64,000 nt of DNA, taken from assembly GCF_900177805.1 (NCBI RefSeq), contig NZ_FXAX01000001.1, forward strand, positions 744,001 through 808,000. Direction: 5' to 3'. This document shows, in pieces, positions 1 through 64,000 of the stretch. The DNA is from Fibrobacter sp. UWB13. Its GTDB lineage: Bacteria > Fibrobacterota > Fibrobacteria > Fibrobacterales > Fibrobacteraceae. Under the pieces are notes generated by a model. It made no database searches. It saw only the letters and a list, made by a program, of their open reading frames with translations, and was not told where the DNA came from. Within the stretch, counting starts at the first letter, position 1. Every line of letters begins with the position of its first letter. A program made the translations under genes and the position numbers.

Positions 1-549
1 GGCTCCTGCATAAGTACCCACCACCATTTTAGCACTCTTCAGAACAACATTCTTAACCACGGCACCGCGTGCAAGACCAAACAAGCCCTTATAACTAGCC
101 GTATCGTTAATCGTCATCCCCGAGATGGTCTTGGAATCGCCATCAAAGGTTCCGCTAAAGGGGCGGTTGCCTAAACCATAAGCATTCTTTCCAAAAAGAC
201 CGATCGGCTCCCACGCTTCCGTAAGAGCAATATCAGCCGTTTGCTTGAAATACTTATCCTTGAAAGTCATTGAGGAATCGTTCACATAAAAAGCAAGCGC
301 TTTCAGTTCCTGTTCATTCGAAATCTGATACGGGTTTTCAGCAGATCCATCACCTTGTGGCCAAATCAGGGAATAATCCCTTTCAATCGGTTTCAAATCA
401 TCATCGAGAATATTAGGAGGGGGTTCTGTTTTAGAGGTATCCTGCGGAGTCTCACTATGTGAAGAAGGTCTTACCGATGCAGCATCATCGCTGCAAGCAA
501 ACAGAAACATGGGCAAAGTAGCCACTGACAAAATTTTTGCAAAACGCAT
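1..549 (-). CDS. Secreted lipoprotein with GLUG-like repeats (3' end outside window)
   Basis: The reading frame starts at ATG 549 and runs open off the left edge (183 codons seen). AGAGGT lies about 6 nt upstream as ribosome binding site. The N-terminus is a lipoprotein signal peptide, with lipobox LFAC followed by SDD, so the mature protein should be lipid-anchored. A Ser/Pro/Thr-rich linker comes next, then a segment reading IWPQGDGSAENPYQISNEQE and, further on, GTFDGDSKTISGM...GLFG..GAVVKNV. That pattern is typical of GLUG-type beta-helix repeats found in bacterial surface proteins. The ligand cannot be told from the visible part. It is the last gene in its direction before the window edge and is separated from slyD by a terminator. 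Confidence 0.75.
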   Translation of the reverse strand, partial: MRFAKILSVATLPMFLFACSDDAASVRPSSHSETPQDTSKTEPPPNILDDDLKPIERDYSLIWPQGDGSAENPYQISNEQELKALAFYVNDSSMTFKDKYFKQTADIALTEAWEPIGLFGKNAYGLGNRPFSGTFDGDSKTISGMTINDTASYKGLFGLARGAVVKNVVLKSAKMVVGTYAGA

Positions 550-595
550 ATTCAACCTCTTGTGAAGATTCCACGACTCCTCAGCTTAAATTAAA

Positions 596-637
596 TAAAA
601 AAAGACCAGAACGTACGTCCTGGTCTAGTCTTTTTTT
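596..637 (-). terminator. Rho-independent terminator after slyD
   Basis: Seven-base-pair stem AGACCAG (603-609) / CTGGTCT (620-626), with the short palindrome ACGTACGT in the loop. A-runs lie on the left and a T-run (631-637) on the right, so it can work in both directions. It lies just downstream of the slyD stop on the minus strand. Confidence 0.8.
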
Positions 638-675
638 CATATTTCGCGAGATTTTCGAAATCTCAGCAATAAGCC

Positions 676-1257
676 TTACTTGCCGTGATGTTCAGCGTGG
701 TGTTCGCAACCGCAGCCGCCATTGCCATCGCAGTTTTCCTTATTGCCATGACCACCGCATTCGCATTCGTGATCACCATCGTGACCACCGCAGCAGCAGT
801 GGTGTTCAAACGGCTTGAGGTCTTCTTCGGTAGCTTCGCGAACAGAGACAACTTCAATAGCAAAGTTGAGGTTCTTGCCAGCAAGTTCGTGGTTCGCATC
901 GATAATAGCCGTCTTTTCGCCAACAGACTTGATGCGAATCTGCATCGGACCACCCGGAGTCTGGGCATAGAAAGCCATGCCTGCTTCGACCTTATCGACT
1001 CCCTGGAACACGTTCAGCGGAACTTCCTGAGTCATGCGTTCGTCGTATTCGCCGTAGCCTTCTGCCGGAATGACGACAACGTCAAACTTGTCGCCCACAT
1101 CGTGACCGACCATAGCCTTTTCGAGACCCGGGACGATCATGCGCATGCCCTGGATGTACTGGAGCGGTTCGCGACCTTCAGAGGAATCGATAACCGCACC
1201 TTCATCGGACTTCAGGGTGTAGTGCATCTGGACGACTGTTTTTTCTGCAATTTTCAT
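676..1257 (-). CDS. slyD: FKBP-type peptidyl-prolyl isomerase, SlyD-like
   Basis: 193 aa. Residues 1 to about 145 match SlyD-type FKBPs: an early DSSEG..PLQYIQG, then VPGLEKAMVGHDVGDKFDV and PAEGYGEYDE, then the insert-in-flap region, and FxxNHELAGKxLxF near residue 125. It should catalyse prolyl cis-trans isomerisation and act as a chaperone in the cytoplasm. The last ~45 residues are extremely rich in His, Cys, Gly and Asp/Glu, like the nickel-binding tail of enterobacterial SlyD, so metal binding is expected. It is a single gene with its own terminator. No hydrogenase gene is visible nearby to explain a nickel role. Identification is firm; the metal is inferred. Confidence 0.93.
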   Translation of the reverse strand: MKIAEKTVVQMHYTLKSDEGAVIDSSEGREPLQYIQGMRMIVPGLEKAMVGHDVGDKFDVVVIPAEGYGEYDERMTQEVPLNVFQGVDKVEAGMAFYAQTPGGPMQIRIKSVGEKTAIIDANHELAGKNLNFAIEVVSVREATEEDLKPFEHHCCCGGHDGDHECECGGHGNKENCDGNGGCGCEHHAEHHGK

Positions 1258-1324
1258 AAATATCCTTTAGAATCGCGAGCGAACCCGCGGTTGAATCTTG
1301 ATGCCCAAATGTAGAAAAAAGAGG

Positions 1325-2800
1325 CTAAGCACTCAGCTGGCTTTCGCGGTATTCGCCACCGAAAGCATGACCGCTCACAGAGAGGATCGGCGGGAACTGG
1401 ATGCGCTTTGCCAAAGCAAGTCCCTTGAACCTGCGATACCAAAGACGCATGTCTTCAATAACCGCTTCGACTGTCGGCAAATGAGCCTTGAAGTAAGCTG
1501 CATCCACACCGAGCGATTCGCAAATCATTCCTTCCATCGCAAGCTTTTCGGTAAATTCAAGGCTCACACCCTTTTCCACCCACATCGCAAAGAGCTTGTC
1601 GTGGTACGGGTAAAGAATCGGGTCACCCTTGCCTTCGTCGACGTTCATCGCTTCGGAAAGTTCAGCACTCGCCGGAATATCGATCGATGCAGTCGGGATA
1701 ATTTCCTTGTCACGGTTGATGTAGCGAGCCAAAGCATAGACCTGAGTTTTCCACAAGTCACCAAGAGCGCACATTACACCGCAAGTATCGCCATACAGCG
1801 TGCAGTAGCCGACCATCGCTTCACTCTTGTTGCCATTGCAAGTCACGCCTGCGCCGACCACAGATGCAACCGTTGAAAGGATCGATGCGGAACGCGTCCT
1901 CGCCTGCAAGTTCTCGTGGTTGATTCCAGCGACTTTCATCACAGTATCGTTACGCACAAAAGAGCAACGTTCCAGCGTATGGCAAACAGATTCGATAATG
2001 TCCGAAATCGGAGCAACCATGTACGGCGTTCCGAGATTTTCTGCCAAGTCACGAGCGGCATTCTTTGTCGTATCGGAATTGAAGCGTGTGGGCATGTTCA
2101 CGAGGTAAACATTCTCAGGTCCAATCGCTTCGGCATAAAGAGCTGCCGAAACCGCGCTATCGATACCGCCACTTGCGCCAATGACCATACGCGAGATATG
2201 GAACATCTTCAAGTTTTCGCGAATCATGAACACAAGCGCATCGTGAATCTCTGCAATTTCACTCGGATAAGGTTTCGCCGATTCTACATCAGCTTGCACC
2301 AGTCCATCGTTAAATTCGACAACAGCATCCGCTTCGCTAAAGAGTGGCATTTCAAAAACGATTTTGCCATCGCAGTCAAACACGCGGCTACCGCCAGCAA
2401 GAGCGTAAATGTTCTTACCGGTATTGTCAGTTCCAACGCCGTTCACACAAACGATCGGCATTGCACTGTCTTTTGCCAAATGAGAAAATTCCCTATTTTC
2501 TTCTTCACGGCGACCGACCGTATAAAAGTCTCTACCATGAGTCACATGGGCAATACCATGAAGCGGAGAATCATCAAGAGCGTCCCCACTTAAAAAGAAC
2601 GGCATCGTTCCTGCATACTTGCGGATTTCAGCCCAATCCACAGGGAGAGCCCTATTCGTCGGTCCAGTCAAAGCATAACGCGGGAAGACAATGCAATCGG
2701 CATCTGCTGCACGAGCACGGTCCAGTGCGGATTTCATTGTTTGCATATTTGCCTGCACATTGCCCGGCAAAATCTTCATCTGCGCTATATAGAGTTTCAT
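1325..2800 (-). CDS. nadE: NAD+ synthetase with degenerate N-terminal nitrilase-like domain
   Basis: 491 aa. The C-terminal part carries the ATP pyrophosphatase motif GASGGIDSAV (SGGxDS at residues 210-215), the PTRFNSDTTKNAARDLAENLG stretch and a late PASAELSE segment, all typical of NadE, which amidates nicotinic acid adenine dinucleotide to NAD+. The first ~180 residues resemble the CN-hydrolase domain that supplies ammonia from glutamine. However, the position of the catalytic Glu (usual FPELALTGYP) reads FPRYALTGPT (Arg41), and the Cys-bearing NxSPY region appears deleted. The family's glutaminase domain is normally nearer 270-300 residues. NAD synthesis is firm; free ammonia as nitrogen donor is inferred. 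Confidence 0.88.
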   Translation of the reverse strand: MKLYIAQMKILPGNVQANMQTMKSALDRARAADADCIVFPRYALTGPTNRALPVDWAEIRKYAGTMPFFLSGDALDDSPLHGIAHVTHGRDFYTVGRREEENREFSHLAKDSAMPIVCVNGVGTDNTGKNIYALAGGSRVFDCDGKIVFEMPLFSEADAVVEFNDGLVQADVESAKPYPSEIAEIHDALVFMIRENLKMFHISRMVIGASGGIDSAVSAALYAEAIGPENVYLVNMPTRFNSDTTKNAARDLAENLGTPYMVAPISDIIESVCHTLERCSFVRNDTVMKVAGINHENLQARTRSASILSTVASVVGAGVTCNGNKSEAMVGYCTLYGDTCGVMCALGDLWKTQVYALARYINRDKEIIPTASIDIPASAELSEAMNVDEGKGDPILYPYHDKLFAMWVEKGVSLEFTEKLAMEGMICESLGVDAAYFKAHLPTVEAVIEDMRLWYRRFKGLALAKRIQFPPILSVSGHAFGGEYRESQLSA

Positions 2801-2823
2801 GATTTAATTCCTTTGACAAAGAA

Positions 2824-2862
2824 AATAAAAAAAATACACCGCCCATGAGCGATGCATTTTTT
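2824..2862 (-). terminator. Terminator after the Ser/Asp-rich lipoprotein gene
   Basis: Stem TACACCGC (2835-2842) / GCGATGCA (2849-2856), with G-U pairs in RNA, flanked by an A-run at 2824-2834 and a T-run at 2857-2862. It sits between the lipoprotein stop (2882) and the nadE start (2800), so nadE needs its own promoter or readthrough. Confidence 0.65.
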
Positions 2863-2881
2863 GAAAGACGCGTCCTAAAAC

Positions 2882-4264
2882 CTATTCGTACTGCGGAGCA
2901 TCGAAAGAGGTCGGAATCTTAGGCGTATCCGTGCCATTATGGATGAACGAGAATCCGCTAATCTTGTTGGTTGCTTTATCGATCGGTCCCGTCTGGAGCT
3001 GTCCATGAATATTTGTACACCTATCCAGATTCAAGCAGCTTCTGTTACGCAGTATCATTTGATAACCATAAATGTCCCAGAAACCAGACTTGAGTTCTAC
3101 ATTTTTGTTGCCTTCAAAAGCGGCAATTTCAAATGTACCATCCTCTTTTAGCGAAAATTCCCATTCGATTCCATCTTTTGTCGCCTGCCATTCACCGACA
3201 AAATCGCTAGCCTTTTCGTATTCATATTCGGTAGCTTCAACCTTGCAGTTCATTGCCTTACCATCCGAGAGAGCAATAGTGTTATCCGTTCCAACAGAAT
3301 AAGCATACATGGTATGAGCTGTTTTGCTAAAGTAAGCAGGACGCATCAGCAACGTACTGCGCTGGATATCATAGTGACCACCAACCCAGTAAGCAAGTTT
3401 TTCACCTGCAGAAACGTCAACAATATACGAATTGTCAAAGAACGTAAATGTTCTCGTCGTATCGCCATCAGTGCATTCGTAAATTTTGTTCTGAATGTCG
3501 GCAGCCTTGGAGACTTTACCCTTCTGAACCGCGACACTAGCCTTTACAGCTTCGCTATATTCTTCAGAATCATTGAGTGCATACTTGACCTTTTCATCCT
3601 TATCAACAATGAACGAAAGCTTTAGTCCCTTTTCAACTTCTTCCTTGATCTTTTTAGCACCGTCCGTATCGGCATACTGCATACCGGTATTTTCATCGGT
3701 AAACGTCACCACGCCATTTGCAAAATCCGTATAAGTTACTACCCACAATTCATCAGGAATGCGGAGTGCCACAACGCCTTTTTTGCTACCGGTAGAAAGG
3801 TAAACCGTCTGATCAAAAATCTTGAATTCATAGTTCTTTTCGAGGTCTTCAAGCTTTGCTGTACGAGCACCTTCTGGAACATCAACAGAAGAAGACGAAG
3901 ACTCCGGAGCTACACTACTCGAAGAGCTTTTTGCATCCTTGCCCTTGCTTGATGATGAATTCTTGTCGTTCTTTTGAGAAGAAGAAGACTTTGCATCATC
4001 CTTCGAATCTGAAGACTTTTTGTCATCATCTTTTGAATCCGAGGATTTTTTATCATCATCCTTAGAATCAGAAGATTTCTTATCATCGGATTTCGACGAA
4101 GAAGACTTTTCATCGCATTCATCAGAATCGCAATCATCCTCTTCAGAAGAAGAGGAAATTTCATCCTTGTCATTTACCGGAGACAAAGGGGCTTCATCTT
4201 CACCGCAAGCCGCAAAAAGGAATGCAGAAGAAACCAAAAGGGCAAGTAATTTTTTCTTATTCAT
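2882..4264 (-). CDS. Lipoprotein with Ser/Asp/Lys repeat linker
   Basis: 460 aa. The signal peptide ends in lipobox LFAAC. Residues ~35-130 form a low-complexity linker made mostly of Ser, Asp and Lys, including a 10-residue repeat (KSSDSKDDDK) copied about three times. The rest is a folded domain with no enzyme motif I recognise. Its last ~110 residues contain FVGEWQATKDGIEWEFSLKE...DGTF...GFWDIYGYQMIL, a pattern like small lipocalin-like beta-barrel domains. It is probably an outer-membrane lipoprotein of the Fibrobacter poly-Ser type. Ligand unknown. It is followed by a terminator and so likely monocistronic. Confidence 0.8.
   Translation of the reverse strand: MNKKKLLALLVSSAFLFAACGEDEAPLSPVNDKDEISSSSEEDDCDSDECDEKSSSSKSDDKKSSDSKDDDKKSSDSKDDDKKSSDSKDDAKSSSSQKNDKNSSSSKGKDAKSSSSSVAPESSSSSVDVPEGARTAKLEDLEKNYEFKIFDQTVYLSTGSKKGVVALRIPDELWVVTYTDFANGVVTFTDENTGMQYADTDGAKKIKEEVEKGLKLSFIVDKDEKVKYALNDSEEYSEAVKASVAVQKGKVSKAADIQNKIYECTDGDTTRTFTFFDNSYIVDVSAGEKLAYWVGGHYDIQRSTLLMRPAYFSKTAHTMYAYSVGTDNTIALSDGKAMNCKVEATEYEYEKASDFVGEWQATKDGIEWEFSLKEDGTFEIAAFEGNKNVELKSGFWDIYGYQMILRNRSCLNLDRCTNIHGQLQTGPIDKATNKISGFSFIHNGTDTPKIPTSFDAPQYE
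3988..4107. repeat. 30-bp in-frame tandem repeat
   Basis: About four degenerate 30-bp units inside the lipoprotein gene encode KSSDSKDDDK-like decapeptides. The period keeps the frame, so copy number could change without breaking the gene. Confidence 0.7.
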
Positions 4265-4324
4265 GTTATGTAATATAAATTATTTAGTCCAATTTAGACC
4301 AATAAATGTTTACAATTTATACAG

Positions 4325-4345
4325 AAAAAGGGCAGAAAACGCCCC
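4325..4345 (-). terminator. Possible terminator after the epimerase-like gene promoter side
   Basis: On the minus strand GGGGC, a 7-nt loop and GCCC are followed by five T. It lies upstream of the lipoprotein start and beyond the stop of the dnaA-epimerase pair (stop at 4396), so it would end that transcript. The stem is short. Confidence 0.45.
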
Positions 4346-4395
4346 AAAGCGCCTTGTTTTAGAAGAAAACGTATTATATGGAAAAGCCCGAATTA

Positions 4396-5262
4396 CTAGA
4401 AAGGGCAGCCCGGATGGTAGTCGAGATCTCGTTCAGCCTCATCAATGGACGGGGCTGCATCGTACAGAAATCCCGCCAAAGCCTGCTCGGCAGACACGCG
4501 CTTGCCACCAATCCAGTTTTTCAAGACAGCAAGGCGCTTCGATATCCACCACGGGAGCGGAACCATCAGGTGGTGTATCCCGGCGTCGGTCAGCACATGC
4601 TTAGCCATTTCCGCCATCGTCATTACCGTTGAACCCGCAAGGGCGTAGGTCTTTCCCACGGCACTTTTCATAAGTCCCGCCACGGCAATTCCCTTGACCA
4701 AGTCCACGCTGCGGACCGGGCGTTTTAAGCACATGCCGCCACCCGGCATAAAATAGACTGGGAAACGCTTTACGTAATCGCGGAACATGTTGAACTCCAC
4801 ACCGCCCCCATCGCCAATCACAAGCGTCGGACGCACAATCGTCCAGTCGAGTCCAGAAGCCTGCACCAAAGCCTCGCCCTTCTTTTTGCTTTCGCCATAC
4901 GGCGTGAGTATCGGGTATGTCACCGAAATACTTGAAACATAGAGGAAACGGCGGACGCCTGCAAGCTTGCTAGCTTCGAGCACATTTCGCGTGCCATCCG
5001 TATTTACGTGTTCAAAAGCACCGCGTTTTGTAGATAAAAGAATTGCCGCCAAGTGATAGACGACATCGACGTTTTCAAACGCATCTCGGATAGAATCTAA
5101 ATCGGTCACATCGCCATAACGGACGTCCACCTCGCTCGGTAAGGACTTCGCCAAAGAATCGCCCGGAAGCGTCAAGACGCGGACACACACTCCCCGTGCT
5201 ATTAGTTCCCGGCACAACGCCTTCCCTACGACGCCGGCGCCACCCGTTAAAAGAGCAATCAT
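4396..5262 (-). CDS. NAD(P)-dependent epimerase/dehydratase family protein
   Basis: 288 aa from ATG 5262. The first residues, MIALLTGGAGVVGKALCREL, hold the GxxGxxG dinucleotide-binding motif of extended short-chain dehydrogenases. DVRYGDVTD, VYHLAA and the following SSISVTYPILTPYGESKKKGE carry the family's catalytic-region pattern with YxxxK (YGESK). The Tyr/Lys pair is shifted relative to classic sugar epimerases, as in the NAD(P)-binding reductase/sterol-dehydrogenase-like branch. Substrate unknown. An upstream in-frame extension exists, but ATG 5262 comes one base after the dnaA stop and starts exactly at the Rossmann motif, so translational coupling to dnaA is likely. The pairing with dnaA is unusual and gives no functional clue. 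Confidence 0.82.
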   Translation of the reverse strand: MIALLTGGAGVVGKALCRELIARGVCVRVLTLPGDSLAKSLPSEVDVRYGDVTDLDSIRDAFENVDVVYHLAAILLSTKRGAFEHVNTDGTRNVLEASKLAGVRRFLYVSSISVTYPILTPYGESKKKGEALVQASGLDWTIVRPTLVIGDGGGVEFNMFRDYVKRFPVYFMPGGGMCLKRPVRSVDLVKGIAVAGLMKSAVGKTYALAGSTVMTMAEMAKHVLTDAGIHHLMVPLPWWISKRLAVLKNWIGGKRVSAEQALAGFLYDAAPSIDEAERDLDYHPGCPF

Positions 5263-5263
5263 G

Positions 5264-6727
5264 CTAGGCTTCCAGCATATAACGGATATCTTGAACGCGC
5301 CTTGCGAGGGACGCATCCGTTTCCATCTGCTTTTTCAGGGAATTAATGGCGGCGATTACAGTGGCATAGTCCCTGCAGAACATCGCACCGATATTCTGGA
5401 GCGAATCGGTCGTAAGTTCGCGGCAAAGGAACATCGCCACCTTGCGGGGCATAGAAATCGCGGCAGACTGGCGCTTGGACGAGAGTTCACAGACCTCGAC
5501 ACGGTAATCCATAGCTACCGCTTCAATAATGTTCTTGGCAGTGAGTTCCACATGGCCGCTATGTTCCGACGGAGCCACGAGGCGCTTCACGCCATTCAAG
5601 TTCAAATCTGCCTTGCAGAACATGTTCATCGCACCGAGGAAGTTCAAGAGACCTTCAATCAGGCGCACGTTCTTGCGCGGCGGCATCGAGAGGTAACGGC
5701 AAATTTCTTCGCGGTCAGCCTTTGCAAACGGCAAGTCCTCGGACTTCTTGCTAATCAAGTTCATACGGGTTGCAAGGTCCGGTTCGTCAATGCCCACAGC
5801 CACACAGGAGGCAAGCGGAGCAAGGAGCTTCTTGGAAATGCTCGGAATCGAAGATCTGGATAAACCACGAGATTCATTATCCGTATCGACAACCTTAAAC
5901 AGGTTCGGATGGCGGTCGCAAGAAATCACGACCTGCTTGCCTTCAGCGCGCAAATGCTTAATCAAAATAGCAAGGCGGTCCTGCGTCCAGAGGCCTTTTT
6001 CCAAAAGCTGCACATCGTCGAGCAAAAGCACATCGCAAAGTTCATAGCGTTCGCGGAACTTCTGCGCAAGCTCGCGCACATTGCCCGTCTTGTTGTGGAG
6101 TGCAGACGCCATAGCCGTTGCATCACGCAAAAAGTCATAAGCGTGGCAATAGACAATGGATGCTTCCGGGCGGCTCTTCTGGATTTTTGCGGCAATGGAC
6201 TGCAGCAAGTGCGTCTTGCCAAGGCCGCTTTCGCCATAGACAAAAAGCGGATTCAAAGCCGGGTCACCCGGATTTTCGGCAACCGCCTGGCAAGCGCGGA
6301 AAGCCGTAGAATTGCACTCCCCTTCGACAAAGTTTTCAAAAGTATAGCGGGCATAAAGAGCCAAAGGCTGCTTCGGGCGCTTAACCTCGGCCTTCTTTTT
6401 CTCTGGACGCGGAATAACAGGCATCGTGAGCTTGATTTCGGGAATCGGGTCCGAAGGAGCAATCTGACGGATGCGATAATCAACAAATTCACTACCAAAT
6501 ACAGCCGTAAAGGACTTGCGCAACAAATCGCCATAATGGGAATTCACCCAGTTCTCGCGAAGCTCGTCAGGAACAGTGAGCAAGGCATAACCATTGCACA
6601 TTCCCTCATAACCAAGAGCGTCGAGAATTACGGCACCAAAAAAGTCCTTGCATTCCGAACGCACGCGGTCGAGCACCTGTTGCCAGGGCGACTCTGCAAT
6701 ATCCAACAAAGAAACAGTATTATCCAC
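5264..6727 (-). CDS. dnaA: Chromosomal replication initiator DnaA (divergent)
   Basis: 487 aa from a GTG start. Domain I is at 1-85 and a basic, Pro-rich linker follows to ~120. The AAA+ domain has Walker A GESGLGKT (165-172), Walker B LLLDD (234-238) and sensor-1 SCDR. The C-terminal helix-turn-helix is at 425-487 (PRKVAMFLCREL...IGAMF). It should bind DnaA boxes and open the origin in an ATP-dependent way. Two oddities stand out. The box VII arginine-finger region (usual L.SRF.WGL) reads LLAPLASCVAVGI (301-313). The DNA-contact signature (usual GGRDHSTV) reads CRDYATV (451-457). It could be the sole DnaA of a divergent phylum or a paralogue. Downstream gene overlaps functionally by a 1-nt gap. 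Confidence 0.9.
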   Translation of the reverse strand: MDNTVSLLDIAESPWQQVLDRVRSECKDFFGAVILDALGYEGMCNGYALLTVPDELRENWVNSHYGDLLRKSFTAVFGSEFVDYRIRQIAPSDPIPEIKLTMPVIPRPEKKKAEVKRPKQPLALYARYTFENFVEGECNSTAFRACQAVAENPGDPALNPLFVYGESGLGKTHLLQSIAAKIQKSRPEASIVYCHAYDFLRDATAMASALHNKTGNVRELAQKFRERYELCDVLLLDDVQLLEKGLWTQDRLAILIKHLRAEGKQVVISCDRHPNLFKVVDTDNESRGLSRSSIPSISKKLLAPLASCVAVGIDEPDLATRMNLISKKSEDLPFAKADREEICRYLSMPPRKNVRLIEGLLNFLGAMNMFCKADLNLNGVKRLVAPSEHSGHVELTAKNIIEAVAMDYRVEVCELSSKRQSAAISMPRKVAMFLCRELTTDSLQNIGAMFCRDYATVIAAINSLKKQMETDASLARRVQDIRYMLEA

Positions 6728-6943
6728 GATCTAAAAAACCAATCCAAAGTATAAAAGAGCAAGCAAAAAATAAGAAAGGAATTTTAAAGGAAAAGCACCC
6801 CGAACGAAAAAAATTTGAAAAGCGTGTTTTTGGTTCAAAAAAGGCAAAAAATTTTTAGAAACATTTTTTATCACCCTTTTTCCAATTTACACCACCCTTA
6901 CGAACGTATGAGTGACAAAATTATCACTTACTATCAGCACAAC

Positions 6944-7052
6944 TTATCAACAGGTATTTTTTTCAACATCCCTTGACAAGATTTTCCTTACTTAAAACAT
7001 ACAAATTCTTATACAATTGGCGAAATTTGCTCAAAAACGCCAATTTTCAACA
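6944..7052 (+). promoter_or_regulatory. Cluster of DnaA-box-like TTWTCAACA motifs
   Basis: TTATCAACA at 6944-6952 and TTTTCAACA at 6960-6968 and 7044-7052 are all on the plus strand. Each differs from the E. coli consensus TTWTNCACA at one position (A for C at position 6). A further partial AAATCAACA lies at 7077-7085. Confidence 0.45.
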
Positions 7053-7062
7053 TTATAAAAAA

Positions 7063-7093
7063 ATGTAACTTGGTGAAAATCAACAAGTTACAT
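7063..7093. repeat. 10-bp perfect inverted repeat
   Basis: ATGTAACTTG (7063-7072) and CAAGTTACAT (7084-7093) with an 11-nt spacer. No T-run follows, so a protein-binding site or cruciform is more likely than a terminator. Confidence 0.6.
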
Positions 7094-7100
7094 GCAGTAA

Positions 7101-7172
7101 TTAGTTATTGAATTTTTGGTTATTAGTCAATAGTCATTAGTCAGTAGTTTTTTTGCTAATGACCTAATTAAT
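7101..7172. repeat. Heptad repeat array, copy 1
   Basis: Four 7-bp units TNNNTAG at 7120-7147, followed by an inverted partner (CTAATGACCTAATTA, 7156-7170). It lies directly after the stop of the 7174-7653 gene. Confidence 0.75.
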
Positions 7173-7173
7173 T

Positions 7174-7653
7174 CTAGACGTTTTGCGACTCGTTGCTTGG
7201 AGTGGACTGAGGCTCGGTCTTATTTTCACCGAGCTTTTCTTGCAAGTGATCAATCCGGTTTTCAAGCAACTTTTCGATTTCTGGGAGCAAGCGGTCCTTG
7301 ACCCTATCCAGATAAAGACACTGCAGCTGGATCATGCGATTGCGATGGCGACCAGCAAATTCCTGAATCCAGTGGCTCACGGCCTGCTGGCGGTCCTGGA
7401 TTTTGTCATGCAAAGAACGCTGGATGAAAGTTCTCTGAACTTCCATATAGCGCTGCATATTGAACGGCATGCGGTAAGTACGAATAAACTGCTTCAACAA
7501 CACCAACAAGCAAAGATGATCATTGCATTGATGATCGTGAATGAACTGCCGTAACTCTTCCAGATGTTTCTGGAAGAACGGCACAATCGCTTTATCATCA
7601 ATCTGATAAAGTTCAAGTTCATCCTGTTCTTTTGTCGCTTTATCGACTGCCAT
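7174..7653 (-). CDS. Hypothetical helical cytoplasmic protein
   Basis: 159 aa, no signal peptide or membrane segment. It is rich in Gln, Glu, Arg, His and Leu and predicted mostly helical: a middle region of long amphipathic stretches (LHDKIQDRQQAVSHWIQEF, RVKDRLLPEIEKLLENRIDH) is followed by a polar disordered tail. I do not recognise a family. It lies between the U32 gene (27 bp upstream) and the region upstream of dnaA, on the same strand as both, so it may be the last gene of the U32 transcript. Length and codon use look like a real gene. Confidence 0.65.
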   Translation of the reverse strand: MAVDKATKEQDELELYQIDDKAIVPFFQKHLEELRQFIHDHQCNDHLCLLVLLKQFIRTYRMPFNMQRYMEVQRTFIQRSLHDKIQDRQQAVSHWIQEFAGRHRNRMIQLQCLYLDRVKDRLLPEIEKLLENRIDHLQEKLGENKTEPQSTPSNESQNV

Positions 7654-7680
7654 GTTCCAAATCTATTTTTTTATGGTATA

Positions 7681-8970
7681 TTATGAATTTGCACGTTTCA
7701 CAAGAAAGCCAAATTTGGAGTTTTTTTCGCTATTTAAGGTGTTTTTTCCTAGGAAAACGCGTCCTTCCGTTCCCGGATTTAACCGATCTGCGGCAGCGCC
7801 GCGGAAATCCAGCATTTCCTCGACTTCGCACTTCTGCATGCCATCAGGAGTCATGAGTTCCAACGTATCATCCATAGAGAAAGGATTTTTCACGTTCACG
7901 AGGCATGCCCCCGTAGCTTCATCAAAATCCTTAATCTGGGCAGCAACGCAGCCACCAGCGGCATCCACATGCGTCGCTTCATAGTTCTGCGGCAACGGTC
8001 CACGCAAGAATCCAGGCATAAAGCCTCGCCCATCAACAAAGGTTATCGCACGGCGGCTTTCTTCGGGCACGGGCATTCCTTCTGCAACGGCGTCAATAGC
8101 CATGCGATAAGCGCGCACGACCTGGCTCAAGTAATACACAGAACGCGTACGGCCTTCAATCTTGAACGAATCAAGCCCACCCGCCACGAGTTCCGGAATC
8201 ACATCCAGAGCGCAAAGGTCGCGGCTACTCATAAAGTAGGTGCCCCACGTATCTTCGTCGAGCGCAATCGGGTCAAGTTCCGGGCGATCGGTACGCTGGA
8301 GCGCAAACGAACCCTCATGTTCGCGATAGTCCTCGACCTGAGGACCGGAGTTCGCATATAAGCGATAAGGCATGCGGCAACTGTTATCGCAAGCGCCCTG
8401 GTTGGCATCGCGATGCGTTACCCAGTTCGAAAGCATGCAACGGCCAGACATAGCCATACAAACGGCACCATGAACGAACACTTCAAGTTCAAGGTCTGGA
8501 ACTTGTTTCTTTATCTCCAAAATTTCAGACAGGCGAAGTTCACGGCTCAAGATGATACGACGAACGCCCAGATTTTTCCAGAACGAAGCTGCAAGATAGT
8601 TTGTCGTATTCGCCTGCACAGACAAGTGAACTTCGGTTTCAGGATGTTCTTTCAAAAGCCAGCCCACAAAGCCAGGGTCAGCCACAATCAAGGCATCCGG
8701 TTTAAGTTCCAAAGCAGCATTCAAAGCTCTCTGGAACGATTCCACCTTCACGTTTCGCGGAATCACGTTACTCGTGAGGTAGAACTTCTTGCCATGTTCA
8801 TGCGCATAGGCAATGCCTTCGGCAAGGTCATCGAGATTTTTGAAACCGTTTTCGCGAGCACGCAGCGAGAACGCCGGCTGCCCAGCATAAACAGCATCTG
8901 CACCATAGGCAAATGCATACTTCATTCGTACAAGGTCACCCGCAGGTGCTAAAAGTTCTGGCTTTTTCAT
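7681..8970 (-). CDS. U32 family protein (YegQ/RlhA/TrhP type)
   Basis: 429 aa from ATG 8970. A GTG 12 nt earlier overlaps the upstream stop, but homologues begin MKKPELLAPAGD. The signature LEVFVHGAVCMAMSGRCMLS fits the U32 pattern ExFxxG[SA]xCxxxxGxCxxS, and GACDNSCRMPY supplies further Cys. Members were annotated as collagenase-like peptidases, but several are now known to hydroxylate tRNA or 23S rRNA using prephenate-derived chemistry and an iron-sulfur cluster. An RNA modification role is therefore more likely than proteolysis. The start lies 5 nt after the stop of the Wzi-like gene, so the two are probably co-transcribed. Confidence 0.88.
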   Translation of the reverse strand: MKKPELLAPAGDLVRMKYAFAYGADAVYAGQPAFSLRARENGFKNLDDLAEGIAYAHEHGKKFYLTSNVIPRNVKVESFQRALNAALELKPDALIVADPGFVGWLLKEHPETEVHLSVQANTTNYLAASFWKNLGVRRIILSRELRLSEILEIKKQVPDLELEVFVHGAVCMAMSGRCMLSNWVTHRDANQGACDNSCRMPYRLYANSGPQVEDYREHEGSFALQRTDRPELDPIALDEDTWGTYFMSSRDLCALDVIPELVAGGLDSFKIEGRTRSVYYLSQVVRAYRMAIDAVAEGMPVPEESRRAITFVDGRGFMPGFLRGPLPQNYEATHVDAAGGCVAAQIKDFDEATGACLVNVKNPFSMDDTLELMTPDGMQKCEVEEMLDFRGAAADRLNPGTEGRVFLGKNTLNSEKNSKFGFLVKRANS

Positions 8971-8975
8971 ACACT

Positions 8976-10565
8976 CTACCACTTGAATCCAGCGCGGATA
9001 TACGCTTTTTTATCATCAATCAACGTCAGTTCACCCAAGAACGAGAAGCGCAAGCCTTCATAGCAAATCGCAGGAGACAGCATATACTGAAGTTTGGCAC
9101 CATCGAGGAACTTCTTGGGAATTTTTAAATGATTCTTTGGTGTCGTATCGTTCACAGCGCTACCATAATCCGTTCCCTTCCAGAACCACGTCTGGCGAAC
9201 AGAAGCAAAGATATGTCCATCCAAACGCGCAAAGACATTCCAGTCAATCGTTCTGCTGTTCGGACCACCCTGGTTACCCAACGGGAATCCGAGATGCGCC
9301 ACTTGAGCAGTATTCTTTTCAAAGTGCGTGTACACATAAGGTTCTACACGGGCGTATTCAAAAATCGTACCCGCTTCAATCTTGTGTCCTTTGTAATAAA
9401 AATCATGACCCGCCTGGAAACCCGCCATCCAAGCCCATTTCGCTTCAATGTTGTCATTACGGATCAAGCTAATCGGGGATTCCATATCATCCAGGAAAAA
9501 TTCCGTATAAAGGCGCACCGCATTAAACAAGCGGTAGTTGAAGTCAAAAGAAATGGATCCGTTATTGCTGTTTTCAGAATAATTCCCCTTTTCCATAAAC
9601 AGCGGTGCGGTCGGAATAAAAAGCCATGGTTTCATATTGTCGTAAAGCACCTGGAGTTCGCTGATACCAAACGTTGCATTCCCTACAGCAAGTTCATAGC
9701 GATGACCAAAAAGATTTCGCGTAGTCTTGTTCGACATGCTCATGCTGTTATTGTAAATGCGCAAGTCCGCATAAAAACTCATCACGCGGAGAGGGCCAAT
9801 CATCATGTCGAGGCTCAACATATTATACGGAAGCGCAAACTGGTTCAAGGACAAGTTATTGTAGTAGCCCGGGCCCCAGTGCATCACGTCTCGGCCAAAG
9901 TCCAAACGCAACCAGTCATAGTTAAAAGCAAAATGTGTACGGTAACGGGCATAGCTTGTGTATTCCACACCGGAATTATTTTCTTCGTGCTGAACTTCCA
10001 AAAATTCACCATCAAAAGATTTCGGAGACTTGGCGGAATGCCCTTCGCTATAAATTCGGGCATCCAAGAAGAAGTCCACAGAATCCACAAAGCCGCGCAA
10101 GTAAATACCGCCATCAACGCCCGGCCAAATCGTATCACCAATGGATTTATTAGAAACACGATAATCACGCCCTGTCCAAACCTGGTCGCCGAGTGATTCT
10201 CCACTACGATAATCAATGCCGCCAATAATACTAGCCGCAATAGCAATTCTCGGAATCGTATCTTTAACAGAAAGCCCATTCCCTAAAATCCCCGCTCCAT
10301 GAACATTATCAAAATAGAGAAGAGCGTTGCTTTCCGTTTTCGTGAAATTCTTGCGGAATGTCGTATCCCTGCGCGGATAAGTAAAATACTGGAGGTTGTT
10401 TCCTGTCGTCTGTCGATGGTATTCGAACAACATCGGAGCGGTTTCCAGATTACGCAAGTTACGAGAATGTTCCGGTTCAATAACCGGGGATGCAGCAAAA
10501 GATTCGCTTACGCCCGCAACCAGTAAAAAACAAGACAAAAAGGGGAATATTTTCTTTAAAAGCAT
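8976..10565 (-). CDS. Outer-membrane beta-barrel, capsule-assembly Wzi-like
   Basis: 529 aa with signal peptide (cleavage likely after SFAA near residue 25). The body alternates short aromatic-rich strands typical of an outer-membrane barrel and ends in a strand with terminal Trp (IRAGFKW). The segment LDFGRDVMHWGPGYYNNLSL followed by NMLSLDMMIGPLRVMSFYA resembles the RxxxxWGPG region of Wzi, a lectin-like barrel that holds capsule on the cell surface. It likely binds or exports a surface polysaccharide. The first gene of a short minus-strand transcript, divergent from the Cthe_2159-like gene. Family assignment is by pattern only. Confidence 0.72.
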   Translation of the reverse strand: MLLKKIFPFLSCFLLVAGVSESFAASPVIEPEHSRNLRNLETAPMLFEYHRQTTGNNLQYFTYPRRDTTFRKNFTKTESNALLYFDNVHGAGILGNGLSVKDTIPRIAIAASIIGGIDYRSGESLGDQVWTGRDYRVSNKSIGDTIWPGVDGGIYLRGFVDSVDFFLDARIYSEGHSAKSPKSFDGEFLEVQHEENNSGVEYTSYARYRTHFAFNYDWLRLDFGRDVMHWGPGYYNNLSLNQFALPYNMLSLDMMIGPLRVMSFYADLRIYNNSMSMSNKTTRNLFGHRYELAVGNATFGISELQVLYDNMKPWLFIPTAPLFMEKGNYSENSNNGSISFDFNYRLFNAVRLYTEFFLDDMESPISLIRNDNIEAKWAWMAGFQAGHDFYYKGHKIEAGTIFEYARVEPYVYTHFEKNTAQVAHLGFPLGNQGGPNSRTIDWNVFARLDGHIFASVRQTWFWKGTDYGSAVNDTTPKNHLKIPKKFLDGAKLQYMLSPAICYEGLRFSFLGELTLIDDKKAYIRAGFKW

Positions 10566-10626
10566 TTTCCAAATTTAGCATTTTCGCTCGCCGGATTCGC
10601 CAAAAATGGAAAATTTGAGCCCTTTC

Positions 10627-10651
10627 GTTCCGTACGGAACTTTTTGTTCCG
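10627..10651. promoter_or_regulatory. Palindromic operator candidate between divergent genes
   Basis: Perfect 14-bp palindrome GTTCCGTACGGAAC (10627-10640), then TTTTT and a third half-site GTTCCG (10646-10651). It lies in the 184-bp divergent region between the Wzi-like gene and the Cthe_2159-like gene, where a shared regulator could bind. Confidence 0.45.
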
Positions 10652-10749
10652 CTTAAAATTTCAATGTCCGTAAAAAAGAACAATACACACATTTAAAAGC
10701 GATTTCATCTAATATAAGTTTTAAGAAAATGTTGAATGGGAGATATTCT

Positions 10750-12843
10750 ATGAATAAAAAATTTCTGACCATGGGCTGTATTTCGAGCCTTTCATTAGCA
10801 ATGTACTCCGGCTGCTCGGACTCGACTTCGGCTGTAGATTTTTACAACGTCACCGAAGAAATCGCCTCCAGCGATAGCCAGGAAACGGGTTCTCTGGAAA
10901 ATCCAACAAGTAGCGCAGGAAACGAAATCAGCAGTGCAACTAGTAGCGCCACAAATTCGGGCAACGTTACAGTTTCTAGCAGTTCTGAAATTGTTCCGAC
11001 AAGTAGCGCCATCAACGCAAGTAGTGCAAGCAACGGCACAAGCAGCGCCGTAATCGCATCTTCAAGCAGCGTTGCCCCGGCCGTCAATTCAAGCAGCTCG
11101 ACGATACCGACCGTACAGAGTTCCTCTAGCGTTCCTGTTGCACAAAGCTCTTCGAGCGCTCCTGTTACGCAAAGTTCCTCCAGCACTCAGCCTGAACAGG
11201 TTAGTGGCAACACCGGGGAACGCCCTGTAATCACTTACGCCGCAAGTGGCGCAACGGTCGCCAATACAAATAACTGCGTCACCGCTACGGGCGGTACAGT
11301 TACCATTACTTGCGGCGGCGAATACGACTTTAGCGGTTCTTACAGCGGTAGCGATGCCCAGATTCTCGTGAACACAGCCAAAACGGACTCCTCAGTTTAC
11401 TTGAACATGAAGGGCCTCACGCTCACAAACACCGCGGACGCCCCGATTTACGTGCAAAAAGCAAGCAAGACTTTTGTCGTTGCCAAAAACGGCACGACCA
11501 ACACGTTCACGGACGGTTCTTCGCGCACCAAGACTTACAACTACACCAATGACTCCGGCGAAGCCAAGACCGATACGACGGGCGCTTGCATTTACGCCAA
11601 GGATGACCTGACCATCAAAGGCGAAGGTACGCTTATCGTCAAGGCCAACTACAACAACGGTATCCATACCAGCAACGACTTGAAAGTGAAAAACGGCCTC
11701 ATCACCGTGAACGCCAAGAATAACGGCCTCAAGGGTAAAGGCTCCGTCGAAATCAGCGGCGGTACAATCAATATCACCACGACCGAAGGCGACGGCATCA
11801 AGAGCGATACCGAGGACGCAACTGATTTGGCAAACGGCAAGGGTTCCATCGAAATCACAGGTGGTACAATCACCGTCACATCCGCTTTTGACGGCATCAC
11901 GGCAGCTAACGCCGTTGTCATTGCCAATGGCGAATCTGCATCCCCGAGCATCAAGGTTACAGCTGGCGGCGGCCAAAACTGCCTCAGCCTCACCTCCTCT
12001 GGTAATGGAGGCGGATTCGGCGGCGGATTCCCAGGCGGCATGGGTGGAAGCTCCTGCTCCCCGAGCGAAAGCATGAAGGGCATCAAGGGCGATTCAAGCA
12101 TAACCATCAGCGGTGGCGTTATTGACATCAACAGCCGTGATGATGGTCTCCACAGCAGTGGCACGATTACTCTCAGCGGCGGCACAATGACCATCGCTAC
12201 AGACGACGACGGTGTTCACGCCGAAAAAGCACTCTACGTCAAGGACAACGCCAACGTGAGCGTGACCATCGCCTACGAAGGTATGGAATCTCCGGACATG
12301 AACTTTGAAGGCGGCATCACAAGCGTGATCACCACGGACGACGGCTGGAATGCAGCCGGCGGCACAAGCACGACCTCCACAGGCAACACAGGTCGCGGCG
12401 GCTGGGGCGGAGCAGGCGGAGGCATGGGCGGTAGCACAGGTTCGCTCAAGGTCACAGGCGGTTACCACTACATCTACGTCGGCACAGGCGACACAGACGG
12501 CATTGACAGCAATGGCGGCATCAGCATCACCGGCGGTGTCATCATCGTGGAATGCCGCATGAACGGCGGCATGGGCGGTATGGTCGATTCGGACGGAACG
12601 ACATCGATTACAGGCGGCAAGTTGCTCGGATTCGGCACAAACAATTCCGAAGAAGGTACGCAGTACAGCGTTAGCTTCTCGACCAGCAATTACTACGGCT
12701 CTTCGGACATTGCATTCAAACCGAGCTTCTCGGGCAGCAAGATGGTCTCTAGCGTAGGTAAGCCGGGCGTCGTGAGCAGCGTGAGCGGCATGACCAAGAC
12801 CTGCTTTGGGAACAGCACCGATCGCTGCGTTTATACGAAGTAG
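10750..12843 (+). CDS. Poly-Ser-linked surface lipoprotein with Cthe_2159-like polysaccharide-binding beta-helix
   Basis: 697 aa from ATG 10750 (GGGAG 7 nt upstream; an earlier in-frame ATG lacks a good site). The signal peptide has a Cys at MYSGC, so it is probably lipid-anchored. Residues ~40-155 are a Ser-rich linker with SSSS blocks. From ~165 on, the protein is a right-handed beta-helix with short repeats such as ISGGTI, GDGIKSD, DDGLHSSG and DGVHAEKAL. This matches the family of C. thermocellum Cthe_2159, which binds cellulose and pectic acid. Gly-rich insertions (GGFGGGFPGGMGG and GGWGGAGGGMGG) interrupt it. It probably serves in adhesion to plant cell wall. It is the only plus-strand gene in the first 41 kb and ends at its own terminator. 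Confidence 0.85.
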   Translation: MNKKFLTMGCISSLSLAMYSGCSDSTSAVDFYNVTEEIASSDSQETGSLENPTSSAGNEISSATSSATNSGNVTVSSSSEIVPTSSAINASSASNGTSSAVIASSSSVAPAVNSSSSTIPTVQSSSSVPVAQSSSSAPVTQSSSSTQPEQVSGNTGERPVITYAASGATVANTNNCVTATGGTVTITCGGEYDFSGSYSGSDAQILVNTAKTDSSVYLNMKGLTLTNTADAPIYVQKASKTFVVAKNGTTNTFTDGSSRTKTYNYTNDSGEAKTDTTGACIYAKDDLTIKGEGTLIVKANYNNGIHTSNDLKVKNGLITVNAKNNGLKGKGSVEISGGTINITTTEGDGIKSDTEDATDLANGKGSIEITGGTITVTSAFDGITAANAVVIANGESASPSIKVTAGGGQNCLSLTSSGNGGGFGGGFPGGMGGSSCSPSESMKGIKGDSSITISGGVIDINSRDDGLHSSGTITLSGGTMTIATDDDGVHAEKALYVKDNANVSVTIAYEGMESPDMNFEGGITSVITTDDGWNAAGGTSTTSTGNTGRGGWGGAGGGMGGSTGSLKVTGGYHYIYVGTGDTDGIDSNGGISITGGVIIVECRMNGGMGGMVDSDGTTSITGGKLLGFGTNNSEEGTQYSVSFSTSNYYGSSDIAFKPSFSGSKMVSSVGKPGVVSSVSGMTKTCFGNSTDRCVYTK

Positions 12844-12887
12844 TGCGGCATAGCCGCAGTTACTAGTCAATAGTCATTAGTTACTAG
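12844..12887. repeat. Heptad repeat array with hairpin, copy 2
   Basis: The hairpin TGCGGC/ATA/GCCGCA (12844-12858) begins one base after the stop codon. Four 7-bp units TNNNTAG follow at 12860-12887. Confidence 0.8.
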
Positions 12888-12915
12888 AAAGGCGAGCAAT
12901 TATGCTCGCCTTTTT
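12888..12915 (+). terminator. Rho-independent terminator
   Basis: An eleven-base stem (AAAGGCGAGCA / TGCTCGCCTTT) with a 4-nt loop and following T-run. It ends the Cthe_2159-like transcript and can also act for pilT from the other side. Confidence 0.88.
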
Positions 12916-12983
12916 CAAATTCAAAAATCGTAAATTTATTGCAGGAGCATTCTGTTTACTGCCTACCGCCTACTGTCTACTAA

Positions 12984-14084
12984 TTACATCCAGCCGCGAT
13001 CAGATGTACCAGAAATACCACGAATCTTAAGATCAAAGTCATCGCGGTTCGTGGCAGCGTTCATTGCCGTTTCAAGCGAAATCTGCTCGTTTTGGTAAAG
13101 TTCCAAAAGTGCCTGGTCGAACGTTTGGCTATGGTATTGAATGTGGCCTTCGGCAACAGCCTGTTCCACCATGTCAATCTTGTTTTTGTCCTGGATGTAT
13201 TCCTTGATAGCGCCCGTATTCACGAGAATTTCGGCAGCCGGGACTCGCCCCTTGCCATCCTTCGTCGGCAAAAGACGGAGCGAAATAATGCCTGCCAAGA
13301 CTTCCGCAAGCAAAAGACGCACTTCATCATGCTGGTGCGGCGGATACATCGAAAGCACACGGTGAATCGTTTCCACAGCATTCGTCGTATGGATGGTCGC
13401 AAAGACCATGTGGCCCGTATCAGCAGCGGTTAATGCAATCTGCATTGTTTCAAGGTCACGAATTTCGCCCACGAGGAGCACATCCGGGTCCTGACGGAGC
13501 GCTGCACGGAGCGCATTCGCATAAGAAAGCGTATCCACGCCGATTTCACGCTGCGAGATAATCGCGACATTATCTTTATAAAGATATTCGATCGGGTCTT
13601 CAACCGTAATGACGTTCACAGATTCTTTCTGATTGATATAGTCAATCATTGAAGCAAGCGTCGTAGACTTACCAGAACCCGTCGTACCCGTCACAAGCAC
13701 AAGACCGCGCTTAGTCAAAGCCAAGTCACGAATCACTTCGGGCAAGTGCAAATCTTCGAAAGCAGGAATCACAGCCTTGATATGACGAATCACAACAGCA
13801 ATTGTACCACGCTGACGGAACACGTTCACACGGAAGCGTCCCATATCACGGGCGCCCACAGCAAAGTCGCATTCCTTATTAGCCTCAAAACGCTGCTTCT
13901 GATCGCGGTTCATGATATCATCCAAGAAGGAATCCATCATAGCGCTATCGATGCGCACATCAAAAAGTCTTTGCAATGCACCATTGATACGGTAAACCGG
14001 CGGAACGCCAACTCGTAAATGCAAGTCAGACGCCTTGCGGTTTACCATCTCGCGCAAGAGCTGTTCTATGCGAAGTTCAGCCAT
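12984..14084 (-). CDS. pilT: Twitching motility ATPase PilT
   Basis: 366 aa from ATG 14084 (GGAG 10 nt upstream, one base after the upstream stop; a TTG start 15 nt earlier would overlap). It has all PilT marks: Walker A GTTGSGKSTTLASM, Asp box VITVEDPIEYLY, Walker B LLVGEIRDLETM, His box TGHMVFATIHTTNA, and the PilT-specific AEILVNT. It hydrolyses ATP to depolymerise type IV pili, powering retraction. No pilin or pilB is in the window; the neighbour is an acidic TPR protein that is translationally coupled to it. Other hexameric secretion ATPases are excluded by the PilT-type sequence. Confidence 0.93.
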   Translation of the reverse strand: MAELRIEQLLREMVNRKASDLHLRVGVPPVYRINGALQRLFDVRIDSAMMDSFLDDIMNRDQKQRFEANKECDFAVGARDMGRFRVNVFRQRGTIAVVIRHIKAVIPAFEDLHLPEVIRDLALTKRGLVLVTGTTGSGKSTTLASMIDYINQKESVNVITVEDPIEYLYKDNVAIISQREIGVDTLSYANALRAALRQDPDVLLVGEIRDLETMQIALTAADTGHMVFATIHTTNAVETIHRVLSMYPPHQHDEVRLLLAEVLAGIISLRLLPTKDGKGRVPAAEILVNTGAIKEYIQDKNKIDMVEQAVAEGHIQYHSQTFDQALLELYQNEQISLETAMNAATNRDDFDLKIRGISGTSDRGWM

Positions 14085-14085
14085 A

Positions 14086-16797
14086 TCAGCCTTCTCCAAA
14101 CTTTTCGCGGCAAAGCTTTTCGACTTCTTCCAGGCGAGCCTTTATTTCGGCATCATCCGGATTTTTCTTGGCGAGGTCCGAATAAATTTCAAGAGCTTTA
14201 TTGTAAACGCCCTGTTCCATATAAATGTCAGCAAGCGTACGCGTATTCAGACTATCGTCCAAATCAACAGCGCCACGAGAAAGCGGAGCTTCGGCATTTT
14301 CAACAAGACTTGCTGCCACTTCATCATCGGAATCGCCGGACATCAGGTAATCGACACCATTATTGTTCGGTTCATCCGATTCTGGCAAAGAGTCGTCTTC
14401 GTCAAAGAGACCCTTGAAGGCATTGGAAACTTCAGTGTCAATGGAATCAAGTTCGGCAGACGGAGCCGGTTCTTCAGCGACTGGTTCAGCAGATTCAGGT
14501 TCTGCTACCGGTTCTTCAAGTTTTTCTGCAACGGGTTCTTCTGCAGCAACGGATTTTTCGGACTTTTCTTCCGGCAAATCCAAATCTTCGTCTTTACCGA
14601 AAATGCTATCGAAAGAGTCGCCAACGCTATCCTTTACAGAGGCTTCTTCAATTTCAGCACCCGTGGCTTCCTGGCTTTCATCACCAAAGAGGGCATCAAA
14701 AGCACCATCCACTTCTTCTGCTGCAGTATCTTCTTCAGCAGTTTCCGTAGCAGGAGCAGCAGCCTCATTTACCGGTTCTTCAAGCTTTTCTGCAACAGGC
14801 TCTTCTGCAGCAACGGGTTCTTCCAAAATTTCTTCAGCGGTGGGTTCTTCAAGCGATTCAGAAACAGGAGCTTCAGTAGATTCTTTAGCAGCCGGAGTTT
14901 CTTCGTCCAAGTTCAGGACAAATTCATCGCCTTCTTTCAGCAAGTCTTCTTCATCCGAGAAATCCATATGGGATGTCGGAACAAGACCTTCTGCCGGAGC
15001 AATATTTTCAGCAGATTCAGACGGAACAAATTCCGGAGCCTTTTCAAGAGCAGTTTCGGTTTCTGCCGGAGTTTCTGCAACAGCCTCAGCGCTATTTTCA
15101 GCTTCTGCCGGAGCTTCATCGTCCAAGCTAAAGTCTGCATCAGCGGACTTTTCGAACAAGCTACCAAAAGAATCTTCATCTGATTTTTCTTCGGCAGCCG
15201 GAGTTTCTGCAACGGGCTCAGCAGTATTTTCTGCTTCTGCCGGAGTCTCATCATTCAGGCTAAAATCAGCATCTGCGGATTTTTCGAACAAGCTTCCAAA
15301 AGAATCTTCATCAGATTTTTCTTCAGCAGCCGGTTCATCCAAAGTCAATTCAGAGTTATCTTCTGTTTCAGCAGACTTTTCAAACAAGTTATCGAAGGAA
15401 TCTTCAACGGATTCTTCAAGAGGCTTTTCTTCAGTTTTCTCGGTAGATTCCGTTGTTTCTGCAGCCGGTTCAACGTCTTCTTCCAGTGCGATTTCAGCTT
15501 CAGAATCAGAGTTGTCAGAAGATTCCGCAGTAGCATTTTCTTCGGGAAGTTCATCTTCACCAAGAAGTGAAGAGAATGCATCGTCTACATTCGTCGTAGA
15601 TTCTTCAGACTTAACATCTTCAGACTTCGGAGTTTCATCTAAATCAAGAAGATTGGCTTCGCCAGCATCTTCTTCATCCGAGAAGTCCATATGCGTCGAA
15701 GGAATACCACTATCAGAAGAACCAATTAGGTTTTCTTCATCTGTCGGTTCTTCATCAGGTGCACCGAGATCTTCGGCAACGGATTCAGCAACCTGTTCTG
15801 CAGGCTGTTCTTCTGCGGATTGCTCCACAGGTTGTTCCGCAACAGGAGCTTCTTCCGGCAGTTCATCATCACCAAGGAGCGAAGAGAATGCGTCATCGAT
15901 GTTCGTCGATTTTTCATCCGCCTCTTGCGGTTCGTCCAAACTGTCAAGACTGAATTCATCATCAGACTTTTCTTCAGCAACATCTTCGGACTTCGGTTCT
16001 TCCACCACATCGAGTTTTTCTTCTTCATCCGAGAAGTGCGAGAACAGAGACGATGTCGCAGATTCAGTTTTTTCACCAGACTCCGCCACATCAAGATCGT
16101 CATCACCGCCCAAGATTCCAGAAATAGCAGAAGAAACTTCGGACGAATTCAGCACATGACCGCTAAAGTCCGGAATTTCAGTACCATCGGGATTCCTTGC
16201 AATTTCATCCGAAGCAAAGTTCAGAGAATTGCGCAAGTCATCCATCGAGGCATTGTCTTCTTCGTCTGTATTCGGGAGAGACGCAGCGAGGTTTGCAAAG
16301 ATGTTGTCTTCACCACCCTCTGCATTTTCAGCATCATCGGAAACATCCATCGTGAACGAGCTATCGTCCATCGGCGGAGCAACAAGCGTCTGGTCCTCTT
16401 CAGGCAGAACGTCGTATTCATCTTTCCAGAACGGATCGAGCGGGTCCATATCATGGACACGACGGAAACAAGCATTACGCTCAACTTCCTTGCCTAGCTT
16501 ATCGTAGGATTCACCCATCCGCTTATGGGCAGAAAGGCAGAACGGATCCTTTGCAAGCACCTTCTTGTATTCTGTAATACTACCGGCAAAATCCTGCTGA
16601 CCTGCTAATATTCTAGCACGAACCAACATAGCGGGTACATCGGACGGCAATGCGGCAAGTGCGGCATCCACAGTCTTGAGGGCAGCTTCGTAATCACCCG
16701 AAGCACGTTCCATATCGGCAAGCCAGGCCAAAGCCTGAGAACGCCCCTTATTCTTTTTTACAGCCTTTCTAAGAGAATCCAACGTTACAGCCATCAT
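14086..16797 (-). CDS. Large acidic TPR protein
   Basis: 903 aa. Residues 1-130 form about three TPR units (ALAWLADMERASGDYEAALK..., ITEYKKVLAKDPFCLSAHKR). Residues ~150-830 are low-complexity and extremely rich in Glu, Ala, Ser and Asp, with repeated short modules: SLLGxDELPEE, SFxxLFEKSAxxxD, and THMDFSDEED (twice exact-like, once as SHFSDEEEK). The C-terminus (~850-903) has one more TPR (LADIYMEQGVYNKALEIYSDL). No signal peptide, so cytoplasmic. It overlaps upstream Trm112-like stop by TAATG and is followed by pilT after one base, indicating one operon. A scaffold for pilus or polarity proteins is inferred, nothing more. The repeated acidic motifs could be docking peptides. Confidence 0.8.
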   Translation of the reverse strand: MMAVTLDSLRKAVKKNKGRSQALAWLADMERASGDYEAALKTVDAALAALPSDVPAMLVRARILAGQQDFAGSITEYKKVLAKDPFCLSAHKRMGESYDKLGKEVERNACFRRVHDMDPLDPFWKDEYDVLPEEDQTLVAPPMDDSSFTMDVSDDAENAEGGEDNIFANLAASLPNTDEEDNASMDDLRNSLNFASDEIARNPDGTEIPDFSGHVLNSSEVSSAISGILGGDDDLDVAESGEKTESATSSLFSHFSDEEEKLDVVEEPKSEDVAEEKSDDEFSLDSLDEPQEADEKSTNIDDAFSSLLGDDELPEEAPVAEQPVEQSAEEQPAEQVAESVAEDLGAPDEEPTDEENLIGSSDSGIPSTHMDFSDEEDAGEANLLDLDETPKSEDVKSEESTTNVDDAFSSLLGEDELPEENATAESSDNSDSEAEIALEEDVEPAAETTESTEKTEEKPLEESVEDSFDNLFEKSAETEDNSELTLDEPAAEEKSDEDSFGSLFEKSADADFSLNDETPAEAENTAEPVAETPAAEEKSDEDSFGSLFEKSADADFSLDDEAPAEAENSAEAVAETPAETETALEKAPEFVPSESAENIAPAEGLVPTSHMDFSDEEDLLKEGDEFVLNLDEETPAAKESTEAPVSESLEEPTAEEILEEPVAAEEPVAEKLEEPVNEAAAPATETAEEDTAAEEVDGAFDALFGDESQEATGAEIEEASVKDSVGDSFDSIFGKDEDLDLPEEKSEKSVAAEEPVAEKLEEPVAEPESAEPVAEEPAPSAELDSIDTEVSNAFKGLFDEDDSLPESDEPNNNGVDYLMSGDSDDEVAASLVENAEAPLSRGAVDLDDSLNTRTLADIYMEQGVYNKALEIYSDLAKKNPDDAEIKARLEEVEKLCREKFGEG
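15040..15310. repeat. ~132-bp in-frame tandem duplication
   Basis: Two adjacent copies encode about 44 residues each, beginning SFGSLFEKSADADFSL and ending in an AEEKSDED-like stretch. They differ at few positions, suggesting a recent duplication in the acidic region. Confidence 0.7.
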
Positions 16798-17051
16798 TAC
16801 TCCAATGGAAGAAGAACAGCTTCGTCCGCTAAAAGTACAGGTATGCCTTCACGAACTGGATAGACTCGAGATCCATCAGGAGTCGTAAGCGCTTCGGTCA
16901 GGGGTTCAGTAATAGCTTCGCCAGCAACGTTCTTGAGCGTACCAGCCTTAATAGCATTGTTCAAAAGAGCGATGCAATCCTCGCCCGCCTGCGAAAGAGG
17001 CTCGCGAGTTTCCGGACAGCAAAGAATACTTAACAATTTAGAATCGAGCAT
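16797..17051 (-). CDS. Trm112/YcaR-like small zinc-ribbon protein
   Basis: 84 aa from ATG 17051 (AAAGGT upstream; a longer frame upstream lacks homology). MLDSKLLSILCCPETREPL at the start and VYPVREGIPVLLADEA at the end match the UPF0434/Trm112 family, whose eukaryotic member activates methyltransferases. The usual second Cys pair is not visible; only the CC near residue 10 is present, so zinc binding may be lost. A middle insertion of ~25 residues (IALLNNAIKAGTL...) is longer than in E. coli YcaR. Its stop overlaps the TPR start. Confidence 0.8.
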   Translation of the reverse strand: MLDSKLLSILCCPETREPLSQAGEDCIALLNNAIKAGTLKNVAGEAITEPLTEALTTPDGSRVYPVREGIPVLLADEAVLLPLE

Positions 17052-17113
17052 AAGACCTTTCAAATTTGTTATTTCATCAAAAAAATAACACAATTTTTAC
17101 AAAAAAGAGCGAT

Positions 17114-18766
17114 TTAACGAAGATATTTGAGGTTTACAAGGGCAAAATTGCCGTTTTTGCCATTTCCAATGAGCAAATAGACGCACATCCCCAATTTATC
17201 GAGCCAATTCATGTTGAATTCTTCACGGTAACCCGAGAAATTCGAGACCACCAAAAGCTCGCGGCAGCCCGTGCGGTTGCAGATGGACTCCATGTCCGAA
17301 AGAGGACCAAGGAGGTGCTTGCGGTTTTCTTCGCTCAACTTTTCGGGTTCAGAACTCACACAGCCGAGAATTTCGATACCCGGGATCACGTTGTAGCTGT
17401 CGAACCAGTTGTTGAGGGAATCTTCGCGACCACCCAGCAAGATGGAACGGTGGCGTTTTTTCGCAAAAATACGGTAGAAATAGTTTATCCAGAACGCAAT
17501 GCGACGCCAAGCGAGGAGCGCAAGCGGGATAAAGAGGCTGGAGCAGACCGCCAAGGTAATCCAATGAGAACCGTATGGCAAATAAGTTGTAGCACCATCG
17601 ACAACGGGCGTTTGGGTAAAGTAGCGGAATGCCGAATACCCACCGACAATAAGCAGGTTCAACGGAATCAAGTAATGCAAGAACTTTTCGCCCGCGAGAC
17701 TGGATACCGTATATTCCCCACGGAACATGAGGAACACGATGTTCAAAACAACAGCTAAAATAGCAAGGATCCAGTCTTCAGAACCAGAATGGATGATGAC
17801 ATCGCTTTTGCCTGCACAATCAAGGCATGTCGAGAACACGCCTGTTTCATAGCAGAGAATGAAAAACGCCCAAATCGCCACCACGCCCAAGTCGAGGAAC
17901 ATCTTCCAGAACTTCGGAATCAGGCGCGAGAACATGCCCACGAATGCGGCAAACAAGATACCGAAAGACACGAGGAAATTCGGGACAAAATAAAGGTCCT
18001 TGTGCTTCTTCACAAAGATTAACATCGCCTTGTAGAAGTCCACATAAGACCCCCAACGGCGCGTGCGGCAGCTCTGGCCCTTGAAATGCAAGATATTCGT
18101 GACCGGCGTGTAATAGTTCTTGAGGCCCATCTGCTTTGTACGGAAGCAGAGGTCCAAGTCTTCGCCGTACATGAAGTAGTCTTCGTCAAAGCCGTTCAGC
18201 GTTTCATAGACATCTCGACGGATGCAGAAGAACGAGCCGCTAATGGCATCGACTTCAATCATCTCGTCCGGGTCGGCGTACGTCATGTTGTAGCTGGCAA
18301 GCGTCTTGCTCTTCGGGAACATCGCCGCAAGACCAATCGTCTTTGAGACGGCAGACACAATCGTCGGGAAAGAACGGCGGCAGGCCCACTGGAGCGTACC
18401 GTCTTCGTTCAGAATGCGACAGCCGACCGTGCCCGCTTCCGGATGCTCTTCCATGAACTTGAGCATTTCGCGGAAGGCGTTCTTCGAGATAATCGTATCC
18501 GGGTTGATAAAGAACAGATACGGCTTGGTCGCATGCTTTTCAGCAAGGTTACAGCCCTTACCAAAGCCCAGGTTTTCCTTGGAGTCAATCCATTCCACTT
18601 CCGGGAAGAAGTTCTTGATTTCGGGAATAATCGGTTCGGTGGAACCGTTATCCAGAACGATAATCTGCGAATCGATTCCTTCACAAGCATCGCGCACAGA
18701 CTTGAGGCATGCCGGAATGAAGTCGCAAGAGTTATAAGCAATGATAATGACTGAACAAGAAAGCAT
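17114..18766 (-). CDS. GT2 glycosyltransferase fused to membrane segments and a Rossmann-like domain
   Basis: 550 aa from ATG 18766; a GTG 39 nt upstream lies inside a dispersed repeat and is unlikely. Residues 1-255 are a rhamnosyltransferase-like GT2 domain: SVIIIAYNSCDFIPACLKSV, IVLDNGS, ENLGFGKGCNLA, FINPDT (DxD-like) and GSFFCIRRDVYE..GFDEDYFMYGEDLDLC. Next come about five hydrophobic helices (270-430). The last ~110 residues (SILLGGREDS...GIEILGCVSSE...LGPLSDMESI...ELLVVSN) resemble the CoA_binding_3/Rossmann-like part of WbaP-type polyisoprenyl-phosphate hexose transferases, without their catalytic domain. Likely an envelope-glycan enzyme at the inner membrane; acceptor unknown. Confidence 0.8.
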   Translation of the reverse strand: MLSCSVIIIAYNSCDFIPACLKSVRDACEGIDSQIIVLDNGSTEPIIPEIKNFFPEVEWIDSKENLGFGKGCNLAEKHATKPYLFFINPDTIISKNAFREMLKFMEEHPEAGTVGCRILNEDGTLQWACRRSFPTIVSAVSKTIGLAAMFPKSKTLASYNMTYADPDEMIEVDAISGSFFCIRRDVYETLNGFDEDYFMYGEDLDLCFRTKQMGLKNYYTPVTNILHFKGQSCRTRRWGSYVDFYKAMLIFVKKHKDLYFVPNFLVSFGILFAAFVGMFSRLIPKFWKMFLDLGVVAIWAFFILCYETGVFSTCLDCAGKSDVIIHSGSEDWILAILAVVLNIVFLMFRGEYTVSSLAGEKFLHYLIPLNLLIVGGYSAFRYFTQTPVVDGATTYLPYGSHWITLAVCSSLFIPLALLAWRRIAFWINYFYRIFAKKRHRSILLGGREDSLNNWFDSYNVIPGIEILGCVSSEPEKLSEENRKHLLGPLSDMESICNRTGCRELLVVSNFSGYREEFNMNWLDKLGMCVYLLIGNGKNGNFALVNLKYLR

Positions 18767-18792
18767 AGGCAAGTTGACAATTCCAAAATTAA

Positions 18793-18826
18793 CTGGATCC
18801 TTCACGCTGCGCGTTCAGGATGACGA
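18793..18826. repeat. Dispersed GGATCC...AGGATGAC repeat, copy A
   Basis: CTGGATCCTTCACGC...GCGTTCAGGATGAC, an imperfect palindrome between two glycosyltransferase genes. Related copies occur at 27709, 28345, 60480 and 62421. Confidence 0.7.
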
Positions 18827-18837
18827 GATGCACAGAC

Positions 18838-19551
18838 CTAAGCGAGTCCGAGACGAAGCTTGAGCACAAGGAAGAACGCTTCGGAGATGATTCCGCCGCT
18901 CATCTTGGAAGTGCCGCGGGTGCGGTCCGTAAAGATGATGGGGATTTCCTTGACGCGGAGCCCCTTCTTCCAAATCTTGAAGGTCGTTTCAATCTGGAAG
19001 CAGTATCCGTCACTCTTCATCTTGTCGAGGTTCAAAGCCTGCAAAGCTTCGCGACGGAAGCACTTGAAGCCACCCGTTGCATCGCTAATCGGGAGACCCG
19101 TCACAATGCGCGTGTAGACGTTTGCACCGTAGCTCAAAATCAATCGACGCAAGTCCCAGTTCACCACGCTAATGCGGTGATCCTGATAGCGGCTACCCAG
19201 CACGAGGTCAGCATCTTCAGCAGTTTCCAAAAAGCGGTTCAGGTCGGTCGGAGAATGGCTAAAGTCGGCATCCATTTCGAACACGCGTTCGTAATCGCGT
19301 TCGAGCGCCCACTTGAAACCCATCACGTAAGCAGAGCCAAGGCCCATCTTGCCCTTACGGCGGATCAAGTGGATTCGCGGATTCTTGTCGGCTTCGGCTT
19401 GAACGAGGTCGCCCGTACCATCCGGGGAGCCATCGTCCACTACCAAAATTTCCAGACATTCATTCTGTTCCAAAATCGCCGACATGATAAGGAGAATATT
19501 CTCCTTTTCATTGTATGTCGGAACAATTACCAAACTCTTAGGAAACGCCAT
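18838..19551 (-). CDS. Polyprenyl-phosphate mannosyltransferase (Dpm1-like GT2)
   Basis: 237 aa from ATG 19551 (AGAGAGG upstream). Motifs: VIVPTYNEKENI, EILVVDDGSPDGTGDLV, KGKMGLGSAYVMGFKWAL, MDADFSHSP, LVLGSRY, SDATGGFKCFRREAL and FTDRTRGTSKMS. This set is characteristic of dolichol/polyprenol monophosphomannose synthases, which move mannose from GDP-mannose to a lipid phosphate on the cytoplasmic face. It lacks the C-terminal membrane domain that some homologues carry. It probably supplies the lipid-linked sugar for the DUF2723 protein nearby; the sugar identity is inferred from family. Next gene upstream (19585) is 33 nt away on the same strand. Confidence 0.88.
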   Translation of the reverse strand: MAFPKSLVIVPTYNEKENILLIMSAILEQNECLEILVVDDGSPDGTGDLVQAEADKNPRIHLIRRKGKMGLGSAYVMGFKWALERDYERVFEMDADFSHSPTDLNRFLETAEDADLVLGSRYQDHRISVVNWDLRRLILSYGANVYTRIVTGLPISDATGGFKCFRREALQALNLDKMKSDGYCFQIETTFKIWKKGLRVKEIPIIFTDRTRGTSKMSGGIISEAFFLVLKLRLGLA

Positions 19552-19584
19552 TAAATACCTCTCTAAACACAAATCTATACAAAA

Positions 19585-20523
19585 TTACAGTTCGCCAATG
19601 ACATCAGAAACAGGATAAGTCCTCTTTTTATTGCCATTCATCATCTCGCCCAAAAGACCAAGCGAGAAGAACTGGATGCTCATGACAAGCGAAAATGCGC
19701 CAGCCAACAAGAGCGGACGAACATGCATTGCTCCCGTCTGGATCCATTCATAGCCAAAATAGCCGCAAGTGCCAAGGCCAAAAAGCATCAATATAAGCCC
19801 AATCAGACCAAAGAAATGGAGCGGCTTCGAAGAGAAGCTACGCATGAACATGAGGGAAACCAAGTCCAGGAACCCGCTCACCAAGCGGGAAACACCGTAC
19901 TTCGAGACGCCGTGAACGCGAGCGCGGTGAGCCACCGGCATCTCGGTAATGCGAAAGCCCTGCCACTTTGCCATGACCGGGATAAAGCGGTGGTAATCGC
20001 CGTAAAGCTGGATAAAGCGAACCACGGAACTGCGGTAAGCCTTGATGCCACAGTTGAAATCGTGCAAGCGCTTGCCACAGACTATCGACACGGTCAAGTT
20101 GAAAAGCTTGGAAGGCATCGTCTTGTGCCACGGATCAAGGCGGCGGATTTTCCAGCCAGAGACGAGGTCGTAACCGGATTCGAGAATTTTGATCATCTTC
20201 GGGATTTCGAGCGGGTCATCCTGCAAGTCGCCATCGAGCGTTGCGACGTACTTGCCGCGAGCCTTGGAAAAACCAAGGGCAAGAGCGGCAGCCTTGCCGC
20301 AGTTGAACTGGAAACGGAATGCGCTTACCGAAGAACCCGGCTTTGCGTTGTATTCCTTCGCCAAGTCCTCCACCACTTCCCAGGTATTGTCTCGGCTACC
20401 GTCATCAATAACGATAACCTCGAATTCCATACCGGTCGGTTGAATGGCTGCCCAAATTTCCTTCATCAACTCAGGAAGATTTTCACTTTCTTCCTTAACA
20501 GGGATAACCAAGCTCAAATCCAT
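19585..20523 (-). CDS. Membrane GT2 glycosyltransferase (ArnC/GtrB-like)
   Basis: 312 aa. GT2 domain: LSLVIPVKEESENLPELM, VIVIDDGSRDNTW, FQFNCGKAAALALGFSKARG, TLDGDLQDDP, DFNCGIKAYRSS and HRARVHGVSKYG. Two C-terminal membrane helices follow (FGLIGLILMLFGLGTCGYFGY and LLLAGAFSLVMSIQFFSLGLLGE), as in undecaprenyl-phosphate glycosyltransferases of the ArnC/GtrB/DPMS type II group. It should make a polyprenyl-phosphate sugar. It begins 17 nt after the DUF2723 gene, in one transcript. The sugar cannot be told from sequence. Confidence 0.88.
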   Translation of the reverse strand: MDLSLVIPVKEESENLPELMKEIWAAIQPTGMEFEVIVIDDGSRDNTWEVVEDLAKEYNAKPGSSVSAFRFQFNCGKAAALALGFSKARGKYVATLDGDLQDDPLEIPKMIKILESGYDLVSGWKIRRLDPWHKTMPSKLFNLTVSIVCGKRLHDFNCGIKAYRSSVVRFIQLYGDYHRFIPVMAKWQGFRITEMPVAHRARVHGVSKYGVSRLVSGFLDLVSLMFMRSFSSKPLHFFGLIGLILMLFGLGTCGYFGYEWIQTGAMHVRPLLLAGAFSLVMSIQFFSLGLLGEMMNGNKKRTYPVSDVIGEL

Positions 20524-20539
20524 GACAATACCTCGAGAA

Positions 20540-23500
20540 CTAATTTACAGCAGGAGCAGCGTCAGTAGCCGGCGTTGTCACCGGTTCTTCATCTACTTTA
20601 AGCACATCATCGGTAATCGCTTCAATCTGCTGGAGGCACATCTTCAAGCGGCTACGGCCCGGACCATCGTAAGTCGGGATGTTTTCGAGACCACGATTTA
20701 CGACTTCAAGAGCCTTAGCCTTCATGCCTGCAGAGGCATAAACGTAAGAAGCAGCCCAGTAGTTGCGCCATTCTCTCGGGAACTGGTACATGCCGAGTTC
20801 GAGATACTTAGCAGCGTTCGTGGCAATGCTTTCGACTTCAGCCTTGTCGGCGTAGGTAAACGGCTTCTTGGAGACAAGGGCAGCAATCTTTTCACGAGCG
20901 TCAAACGAAATCTGCAAGTAGAGCGAGACATAGCTGCTGAGCAAGCGTTCGGTTTCGGAATTGATGTAAGCAGAACCGTCACCGAGACCGCGGAACTTGT
21001 AAACGGTATCGATCATGGCTGCTGTAGCCTTGGCATCAAAGGAATTCTGACGCGGAGTGAGGTCGCCCTTTACAAGGTTATAGACCATACCTTCCTGGAC
21101 CATGTACTTTTCAAGACCCATGAAGTTAGACGTACCGACCGTCGTCGAGATTTCAATCGGGCGATCCATGTTCTGGAGAGCAAGATCAATCACAAGCTTG
21201 TACTGCGTGAGCATCATGCTAGAACGGTTTCTCTTGGCCCAATCCAGGAATGCATCCCAAACCTGGTAATTCACCTTGAACTGGAGAAGCTTTGCAGAAT
21301 CAGCATCGGAGAGGAAACCTGCAGCTTCCATCTGGTCGATACGTTCCTTGAGCTTCGGCTTGAGCGTTTCGGCACGGCGAACCCAAGTAGAAACGAGGTG
21401 GTTCGGATTGTTAGCGCTGCTATTGTCAAGGACCATATCGTTGTCGATCGATTCCTTGTTGTAAGAAAGCTTGAGAATCGGTTCGTTCGTGAGCATCTGC
21501 TTGATGTACCAATCCGTGTTGCCCAAGGAAAGGTTCACCACGCGAACGTCCTTACGGACACCGGCAACTTCCTGAGCAAACCACAGCGGGAACGTGTCGT
21601 TATCGCCATTCGTAAAGAGAATAGCATTCGGACGGCAGCTGTTGAGGAGGTTGTAGGCATAATCCCAAGGAACCCAAAGACCAGAACGGTCATGTTCCTT
21701 GTAGTTCGAAATGCACGGAACCAGGAACGAAACAAGCACGAGTGCGGCGGCAATCGGGGATGCAAAAGCCATTGTCGATGCAGTCGTTGCAGCGAGCAGC
21801 ACGAGAATACCCGCACCGATACCGTAAATCATGCTCATGAAAATGAATGCCGGCGTATAGAAGTAGTCACGTTCACGGACTTCCATGTGGACTGCTTCCG
21901 GGAACGGGGCACGCTGACCAAAACGGGCAAAGCTTTCTTCAATCTTCTGCCAATTTCTCCAAGCAGACGTATTTTCGGCATCGCTAATCTTCTTTTCGAA
22001 TTCAGCAATTCGAGAAGCCGGAGCATTGTTCATGCGAAGGCGTTCGATAGCGAGCTTGGAGTAGTCAATCGTCTGGCGGAGATCGATGAGTTCGTTCGGA
22101 TCCGGGAGAGACGTAATGCCTGCACCAGCATTGTTCAAATCAGCAACATTGCGGGTCATGGCATTTACCCAGTAGTCACGGTCACGCTGTTCCATGCGAG
22201 TGCCATCGGCAAAATTGATGTAGAACAGGAGGCCAAGAGAGCAAAGGGCATAAAGCGTCGAGACGAAAATACCGACATGCTTATTGCGCTTGTAGACATA
22301 CACACAAGTAGCAATAAGGAGGCCGTTAAACAGCAAGAAGAAAAGGAACTGCAAGAAGGTGTTGTCGCCCATGAACGACATCTGCGTCGGGAACTTGATA
22401 CCAAGACGTTCGACCGGTTCGTTTTCAGAAGCGTCAAACGTATAGACACCGTTAGCATAGTTTACCCCACCCACCTTATACGGGAGGTACTGGGCCATCT
22501 GGTAACCACCATAGCTCATGCTCGGGAAAGAGAGCACCTGGTGAGCAATCTGGGAACGACGGTAGAAAGCACGGGAAATCATGCTTTCGGAACCATACTG
22601 CTTACGTTCAATGAACGCATTGAAGGCATCCCAGTTCTTAGCTTCAAAGAGGTTGCCGAGCTGGAGGTTGCCCTGTTCGTCGCGAATGTTGAGTTCCGGG
22701 TCGTTTTCGTCAATCGTCGGGTTAAGTTCCGAACGAATCGGGATGTAAAGGTGCGTGCTGTAACCGACCAAAGCAAAGAATGCAAAGGCGAGAGAAAGCT
22801 TGAACGCATGGTTCACGCGAGCCGGGAAAGCAGCTCTGATCGCAGGAACAAAGACAATAACAGAAAGGACGACAAGGCTAACCAGGGAAATTTCAATAAA
22901 CGCAGAGACCATGTAAATCACGGAGCAAAGGAGCGTACCCGTAATCCAGATAGGAATGCGTTCGACAATCTTTTTCGGCTGAGCCACGAGAAGCAAGGCA
23001 AACACAGCCGGGACTGTGAGCATCGTGTAAAGGTGAGCGCCCACACCGAGGAATGCGATATAGCAAATGAAGATGAGGATGCGATCGCTACCCGCTTCAT
23101 CACGCTTGTTGTACCACACGAGACCGAGGTAAGAGACAAGCATCAAGATGAGCATGGCGACGCCATAGACTTCGGCTTCAACCGCGTTGAACCAGAACGT
23201 ATCGGAGAACGTGAGGAGGAAGCCAGCGACGAGAGCGGCAGTGCCAAGCACAAACGTGCGCATCTTTTCAGAAATCTTTTCGGCAAGGGCGTCCGTCTTG
23301 AGGACCGTTGCCAAAAGTTCCCAGGCAAAGAGGGCTGTCACATAGACCGTTGCGGCAGAACTCACCACAGAGATGTAGTTCACGCGCTTTGCGATTTCAC
23401 CCACGAACGGCAAAAGGAGAATGACCGCACGGGCAAAAAACACGAAGAACGGCGTTCCAGGAGGATGAGGAATGCCAAGCGTGTTGGCGCAAGCGACGAA

Positions 23501-23617
23501 TTCACCGCAGTCCCAGAAAGAGACCGTCGGAGCCATCGTCATCATGTAAACGATCAAAGCAATAAAGCCAGCGATACCGGCAAAGATGTGCTTATGCCAC
23601 TTCTCGTTAATCTTCAT
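20540..23617 (-). CDS. DUF2723 membrane glycosyltransferase
   Basis: 1025 aa. N-terminal half: many hydrophobic helices, with MAPTVSFWDCGEFVACANTLGIPHPPGTPFF just after helix 1. That stretch contains the WDxGEF motif with Asp and Glu expected to be catalytic in GT-C enzymes, and is diagnostic of DUF2723. A relative is TMEM260, a protein O-mannosyltransferase. The C-terminal ~350 residues are soluble, mostly helical, and contain a NGDNDTFPLWFAQEVAGVRKDV stretch and TPR-like turns. Sits between nusB (5 nt) and GT2 genes. It likely transfers a lipid-linked sugar to a periplasmic acceptor; the acceptor is unknown. Confidence 0.85.
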   Translation of the reverse strand: MKINEKWHKHIFAGIAGFIALIVYMMTMAPTVSFWDCGEFVACANTLGIPHPPGTPFFVFFARAVILLLPFVGEIAKRVNYISVVSSAATVYVTALFAWELLATVLKTDALAEKISEKMRTFVLGTAALVAGFLLTFSDTFWFNAVEAEVYGVAMLILMLVSYLGLVWYNKRDEAGSDRILIFICYIAFLGVGAHLYTMLTVPAVFALLLVAQPKKIVERIPIWITGTLLCSVIYMVSAFIEISLVSLVVLSVIVFVPAIRAAFPARVNHAFKLSLAFAFFALVGYSTHLYIPIRSELNPTIDENDPELNIRDEQGNLQLGNLFEAKNWDAFNAFIERKQYGSESMISRAFYRRSQIAHQVLSFPSMSYGGYQMAQYLPYKVGGVNYANGVYTFDASENEPVERLGIKFPTQMSFMGDNTFLQFLFFLLFNGLLIATCVYVYKRNKHVGIFVSTLYALCSLGLLFYINFADGTRMEQRDRDYWVNAMTRNVADLNNAGAGITSLPDPNELIDLRQTIDYSKLAIERLRMNNAPASRIAEFEKKISDAENTSAWRNWQKIEESFARFGQRAPFPEAVHMEVRERDYFYTPAFIFMSMIYGIGAGILVLLAATTASTMAFASPIAAALVLVSFLVPCISNYKEHDRSGLWVPWDYAYNLLNSCRPNAILFTNGDNDTFPLWFAQEVAGVRKDVRVVNLSLGNTDWYIKQMLTNEPILKLSYNKESIDNDMVLDNSSANNPNHLVSTWVRRAETLKPKLKERIDQMEAAGFLSDADSAKLLQFKVNYQVWDAFLDWAKRNRSSMMLTQYKLVIDLALQNMDRPIEISTTVGTSNFMGLEKYMVQEGMVYNLVKGDLTPRQNSFDAKATAAMIDTVYKFRGLGDGSAYINSETERLLSSYVSLYLQISFDAREKIAALVSKKPFTYADKAEVESIATNAAKYLELGMYQFPREWRNYWAASYVYASAGMKAKALEVVNRGLENIPTYDGPGRSRLKMCLQQIEAITDDVLKVDEEPVTTPATDAAPAVN

Positions 23618-23622
23618 AAAAA

Positions 23623-24063
23623 TTAAGCATCCTTCTTAGTATTGTTTGCAACCATGCCACGCTTCTGCAAGAATCCGGCGAGGAGTCCGTTCACGAACGT
23701 GCCCGAAGAATCCGTGCTGAACTTGGCGGCAACCTGAACTGCTTCAGAGATGACCACCTTCATCGGGATTTCAGGAACATACAAAAGTTCAACCATCGCG
23801 ATGCGCAGCACAATCCTGTCGAGAGTCGCCATGCGCTCAATTCCCCAATGAGCGGAGCAGGCTTCGATTTCAGAATCGAGTTCGGCCTTGTGAGCAAGGA
23901 CCAAGTCGACAAGCTTCATGCCGTACTTTTTCATGTTGTCCTGGAGCGGCTGGGCTTCCAAAACGCCCGGGAGAGCATCAGCAACCGTACCGCCAGAAAT
24001 TTCCATTGCGTAAAGCAACTGCATCGCAAAGACGCGAGCAGGTCTAAAACTTACTTGTGCCAT
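23623..24063 (-). CDS. nusB: Transcription antitermination factor NusB
   Basis: 146 aa, the normal family length. RPARVFAMQLLYAMEISGG at the start and MATLDRIVLRIAMVELLYVPEIPMKVVISEAVQVAAKFSTDSSGTFVNGLL in the C-terminal half are classical NusB patterns (R-x-A-x-QxLY; LDRxILRIAxxEL; VxINEAVxLAKxF). It binds boxA RNA with NusE in rRNA antitermination. It starts 2 nt after the ribH stop, a common ribH-nusB linkage across bacteria. Confidence 0.95.
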   Translation of the reverse strand: MAQVSFRPARVFAMQLLYAMEISGGTVADALPGVLEAQPLQDNMKKYGMKLVDLVLAHKAELDSEIEACSAHWGIERMATLDRIVLRIAMVELLYVPEIPMKVVISEAVQVAAKFSTDSSGTFVNGLLAGFLQKRGMVANNTKKDA

Positions 24064-24065
24064 AA

Positions 24066-24533
24066 TTATTTTCCAATCTGCTTGTAAAGATTTACCATTT
24101 CAACGGCAGTTCTTGCCCAGTTGCAGCCGAGGTTGCCGGCCTTGAGACCTGCGCGGTTCATCGCCTGGTCAACCGTGTCGGTCGTTAAGATTCCGAGAAT
24201 CACCGGGACCTTGCCTTCGGCAGCGAGCGATGCGATTCCGCCCGTAGAATTGTTCACGACAACGTCGTAATGCCCTGTTTCGCCACGGATAACGGCACCG
24301 AGAGCAATCACGGCATCGTACTTGCCAGAATCCACAAATCTGCGGCAGAGGCCCGGCAGTTCAAAAGCACCCGGCACATGAGCCACAGCGATATCATCGC
24401 TATCGACGCCGAGCGTTTCAAGTTCGCGGACAGCGCCTTCAAGGAGGCGGTCAGTCACCACTTCATTGAAGCGGGCGACTGCAATCGCGACCTTCAAACC
24501 AGAACCATTGAGGGAATTTTTGAATTCTTTCAT
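24066..24533 (-). CDS. ribH: 6,7-dimethyl-8-ribityllumazine synthase
   Basis: 155 aa from ATG 24533 (GAAGGA 9 nt upstream, 1 nt after the ribBA stop). Motifs: VAIAVARFNEVVTDRLLEGA, VPGAFELP, ALGAVIRGETGHYDVV and PVILGILTTDTVDQAMNRAG. It condenses the dihydroxybutanone phosphate from RibB with the pyrimidine from RibD. All expected substrate-binding residues (F/W near 21, the GET-H stretch) are visible. Forms a 60-mer or pentamer in other bacteria. Confidence 0.96.
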   Translation of the reverse strand: MKEFKNSLNGSGLKVAIAVARFNEVVTDRLLEGAVRELETLGVDSDDIAVAHVPGAFELPGLCRRFVDSGKYDAVIALGAVIRGETGHYDVVVNNSTGGIASLAAEGKVPVILGILTTDTVDQAMNRAGLKAGNLGCNWARTAVEMVNLYKQIGK

Positions 24534-24534
24534 C

Positions 24535-25782
24535 TTATTTTCCTTCATCTAAAACTTCGGCTGCGCCATGATCCGCATTGTCGAGATGGAGCTCGTGGCC
24601 CATCTTTTCTTTCTTGGTGCGCAGATAAAAACGGTTGATGTTGTTCGGCTTGATTTCAATCGGCACGCGTTCCACGATCTTTAAGCCGTAAGCGGAAATG
24701 CCAGAAATCTTGCTCGGGTTGTTCGTGAGGAGTCGCATTTCCTTCACACCGAGGTCTGCCAAAATCTGGGCGCCCGTACCGTACTGGCGCAAGTCGGACT
24801 TGAACCCAAGGTGGAGGTTCGCCTCGACCGTGTCCATACCCTTTTCTTGCAATTCATAAGCGCGGAGCTTATTGCAAAGACCAATGCCACGGCCTTCCTG
24901 ACCGCGCATGTAGAGGAACACACCACCGTGTTCGCCAATGAACTTCATGGCTGCTGCAAGCTGGTCTCCACAATCGCAACGGAGGCTACCAAAGATATCG
25001 CCCGTAAGGCATTCGCTGTGGACGCGCACATAGACAGGCTTGCTGAAGTCCGGATTACCGGCAACCCAGGCCACATGTTCGACGCCATCGGTCTTGCTGC
25101 GGTAGGCATAAGCCGTGAAATCGCCGTACTTGGTCGAAACGTGCGGAGCGGCCACGCGCTGCACCAGCTTTTCCGTTTTCAGGCGGTAGTCAATCAAGTC
25201 GCGGATGGAGATAATCTTGAGGTCGAACTTCTTGGCGACTTCCTGGAGCTGCGGCATACGAGCCATCGTGCCGTCTTCGTTCATGATTTCGATGAGAGCG
25301 GCAGCCGGGCGGAGTCCGGCGAGCTTGGCGAGGTCCACTGCGGCTTCGGTGTGGCCTGCACGGCGCAAAACGCCTTCTTCCTGGGCGTAAAGCGGAGAAA
25401 TGTGACCCGGACGACCGAAGTCACTCGGTTTGGAATTCGGATCGGCGAGAGCCTGGATCGTTGCGGCACGGTCGTGGGCAGAAACACCCGTAGTGCAGCC
25501 TTCAAGCTTATCGACCATGACGGTGAACGGAGTGCCGAGCATGGAGGTGTTTTCGGCAGTCTGGCGCGTGAGATTCAATTCGCGGCAGCGGGAAATCGGA
25601 AGCGGGCAGCAAAGCACGCCACGCCCCTCGTGGAGCATGAAGTTCACCTTTTCGGGAGTAATCTTTTCGGCGGCGATAATGAAATCGCCCTCATTTTCAC
25701 GGTCTTCGTCATCAACCACGACCAAGAACTTGCCGTTCTTGAAATCTTCAATGGCCTCTTCAATCGTATTAAGCAAGGTCAC
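24535..25782 (-). CDS. ribBA: Bifunctional DHBP synthase / GTP cyclohydrolase II
   Basis: 415 aa from GTG 25782, overlapping the end of ribE by 14 bp. The RibB part (1-200) has [23 protein letters not shown] and [14 protein letters not shown]. The RibA part (205-400) has [22 protein letters not shown] with the zinc Cys residues, [20 protein letters not shown], and LLTNNPSKI. It makes both early riboflavin precursors, from ribulose 5-phosphate and from GTP. Both halves look complete and active. Confidence 0.96.
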
Positions 25783-26368
25783 GTTCCTTTAGATAGTTTT
25801 CAATATATTTGCCGAGCATATCGACTTCCACATTCACCACGGTGCCAGGCACCCAGTTCCTGAGATTCGTGCGGGCTAAGGTCTCGGGGATAATGCAGAC
25901 GCGGATGTAATCCTCCCCTTTTTCGGCCACCGTAAGGCTAATGCCGTTCAAAGTGATGGATCCACGACGGATGACATAGCGGCGCAAGTCAGCTGGCAGA
26001 GCCAAATCGACTTCCACGCCCGTTTCACGCGGAGTGACGCGCAAGACTTCGGTGGTGCAGTCCACATGCCCCATCACAAAGTGACCGCCCATAAAGCTAT
26101 CGGCGCGGCAAGGATACTCGAGATTCACGAGATCCCCAACTTTTGCCTGCTGGAAGGACGTATTCACGACGGTCTGGTGCATGAGACAGAACGTAGCTTC
26201 GTCATCGGTACAGTTTTCAACGGAGAGGCACACGCCGTTATTGGCAATGCTGTCGCCCAGTTTGCTGTTTTTGAAGAATCCCGGCGACTTCATGCGCATT
26301 GTAAGCGCGTCTCCCCTGTTTTCGAGGGAAATGATTTCGCCGGTTGCTTGAATTATACCCGTAAACAT
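25769..26368 (-). CDS. ribE: Riboflavin synthase alpha chain
   Basis: 199 aa. Two homologous barrel halves: [12 protein letters not shown]...[14 protein letters not shown] at the N-terminus and [18 protein letters not shown]...[16 protein letters not shown] in the second half. The dismutation of two lumazines to riboflavin is the last pathway step. The start of ribBA lies inside its 3' end. A heptad repeat and 83 bp separate it from ribD upstream. Confidence 0.95.
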
Positions 26369-26395
26369 ACGAGCACAAATGTAGAAAAAATGGCG

Positions 26396-26427
26396 TTAGT
26401 TATTAGTTATTAGTTACTAGTTACTAG
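26396..26427. repeat. Heptad repeat array, copy 3
   Basis: Four exact-register 7-bp units (TTATTAG twice, TTACTAG twice) at 26400-26427, inside the riboflavin gene cluster between ribD and ribE. No GC-rich hairpin accompanies this copy. Confidence 0.8.
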
Positions 26428-26451
26428 GGGAAAAGGCGGATTAGTTTTCGC

Positions 26452-27699
26452 CTACCCCGGATAATACACCGTCAAGACATCGGGGCCGATGACAGCGGAT
26501 TCTTTGGCGACGATGTTGGCAGGCAATTCAGGGTATTCGAGGCCAGCCTTGACGACGCCAGACTCGATGAGATTTTCAAGGGATATATCGACAGAAGAAT
26601 CGGTGGAGCGCCAAAGATCGAGGCGGTTCCAGAGAGATTCGCCGTTGAACAGTTCGCGGGCAAGGCGTGCACCCGGTTCCACCATCAATCGGTGCATTCC
26701 ACGAGCAGACAAATCGTCAACCATCGCACGCCAATTTTCAGCAAAGGAATCATTTAGGAGTACAACGCATTCCGCAACATTCAGCAATTTCGGTTGCGCC
26801 ACGCACGAAAACACGATAGGCTTTGCATCACTAGCACTGAAAATTTTCAAACGCGAAATTTCATCAGCAGTAAATTCGTGATGCCCCGCCCAGACGATTT
26901 TCACAGGATTGTTGCCTGCGGCATAACGCACGTCAAGGCCCGGGTTATCGGCAAGGAGCGTGCCCGCACCAACAAGAACAGCATCACTCATCGCACGGAG
27001 TTCATGATTCCAACAGTTTGCGCCTTGCTTTGTAATTGCTAGCGGCAAATGGTTCCCCGCCTTATCCACGCAGCCCATAAAGCCATCCTGAGAAACAGCA
27101 GACTTGACTTCCACAAAGGTGCGCTTGGTGCGTACAAAATAATCATACGCTTCAAAATAGCGTTCGACTTCGGCAAAGACCGCTCGACCTTCGGCTTCAC
27201 GAGAAGCTTTATCCAACGGCAACGAGCTCGTAAACTCAAAGACGCGGCATTCCGTACAAGATTCACCGTTCGAGCAATCCTCGACGCAAGCGAGAATGCA
27301 AGCGTCCACGCCCTCGTGAACTTCAACACCCGCCTCTTCAAGAATCTTGCGAGATTTCCCATGCACAACGGGATTCGGGTCGGAATGTGCAAAATAGACT
27401 TTCTGAATTCCCGCTTCAATAATCGCCTTGGTGCAAGGCGGCGTGCGACCGTAATGGCAACAAGGTTCCAGAGTCACAAAAATAGAGGCTCCGCGAGCGA
27501 GTTCACCCGCATCGCGTAATGCCATGACTTCGGCGTGAGCGCTCCCAGGACGCTGCGTGCGCCCCTTCCCCACGACAATTCCATCTTTGACGACTACGGC
27601 ACCGACCGCCGGATTTGGGCGGCTCTCGCCAATCGCAAAGAAAGCTTGCTCTAAGGCAAACTGCATGAAGTTTGTGATTTCTGGAGTCATTACAGCCAT
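26452..27699 (-). CDS. ribD: Bifunctional riboflavin deaminase/reductase
   Basis: 415 aa. Deaminase domain (1-150) has the zinc motifs HAEVMAL and EPCCHYGRTPPC. The reductase domain (from ~200) has VEVKSAVSQDGFMG, SDAVLVGAGTLLADNPGLDVR and MHRLMVEPGARLARELF. A ~50-residue insertion rich in Cys and acidic residues (DACILACVEDCSNGESCTEC...) separates the two, longer than in E. coli RibD. It carries out pathway steps 2 and 3. No FMN riboswitch was recognised upstream. Confidence 0.94.
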   Translation of the reverse strand: MAVMTPEITNFMQFALEQAFFAIGESRPNPAVGAVVVKDGIVVGKGRTQRPGSAHAEVMALRDAGELARGASIFVTLEPCCHYGRTPPCTKAIIEAGIQKVYFAHSDPNPVVHGKSRKILEEAGVEVHEGVDACILACVEDCSNGESCTECRVFEFTSSLPLDKASREAEGRAVFAEVERYFEAYDYFVRTKRTFVEVKSAVSQDGFMGCVDKAGNHLPLAITKQGANCWNHELRAMSDAVLVGAGTLLADNPGLDVRYAAGNNPVKIVWAGHHEFTADEISRLKIFSASDAKPIVFSCVAQPKLLNVAECVVLLNDSFAENWRAMVDDLSARGMHRLMVEPGARLARELFNGESLWNRLDLWRSTDSSVDISLENLIESGVVKAGLEYPELPANIVAKESAVIGPDVLTVYYPG

Positions 27700-27708
27700 T
27701 TAAATTTC

Positions 27709-27825
27709 ACTGGATCCTGCTCCTTCGAACCTAAGAATTGTAAGGTAATAAATCACCAACAATTCTATATCAACCCTTACGGGTTTCAGGATGACGAGTC
27801 TGGATGACTGGGTTTCAGGATGACG
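27709..27825. repeat. Dispersed GGATCC...AGGATGAC repeat, copy B (compound)
   Basis: CTGGATCCTGCTCC, then an inverted pair AGAATTGT/ACAATTCT, then two AGGATGAC ends (GGGTTTCAGGATGAC twice). It fills most of the space between ribD and the rhodanese gene. Confidence 0.65.
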
Positions 27826-27832
27826 TTAGCAC

Positions 27833-28273
27833 TTAGTTCTGCGGCGGGAGAGCGAGGATGCCACCTTCGACGTTGAACACACGGGTGTAACCGTTTTCAA
27901 CGAGGAACTTGGAAGCGGCCATGCTGCGTTTGCCACTGCGGCAGTAAATCAGCAAATCCTTGTCCTTCGGGAATTCGCTCAAGCGCTGCGGCATTTCCTG
28001 AAGCGGAATATTAATTGCAGTTGGAGCAGCCATGCCCTTTGCCACTTCGGCCGGGGTACGCACGTCAATAAGGACAGCACCAGCCTTATGCATTTCAAAA
28101 GCCTTTTGCCAATCCACAGTCGTAATCGGAGCTACTTTCTGTTCAACAACAGCTGCGGCCGGCTGGACAGCCTCGACCTTTTTAGCAACAGCCTGCGGCT
28201 TCGGTTCTTCAGAAGAATTGCAAGCCGTCGTAAGTAACATGGCACAGAAAGAAATAGCCAAAAATTTATTCAT
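27833..28273 (-). CDS. Rhodanese-domain lipoprotein
   Basis: 146 aa. Signal peptide with Cys at LLTTAC (residue 18), then an Ala/Val/Lys linker. The rhodanese domain follows at ~50-145: VLIDVRTPAEVAKGM, INIPLQEM, and the active-site loop YCRSGKRSMAAS with Cys at the catalytic position. Short single-domain rhodaneses move sulfane sulfur; a periplasmic, lipid-anchored form suggests an envelope role in sulfur or redox chemistry. Substrate unknown. It stands alone between dispersed repeats. Confidence 0.88.
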   Translation of the reverse strand: MNKFLAISFCAMLLTTACNSSEEPKPQAVAKKVEAVQPAAAVVEQKVAPITTVDWQKAFEMHKAGAVLIDVRTPAEVAKGMAAPTAINIPLQEMPQRLSEFPKDKDLLIYCRSGKRSMAASKFLVENGYTRVFNVEGGILALPPQN

Positions 28274-28344
28274 TTACGTACTCCTTGAAAATACAAAGTA
28301 AAAGATAACTGTTTTTTTAAGATCAAATAAAATATGCGCTGAAT

Positions 28345-28400
28345 TCTTCACCCCTTTGGGGGTCAGAATGACGTAATATTCTTTGGGATTCAGAATGAGA
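28345..28400. repeat. Dispersed repeat, copy C
   Basis: TTCACCCCTTTGGGGGTCAGAATGAC, then a partial second end (GATTCAGAATGAGAT). It contains the hairpin ACCCC/TTT/GGGGGT and lies between the rhodanese and hydrolase genes. It could also act as a weak terminator. Confidence 0.55.
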
Positions 28401-28406
28401 TAGCAT

Positions 28407-29576
28407 TTAATCTTTCTTTACATGGGAATCGATAAAACCAAACGCTTCTTGGTAAGCCTTATCGCGAACATCCTTGCGAGAGAGGAACAAGTCGTGCAAG
28501 CCATCGGGAATTGTACGCGTCGTTACCTTTTCGCCCAAATTCGGAGCCCATTCCTGGATGTGATCCACGTTCAGCACCCCATCACAATGCATGTAATCGT
28601 CCGTCCATTCATCGCCATCTTCAGAGCAATCGCCATGCATCACAAGCACCGGAGACTTAATATCAAGCTTGGAGTGAACACGCTTTTGACCATTCATAAT
28701 GGCACGGAGCCAACCCAAAAATTGTTCCGGGCGAGATTCACTTTTTAAATTTTCGTTGTATTCCCATTCACCCTTTTCATGTTTCAAAAGGGAGTAGGCA
28801 TAGTTGGGATTTCCCGTAGAACCGACAGAAAAATCCGGCAAGAATATGGACAAGTCCGCAATAATAGGGAGCCCAATTTTACGCAGGAACCAATTAAAGT
28901 TCATATCCAAGAACGGGCTGTTGAGCACAAGTGCCGCAAAATGTTCATCACTACGGTCATTCACGTAAAGTGACGAAATCAAGCCACCCTGGGAATGCGC
29001 CACAATCACAAACGGAACGCGTTCCGCCTCTTCGTAATCGTCCACGGCAATTTTTTTGCTGAGTTCTACAGCGACATCCAGTTCAGCGTAAAATTCCTTG
29101 ATATTACGCATGTCACCACGCGGTTCGCCATCCACATACGAACGTCCGCAATAGTGCAAATCAATCGCAAAGAATGCAAAGCCCGCAGAATCCGCCTTTT
29201 CGGCTAGTTCCTTCTGGAAGAAGTAATCGTTGTAGCCATGCACGTACAAGATGATACCACGCAAGCTCACGTTATTCTGCGAATCTGCACGCGGAGAACT
29301 CCCAAATGGATACTCAATCAACGTCGAGCGGAAAACTTCCTCGCTATCGGGGCTCGTTTCAATCGGGTAAACTTTAAAAGGCTCGCCGAGTTCCATGTCC
29401 ACCTGCACTTTAGACAGGGACTTTTCAATAATATCGGGATCCACATCAATCTTGGACGTACTATCCAATATCACATCGTGCATCGCTTCGGCATTCGCAA
29501 AATACACATAAACCGCCGATGCAATAAAGAAAAGCACCAGCGGAATAATCATGACGATTATTTTAACTTTTTTCAT
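28407..29576 (-). CDS. Membrane-anchored alpha/beta hydrolase (S33/lysophospholipase-like)
   Basis: 389 aa. An N-terminal membrane helix (VKIIVMIIPLVLFFIASAVYVYF) probably anchors it with the enzyme outside the cytoplasm. The hydrolase core has LRGIILYVHGYNDYFF (oxyanion strand), the nucleophile elbow VAHSQGG with Ser, DLHYCGRSYVDGEPRGD typical of the monoacylglycerol-lipase branch, VLVMHGDCSEDGD near the acid position, and IPDGLHDLFLS with the catalytic His. Likely an esterase or lysophospholipase. Substrate not predictable; it is monocistronic by spacing. Confidence 0.85.
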   Translation of the reverse strand: MKKVKIIVMIIPLVLFFIASAVYVYFANAEAMHDVILDSTSKIDVDPDIIEKSLSKVQVDMELGEPFKVYPIETSPDSEEVFRSTLIEYPFGSSPRADSQNNVSLRGIILYVHGYNDYFFQKELAEKADSAGFAFFAIDLHYCGRSYVDGEPRGDMRNIKEFYAELDVAVELSKKIAVDDYEEAERVPFVIVAHSQGGLISSLYVNDRSDEHFAALVLNSPFLDMNFNWFLRKIGLPIIADLSIFLPDFSVGSTGNPNYAYSLLKHEKGEWEYNENLKSESRPEQFLGWLRAIMNGQKRVHSKLDIKSPVLVMHGDCSEDGDEWTDDYMHCDGVLNVDHIQEWAPNLGEKVTTRTIPDGLHDLFLSRKDVRDKAYQEAFGFIDSHVKKD

Positions 29577-29612
29577 GAGCTACATAATACTAAAATTAGC
29601 GACGCTCGGTCA

Positions 29613-31361
29613 TTACGATAGGAGTTGCATCACGTCTTTTGCGACCTGCGACGGATTCAAGTGATTTTTCTCACAGAGATCCGCAAAGCTCACCTTGTCG
29701 TAGAATTCCTTGTAAAGCCCACGCACAAGCACTTTCGCCTTTGATTCGCCAAGAGCTGCAGCCACCTTCTGACCAAAACCGCCCTCAACCACGCCATTTT
29801 CGAGCGTGACAAACACATCGTGAGTCTTTGCAAGTTCCAAAAGCAAATCCTTATCCACACCGCTTGCATAACGCGGGTTCACAAGCGTTGCATCAATACC
29901 TTCGCGACGCAGTTCAAGCGCCACAGCTGCGGCACGCTGGTAGAAATCGCCAAGACCAATCAAAGCTACGCGCTCGCCACGATGCACGACCTTAAACTTG
30001 TTGAGTCTGGAGTAATCCTTCTCGAAAATATCACTCCTATGGTGCACGGCATTCGGAATGCGGATTGCCACCGGATGTTCCGTCTGGTCAATCGCCCAGT
30101 CCGCCATCGTCTTGAATTCTTCGACGCATGTCGGGCAAAGATAAACTAAGTTCGGAATATTGCTAAGCATCGGGATATCGAAAATGCAGAGGTGCGTCGT
30201 ATCGTTCATACCATCTGCACCCGACATTGTCACGAGAATCGTAGCGGGATTATTGTTCACGCACAAGTCCTGCGAAAGCTGGTCGTAGGTGCGTTGGATA
30301 AACGTGCCATGGGTACTGTAAATCGGCTTTGCCCCGCCCTTTGCAAGCCCAGATGCAAGAGCCACCGCATGTTCTTCAGCGATACCCACATCTATGTACT
30401 GCTTGCCAGCCTCCTTACGGCGAGCCGTATGGAAGCCGATTCCCGCCGGAACTGCGGAATGTATCACGACAACCTTCGGGTCACTCTTGATTTTTGCCAT
30501 CAGATAAAGGCCGAGAATTTCACCGTAATTTTCGCCACTGCCCCAATTGATTTCGCCCGTTTCGATGTTGAACGGAGCCGCCCAATGCCAGCCTTCGCGG
30601 TTTTGTTCGGCATAGGAATAGCCACGGCCTTTTTGCGTATGCAGATGCACCACGACCGGGCGCGTCGAATTTTTCACGGACTTGAAAATTTCAATGAGCG
30701 AAGCGATATCGTTACCTTGTTCAAGGTACTTGTAATCAAAGCCAAGAGACTTGAAGTAATTGTTTTCAGACTTGCCTGCAGTCGCGCGGAGATTCGCCAA
30801 GGACTTGTAAAGCCCGCCGTGGTTTTCGGCAATGGACATTTCGTTATCGTTCACCACAACGATAAAATTCGTAGCGTATTCGCCTGCATTGTCAAGGCCT
30901 TCAAACGCTTCGCCACCGCTCAAGGAACCGTCACCAATTACAGCAATCACATTGCCCGATTCACGCAGCACATCGCGAGCAGTCGCAAGGCCAAGCGCAA
31001 GGCTCACCGACGTAGAGGTATGCCCCACCATAAAAAAATCGTGTTCGCTTTCGGTCGGTTCGCTATAGCCCGTCACATCGCCGTAATGCGATTCTTCCAA
31101 GAACGCCTGGGCGCGGCCCGTGAGCATTTTGTGGCTGTAGCTCTGATGGCTCACGTCGTAAACAATCTTGTCCTTTGGAGAATCGAAAACGTAGTGGAGC
31201 GCAATCGTCCCTTCGACAAAGCCGAGGTTAGGTGCCACGTGACCGCCACGCTTAGAAAGCTTTTTAAGGAGTGCTGTGCGCATTTCGGCGGCAAGCTGTT
31301 CGAGACTCTTGATGTCCAACGCTTTCACGTCGGCTGGGGACTTGATTTTTTCTAGAAGCAT
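29613..31361 (-). CDS. dxs: 1-deoxy-D-xylulose-5-phosphate synthase-like enzyme
   Basis: 582 aa, shorter than typical DXS (~620-640). TPP-binding GDGSLSGGEAFEGLDNAGEY...NDNEMSIAEN and the phosphate/His region VSHQSYSHKMLTGR are visible. The transketolase pyrimidine domain IDVGIAEEHAVALASGLAKGG holds the catalytic Glu. Family reaction: pyruvate plus glyceraldehyde 3-phosphate to DXP for isoprenoids, thiamine and pyridoxal. Several DXS signature residues differ (VSHQSY for VGHQAY; GMNDTTHLCIFDIP for the usual GVFDI), placing it in a divergent short branch, so a related acyloin reaction is possible. No other isoprenoid gene is near. Confidence 0.8.
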   Translation of the reverse strand: MLLEKIKSPADVKALDIKSLEQLAAEMRTALLKKLSKRGGHVAPNLGFVEGTIALHYVFDSPKDKIVYDVSHQSYSHKMLTGRAQAFLEESHYGDVTGYSEPTESEHDFFMVGHTSTSVSLALGLATARDVLRESGNVIAVIGDGSLSGGEAFEGLDNAGEYATNFIVVVNDNEMSIAENHGGLYKSLANLRATAGKSENNYFKSLGFDYKYLEQGNDIASLIEIFKSVKNSTRPVVVHLHTQKGRGYSYAEQNREGWHWAAPFNIETGEINWGSGENYGEILGLYLMAKIKSDPKVVVIHSAVPAGIGFHTARRKEAGKQYIDVGIAEEHAVALASGLAKGGAKPIYSTHGTFIQRTYDQLSQDLCVNNNPATILVTMSGADGMNDTTHLCIFDIPMLSNIPNLVYLCPTCVEEFKTMADWAIDQTEHPVAIRIPNAVHHRSDIFEKDYSRLNKFKVVHRGERVALIGLGDFYQRAAAVALELRREGIDATLVNPRYASGVDKDLLLELAKTHDVFVTLENGVVEGGFGQKVAAALGESKAKVLVRGLYKEFYDKVSFADLCEKNHLNPSQVAKDVMQLLS

Positions 31362-31370
31362 GAGACCTCA

Positions 31371-31392
31371 TGATGCCCGTCAAGCGGGGATA
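31371..31392. repeat. Short CCCGTCAAGCGGGGA repeat fragment
   Basis: TGATGCCCGTCAAGCGGGGA begins 10 bp before the dxs start. It resembles the ATCCCCGTCAAGCGAGGA part of the copy at 62421. Confidence 0.4.
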
Positions 31393-31429
31393 ATACATTG
31401 CGATAGAAAAACTTTTAAAATAATATATA

Positions 31430-31463
31430 CAAAAACGCCCGCAAAAATTGAGATTTCCGCGGG
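31430..31463 (-). terminator. Terminator after the small Cys protein gene
   Basis: On the minus strand CCCGC (31463-31459), a 16-nt loop and GCGGG (31442-31438) are followed by a T-run (31435-31431). It separates the 31489 gene from dxs. Confidence 0.6.
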
Positions 31464-31488
31464 ATTTTGTTACATAAGTATACAGAAG

Positions 31489-31755
31489 CTACAGCACGTA
31501 AAGCGCAAGAACAACAACTAGTGCAATAAACGGGAGCACAAAAAGCGCAAGGAATCGCAAGCAATAAAGAGCGACTTTCATATTCCAGAAGAAAAGCCGC
31601 CACCTTCCCTGCTTAGTCTTGCGGATTTCGGCCTGACAATCGGGGCAGATATTGCCGATTTTATTGCGATAACGGATGGCAAGGTTACTTTCCATCGGGG
31701 ACATCCCCACCTTGTCATTAAATTCCTTTTTGCAAATTGAACATGTACTTAGCAT
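31489..31755 (-). CDS. Small membrane protein with two Cys pairs
   Basis: 88 aa. The N-terminal half has CSIC (residues 5-8) and CPDC (~37-40), spaced as in a zinc ribbon or rubredoxin-like knuckle, in a soluble basic segment. The C-terminal half has a hydrophobic stretch (VALYCLRFLALFVLPFIALVVVLALYVL) long enough for one long or two tight helices. No family recognised. It may be a zinc-binding membrane protein. It has a terminator and a heptad repeat on either side, so it is probably monocistronic. Confidence 0.65.
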   Translation of the reverse strand: MLSTCSICKKEFNDKVGMSPMESNLAIRYRNKIGNICPDCQAEIRKTKQGRWRLFFWNMKVALYCLRFLALFVLPFIALVVVLALYVL

Positions 31756-31776
31756 GCTGCTAATATAACAATTTAG

Positions 31777-31863
31777 TTATTAGTCATTAGTCTTTAGTCA
31801 GTAGATTTAAGTTTGGCGCCAATGGCGCGGTTATAAAACCATTGACTATTAACCAATGACCAA
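31777..31863. repeat. Heptad repeat element, copy 4 (complete)
   Basis: Four 7-bp units (31777-31804), then the core AGTTTGGCGCC/AAT/GGCGCGGTTATA (31810-31835) with a hairpin, then inverted units (31841-31861). This copy shows the full mirrored structure. It ends 4 bp from the lipoprotein stop. Confidence 0.85.
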
Positions 31864-31866
31864 AGT

Positions 31867-32928
31867 CTAAATTCCCTTAAAGAGCGTAGTTATTTCCAGG
31901 GAGCCACTATTTCCTTTAAAAGAATGTCCATTATAATAACTGTATTTCAATTTCCAAGTAATCAAAGTATCTTTTTCTAAAGACGCTTCAAGATTATTCC
32001 AAAGATAGAATGGCTTTTTGTTGTATAACGTGGGATAAGTCGTAAGCATTGATATTGGACGAAGAATATCTTTATAAATACAGACACGTAAAGAATCTTC
32101 CTTCGTTGTGCACTTTGTAGTATTCGAAGCCCAGTCCGGCAAGCCCTCCACTGTAACGGTATATGCCGAGAACAAAGTATCTATTCCAAAGATTGGCTTT
32201 TGCGTGTCGAGCGAATCTAGCGCATTGCGGAATGTAGCCGTATCAAATGCTGGCGCATTGATGGCAGGAACATAATCCGTCCAAGCTCTTGGACCATAAT
32301 TCAAGAAAGTTGTGTCACGAGCAATTGTTCGATATGTTTTATGAAGAACATCATGGAAAACAGTATCACGCACACAGCGATACCCCGGTTGAGAACACAG
32401 TGGCTCATTCGTTATTAATACAGGATCTAAACGAACGACAGCAACCTCGGCAGAACTCGTTGCAAGATTATCTGTCTGATTATACATATAACACACACTG
32501 GAAATTTCGCAACTAAACGTCTTTTGCGTATCAGAGGAATCAAGATTGCAATAAACAGGAACTCTACCGCATGGGCCTGAAGTCCCACTTTTTGCAGCAC
32601 TTTGCTTAGTAAGTGTATCGTATTTTTCCGTATAACGATCAAAATAAATAAAGCTGGTGTACTTTTCATTGCCTGTAATCAAAGTATCGTCGTAAACAGT
32701 GTCCTTATAAACATTCAAGACACTATGAACAAAAATGGTATCACAAAAAGTACGCAACGAGTCCAACTGTTCCTGAGTTTTGTACTTTAACATATCAATC
32801 GTACATTTGCCATCCGGAGTGTAACTTATCGGTTCCGAAATTGATTCCGGACCAGATGTTGAGCTATTGCACGATGCGAACAACGCCGCCACCGAAGAAA
32901 GCAAAAGAGTTTGGACTAAATTTTTCAT
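31867..32928 (-). CDS. Hypothetical lipoprotein
   Basis: 353 aa. Lipobox LFASC near residue 20, then NSSTSGP. The body is rich in Thr, Tyr, Asp and Cys (at least nine Cys after the lipid Cys) and holds repeated DTxx phrases: KDTVYDDTLI, RDTVFHDVL, ARDTTFLNYG and EKDTLITWKL. No known domain recognised. The even Cys number hints at disulfides and an extracytoplasmic location. A heptad element lies just after its stop. Confidence 0.78.
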   Translation of the reverse strand: MKNLVQTLLLSSVAALFASCNSSTSGPESISEPISYTPDGKCTIDMLKYKTQEQLDSLRTFCDTIFVHSVLNVYKDTVYDDTLITGNEKYTSFIYFDRYTEKYDTLTKQSAAKSGTSGPCGRVPVYCNLDSSDTQKTFSCEISSVCYMYNQTDNLATSSAEVAVVRLDPVLITNEPLCSQPGYRCVRDTVFHDVLHKTYRTIARDTTFLNYGPRAWTDYVPAINAPAFDTATFRNALDSLDTQKPIFGIDTLFSAYTVTVEGLPDWASNTTKCTTKEDSLRVCIYKDILRPISMLTTYPTLYNKKPFYLWNNLEASLEKDTLITWKLKYSYYNGHSFKGNSGSLEITTLFKGI

Positions 32929-33049
32929 GTAAATAAAACTATAAAATGATTACAGAAAAGCGAGTGCAAAAATGAATGAAAAACGGGCGTGGACGCAAGA
33001 AACTACGCAAAAAAAAGTCAAAATGTATTATATAGAACTTAGTTGTTTG

Positions 33050-33115
33050 TAATTGGTCACTAGTCAATAGTCATTAGTCAGTAGATTTTAGTTTGGCACC
33101 TACGGTGCGACTATT
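33050..33115. repeat. Heptad repeat element, copy 5
   Basis: Four 7-bp units (33057-33084) and the core AGTTTGGCACC/TAC/GGTGCGACTATT (33090-33115). It ends right at the stop codon of the EamA gene (33116-33118). The inverted heptads are absent. Rest of the 32929-33115 gap shows nothing else. Confidence 0.82.
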
Positions 33116-34009
33116 CTACTTTTTCACAGCCACCAGCATGGTAGAACCGAGAATCAAGGCGATACCCGCAATAATGCGAGTCGTTAGCGTTTCGCCGAAT
33201 ACAGTCACGCCAATGGTCACGGCGGTCACGGGTTCAAGCGCCCCGAGAATTGCCGTGGGTGTGGAGCCGATGATTTTCACAGCCTTGACCATGAAGATAA
33301 GCGAAAGCACCGTCGGCACGAGGCCAAGCATAAAGCCCCAGCCCCACGAACTTGCCTGCGTAAAAACCGGTGGGAATCCAGAGCCAAGCGTCACGGAATA
33401 AAGCAACAGAAAGCACAAGCAAAAACAGATGGCGTAAAAAGTCATCTTCACGGAGCCCATCTGTAGGTTCACACGATTCGCCATCACGATGTAAATGGCG
33501 TAAGTAAACGAGGAAATAAAGACCAATAGCCAGCCGATGGAACTTACAGAAAAGCCTTTATCACCGTTGTACAAAAGCGAGACCCCCACCATCGAAACTG
33601 CGATAGACGCTATCACGCTCTTTTTCATTTTTTCTTTGAAAAATAGCGACATGATAACCGCCACTTCAAGTGGATACAAGAAAAGGAGCGTTGAGGCAAG
33701 CCCTGCATCCATGTACTTGAACGAGGCATAATACATTAGGGAACTAATTGCAAAAAAGAAGCCGAATGCCACGAGAATTTTGCATTCACGAGCATTGATT
33801 TTGAAGCTCATTTTTTGCAACAGCATAATTGCAAAAAGGAGAATCGCCCCCGTAAAGAAACGATAAAAAAGGACTGTTTCTGTCGAATAGCCTTGCGCAT
33901 AGAGATGCAACGCACCCAGCGGATTCGTGCCGTAGCAAATGGCGGACGCCGCCGCAAAAGCGAAACCTTTCAGAGAAGGCAGACGAGAGACGAAAGACGA
34001 GAGAATCAT
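33116..34009 (-). CDS. EamA-family (DMT) transporter
   Basis: 297 aa from ATG 34009; a start at 34072 would overlap smc by 29 bp and add a region not typical of the family. About ten hydrophobic helices in two homologous halves, with the EamA patterns AICYGTNPLGALHLY...RFFTGAILL in the first and FTYAIYIVMANRVN, GALEPVTAVTIGVTVFGETLT in the second. It should export a small metabolite; the substrate cannot be inferred. It lies immediately downstream of smc on the same strand. Confidence 0.88.
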   Translation of the reverse strand: MILSSFVSRLPSLKGFAFAAASAICYGTNPLGALHLYAQGYSTETVLFYRFFTGAILLFAIMLLQKMSFKINARECKILVAFGFFFAISSLMYYASFKYMDAGLASTLLFLYPLEVAVIMSLFFKEKMKKSVIASIAVSMVGVSLLYNGDKGFSVSSIGWLLVFISSFTYAIYIVMANRVNLQMGSVKMTFYAICFCLCFLLLYSVTLGSGFPPVFTQASSWGWGFMLGLVPTVLSLIFMVKAVKIIGSTPTAILGALEPVTAVTIGVTVFGETLTTRIIAGIALILGSTMLVAVKK

Positions 34010-34043
34010 GGATGACAAAAAAACGACAATAGAGCCGAGCGGT

Positions 34044-37000
34044 CTATATAGCAAACTTCGTAGCGTCAGCAAGCTGAACGCTGGCGATGCGGGAAATACC
34101 CTTGATTTCCTGCGTCACGCCGTAGAGCATATCGGCTTCGGCCATGGTACGCTTGTTATGCGTCACGACGATGAACAAGGTCTGCTTACTGAATTCACGG
34201 AGGAGCGCCATAAAGCGACCGACGTTAGCGTCATCAAGCGGACCGTCGACTTCGTCCAGCACGCAGTACGGAGATGGCTTTTCCATGTAAATAGCGAACA
34301 AAAGCGCCGTTGCCGTAAGCGCGTGTTCACCACCGGAAAGCGCCTTGATACCGCGCATTTTCTTACCGGTCGGGCGGACGTTGATTTCGATGTCGGCATC
34401 GAGAATGTCCATCGGCTTGCCCATTTCGTCCACACGTTCCACGAGGTTCATCTTCGTTTCGCCATTGAGGAACAGCTTACTGAACACGAACTGGAAGTTC
34501 TTCTGGATGCGTGCAAACGTATCCAGGTAGCGCTGGCGGGCAATGTCGTCAAGCTTTGTGATAGTGCGGTCGAGCGATGCACGGGCGCGATCAAGGTCGT
34601 CGAACTGTTTTTCGACTTCTTCGAGGCGCTTCTTTTCATCTTCGTAATCTTCCATCACATTGACGTTGATCGGGCCCAGCTCTTTGATCTTGCCGCGAAG
34701 TTCACGGATTTCACGATCCGCTTCTGGCTGCGTATATTCCACGCGTTCAACGTTCTCGGGATTGTCCAAATCTACAGTCCATTCGTTCGTAATGCGTTCG
34801 CGGAGGCGGTCGAGATTATTCTGGAGGGATTCCTGACGACGGCCGACGTCATTCAGTTCCTTCATCTTTTCAATCATGTCATCGCGGAGGCGGTTGACTT
34901 CGTCGCGCCATCCTTCAAGGTCGCCGCTCACGAGGTCGTAGCGTTCACGAGCGAGGTCTCGGTTGCGTTCAAGTTCGCGGAGCGCGTTATCTTTCACTTG
35001 CGCTTCGTCGGAGAGCTTGTTGCAATCCGTCTCAAACTTTTCAATAGAAACTGTATTCTTTTCGATTTCGTCACGGCGGTTGCGAATCGTATTGTCCAAG
35101 AATTCCATCTGGTCGGCAATAGCGACCACGCGGTTCTGGTTCTGCTTTAAGCGAGAAGTCTTGTCTTGCGCGCTTCGTTCAAGTTCACGGACATCTTCTT
35201 CTTTTTCGCGAAGCATCGTCTCGTTTTCACCGAGCTGGTCCGAAATCGTCTGGTAGCGTTCTTCGACCTTTTCGACTTCGGTTTCGGCTTCGGCAAGTTC
35301 CGCATCGCTGTTCTTGGACTGCGCCGCCGCATCAATTCTGTTCTGCGCATTCGTCACTTCACCATTCAACTGGTTCAAACGACGGGTGCAGTTTTCAACC
35401 GTATTCCGGTGAATGCGGATAGAAGCATCGCCACCACGCAGAGAATCGCGCTTTTCGCGGATTTCATCGACCAAGGACGAGAGCATTTGAGCGTCTTCTT
35501 CAGTCAATTCACGCAAACGGTCTACGTTTTCTTCGCTAGCAGAAATATCGCCAAGCACCTTCTCCAAAAGCGCTTCGGCATCAGCAATTTCGTTCTTGCG
35601 GGAGAGCGCTCCCGACGTCGAAACGCCAAACGACACAAGACCGCTTGTACGCACAATCGTATCGGCGGTGACAAAATTCAAGTTTTCGCCACGGTATTCC
35701 TTCGCCAAGTTGAGTGCGGTCTGCAAAGAATCTACAACAAAATAGCGAGAAAGGATTCCCGAGAGCCACGGAGAAACTTCGTCATCCGTCTTGACAAAAT
35801 CCTTGAGCGAACCGACAACGCCCGGATTGTTCACCGGCTTGTCGTAAGCAGGGGCTGCACTCGAAACAAGCGACATGAGCACCTTGCCCACGTTTTCGCT
35901 CTTGAGCGCATCCACAATTTCGTTCACGGCACTGTCACCATTCACGACAACAGAATCCAGAATTTCACCGAGAGCGGCTTCGACACTCGATGCGTATTCA
36001 GGCGTTGCCTCGATGCGTTCCGAAACAAGACCGCCAATGAGGTTCGCCTTATTTTCCTTGAGGTAACGGTTGGCATCCGAGCCTTCGTTCATCACGCTCT
36101 GGAGCACGTCAATTCGAGACTGCAAGCGGGCTTCTTCGTTCTTCAAGCCCTGCAATTTCTGTTGCGCTTCGGAGAGTTCGGCACGTTCAGATTCCAAACG
36201 TTCTTCACGCGTGGCGCGCTGTTCTTCAAGATTTTCAATTTCGCGATTCGTGTCTTCAATGCCCGCCTGGATTTCGGCGATGTTTGCTTCGGCATCGGAC
36301 TTTTGCTTGTCAAGGCCTTCAATTTCAGTCTGCCACTTCGCAATGTTTGACTGAAGCATGTTGACTTCGGCATCCATGCGTTCGAAGCGCCCGCGGAGGG
36401 AGTTCACGCGGTTTGTGGCCTGCAAACGAGCATTTGAAAGTTCACGGGACTGCGTACGCAAGTCATCGACCTTGTCGCGCATGACCTGGAGCGTTTCGCG
36501 CTCGCGTTCCAAAAGAGCATTCAGCTCGTCCATGTCGTTTTCACTACCGAGAACGGCAATTTCTTCTTCAAGGCGAGCTTTTTCTTCGGAGAGTTCCTGC
36601 GATTTCTGTTCACTGCGTTCGATTTCGCCCTGAGCCTTTTCGTTCGAAGATTCTAGGGCGGCCATGGAATCGCGCAAACGCATGATGTTGTTGTTCAGGT
36701 CGTTTAAGGCAATCGTTGCCGCCTGGACATTGCGTTCCAAATCGCGGTAAGTATTTTCGTCTTCGCTAATTGCAAGCTTCTTTTCTTCAATCTTAGCCTG
36801 CAATTCCGTCGCCTGCGTCTTGGAAGATTCCACTTCGTGGTTCATGCGCTTGGTCGTAGAATCAAGCGTAGCGAGACCTTCCTTGTAGTCCTCAAACTTG
36901 TCCAAGCTGACAGACAAATCAAGTTCGCGGAGGCGCGTATTTAATTTCTTGTAAGCATTGACCTTTTCGGCCTGAGTTTCATAAAGACGGACAGAACGGC

Positions 37001-37598
37001 GCACACTGCGCAAGTTATCTTCGACGCGTTCCATATCCATCTGCACGCGTTCCAGCTGGCGGCGCGTTTCCTTGCGCTGCTGTTTATACTTGCTCACACC
37101 TGCGGCTTCTTCAAAGAGCACTCGGCGATCATCCGCCTTGTCCGAAAGAACCGCCTTGATCATGTCGGCGTTCATCTGCGAATACGTACTGGAACCAAGA
37201 CCCGAGTCAAAGAGCAAGGCGTGAACATCACGCAAACGGCATTCCTGGTTATTGATGAGGTATTCGCCCGAACCATCGCGGTGCACACGGCGGGTCACGA
37301 TGACTTCGGAATAATCAGAAGCAAGCGTCCCATCGCTATTATCGATGACGATAGAAACTTCGGCAAGACTCATGGCAGCACGTTCTTCGGTACCGCTAAA
37401 GATAACGTCTTGCATTTTACCCATACGCAAAGCGGCGGCTTTCTGTTCGCCAAGCACCCAGCGGATGGCGTCCGTAATATTGGACTTGCCACAGCCGTTC
37501 GGCCCCACGACCGCCGTAAGACCCTTCGTCGGGAAGTTAATTTCCGTCCTCTGCGCGAAGGATTTAAAACCAAAAATCTTTAACTTAGTTATCTGCAC
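34044..37598 (-). CDS. smc: Chromosome segregation protein SMC
   Basis: 1184 aa from a GTG start. The N-terminal head has VGPNGCGKSNITDAIRWVLGEQ (Walker A). Long coiled coils (~165-500 and ~690-1010) enclose a hinge at ~500-690 (NLIGGLVSERIEATPEYASSVEAALG). The C-terminal head has KALSGGEHALTATALLFAIY (signature) and CVLDEVDGPLDDANVGRF (Walker B/D-loop). It makes the condensin ring with ScpA and ScpB (not in the window), organises and helps segregate the chromosome. Confidence 0.96.
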   Translation of the reverse strand: MQITKLKIFGFKSFAQRTEINFPTKGLTAVVGPNGCGKSNITDAIRWVLGEQKAAALRMGKMQDVIFSGTEERAAMSLAEVSIVIDNSDGTLASDYSEVIVTRRVHRDGSGEYLINNQECRLRDVHALLFDSGLGSSTYSQMNADMIKAVLSDKADDRRVLFEEAAGVSKYKQQRKETRRQLERVQMDMERVEDNLRSVRRSVRLYETQAEKVNAYKKLNTRLRELDLSVSLDKFEDYKEGLATLDSTTKRMNHEVESSKTQATELQAKIEEKKLAISEDENTYRDLERNVQAATIALNDLNNNIMRLRDSMAALESSNEKAQGEIERSEQKSQELSEEKARLEEEIAVLGSENDMDELNALLERERETLQVMRDKVDDLRTQSRELSNARLQATNRVNSLRGRFERMDAEVNMLQSNIAKWQTEIEGLDKQKSDAEANIAEIQAGIEDTNREIENLEEQRATREERLESERAELSEAQQKLQGLKNEEARLQSRIDVLQSVMNEGSDANRYLKENKANLIGGLVSERIEATPEYASSVEAALGEILDSVVVNGDSAVNEIVDALKSENVGKVLMSLVSSAAPAYDKPVNNPGVVGSLKDFVKTDDEVSPWLSGILSRYFVVDSLQTALNLAKEYRGENLNFVTADTIVRTSGLVSFGVSTSGALSRKNEIADAEALLEKVLGDISASEENVDRLRELTEEDAQMLSSLVDEIREKRDSLRGGDASIRIHRNTVENCTRRLNQLNGEVTNAQNRIDAAAQSKNSDAELAEAETEVEKVEERYQTISDQLGENETMLREKEEDVRELERSAQDKTSRLKQNQNRVVAIADQMEFLDNTIRNRRDEIEKNTVSIEKFETDCNKLSDEAQVKDNALRELERNRDLARERYDLVSGDLEGWRDEVNRLRDDMIEKMKELNDVGRRQESLQNNLDRLRERITNEWTVDLDNPENVERVEYTQPEADREIRELRGKIKELGPINVNVMEDYEDEKKRLEEVEKQFDDLDRARASLDRTITKLDDIARQRYLDTFARIQKNFQFVFSKLFLNGETKMNLVERVDEMGKPMDILDADIEINVRPTGKKMRGIKALSGGEHALTATALLFAIYMEKPSPYCVLDEVDGPLDDANVGRFMALLREFSKQTLFIVVTHNKRTMAEADMLYGVTQEIKGISRIASVQLADATKFAI

Positions 37599-37627
37599 TG
37601 TAGCAAAAATTTAATAATTATTATCAG

Positions 37628-37717
37628 TCTCTAGTCTATAGTCATTAGTCAATAGTTGTTTATAATCGCGGCAACGCCGCCAAACTTTAAACCAAAAACT
37701 ACTGACCAACAACTAAT
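37628..37717. repeat. Heptad repeat element, copy 6 (complete, inverted core)
   Basis: Four 7-bp units (37628-37655), a core in reverse orientation (37661-37686, TATAATCGCGGC/AAC/GCCGCCAAACT) and inverted units (37694-37717). It fills the gap between smc and the 37721 gene. Confidence 0.85.
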
Positions 37718-37720
37718 TAC

Positions 37721-38224
37721 TTATTTCAACTTAAACGCCACATACCCGTTTTCGTCTTGCGAGACTATGAGGTACTGACTGCCGCCTTCGAAATCAAGTT
37801 CTATATAAGAATTATTTTCTTTTCTAATAATGGTGCATTCAGTAATCTCTGTAACATTAATTTCTTTTACTACAGATTTAGTTTCCTTAGCGGGATTCAC
37901 AACATTACCGGAATCGCCATTCTTCAACAAGCGAGTTTCACACTTGCCGTCTTTCACGTAAACAAAACCGCCCCACCGCACTCTCACGCGGAACGTTCCG
38001 ACCCAGTCCTCTTCAACGACCTTGCTCTTTTCGCCCGGTTCAATCGCATCGCGAATCCACGGCTGCACAGACGTTCCGTCTTCAGAAATAATATCGACCC
38101 CCAAAATCGTGACATCCGTCTTGTTTTCGACCTGGAGTCTCGTCGTCGTATCAATAAACACGTGGCTCATGCAAGCCGTCAGAGAAAACACTACCAGACA
38201 AAGGAACAAACGCAAGTATTTCAT
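37721..38224 (-). CDS. Hypothetical lipoprotein
   Basis: 167 aa. Signal peptide and lipobox SLTAC (Cys 18). A small beta-rich domain follows (TRLQVENKTDVTILGVDIISEDG..., WVGTFRVRVRWGGFVYVKDGKCE) with no enzyme motif. TAATG overlap with the 38224-39453 barrel gene and the same order as the MBOAT gene argue for a four-gene envelope transcript (41279 down to 37721). Function unknown. Confidence 0.75.
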   Translation of the reverse strand: MKYLRLFLCLVVFSLTACMSHVFIDTTTRLQVENKTDVTILGVDIISEDGTSVQPWIRDAIEPGEKSKVVEEDWVGTFRVRVRWGGFVYVKDGKCETRLLKNGDSGNVVNPAKETKSVVKEINVTEITECTIIRKENNSYIELDFEGGSQYLIVSQDENGYVAFKLK

Positions 38225-39453
38225 TAGTTACCTCCCTGAGTTGCAGAACCATCAACTTTTTCGTAGCGAATTCCCTTAGCCTCAATTACCTTATTGCCCT
38301 GAGCATCAACCTTCGTATTACCCAAATTTTGCTGTTCAGCACGAACCTTCATAAATTTATTCAAATCAAAGGTTTTATTCGACGTTTCCATCGGAGCCGC
38401 CTTCGCCGCCCCACGACCAAAGAACTTGCCTTCGAAAGCGCCCAAATCAATATGGAATTCGGCAATGAACGTTCCCTTCGCACGGAACATGTTGTCGTAA
38501 TCAAAGGCAGAATTATAAGCCAAGCGAAGAATAAAGAAGTCAATGGCTCCACCCCAGAGCAATTCCCTGGAACCGCCAATTTCATTACGGCGCAAGCAAG
38601 AAGCCTCAAAGCCCATCAAACGCGAAGGATCCGGGAAATACTTCAACGTTGCCGAATGGAATCCACCCTTCGGGAAGTCATAAGACACATCGGCATAAAC
38701 AGTTTGTTTGTAAAGATTCTGTTCCCAGTTCAAACGGACAAAGTTTTTATCGTCATCATTATCCTTACGGCGATAAACTGTAGCACTCAAATTCGGCAAA
38801 TAAGTCTTGTACCCGCTTTTAGCGCCACCATAAAGTTCTCGCGATTCCAAATCCAAAGAGAATCGAAGCGTCTGAAACGTATTGCTATAGAAACTTCCCT
38901 GGAAGCTCACATTCTTATAACGAGCGTGTCCCCAGTAGAACAACAACGAATCGCTTTCGTCCGGATAAGCCCGCCACCCCGCTTTTTCAAGATTCTGGTG
39001 CTGTAAGCCCAAAGCAACGGTAGCGTCAAGTTTCGTATTCGTGTAAGAAAAGCCCCACGTGAGCACAGACGAAATATGGGCAAAATCGCCATAATGCGGG
39101 AAGAAGAAAAAGTCCTGAGAATCCCAACCGGCGCGTTCATACCAAGTCAAGAAACCCAAATGCGAAATCGAGTCCAGCACCCAGCTCCCGAAAATACCGT
39201 AATGATGTCTAAAGGCAAAACCGTCGTGGACACCGTACTTGCTTTTGAGCTGCAACTGTTCAGACGAAGGCGTATAGGTATAGCCAATATCAATATAGCC
39301 CCCACGCCCACCGCGCATCACAAGTCCAATATCCTGAAGCTGTCGGTCACGCATCTGGAGACCGCCCTGAGTCAACGCTTCAGCGGGAATCGGGTCTGCA
39401 AAGGCAACCCCAGCCGCCATAGAAAGCAAGAGAAAGACTTTTTTTATTTTCAT
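38224..39453 (-). CDS. Secreted beta-barrel-like outer-membrane protein
   Basis: 409 aa. Signal peptide cleaved after AFA-DP. Short alternating aromatic strands (GGYIDIGYTYTPSS, GFAFRHHYGIFGSWVL, YTNTKLDATVALGLQHQ, NFVRLNWEQNLYKQTVYADVSYDF) suggest a barrel of roughly 14-16 strands. The C-terminal 60 residues are polar and probably disordered. No family recognised. Coupled to the lipoprotein by TAATG overlap and starts 3 nt after the MBOAT gene, so it likely works with that acyltransferase. Confidence 0.7.
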   Translation of the reverse strand: MKIKKVFLLLSMAAGVAFADPIPAEALTQGGLQMRDRQLQDIGLVMRGGRGGYIDIGYTYTPSSEQLQLKSKYGVHDGFAFRHHYGIFGSWVLDSISHLGFLTWYERAGWDSQDFFFFPHYGDFAHISSVLTWGFSYTNTKLDATVALGLQHQNLEKAGWRAYPDESDSLLFYWGHARYKNVSFQGSFYSNTFQTLRFSLDLESRELYGGAKSGYKTYLPNLSATVYRRKDNDDDKNFVRLNWEQNLYKQTVYADVSYDFPKGGFHSATLKYFPDPSRLMGFEASCLRRNEIGGSRELLWGGAIDFFILRLAYNSAFDYDNMFRAKGTFIAEFHIDLGAFEGKFFGRGAAKAAPMETSNKTFDLNKFMKVRAEQQNLGNTKVDAQGNKVIEAKGIRYEKVDGSATQGGN

Positions 39454-39455
39454 AA

Positions 39456-40874
39456 CTAGAATTGGAAATAAAGGAACGGGTTGTAGCTCTGGGTAAAGAG
39501 CGCAAGCGTTGCCAAAATAAATAAACCAAGTGCAATGAGCGACTTTTTGAACGAAACGTCAATACACCAGTCGTAACTGCGGAACTTCCAGAACGAAAGC
39601 AGCCCCGCCAGCAACATGAACACAATGCACGTCGGCGTGAAAATTTCAGCAGACAAAATCACGTCGGAAGCAGCCGTTGCGCCAAGCCCAAGCATATTCT
39701 TCCACATGCGGACGGCATCGCCAATAGAATCCGCACGGAACAGCACCCAGCCAAAGAGCACTATCACCTGGGTCAGAAGGATTTGCACCACGCGAGGAGC
39801 CTTGTAGTACCAAGCGTTCTTGTTGTTTGCACGTTCGACAATCATGAAGAAGGCGTGGTAAAGGCCCCAGCAGACAAACGTCCAGTTCGCACCATGCCAA
39901 ACGCCACTCACGAACATCACGAGGAAAAGGTTGAAGTACATGCGCCCCGTTGGCACGCGGTTGCCACCCAACGGGATGTACAGGTAATCGCGGAACCAGC
40001 TCGTGAGGGAAATGTGCCAGCGCTTCCAGAAGTCCGTAATGCTAACAGAGCGGTACGGACCGTTAAAGTTGCGCGGGAAATGGAACCCGAGCATAAGTCC
40101 AAGACCAATCGCCATATTAGAATACGCCGAGAAGTCAAAGTAAATCTGGAACATGTAGGCAAGCGAGCCCCACCAGCTGTTGATGACGCCCGGAGCATCG
40201 GCCGCAAAAACGCGGTCAGCGATAATGCCCACCTGGTTTGCAAGGAAGATTTTTTCGGCAAAGCCAAAGCAGAAGAACAAAATACCGCGCACAAAGTTTT
40301 CAAGCGTATGCGTGCGTGTTTCAAGTTCTTCGGCAACCGTATTGTAACGCACAATCGGACCCGCCACAAGCTGCGGGAAAAGCGCCACATAGCATGCGAA
40401 TGTCGCAAAGTTCTTGACCGGAGGTGCCGTACCACGCCACACGTCAATCGCGTAACTCATCGACTGGAACGAGTAGAACGAAATGCCCACCGGCAAAAGA
40501 ACCGTCATAATAGAGAACGGTTCACAGCCGAGCATAGTCGCAAAATCGTTCACGATTCCCATGCCGAACATGTAATACTTGAAGAACCCAAGCGCACCGA
40601 GGTTTACCGCAATCGCCGTGCCAAGCGCAAAATTTCGCTGGAACTTGCTTGCGTTAGGAGCCGAGATAAACCGCCCCGCCACGTACACCACGAGCGTACA
40701 GCCAAACATGAGGAACACGAGCCATGGTTCGAGCCAGCCGTAAAAAACGTAACTGAAGATGGTAATGAACAAGTTCAGGAACGAATGCTTAGCCCCGAGC
40801 TTGAAGAGAACAAAGTAGCCAACCAAAAATGTCGGCAAGAAATAGAAAAGAAAAATCTGGGAAGAGAAAACCAT
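39456..40874 (-). CDS. MBOAT family O-acyltransferase (AlgI/DltB-like)
   Basis: 472 aa, about eleven hydrophobic helices. Motifs: LLPVGISFYSFQSMSYAIDVWRG, LFPQLVAGPIVRY, FDFSAYSNMAIGLGLMLGF, FWKRWHISLTSWFRDYLYIPLGGN and VSGVWHGANWTFVCWGLYH with the conserved catalytic His. This is the AlgI subgroup that passes acetyl groups across the inner membrane to acetylate polysaccharides. The usual SGNH partner (AlgX/AlgJ) is not adjacent. Instead there is a small secreted protein, a barrel and a lipoprotein. Acetylation of a surface glycan is the inferred role. Confidence 0.93.
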   Translation of the reverse strand: MVFSSQIFLFYFLPTFLVGYFVLFKLGAKHSFLNLFITIFSYVFYGWLEPWLVFLMFGCTLVVYVAGRFISAPNASKFQRNFALGTAIAVNLGALGFFKYYMFGMGIVNDFATMLGCEPFSIMTVLLPVGISFYSFQSMSYAIDVWRGTAPPVKNFATFACYVALFPQLVAGPIVRYNTVAEELETRTHTLENFVRGILFFCFGFAEKIFLANQVGIIADRVFAADAPGVINSWWGSLAYMFQIYFDFSAYSNMAIGLGLMLGFHFPRNFNGPYRSVSITDFWKRWHISLTSWFRDYLYIPLGGNRVPTGRMYFNLFLVMFVSGVWHGANWTFVCWGLYHAFFMIVERANNKNAWYYKAPRVVQILLTQVIVLFGWVLFRADSIGDAVRMWKNMLGLGATAASDVILSAEIFTPTCIVFMLLAGLLSFWKFRSYDWCIDVSFKKSLIALGLFILATLALFTQSYNPFLYFQF

Positions 40875-40877
40875 TAA

Positions 40878-41279
40878 TTACTCGTTCACTTCAATAGCCA
40901 AGTAGCGCGGGGATTCGTCGTCAAAGTATTCGTCTTCGACAGCACCGTCCCAGTTGCCTTCGAGCGGAATGAGTTTGAGCGTGTACTTAGACTTAGCCTT
41001 GAATTCGCCGACGTTACCCTTGGACTTGTCAGCCATCTTGTCCTTGACCTTACCGCGGGCAATCAGCGGGTTATAAACGCCCACGAGAACTTCCTTGGCG
41101 TCGAGCTTGCCCGAAACCACCTTCGAGACCTTGTACTTAAATACATAGACATAGCTATATAAATCATTGCTCGGCATTTTTCCCGGGATTTCGGTCAAAC
41201 GCCCTTCAATGGTGATCGGGTCGGCGGCAAACACGAATGCAGCCGCAAGAATCAGCGAGAGAAAAATCTTTTTAATCAT
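40878..41279 (-). CDS. Small secreted protein upstream of the MBOAT gene
   Basis: 133 aa. Signal peptide MIKKIFLSLILAAAFVFA cleaved before ADPI. The mature ~115 residues are beta-rich with charged residues (TIEGRLTEIPGK, YVYVFKYKVSKVVSGKLDAKEVLVGVYNP) and end in acidic EVNE. No family recognised. First gene of the four-gene cassette, 3 nt before MBOAT. A periplasmic accessory role is guessed from context only. Confidence 0.7.
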   Translation of the reverse strand: MIKKIFLSLILAAAFVFAADPITIEGRLTEIPGKMPSNDLYSYVYVFKYKVSKVVSGKLDAKEVLVGVYNPLIARGKVKDKMADKSKGNVGEFKAKSKYTLKLIPLEGNWDGAVEDEYFDDESPRYLAIEVNE

Positions 41280-41323
41280 AGAATTAAATTAGAAAATTTT
41301 ATGGCGAGAGATTAGGTCGTTGG

Positions 41324-41344
41324 TCATTAGTCAATAGTTATTAG
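41324..41344. repeat. Heptad repeat array, copy 7
   Basis: Three 7-bp units (TCATTAG, TCAATAG, TTATTAG) with no hairpin core. It lies 45 bp upstream of the 41279 start. Confidence 0.72.
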
Positions 41345-41461
41345 TTGTTGTCGTCGGATATTTGTGAAGGCGAATCGGTTTATGGAGATATTTTCTGCAT
41401 ACTAATCCATTTTCACGCATTATTTTGGACGTAAAACCTTCAAACAATCAAATTTTAAATT

Positions 41462-41532
41462 AAAAATCATCAATTTTTACTTTACCACAATTCATCAAAT
41501 TCAAACTTTTAACAAAAATCATCAATTTTTAC
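41462..41532. repeat. 19-bp direct repeat upstream of ilvB
   Basis: AAAAATCATCAATTTTTAC occurs exactly at 41462-41480 and 41514-41532, 52 bp centre to centre (about five helical turns). The unit itself is a partial palindrome. It suggests a regulator that binds cooperatively. Confidence 0.6.
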
Positions 41533-41605
41533 ATTTTTTAGACTTCAAAAATTAAAATTTTTACCAAAAATTTCAAAAATTTTTACAAAAGTCGGATTTC
41601 ACCTC

Positions 41606-41634
41606 TTGCCACCCTCAAAAAATACTCCTATATT
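41606..41634 (+). promoter_or_regulatory. Promoter of ilvBN
   Basis: -35 TTGCCA (41606-41611), 17-bp spacer, -10 TATATT (41629-41634). The predicted transcript starts near 41641, giving a ~41-nt leader, too short for a leader-peptide attenuator. AGGA lies 8 nt before the ilvB ATG. Confidence 0.65.
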
Positions 41635-41681
41635 TCAGCCCATCTAAATTTTCATCTATTCTTTAAAAGACAGGATAAATT

Positions 41682-43400
41682 ATGGCAAATAAGACCTTAA
41701 GTGGTGCCGAAGTGATTATCGAATGCCTCAAGCGTGAAGGCGTTGATACAATTTTCGGCTATCCCGGTGGATCGGCCATTCCGATGTTCGATGCCATCCT
41801 CGACTCCAGCATCAAAGTTGTGCTCAGCCGTCATGAACAGGGCGCAACCCACATGGCTGACGGTTATGCCCGCCAGACCGGTAAGGTCGGTGTAGCTCTT
41901 GTCACTAGCGGTCCGGGTGCAACGAACACGTTTACAGGTATTTATACAGCTCTCATGGATTCTAGCCCGATCGTCGTGCTCACGGCACAGACGACGACTC
42001 CGAACTTGGGCAAGGACGCCTTCCAGGAATGCGATACTAGCGGTATGACTTTTGCAACCGTGAAGCATTCTTACTTGGTGAAGGACACGAACGACCTCCC
42101 ACGCGTGATGAAGGAAGCTTTCCACATCGCACGTTCTGGCCGTCCGGGCCCGGTGCTTATTGACCTCCCGAAGGACGTGACTGCAGGCCCCTGCACCGCT
42201 CCATTCACGGACCAGATGGACCTTCCGGGTTACAAGATTCCGACCTACGCTTCTACTGAAAGCGTCGAAAAGGCCGCCGAATACCTCAAGAATTCCAAGA
42301 AGCCGCTTTTGCTCGTGGGCCACGGTGCCATGATTTCTGGCGCACACCGCCAGGTGAAGGAACTCGCCGAAAAGCTCGGCGCTCCGGTTTGCTGCACGAT
42401 GCTCGGCCTCGGTGCATTCCCGACCGACCACGAACTTTCTCTCGGCATGCTCGGCATGCACGGTACAATTTATGCCAACAAGGCCGTCCTCGAATGCGAC
42501 TTGATCCTTTCGATCGGTAGCCGTTGGGACGACCGCATTACCGGTAAGCTCAGCGAATTCTGCAAGAACGCCGTGAAGATGCACATCGACATCGACCCTG
42601 CCGAAGAAGGCAAGGTGTTGCAGCCGGATGTGTTCATGTGCGGTGACGCCAAGCTCGTCTTGGAACAGCTCCTCCCGATGGTAAACAAGCTCGATACCGC
42701 CGACTGGATCAAGACTTGCCAGACTTGGAAGAAGCGCTACCCGCTTACCTACGCCAAGCAGGGCGGCCTCCGTATGCAGCACATCGTTGCTACCGTGAGC
42801 GAACTTACGCAGGGCAAGGCCATTGTTACCACAGACGTGGGCCAGCACCAGATGTGGGTCGCACAGTTCTTCCACATCAACTATCCGCGTCAGCTCCACT
42901 CCAGCGGTGGCGCAGGCACGATGGGCTTTGGCTTCCCGGCTGCTATCGGTGCCGCATTCGGCAACGAAACCGGTTGGCCGGTTTGCAGCTTCAGCGGTGA
43001 CGGCGGCTTCCAGATGACCGAAGCAGAACTTGCAACGGCCGCCATCCACAAGCTCCCCATCAAGATTTTCGTGATGGACAACAAGTACCTCGGCATGGTG
43101 CGCCAGTGGCAGGAACTCTTCTATGACCACCGCTACTCCAGCGTGGACATGAGAGGCAACCCGGACTTCGTGAAGCTCGCCGAAGCTTACGGCATCCCGG
43201 GGCTGCGCATCAAGCGCCCGGCCGATGCTGAACGCGTGATCCAGAAGGCTTTGGACTACAACGATGGCCCGATTCTCATCCACTGCGAATGCGAAAAGGA
43301 AGACAACGTGTTCCCGATGATTCCGGCAGGCGCTCCGATCACAAGCATGATCACCGAACAGCCGAAGACGCAGCTCGAAAAACCCACCGGATCGACGTAA
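41682..43400 (+). CDS. ilvB: Acetolactate synthase, large subunit
   Basis: 572 aa, usual length. N-terminal TPP region: EGVDTIFGYPGGSAIPMFDA with the catalytic Glu in RHEQGATHMADGYAR. Middle FAD-binding-like domain, then the C-terminal TPP motif FSGDGGFQMTEAEL...MDNKYLGMVRQWQE. It condenses two pyruvates, or pyruvate and 2-oxobutyrate, at the first common step of branched-chain amino acid synthesis. ilvN follows after 9 nt. Confidence 0.96.
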   Translation: MANKTLSGAEVIIECLKREGVDTIFGYPGGSAIPMFDAILDSSIKVVLSRHEQGATHMADGYARQTGKVGVALVTSGPGATNTFTGIYTALMDSSPIVVLTAQTTTPNLGKDAFQECDTSGMTFATVKHSYLVKDTNDLPRVMKEAFHIARSGRPGPVLIDLPKDVTAGPCTAPFTDQMDLPGYKIPTYASTESVEKAAEYLKNSKKPLLLVGHGAMISGAHRQVKELAEKLGAPVCCTMLGLGAFPTDHELSLGMLGMHGTIYANKAVLECDLILSIGSRWDDRITGKLSEFCKNAVKMHIDIDPAEEGKVLQPDVFMCGDAKLVLEQLLPMVNKLDTADWIKTCQTWKKRYPLTYAKQGGLRMQHIVATVSELTQGKAIVTTDVGQHQMWVAQFFHINYPRQLHSSGGAGTMGFGFPAAIGAAFGNETGWPVCSFSGDGGFQMTEAELATAAIHKLPIKIFVMDNKYLGMVRQWQELFYDHRYSSVDMRGNPDFVKLAEAYGIPGLRIKRPADAERVIQKALDYNDGPILIHCECEKEDNVFPMIPAGAPITSMITEQPKTQLEKPTGST

Positions 43401-43409
43401 TAGGAGAAT

Positions 43410-43910
43410 TTGAAAATGAAAGATATTGCACATTCTATTAGCTTGTTAGTGGCAAACCGTCCGGGCGTGCTCGTGCGTATTGCACTCGTGTTCTCCCGCC
43501 GTGGCTACAACATCGATTCTCTCGTCGTCTCCCCCACGCTCGACCCGAACTTCAGCCGCATGAACATCATCGCTCACGGCAATCCCGAAATTTTGATGCA
43601 AATCATCAAGCAGCTCGAAAAGCTCGTGGACGTGGTTCAGGCCAAGGACCATACCGGTACGGACGCTGTGGAAAAGGAACTCGCCCTCATCAAGGTTCGT
43701 TGCACAGCAGAACAGCGCACCGAAATCTTGCAGCTTTGCGACCATTTCCACGCCAACACGGTGGATATGACGATGACTTCCATGATTATCCAGATTACGG
43801 GCAACAGCCAGAAGGTCGATACCCTCAAGAGCTTGTTGCAGAAGTTCGAAATCGTAGAATACATCCGCACGGGCAAGGTCATCATGCTCCGCGGCGAAGA
43901 CAAGACGTAG
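43410..43910 (+). CDS. ilvN: Acetolactate synthase, regulatory subunit
   Basis: 166 aa. The N-terminal ACT domain reads HSISLLVANRPGVLVRIALVFSRRGYNIDSLVV, the valine-binding fold. The C-terminal half has ELALIKVRCTAEQRTEIL and MIIQITGNSQKVDTLKSLL as in full-length IlvH-type subunits. It activates IlvB and gives valine feedback inhibition. TAGGAG precedes the ATG. A heptad element and terminator follow, so the operon is just ilvBN. Confidence 0.96.
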   Translation: MKMKDIAHSISLLVANRPGVLVRIALVFSRRGYNIDSLVVSPTLDPNFSRMNIIAHGNPEILMQIIKQLEKLVDVVQAKDHTGTDAVEKELALIKVRCTAEQRTEILQLCDHFHANTVDMTMTSMIIQITGNSQKVDTLKSLLQKFEIVEYIRTGKVIMLRGEDKT

Positions 43911-43912
43911 TT

Positions 43913-43956
43913 CGCGACTTCGTCGCAGTTACTAGTTATTAGTTAATAGTTACTAG
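43913..43956. repeat. Heptad repeat array with hairpin, copy 8
   Basis: Hairpin TGCGACttcGTCGCA (43913-43927) starts 3 bp after the ilvN stop and is followed by four 7-bp units (43929-43956). The arrangement is the same as copy 2 at 12844. Confidence 0.8.
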
Positions 43957-43978
43957 TTAAGAGAACTTAATTACAAAA

Positions 43979-44003
43979 GACGCTCGGGAAACCGGGCGTT
44001 TTT
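43979..44003 (+). terminator. Terminator of ilvBN
   Basis: Stem CGCTCGG (43981-43987), loop GAAA, CCGGGCG (43992-43998), T-run 43999-44003. The GNRA-type tetraloop adds stability. Confidence 0.82.
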
Positions 44004-44137
44004 CTTTTGCCCCCTCTATATGCAACGGATGCAACAAAAACGTACGGGCGAAAATATTAAAACAAGCTAAAAGTGGTCTTTATACTCCAAAACAAACTAT
44101 ATTAACATGGTGTAAGGATGTAAGGAGGAAAATTTTT

Positions 44138-44707
44138 ATGAAAATCGAAAAGAAGAAAGTTACCGGAAATTCACGTTTGTCGAATGCATCCAAGGCAGGT
44201 GTTGCCTCAATGCTTGGCATGTCCGCAATTTTGATGAGCGGCTGTACAGGCGATGCTGAAAGTGGTCAGGTTATCGGCCCTGTTGAACCAGACAACAACA
44301 ATCCAAACAGCAGCGACGCCTCCGAAAGCCCCGAAATACAATCAAGTTCTTCTGTAACCGATATTCCGCTGAGCCACGAACGACTCAGCAGCGAAGCCAT
44401 CGAAGCGCTTTCTTCTTCATCTGTACAATCGCCGAGCAGTTCTTCTGTTGCACCAATTCAAAGCAGTTCGTCAGAAGAAATCGTCAGCAGCTCATCCGAA
44501 AGTTCTAGCAGCACATTTGTCGAAAAGCCCCGCAGTTCGTCGAGCGTCAAGGAAGAATCTAGCAGTTCCACAGAAGTCGTCCCACCATGGCCAAGAGATT
44601 GCAACAAAATTGATTCTATGGGCGTAAACGTCATTATGTGCCATGACGACGATGACTTTCCGCTAGTGAGCATGGTGTCCACATACGAAATGTTTGACAA
44701 TGTATAA
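44138..44707 (+). CDS. Ser-rich lipoprotein-like peptide, candidate radical SAM substrate 1
   Basis: 189 aa. It begins MKIEKKKV and a long polar n-region, then a hydrophobic segment ending in lipobox LMSGC (Cys 36). Residues ~55-150 are a linker full of SSSS blocks, including the phrase RLSSEAIEALSS. The C-terminus (~152-189) is different in composition: DCNKIDSMGVNVIMCHDDDD and then FPLVSMVSTYEMFDNV. The next gene has the same leader, the same LSSEAIEALSS phrase and a related tail, and is followed by a radical SAM enzyme. I infer a surface-anchored peptide whose C-terminal tail is modified. A preceding AAGGAGG lies 8 nt before the ATG. Confidence 0.75.
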   Translation: MKIEKKKVTGNSRLSNASKAGVASMLGMSAILMSGCTGDAESGQVIGPVEPDNNNPNSSDASESPEIQSSSSVTDIPLSHERLSSEAIEALSSSSVQSPSSSSVAPIQSSSSEEIVSSSSESSSSTFVEKPRSSSSVKEESSSSTEVVPPWPRDCNKIDSMGVNVIMCHDDDDFPLVSMVSTYEMFDNV

Positions 44708-44731
44708 GATCTGCAAGTGTTAGGGGGAACC

Positions 44732-45433
44732 ATGAAAATTGAGAAGAAGAAAGTCGTCAAAAGCTCAAAATTGAGCCATTTTACCCAAAGTGCGGTCGCA
44801 GCTGCACTCGGAATTGCGGCATCCATCGGTGCAACAGCTTGCGACGACAGTGTATCGGCAAATAGCGGAGACCATCCCAAGCAACAGCCAGAGAACGAAC
44901 CGACATGCGGACAGGCGGCATGCGGAGAACAATACAGCAGTTCCAGCTATACCGACATTTCTTCAAGCGGAGAACATCTCAGCAGCGAAGCCATCGAAGC
45001 ACTATCCTCTGCAATGCAGCCATTGAGTAGTAGCTCCATGGTGAACCCGCCGCCGGAATCGGGGTCCCCGATGGTCATGTCTTCTGAACGTCTCAGCAGT
45101 TCTTCCGTCGAAAAACCTAGCAGTTCGTCTTACGAGCCACCTCCAGAAGCAGGCATTCTCCCGCCGTACGAAGAATCCTCTTCAAGCGAAACGCTGTCAA
45201 GCAGTTCCATAGAAGAGCCCGAACCTCTCGCAGGCGACCCCATTATTACAGAAAGCAGCTCGAGCGAAAGTACGCCAAGCACACAGTCCAGCAGCAGCAA
45301 AACAGCAATCCCAGCCACTCAAACCACACCTGCCATAGATACGCTCAACCCTCGCATACACATCTGCGATGATGGCTCGTGTATGATATTCAGCATGGTC
45401 ACCACGTTCGAGCAAGACGACATTCAAGCATGA
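44732..45433 (+). CDS. Ser-rich lipoprotein-like peptide, candidate radical SAM substrate 2
   Basis: 233 aa from ATG 44732 (AGGGGG 5 nt upstream; an in-frame start 15 nt earlier lacks spacing). It begins MKIEKKKVVKSSKLS and has a hydrophobic region ending GATAC (Cys 37, weaker lipobox). A Ser/Pro/Glu-rich linker holds HLSSEAIEALSS in the same place as its neighbour, plus many SSSS blocks. The tail is RIHICDDGSCMIFSMVTTFEQDDIQA-like, aligned with the paralogue's C..DD..(F)SMV(S/T)T(Y/F)E. Its TGA overlaps the ATG of the radical SAM gene (ATGA), so the two are translationally coupled. No known family recognised. Confidence 0.75.
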   Translation: MKIEKKKVVKSSKLSHFTQSAVAAALGIAASIGATACDDSVSANSGDHPKQQPENEPTCGQAACGEQYSSSSYTDISSSGEHLSSEAIEALSSAMQPLSSSSMVNPPPESGSPMVMSSERLSSSSVEKPSSSSYEPPPEAGILPPYEESSSSETLSSSSIEEPEPLAGDPIITESSSSESTPSTQSSSSKTAIPATQTTPAIDTLNPRIHICDDGSCMIFSMVTTFEQDDIQA

Positions 45434-46521
45434 ATTTAGTCCTTTGCCTTACAGAACAATGTAATTTACGTTGTACCTACTGCTATTACAAGGAATCGCA
45501 AGCAGACCGCAAAACGGTCATGGACGACGCGACTCTCGAGCAGGCGATTAAAATCGCACTCGACCGTACGATTTTCTTTAGGCAGTCGTACTTGAACATC
45601 ACGTTCTTTGGGGGGGAGCCGCTTTTGCGAAGAGATGCTATTTATAAAGGTGTCGAATTCGCAAAGGCGGTTGTCGATGACGCGATGGACAATGGCAAAA
45701 TTTCCAAAAATTTCAGGTTGCAATTTGCAGTCAACACGAACGGCACACTGTTCGATGATGAATTTTTTGACTTTTGCGAGTGTGAGAAATTCCGCATTTA
45801 CCTTTCACTCGATGGGCCAGAATACCATCACGATATCGCCCGCCGCACCGTCAACAATACGGGAAGTTTCAAGGACATCGAAAAGCACATTCCGCGATTC
45901 GTAAAACTCGGAGCAATTGCATTAAGCACCGTTACGCGCGCCCATGTCAACACGCTTTTCGAGAGCGTTAAGTGGTTGCACGAACAGGGTTTCCAAAGCC
46001 TTACGACGAGCGTCGATTTTGATGGCAAGTGGAGCGGCGAAGATTTTGACAAGCTCGCTTTGCAGTACCAGAAAATGGCAGAGTATTGGAGAGCATGTCG
46101 CGAAAAGGGTGACAAGTTCTTCCTCGGCACAATTCATGACAAAATAAAAATAGCGCTTATCAATTCGCGATACAGGCTTTATTCGTGCCATGTGTACAAT
46201 GGAGCCATCGGAGTCGCAACAAATGGAAATATGTTCCCTTGCACACGGTTTATCACCTCAAACCCAAACACCCACTATGTGCAGGGGAACGTTTTTACCG
46301 GCTTTGACGAGACCGCTTGCGACAAAATTCGAGAATTTTTGGACAACGACAAAAAAGAATGCGAGGGGTGCGACATTCGCTACCGCTGCTGCGCGCATGA
46401 ATGCGCCTGCACGAGCTACTACACGACGGGGACAATAGAAGGAGTGTCTCCCGAAGTGTGCACGCACGAAAGAATGCTCGCAGAAATCTGCGATACATTG
46501 CTAGAAAAAATGGCGGTGTAG
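45430..46521 (+). CDS. Radical SAM/SPASM peptide-modifying enzyme
   Basis: 363 aa from ATG 45430 (ATGA overlap with the previous gene; the longer upstream frame would read into it). CNLRCTYCYY (Cys 11, 15, 18) binds the SAM-cleaving [4Fe-4S] cluster, and FFGGEPLL is the GGE motif that contacts SAM. The C-terminal SPASM region holds CHVYNGAIGVATNGNMFPC, then a cluster CEGC...CC..EC.C and a last Cys in SPEVCTHERM, expected to ligate auxiliary clusters. The family includes peptide maturases (sactisynthases, anaerobic sulfatase activators). No RRE domain is evident at the N-terminus. The adjacent Ser-rich peptides are the likely substrates. Chemistry unknown. Confidence 0.88.
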   Translation: MNLVLCLTEQCNLRCTYCYYKESQADRKTVMDDATLEQAIKIALDRTIFFRQSYLNITFFGGEPLLRRDAIYKGVEFAKAVVDDAMDNGKISKNFRLQFAVNTNGTLFDDEFFDFCECEKFRIYLSLDGPEYHHDIARRTVNNTGSFKDIEKHIPRFVKLGAIALSTVTRAHVNTLFESVKWLHEQGFQSLTTSVDFDGKWSGEDFDKLALQYQKMAEYWRACREKGDKFFLGTIHDKIKIALINSRYRLYSCHVYNGAIGVATNGNMFPCTRFITSNPNTHYVQGNVFTGFDETACDKIREFLDNDKKECEGCDIRYRCCAHECACTSYYTTGTIEGVSPEVCTHERMLAEICDTLLEKMAV

Positions 46522-46536
46522 AATATTCTACCCGCC
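46504..46536 (-). terminator. Terminator of the GH8 gene inside the radical SAM 3' end
   Basis: GGCGGTGTAGAATATTCTACCCGCC (46512-46536; shown with its GTAGAA/TTCTAC palindrome) followed on the minus strand by a T-run (46510-46504). It overlaps the stop codon (46519-46521) of the convergent radical SAM gene. Confidence 0.6.
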
Positions 46537-46541
46537 GAATT

Positions 46542-48125
46542 TTAGCGAACAGTAATCTTGCGAGAATAGCTTTGTTTACGGCTAACAGCCTTCACAACAT
46601 AGATTCCGCTTTGACCACGGGATTTCCAGAGGAAATCTTTACCCGAGGCAGTCGCCACAACGTGACCATTTAAGTCAAAGATTCTCCACTGAGCCATTTC
46701 AGGGACAGACATCTTCACAGCGCCATCCAAATGGCTAATCTTCATGCCCGCCACACGAGCCATGCGATGTTCTGCAATTCCAACAGCAGGTTTCGTCAGC
46801 GAAGAAGAATCCCCAACTGTAGCCATCTTCGGATTGTCAATGGCATCAACAACGTTCACAAAAGCACCACTCATCATGGAGGTGCCGAACCAAGCCAAGA
46901 ACTGGTCAAAATACATCTCGTTATGAAGCGTATCTTCGAGCGCATCCGTTTCGTTCTTTGCAAGTCCAAAGTAATCGCCACCTTCGTAGAACTTGCCCAT
47001 TTCTTCACTAAAGGCAATGCGGTCTTCCTTCTCGCCCACAGCCATTGCTGCAGTCGCCCACATGCCAATCGTCAAATGGCTATGTTCGCTACGGTAACGC
47101 CAAGTCGTCGTATCCTTAGAATTGTTAAAATCGTACCACTTGTCTTCAGGAGGCAACAGCTCACCCGCTTTTTCGATCTGGTAGAAGTTTGCAGCCTTTG
47201 CGCCACCTTTAGAATTAATAAAGGTCAAAGCATTCTTGAGGAACGTCTTTGCGCGTTCTTCATCAAACCAAATAGCGTCAATAGCGACACGCCACAAAAT
47301 GCGGATTGCATCCTTGAAGAAAGCCTTGCTTTCGAAATAGGCGTTATAGCCAAGCCCTGCCGAGCCTACCCAGCCGCCATCAGGCGTCATCCAGTCCGGG
47401 ACCATACCCATGCTGTAGCCTGGGCTCTTAGAAATAATCTCGTAAGACTTATCGACCACTTTATTCCAGCGATCGCCATTAGAATCAAACTTGGCAAAGA
47501 CCTTATACCATGCCGGAGAGAAATACCCCGGATTGACAAAATCATAGCCACCCCAACCAGCACCCGGAGCCAAAATACCATTGCTCGTAATCTGTTCGGT
47601 GCTCCACATGCAATCGAGAATTTTCTGAGCATGGGACTTGTAATCGTAACCAAACTTTGTAGAAGTGTACGGTTGCCACTTACCCGCAGAAACAAGCTTA
47701 TCGGCAAAAATCAAAGCAAGAGCAATATCTTCTTCGGCATCAGAAGCGGCACCTCTACCGACAATTTTGCCTTCAACGGACATTTGCCAGTTGTAATAGC
47801 AGCCACCCCACATTGAAGAATTCGCTTCATCCCACATTTTATTGAACGAAGCCTGATCATTGGCATAAAGCGAAACGAGCATTCCATAGCCCACGCCTTC
47901 GCTCACAGCATCGCCCGGGGCTTCACTCTTTGGACGGTGAATCAGCCCAACACCAGCACTATACGGCTGGATATTTCGACGAATTAAGCCTTGCCAAGTA
48001 CTATCGAGAGCCTTGTTCCAATAAGATTCATCGACTTTGGGCTGCGCATTTGGCAAGTCCAAAACAGCAAGTGACGTGGTGAATGCCGTTGCGATGCAGA
48101 ACGGCACAATACGGGATAAAAACAT
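46542..48125 (-). CDS. Secreted glycoside hydrolase family 8
   Basis: 527 aa from ATG 48125 (GGAGG upstream). Signal peptide MFLSRIVPFCIATAFTTSLA. The GH8 domain (~20-430) shows DAVSEGVGYGMLVSLYAND with the catalytic acid Glu and AASDAEEDIALALIFA with the conserved Asp, WGGYDFVNPGYFSP, and DGGWVGSAGLGYNAYFES. GH8 includes endoglucanases, xylanases, lichenases and chitosanases; the specificity is not readable. The last ~80 residues (WRIFDLNGHVVATASGKDFLW...GIYVVKAVSRKQSYSRKITVR) form a basic C-terminal sorting-like domain shared with other Fibrobacter secreted enzymes, in line with type IX secretion. Divergent from the DTVY operon. Confidence 0.9.
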   Translation of the reverse strand: MFLSRIVPFCIATAFTTSLAVLDLPNAQPKVDESYWNKALDSTWQGLIRRNIQPYSAGVGLIHRPKSEAPGDAVSEGVGYGMLVSLYANDQASFNKMWDEANSSMWGGCYYNWQMSVEGKIVGRGAASDAEEDIALALIFADKLVSAGKWQPYTSTKFGYDYKSHAQKILDCMWSTEQITSNGILAPGAGWGGYDFVNPGYFSPAWYKVFAKFDSNGDRWNKVVDKSYEIISKSPGYSMGMVPDWMTPDGGWVGSAGLGYNAYFESKAFFKDAIRILWRVAIDAIWFDEERAKTFLKNALTFINSKGGAKAANFYQIEKAGELLPPEDKWYDFNNSKDTTTWRYRSEHSHLTIGMWATAAMAVGEKEDRIAFSEEMGKFYEGGDYFGLAKNETDALEDTLHNEMYFDQFLAWFGTSMMSGAFVNVVDAIDNPKMATVGDSSSLTKPAVGIAEHRMARVAGMKISHLDGAVKMSVPEMAQWRIFDLNGHVVATASGKDFLWKSRGQSGIYVVKAVSRKQSYSRKITVR

Positions 48126-48323
48126 AAAACCTCCACACACCGATTCCAACCCGAAATATATTTAGAAATTAGAGAGTCAAAATGCAAGTAAAAAAACAAT
48201 AGCGTTTACACGAGCAACCATTCATATAACTTTTATCACATTACAATCTGCTTATATTACCCTTTATCAAAAAACATTCTACTTGGCTAGATTAAATTTT
48301 GTCGTTTGTTATATTTGCGTTTG

Positions 48324-49118
48324 ATGAAAACTTTATTAACAATTCTACTGTTTTGCGCCACAGCTTTCAGTGCAAATTTAAACTTGCACGATACTGTTTT
48401 TGTGGAACAAATTGTCCGCGATACCGTTTACATTCCGATAAAAGCAAAAACCGATACGATTTACATCAAGAACACCGCGGTAGCCAAACAACAATTGCAA
48501 GAGAAATGTTGCACACCGACCGAACGCAATCCACTCGGAGAAGACACCACAAAATTTTTACGTTACGACACAAGCTACACGCACCATTCTGTTTATTTGC
48601 ACTTTGATATTGTTTCGTTTCTCTGGCTCATGAGCGATTCTACGCTTACATCTGTTGGCGGGAATTTGGAAATTGCCGGAAACCGCAAAAATTCTTTTAT
48701 GATGAATTTCCGTTACAGTAAAAAAATTCCTTGGGGAACATCCAGTCATATTTATAATGGTTACATCGCGCAATACGATATTGGCATTGGCTACCGCCAT
48801 TATTTTAGACCGTCAAAATACAGTGGCTTTATTGATATCGGAGGAAACTGGCTCATCCGCAAACACGACTACGACAACACCTGGGACAACACAAACCTCA
48901 TCAACGACAGACCGCACAGCAGACACGAAAACGCTTATTTATACTCCCCTTATATACACAGCGGACATATTTTCAGAGGGGACCGCAATGTTTTCAGCAT
49001 TGAATATGGTTTAGCCTACAATTTCACAGACAAGGAATTGCTCAACAAGCAATATTCCTACATTACCGGCGGGCTTCAGCTTGACATCAGGATAAACTTT
49101 GGCGTGGGGATTTTCTAA
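48324..49118 (+). CDS. Secreted barrel-like protein with DTVY motifs, 1 of 3
   Basis: 264 aa from ATG 48324. Signal peptide MKTLLTILLFCATAFSA. Mature N-terminus has repeated DTxY phrases: HDTVFVEQ, RDTVYIPIK, TDTIYIKN. The C-terminal ~170 residues have alternating aromatic strands (SVYLHFDIVSFLWLM, GGNLEIAGNRKNSFMMNFRY, GFIDIGGNWLI) and finish with FGVGIF, like an outer-membrane barrel end. Family not recognised. Overlaps the next gene by TAATG. Confidence 0.72.
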   Translation: MKTLLTILLFCATAFSANLNLHDTVFVEQIVRDTVYIPIKAKTDTIYIKNTAVAKQQLQEKCCTPTERNPLGEDTTKFLRYDTSYTHHSVYLHFDIVSFLWLMSDSTLTSVGGNLEIAGNRKNSFMMNFRYSKKIPWGTSSHIYNGYIAQYDIGIGYRHYFRPSKYSGFIDIGGNWLIRKHDYDNTWDNTNLINDRPHSRHENAYLYSPYIHSGHIFRGDRNVFSIEYGLAYNFTDKELLNKQYSYITGGLQLDIRINFGVGIF

Positions 49119-50017
49119 TGAAGTTCAATCGATTTGGTTTAATTTTCGCTGTATTTTTCGCCATCGCCATTAGCCCAGCGTTGGGTATAACCGACACGGT
49201 CTATGTTCAAAAAAGAATCACAGATACGCTTTACGTAGTATCCCCGCCTGATACCGTCTACATACAGGAAACGGGCTTTCAAGCAAGCAACGATAATGAT
49301 CAGCAAGCTAAAACAGCCGAACACAACGAAGCATTTAAAAGTACAACTAAGCCTGTAAAGAACAAATTCATCACGGAATATAGTACCGACACCATTCCGC
49401 CTGCAAATAAATTATACATCGGCGCCATAACAGGTCTTACCCTATTTTCGATATGGTTTGGAGTTTCCATGCTCGACTTCGATTACGAAATAGAAAACTC
49501 GTACAGAGGTTCGCTCATGTTTAATTTATCTAGCATCATCCTATTTTATGAACACCCAATTGGTCAAGAAGACCGTTCGTGGGAAGGTTTTAGAAGCATC
49601 TTTAGCCCAGGTATCGGATATCGCCAATACTACCTCACATTTACAACAACTAAAGTCAACCCGAAAAAGCACCCCGTAAAATTCAGGAACACTCCGCTAA
49701 ACAGTATTTCCTTCTACATCCAGACCATGGCAAGTCCCGCATTTAAGATAGCCTACGACAAGAAATATAAAAGCGCCGACCCCAAAAAAGGAAGTATCGA
49801 TGTCGGCATTGCCCCAAGCGCCACACTGGGCATGGCTTGGAACGCCGAAAACATGCTTTGGTCATTTGGGTTCATTGTCGGTTATCAATACTGGGGCGAT
49901 AATTCTCGTAAATACCTGACTCATGATCCTTATCGAGAAAAGACGACATACCGTTTTATGAATGGATGGTGCGCCAAAGGATTGTTCTTTGGAACAGATG
50001 CTAAAATAGGATTCTAA
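49118..50017 (+). CDS. Secreted barrel-like protein with DTVY motifs, 2 of 3
   Basis: 299 aa. Signal peptide ends near SPALG. TDTVYVQKR, TDTLYVVSPP and DTVYIQETG mark the same N-terminal motif, then a linker of ~60 polar residues, then barrel-like strands (YIGAITGLTLFSIWFGVSMLDF, SFYIQTMASPAFKIAY) ending in DAKIGF. Start codon shares one base with the stop of the upstream gene, and the third paralogue follows after 1 nt: an operon of three. Function unknown. Confidence 0.72.
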   Translation: MKFNRFGLIFAVFFAIAISPALGITDTVYVQKRITDTLYVVSPPDTVYIQETGFQASNDNDQQAKTAEHNEAFKSTTKPVKNKFITEYSTDTIPPANKLYIGAITGLTLFSIWFGVSMLDFDYEIENSYRGSLMFNLSSIILFYEHPIGQEDRSWEGFRSIFSPGIGYRQYYLTFTTTKVNPKKHPVKFRNTPLNSISFYIQTMASPAFKIAYDKKYKSADPKKGSIDVGIAPSATLGMAWNAENMLWSFGFIVGYQYWGDNSRKYLTHDPYREKTTYRFMNGWCAKGLFFGTDAKIGF

Positions 50018-50018
50018 T

Positions 50019-50822
50019 ATGCGACATACACTAGCTTTTATTTTCATCTGCGTTGTTTGCGCGTTTTCACAGGAACGAATCGTAGATACAGTCTACACGG
50101 ACACGCACAAGGTAACATACGTTATCGACACGGCAAAGGCAACTTCTGAACGCGCCGAACATACCGCAACATCCACACAACAAGAAGCACTCCCGCAACA
50201 AGAGGAAGTTGCAGACACATTCGGATTAAATGCACCGCCAAACAATTCAAACAGAGTGACACTTCTTTTGGTCGCACAAAGTTTAAGTTTTTCTTTAAGT
50301 TATGAGCACCTGTTCGCAGACTTCTGGAGTTTTGCACTGAGATTCGGTTATGACGGATTCAACAGCAAGAACATTCGCGAAAACACAGATGCCGAAGGAA
50401 CCATACAGACTTTTGCCGTTCCGCTTGCATTGAGATGGCATTGGGGGCGACGTAACATCGGCAGTTATAGCTATGTGAGCATCAATGGCGAAAACCACCA
50501 TAAAAAAAATCGTCAGTTAGAAGGCTTTATCCAGGCACAAATCGCCCCTGTTCTATACAATATAGACTTGCACCGAGATTCAAGTTCTTACAAACAAGCG
50601 CTAAACCTTAAAGAAAAAGAATACGCCCTATATTACACACTCGGATTTGGCTTCAATTACTGCTACGAACATTTCATTTTCAGCACAGAAATAAACATTG
50701 GTACATTTATCCAAAAGCCAAAATTTCAAGAACACACACAAGTTTACAGGAGCCGATATGGCACACGACTTTTGGACAAGACAATCGCTGAAAGCGTTCT
50801 CGCCATTGGCTGGATGTTCTAA
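50019..50822 (+). CDS. Secreted barrel-like protein with DTVY motifs, 3 of 3
   Basis: 267 aa. Signal peptide MRHTLAFIFICVVCAFS. RIVDTVYTDT follows directly, then a Thr/Glu/Gln-rich linker. Strand-like segments (VTLLLVAQSLSFSLSYEHLF, SFALRFGYDGFN) end in VLAIGWMF, a terminal aromatic as in outer-membrane barrels. It is convergent with the 50841 gene. Same operon as the two genes before. No enzyme motif seen. Confidence 0.72.
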   Translation: MRHTLAFIFICVVCAFSQERIVDTVYTDTHKVTYVIDTAKATSERAEHTATSTQQEALPQQEEVADTFGLNAPPNNSNRVTLLLVAQSLSFSLSYEHLFADFWSFALRFGYDGFNSKNIRENTDAEGTIQTFAVPLALRWHWGRRNIGSYSYVSINGENHHKKNRQLEGFIQAQIAPVLYNIDLHRDSSSYKQALNLKEKEYALYYTLGFGFNYCYEHFIFSTEINIGTFIQKPKFQEHTQVYRSRYGTRLLDKTIAESVLAIGWMF

Positions 50823-50840
50823 GCGAACTTAGAACATCTC

Positions 50841-51254
50841 TTAGAATCCAAGTACAGCTTCGGAGATTTCATTTGCCTCGTCAGAACCATCATCGGCACG
50901 ATCGGCATTGAATTCGCCCCAGCCTTCGCTAGTGCCACAGCCAATACCCACGTCCATCGTAGACCACTTGAACACGGCGTAAACACGCTCGAAGCGTTCC
51001 AAAATCTCAGTCAGGACATCCTCTGGAGGTTCGTTTTCGACAAGGAACGTTCCATCGACCGCATACAGTTCGGATTCAGGAAGTTCTTCAAAACGGCATT
51101 CGTATTCATCGGTCATATAATCTTCGACGGAATACCATTCTCCGGAATCGATGCTCGGCAGTTCAGCCTCAGGGAAATGTTCCAAGAACGCATTCCACAA
51201 GGCATCAAGATCCTCTTGGACTCCAATGAAACGGACTAATATTCTGCAATCCAT
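50841..51254 (-). CDS. Hypothetical acidic cytoplasmic protein
   Basis: 137 aa from ATG 51254 with a perfect GGAGG 8 nt upstream (a longer frame has none). No signal or membrane segment. MDCRILVRFIGVQEDLDALWNAFLEHFPEAEL opens a ferredoxin-like alpha/beta pattern, followed by very acidic stretches (EDYMTDEYECRFEELPESEL). The final ~35 residues contain GIGCGTSEGWGEFNADRADDG. No family recognised. Next gene upstream on this strand is the tmRNA. Confidence 0.65.
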   Translation of the reverse strand: MDCRILVRFIGVQEDLDALWNAFLEHFPEAELPSIDSGEWYSVEDYMTDEYECRFEELPESELYAVDGTFLVENEPPEDVLTEILERFERVYAVFKWSTMDVGIGCGTSEGWGEFNADRADDGSDEANEISEAVLGF

Positions 51255-51395
51255 ACAACCTCCTTTTGAATTCAATTTAGAAAGATTTTGCAGAAAGTGA
51301 GCGATAAGCGACCCGTATCAACGGGTCGTGTTCGTGAGAGCGAGGCGAAGATGGATTTTCCCGATTGCGCAAGAGCCGAGCGGTTCTTATAAAAC

Positions 51396-51430
51396 AGAAA
51401 AAAAGAACTCACATAGTGAGTTCTTTTTTT
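51396..51430 (-). terminator. Terminator of the tmRNA gene
   Basis: A perfect 10-bp stem AAGAACTCAC (51403-51412) / GTGAGTTCTT (51416-51425) with loop ATA and flanking A and T runs. It ends the minus-strand tmRNA transcript and could also work the other way. Confidence 0.9.
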
Positions 51431-51432
51431 TC

Positions 51433-51791
51433 TGGAGGTGAGGGGAGTCGAACCCCTGTCCAAAATCACGTCCATGTACGTTCCTACAAGTGTTCCCTTC
51501 GTATTTAAGATCTCGTCTTATCCACGCCCAAGAAGGTCGGCGCGGAGTTTGACCAGCTTAGTAAATCTCGGGAGATGCCCCCAGGCATGACACTTCCCTA
51601 TCCCATATTGCGTCCGGACGTACATCCCGATGGGAGCGGAATGAGGCCCGGCGTTGCCGTTAATTAGGCAGCGAGTGCGTAGTTTTCGTCAGCACTTATT
51701 TTTTTTCAGACTTTTTAACGAGTTGCCCTCGTCTGAGACCTCGACTTGCAACTAACACTTCGGTAACCCTGTCGAAACCAGAGCACCCCCG
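51433..51791 (-). ncRNA. ssrA: Transfer-messenger RNA (tmRNA)
   Basis: 359 nt. The 5' end GGGGGUG pairs with 3' CACCUCC plus discriminator A (7-bp acceptor stem with one G-U); CCA is not encoded. GGUUUCGACAGGG near the 5' end and CAGGGGUUCGACUCCCCUCACCUC at the 3' end (shown in parts) are the T-arm and D-like signatures. The tag ORF at 51693-51664 (minus) reads ADENYALAA-stop, and the resume codon is GCU. It rescues stalled ribosomes with SmpB (gene not in window). Four pseudoknots were not fully traced. Confidence 0.93.
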
Positions 51792-51812
51792 TATATTAGT
51801 GGTTGAACACAA

Positions 51813-51841
51813 ATATAACAAACATCAGGTTAAAATGCAAA
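51813..51841 (-). promoter_or_regulatory. tmRNA promoter
   Basis: On the minus strand: -35 TTGCAT (51841-51836), 17-bp spacer, -10 TATATT (51818-51813). It gives a ~15-20-nt leader before the mature 5' end, as expected for RNase P processing. Confidence 0.6.
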
Positions 51842-51976
51842 GGTATGTTCAAATTATAATCTGGTTGAGACAGACCTGTCGACTAAATGCGAGCTAGCGA
51901 GCATTTAAGCTCTTGAGAACGCATGCGTTCGAAAGACCCGGAGGGCAAAATTGCTGCGAGTAGCAGAAATTTTGGC

Positions 51977-51993
51977 AAACCAGAGCACCCCCG
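51977..51993. repeat. Copy of the tmRNA 5' end
   Basis: AAACCAGAGCACCCCCG is identical to 51775-51791 (+1), the tmRNA 5' terminus. The 184 bp between the two copies hold small hairpins (GAACGCATGCGTTC palindrome at ~51917; AAATGC...GCATTT at ~51885). It looks like a partial duplication or old integration scar. Confidence 0.6.
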
Positions 51994-52019
51994 GTGCTTG
52001 CTCTAATATAGTAAAAAAA

Positions 52020-52763
52020 CTAAAACTTGACTTTATAAATCTGCGGCCAGAGCTTGCCTGTGATCCAGAAATCCTTGCCATCATAGGCAATGCCGTTCAA
52101 GACATCGGCGTTGGGGAAATTTTCTCGAATCTCCCCCGCTTTTTTCGAAAAATCGATGTAGCGGAGCACATTCCCACTTGGGAGCTCGATTTCTGCAATC
52201 AAGCCCGTCTGCCAAATGTTTGCGTACAAAAAATTTCCAACGACTTCAAGTTCATTCAAGAGCTTGATTGAATAACGACCGTCAGTTACTTTAATGATTC
52301 CCGACACCGCAAAGCCACCCGGAGCAATTTGCAAAAGTTCATCGGAACCATTACTCATCAAAAGCTGGTCACGCCAAAGCGTAAGTCCCCAGCCTTCGGT
52401 CGGAATACGGAACTCCCCCTTCTTTTTGAACGGCTTGCGAGAATAAATAAAAGCCTTGTGCGATTTCCATGTGAGGTAGTAAATCTCGTCACCAAGCACA
52501 ACGGAGCCCTCGCCAAAATAGCGATCTTCAATGCGAGCGGAATCTAAGATTTTTCCATCGAGTGTACGACGATACAGCCCCGATTGCCCATACTGCCCCG
52601 TAGTTTCAATCAAATCCTTGCCATCAAACGATAGCCCCTGCGTAAAGTGAGACATTTCGTGTGGCACAGAATCGAGAATCGTCGGCACAACACGCGGAGC
52701 CTCGGCATAGGCAGACAAGAGAGCAAAGACGAGAAAAGCACAAAAAGATATACTTCTAAACAT
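52020..52763 (-). CDS. Glutaminyl-peptide cyclotransferase (plant/bacterial type)
   Basis: 247 aa. Signal peptide ends near AYA-EAPR. Five-bladed beta-propeller pattern of plant-type QC: HFTQGLSFDGKDLIETTGQYGQSGL, YFGEGSVVLGDEIYYLTWKSHKAFIYS, EGWGLTLWRDQLLMSNGSDEL, LNELEVVGNFLYANIWQT, and a last blade NADVLNGIAYDGKDFWITGKLWP. It cyclises N-terminal Gln to pyroglutamate on secreted proteins; in bacteria with type IX secretion this is common after signal removal. Extracytoplasmic. It stands alone, flanked by hairpin-rich DNA. Confidence 0.9.
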   Translation of the reverse strand: MFRSISFCAFLVFALLSAYAEAPRVVPTILDSVPHEMSHFTQGLSFDGKDLIETTGQYGQSGLYRRTLDGKILDSARIEDRYFGEGSVVLGDEIYYLTWKSHKAFIYSRKPFKKKGEFRIPTEGWGLTLWRDQLLMSNGSDELLQIAPGGFAVSGIIKVTDGRYSIKLLNELEVVGNFLYANIWQTGLIAEIELPSGNVLRYIDFSKKAGEIRENFPNADVLNGIAYDGKDFWITGKLWPQIYKVKF

Positions 52764-52772
52764 ATCGTAAAA

Positions 52773-53020
52773 TTACTAAATTTGCGTCCTTCGGACGCAT
52801 TTAGTACGGCTCGGCCATGTCAAAACATAAATGTTTTGACGTCTACGACGTCAGTGGCTGCAACTCGAAAATGCAAAAATAAATTTTTGCGCTTTCGAGT
52901 TTTGCACACTTTTGCCGCGTCACTCGCCTTTTGATGCCTTCGGCATCCGTGGCTTCGGCTCAAAAATGGGTCTGCAAGCAGCCCCGCTTTCTCGCCTTGC
53001 ACACTTTTACTAAATTTGCG
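52773..53020. other. Hairpin-dense non-coding element flanked by a 14-bp direct repeat
   Basis: TTACTAAATTTGCG occurs at 52773-52786 and 53007-53020. Between them are at least five hairpins: CTAAA..TGCGTCC/ttc/GGACGCA-TTTAG (52776-52804), GTCAAAACAT/ATGTTTTGAC (52819-52840), GACGTC twice (52839-52852), CTCGAAA..TTTCGAG with inner GCAAAAA/TTTTTGC (52864-52899), and GATGCC/ttc/GGCATC (52933-52947). TTGCACACTTTT is also repeated (52902, 52997). No credible gene in it. Confidence 0.6.
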
Positions 53021-53023
53021 CGC

Positions 53024-53590
53024 ATGGGTGAAATAAGAACTCCTGCCAAAGTGAAAATCATCGTTGGCATTCTCGCAAAAGATGCCGAATCCGTAGAAGC
53101 GGTCCGCGGAGTGCTCAAATCGCGTTTCGGCGAAGAAGACCTGAACTTGGAACCGTTCCCGTTCACATTCACCAACTACTACAAAGAAGAAATTGGCGAA
53201 GCGCCGGTACGCGCGTTCTTTAGCTACGAGAACCTCGTTGACCGCGAAACGATTGTCGACATCAAGCTTTGGACAAATGACATTGAACTTGAAATTGCAA
53301 AAGCAAACGGGACTCCGGGACTGCGCCCTGTGAATCTCGATCCGGGCTACATGACGCTTGGGCAGTTTTTTTTGGCAACGACCAAGGATCAACGCCAACG
53401 CGTTTACATGCAGCGCGGGATTTTCGTGGAGCCGACGCTTTATTTCCAGGACGGGCACTTTCACGCTTTCGATTGGACGTATCGCGACTACCAAAGCGAG
53501 AACTACATCAAGTATCTCGAAGAGGTGCGCAAGCGCCTCGCCTACCAAATGACCACAGGAAGACCGTATAGTCAAAGAAACAAGAAATAA
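53024..53590 (+). CDS. DUF4416 family protein
   Basis: 188 aa from ATG 53024; an upstream in-frame start would translate the hairpin element. KVKIIVGILAKDAESVEAV, FTFTNYYKEEIGEAPVRAFFSYENLVDRE, LRPVNLDPGYMTLGQFFLATTKDQRQRVYM and TLYFQDGHFHAFDWTYRDY fit the DUF4416 family found in many deep-branching bacteria. Biochemical role unknown. The DUF486 gene follows after 3 nt. No signal peptide, so cytoplasmic. Confidence 0.85.
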   Translation: MGEIRTPAKVKIIVGILAKDAESVEAVRGVLKSRFGEEDLNLEPFPFTFTNYYKEEIGEAPVRAFFSYENLVDRETIVDIKLWTNDIELEIAKANGTPGLRPVNLDPGYMTLGQFFLATTKDQRQRVYMQRGIFVEPTLYFQDGHFHAFDWTYRDYQSENYIKYLEEVRKRLAYQMTTGRPYSQRNKK

Positions 53591-53593
53591 ACT

Positions 53594-53965
53594 ATGAAAG
53601 CTGGTATTTTTACAATTCTCCTTCTCTGCTGTTCCAACATCTTCATGACGTTCGCTTGGTACGGCAATCTCAAACTTAAAGAAATGCACATCAGCACCGA
53701 TTGGCCGCTGATTCTCGTGATTCTTGCTTCGTGGGGCATCGCACTCCTGGAGTACAGTTTCATGATTCCCGCGAATAACATCGGGAGCCGCATCAACGGT
53801 GGTCCGTTCAGCTTGATGCAATTGAAAATCATTCAGGAAGCCATTTCGCTTACAGTGTTCACGACAATTGCAGTCACGGTGTTCCATACGGAAACACTCC
53901 AATGGAATCACATTGTCGCTTTCTTGTTCATCATTGCAGCTGTTTTCTTTGCTTTCTTGAAGTAA
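53594..53965 (+). CDS. DUF486/DMT-like small membrane protein
   Basis: 123 aa with four hydrophobic helices (GIFTILLLCCSNIFMTFAWYG; LILVILASWGIALLEYSFMIP; EAISLTVFTTIAVTVF; IVAFLFIIAAVFFAFLK) and the family motif YGNLKLK...W..ALxEY..MIPANNIGS. Small EmrE-like DMT proteins export compounds as dimers; the DUF486 function is unknown. Co-transcribed with the DUF4416 gene and followed by a terminator. Confidence 0.88.
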   Translation: MKAGIFTILLLCCSNIFMTFAWYGNLKLKEMHISTDWPLILVILASWGIALLEYSFMIPANNIGSRINGGPFSLMQLKIIQEAISLTVFTTIAVTVFHTETLQWNHIVAFLFIIAAVFFAFLK

Positions 53966-53993
53966 ACTTTCAAGTCAAATAAATCTAAACAAC

Positions 53994-54023
53994 AAAAAGC
54001 ACCGATTTTCATCGGTGCCTTTT
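53994..54023. terminator. Bidirectional terminator
   Basis: GCACCGAT (53999-54006), loop TTTC, ATCGGTGC (54011-54018), followed by TTTT, with an A-run on the left. It separates the plus-strand DUF486 gene from the convergent FN3 lipoprotein gene. Confidence 0.85.
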
Positions 54024-54043
54024 ACATTTTTATCAGTTACGAT

Positions 54044-56107
54044 TTATTTGCTCGGGTTGCAGAGATCATCCGCACCAGAGATGTCCGAAATGTTAAACGG
54101 TTGCGTCCATTCACTCCAGTCGGTTTCTCCATTAACGTCCTTCCAGACAATACGGATTTGTACGTAGTAGTCGCAAATACCACGGACATAGCCAGGAATA
54201 CACATCGACATACCAGTTTCATGAGCCATGATTTCTTCCCATTTATCAGCCGACGTGGACGCACTATACAATAGGGAATGTTCGTCAGCGTCATAACCAG
54301 AACTTTCCTCGCAAGAAGCAAATATGGTTTTCGTTTTAGCTTTGTCAACAAAATCGGTTTCATCGAAGCGCTTCGTAATAGACGGTTCTTCATACGGGAA
54401 CGGTTCAACCCAATAGCAGCTATCACACTTATCGCCTTTTTTCTTTCCTTCGCAAGAACCCTTGTAGTAATTATACTGTTCAAGAGAAGTAAACCAACGA
54501 GCTTCGTAATAAGCCGTATCCGTATATTCCGATTCAACGATATACTTACTGATAAAATTATCCGTTATGGTATAAGTAGCCCTTGCATTAATAAAAGTGA
54601 TATCATCCTTCGTTGCAGTGTCCTTATCCGCTTCGTATGCTGTGGTGTAGCCCAAAACAAATTTTTCAGACGGCACAGGAACTTCAAGAGCCATGTAATC
54701 GCGGTACTTGATTTCCGGAGTCAGCTGGATAACATCGCTATAGGCAGACGTATCACCGTCATTGACAACAGCCATACGGTAATAGCTTTCAATCTTGTCG
54801 CGTCCCTGAATATAGTAGTTACGCACATTGCCCTTGATGTTAGAAGCGACACTCACCCACTTGAAATCCTTAAGCTTTGAGCTCTGGATGATGAATTTAC
54901 GATCCGGATTTTCATCGGATGCACTGTAGCTCCAGCTCAATTCCCAAACGCTCGGCGCAATACGAGTAAGAGCAATATCAGCCGGGGGTTCAGCAACGTT
55001 TGTTTTCTTGCTAATCTTAGGAATTTCAATTTCAGAGGAATATTTCGAAACGCCCTTGGAATCCTTAGCGGCAACACGAACATAGTAGCCACCCTTCTTC
55101 GTGGCATCGATAATAATCATGTACACGCCCTTGTTTGTCGAATCCATGACAGCCCAGGACGGTTTCTTGTCTTCCAAATTAAGGCTCTGCAACTTGAAAC
55201 CATTTTCAGGACGATTCGTATTGTCCGTATAGCTCCAAGAAAGTTTGTACTTACTAACATCGATAGAGTCCAGCTTCAGATTTGTGGGGACCGCCAGATC
55301 CATACTGTTCGAAGTACTTGTGCTATCGGAGACACGAGGAATCGTAATTTCTTCAGAGTATTCGGAAACACCCTTATCATCCTTAGCAGCCACATGGTAA
55401 AGCAAGCCACCCTTCTTATTACCATCAATCTTTACGACATGAACTCCCTTGTTAGTCGTTCCGTCATCAGACCACTTCGGGCTCTTGTCATCGAGATTCA
55501 AGCTCTGGAGCTTAAAACCCTGTTCTGGACGATTTTCATTATTTGTATAGCTCCAGGAGAGCTGCCACATGTTGTCGCCGAGGTTTTCAAGCTTAAGATT
55601 CGACGGGACTGCAAGGTTTGCGTTAGTCGTAGCCGTTGAGCTATCTCCAATAATTTCAACCATGTCGCTTGCCTTGGAAACGCCACATTCATCCATAGCA
55701 GATACGCGATAGTACTTATCGGCATTAGATGCACCAGACAAGTTATACATGACCACTTCTGCATTGGTTGAGTCAAAAGTTTTCCACTTAGGCTGCTTAT
55801 CCGACATATTGAGAACTTCAATAAGGAAGCCAGACTCGAGACGTTCGTCATTGGGGGTATAATCCCAAATAAGGACCCACTTGTTTTCGCCATTCTCGAC
55901 CACCTGCAAATTTGTAGGTGCGGCTAAAGTTTCAGAAACAGACTTACAAATCTTAGAATTGGATGAGGAAGATTTTGCATCTTTGGAAGATCCTCCTGCG
56001 GACGAATATTCAGTATCGTCTTCTGCAGATGACGAAGACGAGCTAGAGCATGCGCCCAACGCAAAAAGAAACGCTGTCGCCAGACTTAATTTCCATTTTA
56101 TGTTCAT
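54044..56107 (-). CDS. Fibronectin type III-like lipoprotein
   Basis: 687 aa. Lipobox LGAC followed by seven Ser, then a Ser/Lys linker. Four tandem FN3-like repeats of ~95 residues follow: each starts near APTNLQV/VPSNLKL and contains WxLxWxYT or LSWSYT, ending in YYRVSAMDE/LYHVAAKDD/YYVRVAAKD. The repeats are most similar at 150-370, hinting at recent duplication. The last ~200 residues hold a Cys-rich part (YKGSCEGKKKGDKCDSCYW). It is probably a surface-exposed protein for carbohydrate or protein contacts; upstream 56108-56247 shows no gene. Confidence 0.82.
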   Translation of the reverse strand: MNIKWKLSLATAFLFALGACSSSSSSSAEDDTEYSSAGGSSKDAKSSSSNSKICKSVSETLAAPTNLQVVENGENKWVLIWDYTPNDERLESGFLIEVLNMSDKQPKWKTFDSTNAEVVMYNLSGASNADKYYRVSAMDECGVSKASDMVEIIGDSSTATTNANLAVPSNLKLENLGDNMWQLSWSYTNNENRPEQGFKLQSLNLDDKSPKWSDDGTTNKGVHVVKIDGNKKGGLLYHVAAKDDKGVSEYSEEITIPRVSDSTSTSNSMDLAVPTNLKLDSIDVSKYKLSWSYTDNTNRPENGFKLQSLNLEDKKPSWAVMDSTNKGVYMIIIDATKKGGYYVRVAAKDSKGVSKYSSEIEIPKISKKTNVAEPPADIALTRIAPSVWELSWSYSASDENPDRKFIIQSSKLKDFKWVSVASNIKGNVRNYYIQGRDKIESYYRMAVVNDGDTSAYSDVIQLTPEIKYRDYMALEVPVPSEKFVLGYTTAYEADKDTATKDDITFINARATYTITDNFISKYIVESEYTDTAYYEARWFTSLEQYNYYKGSCEGKKKGDKCDSCYWVEPFPYEEPSITKRFDETDFVDKAKTKTIFASCEESSGYDADEHSLLYSASTSADKWEEIMAHETGMSMCIPGYVRGICDYYVQIRIVWKDVNGETDWSEWTQPFNISDISGADDLCNPSK

Positions 56108-56247
56108 GATAAAACTCCACTAGAAAATTTTCTTTTACAATCAAATATATCATTTTTATGTCAAAAAGAATACAAAAAGTATAATTAAGCCCAAATAAAA
56201 CTAAAAATTGGGGAAAAGCGTATTCTAGCTAGAGTTTTCTATGAAAA

Positions 56248-58245
56248 TTACAGCCTAAAGCGCAGACCTTGGTTGCCGGAACGAATAAAATACAAACCAC
56301 GAGGCATAGCATTTGCATGAATTTCGCGACCAAAACCAGACTTGATTACAACGCCGTTCATGTCAAACAGCGACCAAGGGGCATCCATCGAGAGATAAAT
56401 CGTTTGGGAACCGCGATCAAAAGTGATGTTGAGTCCAGAATGCGCCGCAGAAGCTACGCGAGGATTGTCGTAAAGTCCGACTGAACTTGAGTCCGCCGCC
56501 TTCCCGAACTTGATGTTCCCAACAAGAGTTTCGCCACCGAGGCCTTCTGCCGTAAGGTAAAAGTCCTGTATGCCCTTGAGTTTCGGCAAGTTTGAACATT
56601 GCACGTCAGTCCACTTGGAATCACCTGCGGTCGGCAATTCGCATTTAGAAATCACATCACCTTTTTTACTTTCGGAGCGGAGCGAGAGCGTGCCGCCCGC
56701 GCTATTTTTCACCTGAACGCTGACGCCAACGTCTACAATGGAGTCGGTAATCACATTCTCGAAAATCGCATAGCCACCATCCTTGATGGCAAATTCATCA
56801 TTGTCCGTGAGGCGCACGCGGATGCCGTTGTCAAAGCCATTTGCCGGGATTGTATCGCGGATAATGCGCAAAAAATCGAGGCGGTCAAGTTCAGCGTAAT
56901 GTTTGCCCTTCGTGATTTCAATGAAGTTTGATCCGCGTTTAAGCTTTGTCGGGATGTACACGACGGACTTTTCAGGGAATTCACTCCAGGCACCAGTCAA
57001 CGGCAACTGCACTTCTTGCGTCTTGCCATTGATGTCCACAAAATGCGAGCTGCCGTTTGCGCCATCTTCGGTCCAGTTGTTGTCGTAACGGTAACGGATA
57101 AGGTAATCGCCCGCCTGCGGGATAATCATCGGCAAGCGAATCTTGCTGTCATCGTAATTGATGTAAGCGCAAAATTCTCCGTTCGAAGCCTTGGAGCTGC
57201 TCGAAATATCGACATGCGTCAAGATGCCGTGTTCCGCTTCGGCACTCAGGTAACGCCCCATAAACGGTTGACCAAGTTCCGGCCAATTGTCGTCGGTCCA
57301 CACGATATCGCGCACTTGTATGTAAGAATTACCGCCATCATTCTTATCGTAATAGTGATTCACAAAGCGTTGGCGGTTCACGTCCTCAAAAGCTTCACCG
57401 CCCGCAGGCCCGTAGTAGCGTCCGTAACGGCTGAGGAGAATCGTACCACCGCCATTCAAGAGAGCCTTGCCGCTGCGGTCCACATATCCACCATCAATGC
57501 GGTTGGAGCGCCCGACCGTTGTCTTGTAAGAATTGTTTTCGAGGTCTGCACCTTTTTTACAGCAGTTGTCCCAAGCGGTAAAGAGGAAATATTTGCCATT
57601 GTGTTCAATGAGGCTTGCGCCTTCGACGCCTGCGCCACCGCGGTTTGCGATATTCTGCATTTTCGCGCCGTCTTTCACCTTACCCGTTTTTTCGTCCAGT
57701 TCGAGAATGTGGATACCCGTTCCCCACGAACCAAACGCCATCCAGACCTTGCCATCGTTGTCCTTCAGCACCGCTGCATCAATTGCGTTGTACGAATCAC
57801 TCTTGACCGTGTGAATCACCTCGCCCTGGTCCGTCCAGCCGTAGCCTGGCTTTGTCGGGTCGATTTCCTTACTCGACATGAAGCCCATGCCCGACGAGCG
57901 GATGCCCATTTCGGAACCGCAATAGTACATGCGATATTCTCCGCCGATGTAATGAATATCCGGCGCCCAAATATCAATCATGTTCGGGGCGTATTTATAA
58001 AGCCACTTCGAAAATTCAGGCATGGCGGGGTCGCCATTTTTCCAGTTCAACGCGTCTTCAGAAAACTGCATGAGCATGTGGTTGTCCGTCGTCGCAAGCG
58101 CATAGCCGTCCTCGTAACGGATGATGTCCGGATCATGGCCCGCCCAGCGGGTTTCCTTGGCATACCAATCAGCGGCAAACGCGGCCTCAAACGAGAGGAC
58201 AGCGAGAACAAATGCAATGGTGGAAATTTTAGAACAACGAATCAT
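56248..58245 (-). CDS. Secreted GH43 enzyme with CBM6-type modules (1 of 3)
   Basis: 665 aa. Signal peptide ends at AFAADW. The GH43 propeller (~25-320) has GHDPDIIRYEDGYAL (base Asp), YNAIDAAVLKD (second Asp) and GAGVEGASLIEHNGKYFLFTA (acid Glu), so it looks active; the closest pattern is endo-arabinanase/arabinofuranosidase. Next a CBM35/6-like domain (YLSAEAEHG..., residues ~330-460) and a CBM6-like domain (~465-600, IKDGGYAIFENVITDS). C-terminal MNGVVIKSGFGREI...GLYFIRSG is the shared Fibrobacter tail. Its paralogue at 58365 is very similar across the whole length, so tandem duplication is likely. Confidence 0.9.
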   Translation of the reverse strand: MIRCSKISTIAFVLAVLSFEAAFAADWYAKETRWAGHDPDIIRYEDGYALATTDNHMLMQFSEDALNWKNGDPAMPEFSKWLYKYAPNMIDIWAPDIHYIGGEYRMYYCGSEMGIRSSGMGFMSSKEIDPTKPGYGWTDQGEVIHTVKSDSYNAIDAAVLKDNDGKVWMAFGSWGTGIHILELDEKTGKVKDGAKMQNIANRGGAGVEGASLIEHNGKYFLFTAWDNCCKKGADLENNSYKTTVGRSNRIDGGYVDRSGKALLNGGGTILLSRYGRYYGPAGGEAFEDVNRQRFVNHYYDKNDGGNSYIQVRDIVWTDDNWPELGQPFMGRYLSAEAEHGILTHVDISSSSKASNGEFCAYINYDDSKIRLPMIIPQAGDYLIRYRYDNNWTEDGANGSSHFVDINGKTQEVQLPLTGAWSEFPEKSVVYIPTKLKRGSNFIEITKGKHYAELDRLDFLRIIRDTIPANGFDNGIRVRLTDNDEFAIKDGGYAIFENVITDSIVDVGVSVQVKNSAGGTLSLRSESKKGDVISKCELPTAGDSKWTDVQCSNLPKLKGIQDFYLTAEGLGGETLVGNIKFGKAADSSSVGLYDNPRVASAAHSGLNITFDRGSQTIYLSMDAPWSLFDMNGVVIKSGFGREIHANAMPRGLYFIRSGNQGLRFRL

Positions 58246-58321
58246 AAGACTCCTTCAACCACACACCAGCATACACTATTTAATCTATATTCCGAAAGGA
58301 TTTTTCGGTACAATTTATTTG

Positions 58322-58356
58322 CAAAAAAACGCCATCCCAGAAAATCTAGGATAGCG
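58322..58356 (-). terminator. Terminator between the GH43 genes
   Basis: On the minus strand an 11-bp stem (CGCTATCCTAG / CTGGGATGGCG, with G-U pairs), loop ATTTT, and a following T-run of seven. The mirror strand has mismatches, so it works only on the minus strand. It ends the 58365 transcript before the 56248 gene. Confidence 0.82.
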
Positions 58357-58364
58357 CGATAAGC

Positions 58365-60461
58365 TTATTTCACCTTGACAATGAATCTGCCTTTGGGAAG
58401 GTTATTAAATTCAATGTCACTACCATTAGTTTTTTGGTGGGAGACAATTTGTCCCATCGGATTCAAGAGGTAAGCCTGATGAGCGCCGGCATTATCAAAG
58501 TGTACGCGGTAGCCGTTAGGAATTTTGGCAATCGAATAGTTCAATGACGGACGGACTATCGGGAGTGCCACAGGAGATTCGCTCGAACTGCTCACAACCA
58601 TTTCGCTGGAGCTAGATTCCGCAACAGCACTGCTAGAACTTGATTCCGGCAAGGGGGCACTCTTGAAGAGAATGTTTCCGACAATCGCTTCGCCAGAGAC
58701 GCCCGAAGCAGTCAAATAAAAGTCCTTGATACCGCCGAGGCTCTTGAGGTTCGAGCAATTCACAGTCGTCCAACCTTTAGCCGTAGATTTTTCGTTCGCA
58801 GCCACCAGTTCGCATTCCGAAAGAACGGTTCCGTCCTTCTTGCCATCGCGAATGCTGAGTTTGCCGCCAGTAAGACTTTTCACCTCGATTGCCACTTCCG
58901 TAGACTTGATGGAATCCGTCACGACGTTTTCGAAAATGGCGTAACCGCCGTCCTTGATAGCAAATTCATCCTTGTCCGTGAGGCGCACGCGAATGCCGTT
59001 ATCAAAGCCGTTTGCCGGAATCGTATCGCGAATCACGCGCAAGAAGTCGATGCGGTCCAGTTCCGAGAAGAATCCGTTCGGTTGCGGTTCAATTTCGATG
59101 AAGTTGCCACCGCGCTTGAGTGTCGCTGGAATCATCACGATAGACTTTTCCGGGAACGTGCCCCAAGAACCTGTCGGCGGGAGCGTCACGGTTTGCGACT
59201 TGCCATTGACGGTGACTTTGTGCGTAGCATCGCCTTCGCCGCCGTTTGCATAGCGGTAGCGCAGCAAGTAATCGCCCGCCTGCATGATGTTCATCGGCAA
59301 ACGAATCTTGGAGCCCGCCGTATTGATGTAAGCGAGATATTCGCCGTTCGAAGCGGTATTGCTGCGAGTGATCGCAAGGTCGCCCGAAACCGCACGTGTC
59401 AAAGCGCCATGTTCGACTTCGGCACTCAAGTAACGTCCGAGGAAGGGCTGTCCCATCTCAGCCCAGTTATCCTCGGTAAACACAACATCACGGATGTGAA
59501 TGTGATTGTACTTATCGCCATTCAAATCGTAATAGTGATGCACAAAACGCACGCGGTTCAAGTCTTGGAAGGCTTCGCCGCCGCCTGGACCCACGTAGCG
59601 ACCATAACGTTCCATAAGAATTGTGCCACCGCCATTCGCCATATCGTAACCTGCGCGATCTTTGTACGGACCGGTTACTTTATCAGCACGACCATAAGCG
59701 GTCTTGTACGTTGTCTGTTCAATGGTCGGACCTTGCTGACAGCACTTGTCCCAAGCCGTAAAGAGGAAATACTTGCCCCCGTGTTCAATGAGACTCGGTC
59801 CTTCTTCGGCACCACCGCTTGCCTTGCTTGTACGGCGAGCAATGTTATAGACAGTCTTGTCATCGCTCGCCTGATTGCCCGTCTTTGCATCCAACTTAAT
59901 CAACTGGATTCCAAGACCGAACGAACCAAACGCCATCCAATAATTGCCTTCGGTATCGCGAACGACATCGGCATCAATCGCATTGTACTTGTCCGACGCC
60001 ACCGTATGGAAAACGTGGCCATGGTCCGTCCAGCCATAATCCGTCGTGCCAGGCACAATCGACTTCGTGGACTGATAGCCAATGGCAGACGTGCGCTTGC
60101 CGAAAACGGAAACGCAGTAATACACGCGGTATTCACCGTTCATGTAATAAATGTCAGGTGCCCAGATGCCCTCGGTCGTAGGCGCATAAGTGTAAGCCCA
60201 CTGTGGGATTTTGCTCACCGTTGACTTGTGGTCGCGCCACGTGTAAGCATCTTCGGATGTCCACAGTTGCAAATTATTGTTCGTGCTCATGAGGGCGTAA
60301 CCGTCCTCAAAGCGCACCATGCTCGGGTCATGACCCGGCTGCAAATTGTCCTTAGCATACCAATCGGCAGCCGACACAGCGGAGACGCCAAAAGCGCCAA
60401 TCGTTGCGAGAGTCGCAAGTTTCGCGCCGCTCACAAGATTTGTAAAATTCAAAACCTTCAT
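58365..60461 (-). CDS. Secreted GH43 enzyme with CBM6-type modules (2 of 3)
   Basis: 698 aa from ATG 60461 (AAGGAG 7 nt upstream; the ATG two codons earlier is too close). Signal peptide ends VSAADW. GH43 triad: GHDPSMVRFEDGYAL, YNAIDADVVRD, SGGAEEGPSLIEHGGKY. The same CBM35/6-like and CBM6-like modules follow, sharing long identical runs (e.g. IPANGFDNGIRVRLTD) with the paralogue. A Ser-rich linker (PESSSSSAVAESSSSE) then precedes a short C-terminal tail ending KGRFIVKVK, different from that of the 56248 enzyme. Likely hemicellulose or arabinan side-chain hydrolysis outside the cell. Confidence 0.9.
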   Translation of the reverse strand: MKVLNFTNLVSGAKLATLATIGAFGVSAVSAADWYAKDNLQPGHDPSMVRFEDGYALMSTNNNLQLWTSEDAYTWRDHKSTVSKIPQWAYTYAPTTEGIWAPDIYYMNGEYRVYYCVSVFGKRTSAIGYQSTKSIVPGTTDYGWTDHGHVFHTVASDKYNAIDADVVRDTEGNYWMAFGSFGLGIQLIKLDAKTGNQASDDKTVYNIARRTSKASGGAEEGPSLIEHGGKYFLFTAWDKCCQQGPTIEQTTYKTAYGRADKVTGPYKDRAGYDMANGGGTILMERYGRYVGPGGGEAFQDLNRVRFVHHYYDLNGDKYNHIHIRDVVFTEDNWAEMGQPFLGRYLSAEVEHGALTRAVSGDLAITRSNTASNGEYLAYINTAGSKIRLPMNIMQAGDYLLRYRYANGGEGDATHKVTVNGKSQTVTLPPTGSWGTFPEKSIVMIPATLKRGGNFIEIEPQPNGFFSELDRIDFLRVIRDTIPANGFDNGIRVRLTDKDEFAIKDGGYAIFENVVTDSIKSTEVAIEVKSLTGGKLSIRDGKKDGTVLSECELVAANEKSTAKGWTTVNCSNLKSLGGIKDFYLTASGVSGEAIVGNILFKSAPLPESSSSSAVAESSSSEMVVSSSSESPVALPIVRPSLNYSIAKIPNGYRVHFDNAGAHQAYLLNPMGQIVSHQKTNGSDIEFNNLPKGRFIVKVK

Positions 60462-60479
60462 TTCCATACTCCTTAAAAA

Positions 60480-60524
60480 TTCATTGGATCCTTCGACTCC
60501 ACTATGTTTCGCTCAGGATGACAC
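60480..60524. repeat. Dispersed repeat, copy D
   Basis: TTGGATCCTTCGACTCCACT...TTTCGCTCAGGATGAC between the second and third GH43 genes. This copy is close to the widespread bacterial GGATCCTTCG...CTCAGGATGAC repeat. Confidence 0.7.
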
Positions 60525-60531
60525 AGTAGCA

Positions 60532-62226
60532 TTACCTTACCATAACCATTGCGGTATTTTTCCCAGTGCGAACAAAGTACATTCCCGAACGAACGAAACG
60601 CACTTGGATTTCACGGCCATAACCACGACGCACAACAACACCATTTACATCAAGCAAAGCCCAGGACGTTTCAGCGGCCAAACGAATCACGCGAGCACCA
60701 TCGTCATAGCGAACCTGTTGCAAAGTTGACGTATTCAACGCATCCATAGAACCGCGCGCAATCCCAGTCGTCCCACCATTGCCGGAGTCCGGCAGAATCG
60801 AATCTGTCGGCGGTTCAACCTTCGGCAATTCAGCTTTTGCAAATTGCACTTTTTGATTATCCGTTCCCGTACGAACCCACGTGATGACAGGCATACCGAC
60901 TTCCTTCGAAATGTTCAGCACATCGCCCAAGTAATCGCTATCGTAATCCGCAAACAAGAAGTACCCCTTCTTTGCCGATGCATTTTCAATGCGAATTTCA
61001 CAAGCAGTCTCAGAAGTTTTCACCGTATCCAACAACGTCTTGGGCGGACAATAGTAGCGGCCCGTCGCAAAATTTTTGAGCGTGTAATAACGCGCCGAAT
61101 CGCCATGCGCAAGCACCCAAAGTTGCGCTTCGTTCTTTTCGTCCGCAGTCTGCTGCACCACAACGCCATCGTTATCTTCGAGAGCCAAATTGCTGTGCGA
61201 GACCGTCAAGCGGTAACCGCCCTCTTCGATAAGCGCATTGTTGACCGGATCCACGCCATCCGTATGCTTGATTTTCTGGATTAAGCCATCGCGGTCGTAA
61301 TAGAGGTAGTCGATATTCACGGAACGGCGATACGTCCAGCCGCCCGGAGAATTCGCACCGTGATACATGAAATACCAGTGCCCGAGATACTTGAAAATCG
61401 CCTGATGGTTCGTCTCGGAATTTTCCATTTTGTCGTTGATGACGCCTTTTTGTGTCCACGGTCCGTTCAGGCTTGGAGCCATGGAATAATTCGTCGTCGA
61501 GGGGTAACCCGAAGCATAACTGAAGTAATAATTGCCACGGAAATAATGCATCCACGGAGCTTCAAAAAAATCCTTGATTTTGATATCTTCGGGTGTACTC
61601 GCAAGCTCAATCATATTTTCTTTGAGTTTCACGCGGCGGCCAGCATTCCACGAGCCCCAATACATCCAGATATCGTCACCATCGTAGAAAATTGCGGGAT
61701 CAATGTTCAACTTCACGTCGTTCGGTGTATTATCGGTAATTAGCGCATGCCCAATCGCGTCCGTCCACGGACCGGACGGATGATCAGCAACGGCAACGCC
61801 AATCGCAAATCCTTCACTTCCATTTTCCTTGATAGTCCCATGATGGACCGCCACATACCAATAAAACTTGCCATTTCGGTATTCGCAATGGCCCGCAAAA
61901 GCGCTCGCATTCGCCCATTTGAACGTTTTGACGCTCAAAACCGCCCCGTAATCGTGATAATGTTCCATATCGTCGGTCACGAGTACGTGCCAGTCGTTCA
62001 TGATGAATGCTTTATTGTTGTTGCCCTGCGGTCCCTGTTCGTCGTGACCCGCAAAAATAAAGAGCGAGTCGTTATGCACGAGGGCTGCGGCATCCGCAGA
62101 ATAAAAGTCCGTCGTCAACGGATTTGCGGCAAAAGCCGATTGCGCCCCAAAAGCGCCAAATAGGCAAAAAAGGCAAAAAAAGGCCCATTTCAACGTCGTA
62201 AAAAATCCAGAACTCTTCGTTCCCAT
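60532..62226 (-). CDS. Secreted GH43 enzyme with lectin-like module (3 of 3)
   Basis: 564 aa from ATG 62226 (GGAG 6 nt upstream; an in-frame GTG 18 nt earlier sits on the binding site). Signal peptide ends near SAFAANP. GH43 triad: FYSADAAALVHNDSLFIF, KLNIDPAIFYDGDDIWMYW and KDFFEAPWMHYFRGNYYFSY. Residues ~340-460 resemble a ricin/AbfB-type beta-trefoil (LALEDNDGVVVQQTADEKNEAQLW, YYTLKNFATGRYYC). Tail: VNGVVVRRGYGREIQ...GMYFVRTGKNTAMVMVR, the shared Fibrobacter sorting-like end. Subfamily differs from the other two, so substrate probably differs (xylosidase/arabinofuranosidase-type). Confidence 0.88.
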   Translation of the reverse strand: MGTKSSGFFTTLKWAFFCLFCLFGAFGAQSAFAANPLTTDFYSADAAALVHNDSLFIFAGHDEQGPQGNNNKAFIMNDWHVLVTDDMEHYHDYGAVLSVKTFKWANASAFAGHCEYRNGKFYWYVAVHHGTIKENGSEGFAIGVAVADHPSGPWTDAIGHALITDNTPNDVKLNIDPAIFYDGDDIWMYWGSWNAGRRVKLKENMIELASTPEDIKIKDFFEAPWMHYFRGNYYFSYASGYPSTTNYSMAPSLNGPWTQKGVINDKMENSETNHQAIFKYLGHWYFMYHGANSPGGWTYRRSVNIDYLYYDRDGLIQKIKHTDGVDPVNNALIEEGGYRLTVSHSNLALEDNDGVVVQQTADEKNEAQLWVLAHGDSARYYTLKNFATGRYYCPPKTLLDTVKTSETACEIRIENASAKKGYFLFADYDSDYLGDVLNISKEVGMPVITWVRTGTDNQKVQFAKAELPKVEPPTDSILPDSGNGGTTGIARGSMDALNTSTLQQVRYDDGARVIRLAAETSWALLDVNGVVVRRGYGREIQVRFVRSGMYFVRTGKNTAMVMVR

Positions 62227-62420
62227 AAACATCTCCAAATCCACACCAACAACTGCTTTAAATATATATCAAAAATTATAAAAAGTCCACATATTTATTT
62301 ATGACATCAAGTATTATTTAGAAGATAATCCACAAACAACACACATTTTCACGAATTAAAAGTCTACAGTTCACAAAAGACTGTTGGACAGCGTTCTTAT
62401 TTATGAAAAAAAAGAGAGTC

Positions 62421-62480
62421 CCGATCATTCCCGTCATCCCCGTCAAGCGAGGACAGGCGCGAGGACAGAATCGCAAATGA
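62421..62480. repeat. Dispersed repeat, copy E
   Basis: CCCGTCATCCCCGTCAAGCG, then AGGACAGGCGCGAGGACAG. It shares the GTCATCC end and the CCCGTCAAGCG block with the fragment at 31371. Confidence 0.5.
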
Positions 62481-62509
62481 CATTTTCTTTCGAAAATAAC
62501 ATTTCTTGT

Positions 62510-62544
62510 CTAATGACTATTGACCAAAGACCATTGACGAACGA
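62510..62544. repeat. Heptad repeat array, copy 9 (reverse orientation)
   Basis: Five 7-bp units of the reverse form CTANTGA (CTAATGA, CTATTGA, CCAAAGA, CCATTGA, CGAACGA), decaying to the right. No hairpin core. Confidence 0.72.
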
Positions 62545-62698
62545 ATGATAATTGACCAACAACAGACAAAACGTATCATTAAGGTTGCATATGATTCAGC
62601 CGACAAAAAATTTCATTTATTTGAAAATTATTCATGGTAAACAAGCATAAAAGTACATATATTTTGTGTTGGATCTATTTGATTTAGGAGAGTGGATT

Positions 62699-64000
62699 AT
62701 GAAAAGATCTTTGTTGGTCGCACTTTGCGCAACGTCAGTCATTTACGCAGGTTCATTCGAAACCTGGGATGCAGCCAAAATTTTTGAAGATTTCTATCTA
62801 AACTATCAAATTCATACAGGTCTCGGCAATGGACTCGAAACAGAAGGTTACTGGTATTCTTACAATGACAACAACAATTCGGGATCATCTGTAATCGTTT
62901 GGCCTGTATCGACAGATTTGTTTTACTCAAATCAATCTTTAGATCCCGTCATCGAGGAATGCAAAGGCCTTGCTGGCACAGCGATTCTAAGCAAAGAATC
63001 TTATGAACACGATCCGTATGTCGGTGTGGGCTTCAATGTTGTCGGCGAGACCTCAGAAACAAACCCAGCGCCAGATATTGGTGATGCATCAGCCTGGGGC
63101 GGACTCTGCGTGACCTACATGTCAGACACAGATATAGCCTTGGAACTCGGTCTTGGTGAAACCGTCGATTCAACAATCAATTACGCAAATCCAACAGTAA
63201 CACTTCCCGCCGCAAAAGCTCCAAACATTCTATCGCCCAACGGAAAATACGGAAACAAAGTCGTCGTCAACTGGTCCGACTTTAAACAGCCTTCATGGTA
63301 CGATGGAGCCGTTAAAATCGACGGCGAGACGGCAGCAAAACAGCTTGCCGCCGTACACTTTAAAATTCAGGCGGAACCAGGCGAATACAATTTCAACATC
63401 TGTGCCATCGGCCCGAAAGACGGAACATGCCCAGAAAAATGCGGAAAGTCAACATCCGCAGGACCGTTTATCACATGGAACGGAGCCGATGAATATGCTA
63501 ACGACCAAGTTCAAACAGGACTTGGCAACGAAACAGAAACGAGCGGATTCTGGTTCTCCTACGGAGACGATGGTGATGGAGGCGTGTCAGCAGTCCGTTG
63601 GGACACCTATACAGATCCTGAACCACCACATGTACTCGAACCCATCGTCTTGGAGTGCAAAGGAATATGCGGAACAGCCCAACTCAGAAAAGGTATTTTA
63701 ACCTACACACCTTTCATAGGTTTAGGCTTCAGTGTTGTCGGACAAATTTCATATGAAGATTTTTCCTATGCCACAGGCGACGCCTCTTCTTGGGGTGGAC
63801 TCTGCGTAACTTACACTTCCGATGCAGACATACAACTTGAACTCGGCCTTGGTAAAGCAACCGATTCCACAATCAATTACGCAAATCCGGCTGTCAATCT
63901 CCCCGCCTCCAAGACTAGCAATAGAATGGTTTTCAGTTGGTCCGACTTTAAGCAACCTTCGTCATACGACGGGGCCGTCAAAATCGAAGGTGAAGCCGCA
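62699..64000 (+). CDS. Secreted protein with tandem ~233-residue module (3' end outside window)
   Basis: The frame starts at ATG 62699 (AGGAG upstream) and stays open to the edge, 434 codons. Signal peptide MKRSLLVALCATSVIYA. Two copies of one module begin at 62816 and 63515 with TGLGNxxETxGxWxSY, then ECKGxxGTA, VGxGFxVVG, GDASxWGGLCVTY, LELGLG..TDSTINYANP and WSDFKQPSxYDGAVKI, and end in FKIQAEPGEYNFNICAIG. The SDFKQP and FxI endings resemble family 11/30-type carbohydrate-binding beta-sandwiches; this match is tentative. A catalytic domain may lie beyond the edge. Confidence 0.8.
   Translation, partial: MKRSLLVALCATSVIYAGSFETWDAAKIFEDFYLNYQIHTGLGNGLETEGYWYSYNDNNNSGSSVIVWPVSTDLFYSNQSLDPVIEECKGLAGTAILSKESYEHDPYVGVGFNVVGETSETNPAPDIGDASAWGGLCVTYMSDTDIALELGLGETVDSTINYANPTVTLPAAKAPNILSPNGKYGNKVVVNWSDFKQPSWYDGAVKIDGETAAKQLAAVHFKIQAEPGEYNFNICAIGPKDGTCPEKCGKSTSAGPFITWNGADEYANDQVQTGLGNETETSGFWFSYGDDGDGGVSAVRWDTYTDPEPPHVLEPIVLECKGICGTAQLRKGILTYTPFIGLGFSVVGQISYEDFSYATGDASSWGGLCVTYTSDADIQLELGLGKATDSTINYANPAVNLPASKTSNRMVFSWSDFKQPSSYDGAVKIEGEAA

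Follow-up and report, generated by a model that had tools for sequence, protein, structure and literature searches.

The genome of Fibrobacter sp. UWB13 carries two adjacent genes for serine-rich lipoproteins, and the second of them overlaps the start of a gene for a radical SAM enzyme. The question raised by this arrangement is whether the enzyme modifies the two lipoproteins and, if so, at which residues. The window, by which we mean the whole stretch of DNA analysed, covers 64,000 nucleotides of contig NZ_FXAX01000001.1 (positions 744,001 to 808,000), and all coordinates below are those of the window unless another contig is named. We consider the best explanation to be a three-gene modification unit in which both lipoproteins are modified by the enzyme and then displayed, with a C-terminal tail derived from an older motif as the main core, and we put the probability of this reading at roughly 55%. 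The features on which the argument draws are the following.

44138-44707, plus strand: gene for lipoprotein 1, 189 aa, precursor-like, with an AGGAGG ribosome-binding site, the lipobox MSGC, the leader and the tail
44138-44161, plus strand: MKIEKKKV leader of lipoprotein 1, conserved in the leaders of the window's subclade
44258-44290, plus strand: ESGQVIGPVEP in lipoprotein 1, an older-type xG motif just past the lipobox
44600-44704, plus strand: C-terminal Cys-containing region of lipoprotein 1 with the tail SMVSTYEMFDNV (tail proper 44669-44704), which matches 75 distinct tails
44732-45433, plus strand: gene for lipoprotein 2, 233 aa, precursor-like, with an ATG start, an AGGGGG ribosome-binding site, the lipobox TAC and a stop codon that overlaps the enzyme start
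44732-44755, plus strand: MKIEKKKV leader of lipoprotein 2
45053-45244, plus strand: three older-type motifs in the poly-Ser linker of lipoprotein 2, PESGSPM (45053), PEAGILPP (45143) and PLAGDPI (45224)
45365-45430, plus strand: CDDGSCMIF and the tail SMVTTFEQDDIQA of lipoprotein 2 (tail proper 45392-45430)
45430-46521, plus strand: gene for the radical SAM enzyme, ATG start, 363 aa, with a SPASM-like C-terminal domain and no N-terminal RRE

The two lipoproteins are paralogues. Each begins with a signal composed of a basic n-region and a hydrophobic stretch followed by SGC or TAC, the lipobox being called by pattern here as in the rest of the subclade's set, and each carries LSSEAIEALSS at aa 83 together with poly-Ser linkers. 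They end in CHDDDD...SMVSTYEMFDNV and CDDGSC...SMVTTFEQDDIQA, respectively. The stop codon of lipoprotein 2 and the start codon of the enzyme share the sequence ATGA at 45430-45433. The GTG at 44717, given by the open reading frame lister as the start of lipoprotein 2, is superfluous, as the AGGGGG ribosome-binding site precedes the ATG at 44732. The original prediction had described the paired genes, their common leader, lipobox, LSSEAIEALSS and tail, and the overlapping enzyme gene, and all of these were found in the sequence; it had also stated that the other poly-Ser lipoproteins of the window (2882 and 10729) lack the leader, which is correct, and the tail is missing from them too. Lipoprotein 1 orthologues adjoin the enzyme in other Fibrobacter.

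Leader and tail are not chance resemblances, because the leader pattern has exactly two matches in the 3.8 Mb genome and its reversed control none. The tail pattern has three matches in the same genome, and only the two window sites are left when a downstream Asp is required; the third (L135, G000:C1:1982638) is a MotA/TolQ-type protein with TGMVSTFE and is a chance homonym. The neighbours of the locus are ordinary genes, namely those for the large and small subunits of acetolactate synthase (ilvB/ilvH) upstream and a convergent GH8 glycosyl hydrolase downstream. Within the unit we saw neither a dedicated protease nor a dedicated transporter, and Pfam and NCBIfam returned nothing meaningful for both lipoproteins and seven other partners. 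Elsewhere in the window, three consecutive genes at 48306-50822 encode apparently secreted products with similar DTVY-containing starts, possibly a paralogous series, and the minus strand at 676-1257 encodes a SlyD-like prolyl isomerase whose tail is rich in His and Cys and probably binds metal.

The enzyme belongs to the radical SAM superfamily, with a PF04055 score of 59.9 bits against the Pfam cut-off of 29.5 and with the motifs CNLRCTYC and FFGGEP. In an alignment of 21 diverse members, C11, C15 and C18 are invariant, as are nine further cysteines (C253, C271, C311, C314, C320, C325, C327, C344 and C354). The SPASM pattern CX9-15GX4C...CX2CX5CX3C...C is matched in part by C253-X12-G266-X4-C271, C311-X2-C314-X5-C320 and C344, all present and invariant, with C320-X4-C325 in place of the X3 spacing; PF13186, the SPASM model, scores 17 bits against a cut-off of 21.5. 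C327 and C354 are invariant cysteines additional to the seven of the SPASM pattern. The AlphaFold2 model of the enzyme (pLDDT 89.8) matches CteB with a Z-score of 34.9 and 25% identity over 337 residues, followed by ChlB (Z 30.3), anSME (Z about 30) and TigE (Z 25.9). All four of these proteins modify peptides or proteins, a point that we count in favour of the enzyme being, on balance, probably a modifier of lipoproteins. The peptide epimerase EpeE is a weaker match (Z about 13), and the model may be said neither to favour nor to exclude epimerization. An RRE, which is common but not obligatory in RiPP systems, was not found in the enzyme; the radical SAM motif already occupies residues 11-18 of 363, leaving no space for one at the N-terminus.

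Orthologues were collected from 80 genomes of the genus Fibrobacter, many of them metagenome bins, and from public contigs. This gave 107 distinct full-length enzymes of 46-100% identity, nearly all from Fibrobacter, whose counts are not phylogenetically independent and whose conservation is measured over modest divergence within one bacterial family. A phylum-wide profile search added five enzymes from three sister genera; past the Fibrobacteraceae it gave no full-length orthologue at E 1e-20, only partial radical SAM matches. Plasmids held only distant maturases, all below 30% identity among the matches listed, and viral contigs likewise, with a best segment of at most 34%. At two loci in metagenome bins (L127 on G078:C14 and L126 on G075:C3) the enzyme is split between two frames, possibly through assembly error.

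The enzyme tree, rooted at its midpoint, divides the 107 sequences into clades of 74 and 33 with an SH-aLRT value of 100, and the two clades keep different company. A poly-Ser lipoprotein abuts the start of the enzyme in 74/74 members of the larger, lipoprotein-linked clade (70 recognized by script, and 4 from an SMV tail read immediately ahead of the enzyme) and in 0/33 members of its sister. In 33/33 of the latter, a ribosome-binding site and a small, Lys-rich, signal-less protein (69-183 aa, mean 16% Lys) begin 11-40 bp downstream of the enzyme. An open reading frame with the same properties occurs in only 3/72 loci of the lipoprotein-linked clade, where the three products resemble flavin-reductase-type enzymes and not the Lys-rich partners. 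Among the sister genera, four of the five enzymes have lipoproteins before them and one is directly followed by a Lys-rich protein. Read from these neighbourhoods, at least one change of partner type has taken place within the enzyme family, in a direction that the midpoint-rooted tree leaves unsettled. The Lys-rich partners are hypervariable at L112, L107, L116, L105, L092 and other sister-clade loci; several have Lys/Ala-rich ends resembling H1-type DNA-binding proteins, with G[I/D]P in an apparent interhelix loop.

Within the window's subclade each unit holds one to four different precursors with a common leader and tail, as expected for substrates of one enzyme. The fold in common with anSME would also suit an enzyme whose real substrate is something else, a sulfatase or small molecule for instance, and to which the lipoproteins are mere neighbours. 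This we regard as very improbable given that every enzyme of the one clade has a lipoprotein, and every enzyme of the other a Lys-rich protein, immediately beside it. Moreover, the script did not find ilvB/ilvH in 10/32 subclade loci with sufficient upstream DNA; the linkage of enzyme and lipoprotein is therefore probably more than frozen synteny. The original prediction was of a surface-anchored product; anchoring is inessential to the family as a whole, since the partners in the sister clade are not lipoproteins.

The original prediction had staked itself on leader and tail being conserved beside orthologues of the enzyme and had singled out the residues of the tail for comparison. It survived this check: besides the unbroken series of abutting lipoproteins, the 75 distinct tails of the window's subclade are nearly invariant. 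S, M, T and D reach 100% in them, E reaches 97%, and every tail has a Cys 4-15 residues upstream of SM. In the distinct leaders of the subclade M, I, E and K are found at positions 1, 3, 4 and 5 in 100%. Pairwise identity is 0.74 in the tail, 0.86 in the first 8 aa of the leader and 0.23 at leader positions 9-14, in precursors of 168-278 aa. The tail pattern occurs in 45/80 genomes, all of them among the 46 that hold the window's enzyme subclade (the two lists were compared by hand), and its reversed control gives 0 in every genome; the 46th genome has SMATTFE, which lies outside the pattern. A stray match in genome G052, on a different contig and encoding MVCTFE, looks like chance.

The Cys upstream of SM and the invariant Asp found in each tail invite the idea that the enzyme is a ranthipeptide maturase forming PapB-like thioether links from Cys to Asp/Glu in the tails, which would be compatible with the best explanation. 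PapB (NF047865) is the best NCBIfam match of the enzyme, at 209.9 bits, and CNKID and CHDDD in lipoprotein 1 both fit the PapB motif CX3D (PMC9413430). That score is far under the curated cut-off of 340, however, and with this and the Cys-less partners membership of the PapB family was rejected. The repeated CX3D/E of PapB substrates is not seen in the tails, where the spacing from Cys to the acidic residue is irregular, and the mature part has no Cys in 13/20 subclade C lipoproteins, 4/4 sister-genus lipoproteins and 23/33 Lys-rich partners. Because Cys is absent from most partners beyond the window's subclade, thioether formation is not the chemistry of the family and would be specific to the subclade at most; even there we think it rather improbable.

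Beyond the window's subclade the picture of the tail changes. Subclade C, the sister clade and the sister genera all lack the SMV tail. Lipoproteins of the sister subclades and genera still begin with a comparable leader and have the lipobox and, for the most part, the poly-Ser, but they end in different tails, based on xG[DIVE][PVI]. The small subclade B has tails of the form SM[PA][ST]x[VI]GH[IV]xxP, in which SMx[ST] is common to the tails of the window's lipoproteins and Gx[IV]xxP to the older motif. As the sister genera lack the SMV tail, while xG[D/I/V/E][P/V/I] recurs there and in both partner types, the tail is clade-specific, and it is best read as the newest core. The proposal that the tail is the core may hold for the window's subclade, where it is nearly invariant, but not for the whole family, in which sister subclades and genera have other tails.

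The older motif xG[D/I/V/E][P/V/I] recurs in lipoproteins, in Lys-rich partners and in the sister genera. Lipoproteins of subclade C and of the sister genera are strings of such units (PLAGDPIEP, SAGILPP, TSGEVIPP, PEAGVIAMPESSSS), and the motif accounts for 48-49% of all their Gly. With a single regular expression, composed after the sequences had been seen, subclade C has 114 sites against 24 in shuffles, the sister genera 15 against 3.6 and the window's subclade 72 against 35, about twofold. The control, a small set of seven further poly-Ser lipoproteins from about 470 kb of this genome, has 3 sites against 2.9. An independent check on this enrichment was provided by an EM search with no preset motif of 23 non-redundant Lys-rich partners, which found mainly G-[I/W]-[P/I]-[G/V] with a log-likelihood of 101.9 against 60-65 in six shuffles.

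This enrichment, and the motif of the same kind in the sister-clade partners, would also be explained if the lipoproteins are substrates in which the tail serves for recognition (as a follower) or for sorting and the modified sites are the xG[D/I/V/E][P/V/I] turns of the linker, as elsewhere in the family. Lipoprotein 2 of the window has three or four motif sites, sister subclades retain leader, stalk and enzyme but have no such tail, and recognition of a C-terminal motif is known from one MNIO subfamily (PMC12636315), all of which argue for it. However, 21/69 lipoproteins of the window's subclade have no motif and all have the tail, the enrichment in this subclade is only the twofold one given above, and the element Gx[IV]xxP lies inside the subclade B tails themselves. 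We consider this alternative unlikely, though the most serious of those discussed here.

In the preferred reading, with the tail as main core, the enzyme (45430-46521) would be made by translation coupled to that of its putative substrates, and both lipoproteins would be modified by it in the cytoplasm. Passage through Sec, lipidation and cleavage at the lipobox Cys would come next, and the poly-Ser stalk would then display the lipoproteins on the surface. The conserved N-terminus, doubling as the n-region of the signal peptide, would guide the choice of substrate. In the window's subclade the nearly invariant C-terminal tail would be the main modified core, probably descended from the older short core motif xG[D/I/V/E][P/V/I], and the remaining enzyme family would still use the older motif, either in lipoprotein linkers or in signal-less Lys-rich proteins. 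Modification of the tail and recognition of the long leader were both part of the original prediction; they are inferences here as well. As in RiPP systems, ribosomal precursors are encoded beside a modifying enzyme, and they combine a conserved leader at the N-terminus with a putative core that is likewise conserved.

A bolder proposal, which we put forward tentatively as possible rather than likely, is that this radical SAM family, confined to the Fibrobacteraceae, performs a new, Cys-independent modification at xG[D/I/V/E][P/V/I] turns. Its target would have moved between surface lipoproteins, with multiple sites spaced by poly-Ser, and signal-less Lys-rich proteins, and would have been rebuilt as the SMV[ST]T[FY]E tail in the window's line. 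If true, the Cys-independent reading would make this a radical-SAM lipidated RiPP with a traceable substrate change. The about 110 enzymes, with their adjacent candidate substrates sorted by clade, form a panel for both the chemistry and the change of substrate. The literature searched held no paper on the window locus and no Fibrobacter product of such a kind; an RNA-seq study of acid tolerance in F. succinogenes lists radical SAM genes by locus tags that could not be matched to the window enzyme (PMC5442110).

Several known systems resemble parts of this unit. The original prediction had pointed to reported pairings of radical SAM enzymes with lipoproteins in Bacteroidetes, and such a pairing exists: it is TIGR04133 (rSAM_w_lipo), in which, as in the window, the radical SAM gene adjoins one for a poly-Ser lipoprotein. 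Two genuine TIGR04133 genes are present in the same genome (625 and 596 bits), but the window enzyme, at 25.1 bits against a cut-off of 425, is not of that family. They lie at G000:C1:162439-163488 (L203, L209) and G000:C1:845431-846480 (L204, L210), each beside a poly-Ser, Cys-rich lipoprotein that, unlike those of the window, has neither the MKIEKKKV leader nor the SMV tail. These lipoproteins, with their Cys-rich tails (e.g. CTYKYTCNDGVTC), are matched by no NCBIfam model and likely represent an unmodelled partner family. TIGR04134 (lipo_with_rSAM) has no match in the genome, nor in an hmmscan of the two window lipoproteins, and this model matched none of the controls either.

The PapB maturases (NF047865) and the SCIFF maturase CteB share with the window enzyme its fold and best sequence match, and their genes also lie beside that of a candidate substrate. 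The window enzyme differs in having no N-terminal RRE region, its SAM motif starting at residue 11, and the partners of its family are lipoproteins of 168-278 aa, mostly Cys-free outside the window's subclade. ChlB (PDB 9gm3) and TigE (PDB 8vpo) are full-length structural matches with 17% identity. ChlB aligns from its residue 8 and the window enzyme from residue 1, and as ChlB was solved with its substrate leader bound, it suggests by analogy how so short an enzyme could bind a leader.

The closest parallel in the fate of the product is with the DAG-RiPPs DybA and NedA, which are lipidated RiPPs, RiPP-lipoprotein hybrids made by MNIO iron enzymes (PMC12636315). Among bacterial RiPPs, precursors that carry a Sec signal peptide have been described as a rarity (PMC12452194), and lipidated RiPPs have been demonstrated only recently, for MNIO enzymes, with the authors expecting others (PMC12636315). 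The window unit resembles the DAG-RiPPs in the signal-peptidase-II signal of the precursor, found by pattern in the two lipoproteins here and across the subclade's set, in the conserved C-terminal motif and in cytosolic modification followed by lipidation, both of which are only proposed for this unit. It differs from them in its maker, a radical SAM enzyme instead of an MNIO, in its long poly-Ser stalks and in having several precursors per unit. The locus is a candidate for a system that works like a RiPP-lipoprotein hybrid with a radical SAM maker. The unit would then be the radical-SAM version of the MNIO-type hybrids, and it is a strong candidate for the radical-SAM counterpart of the lipidated RiPPs, in rumen fibre degraders that act by surface contact.
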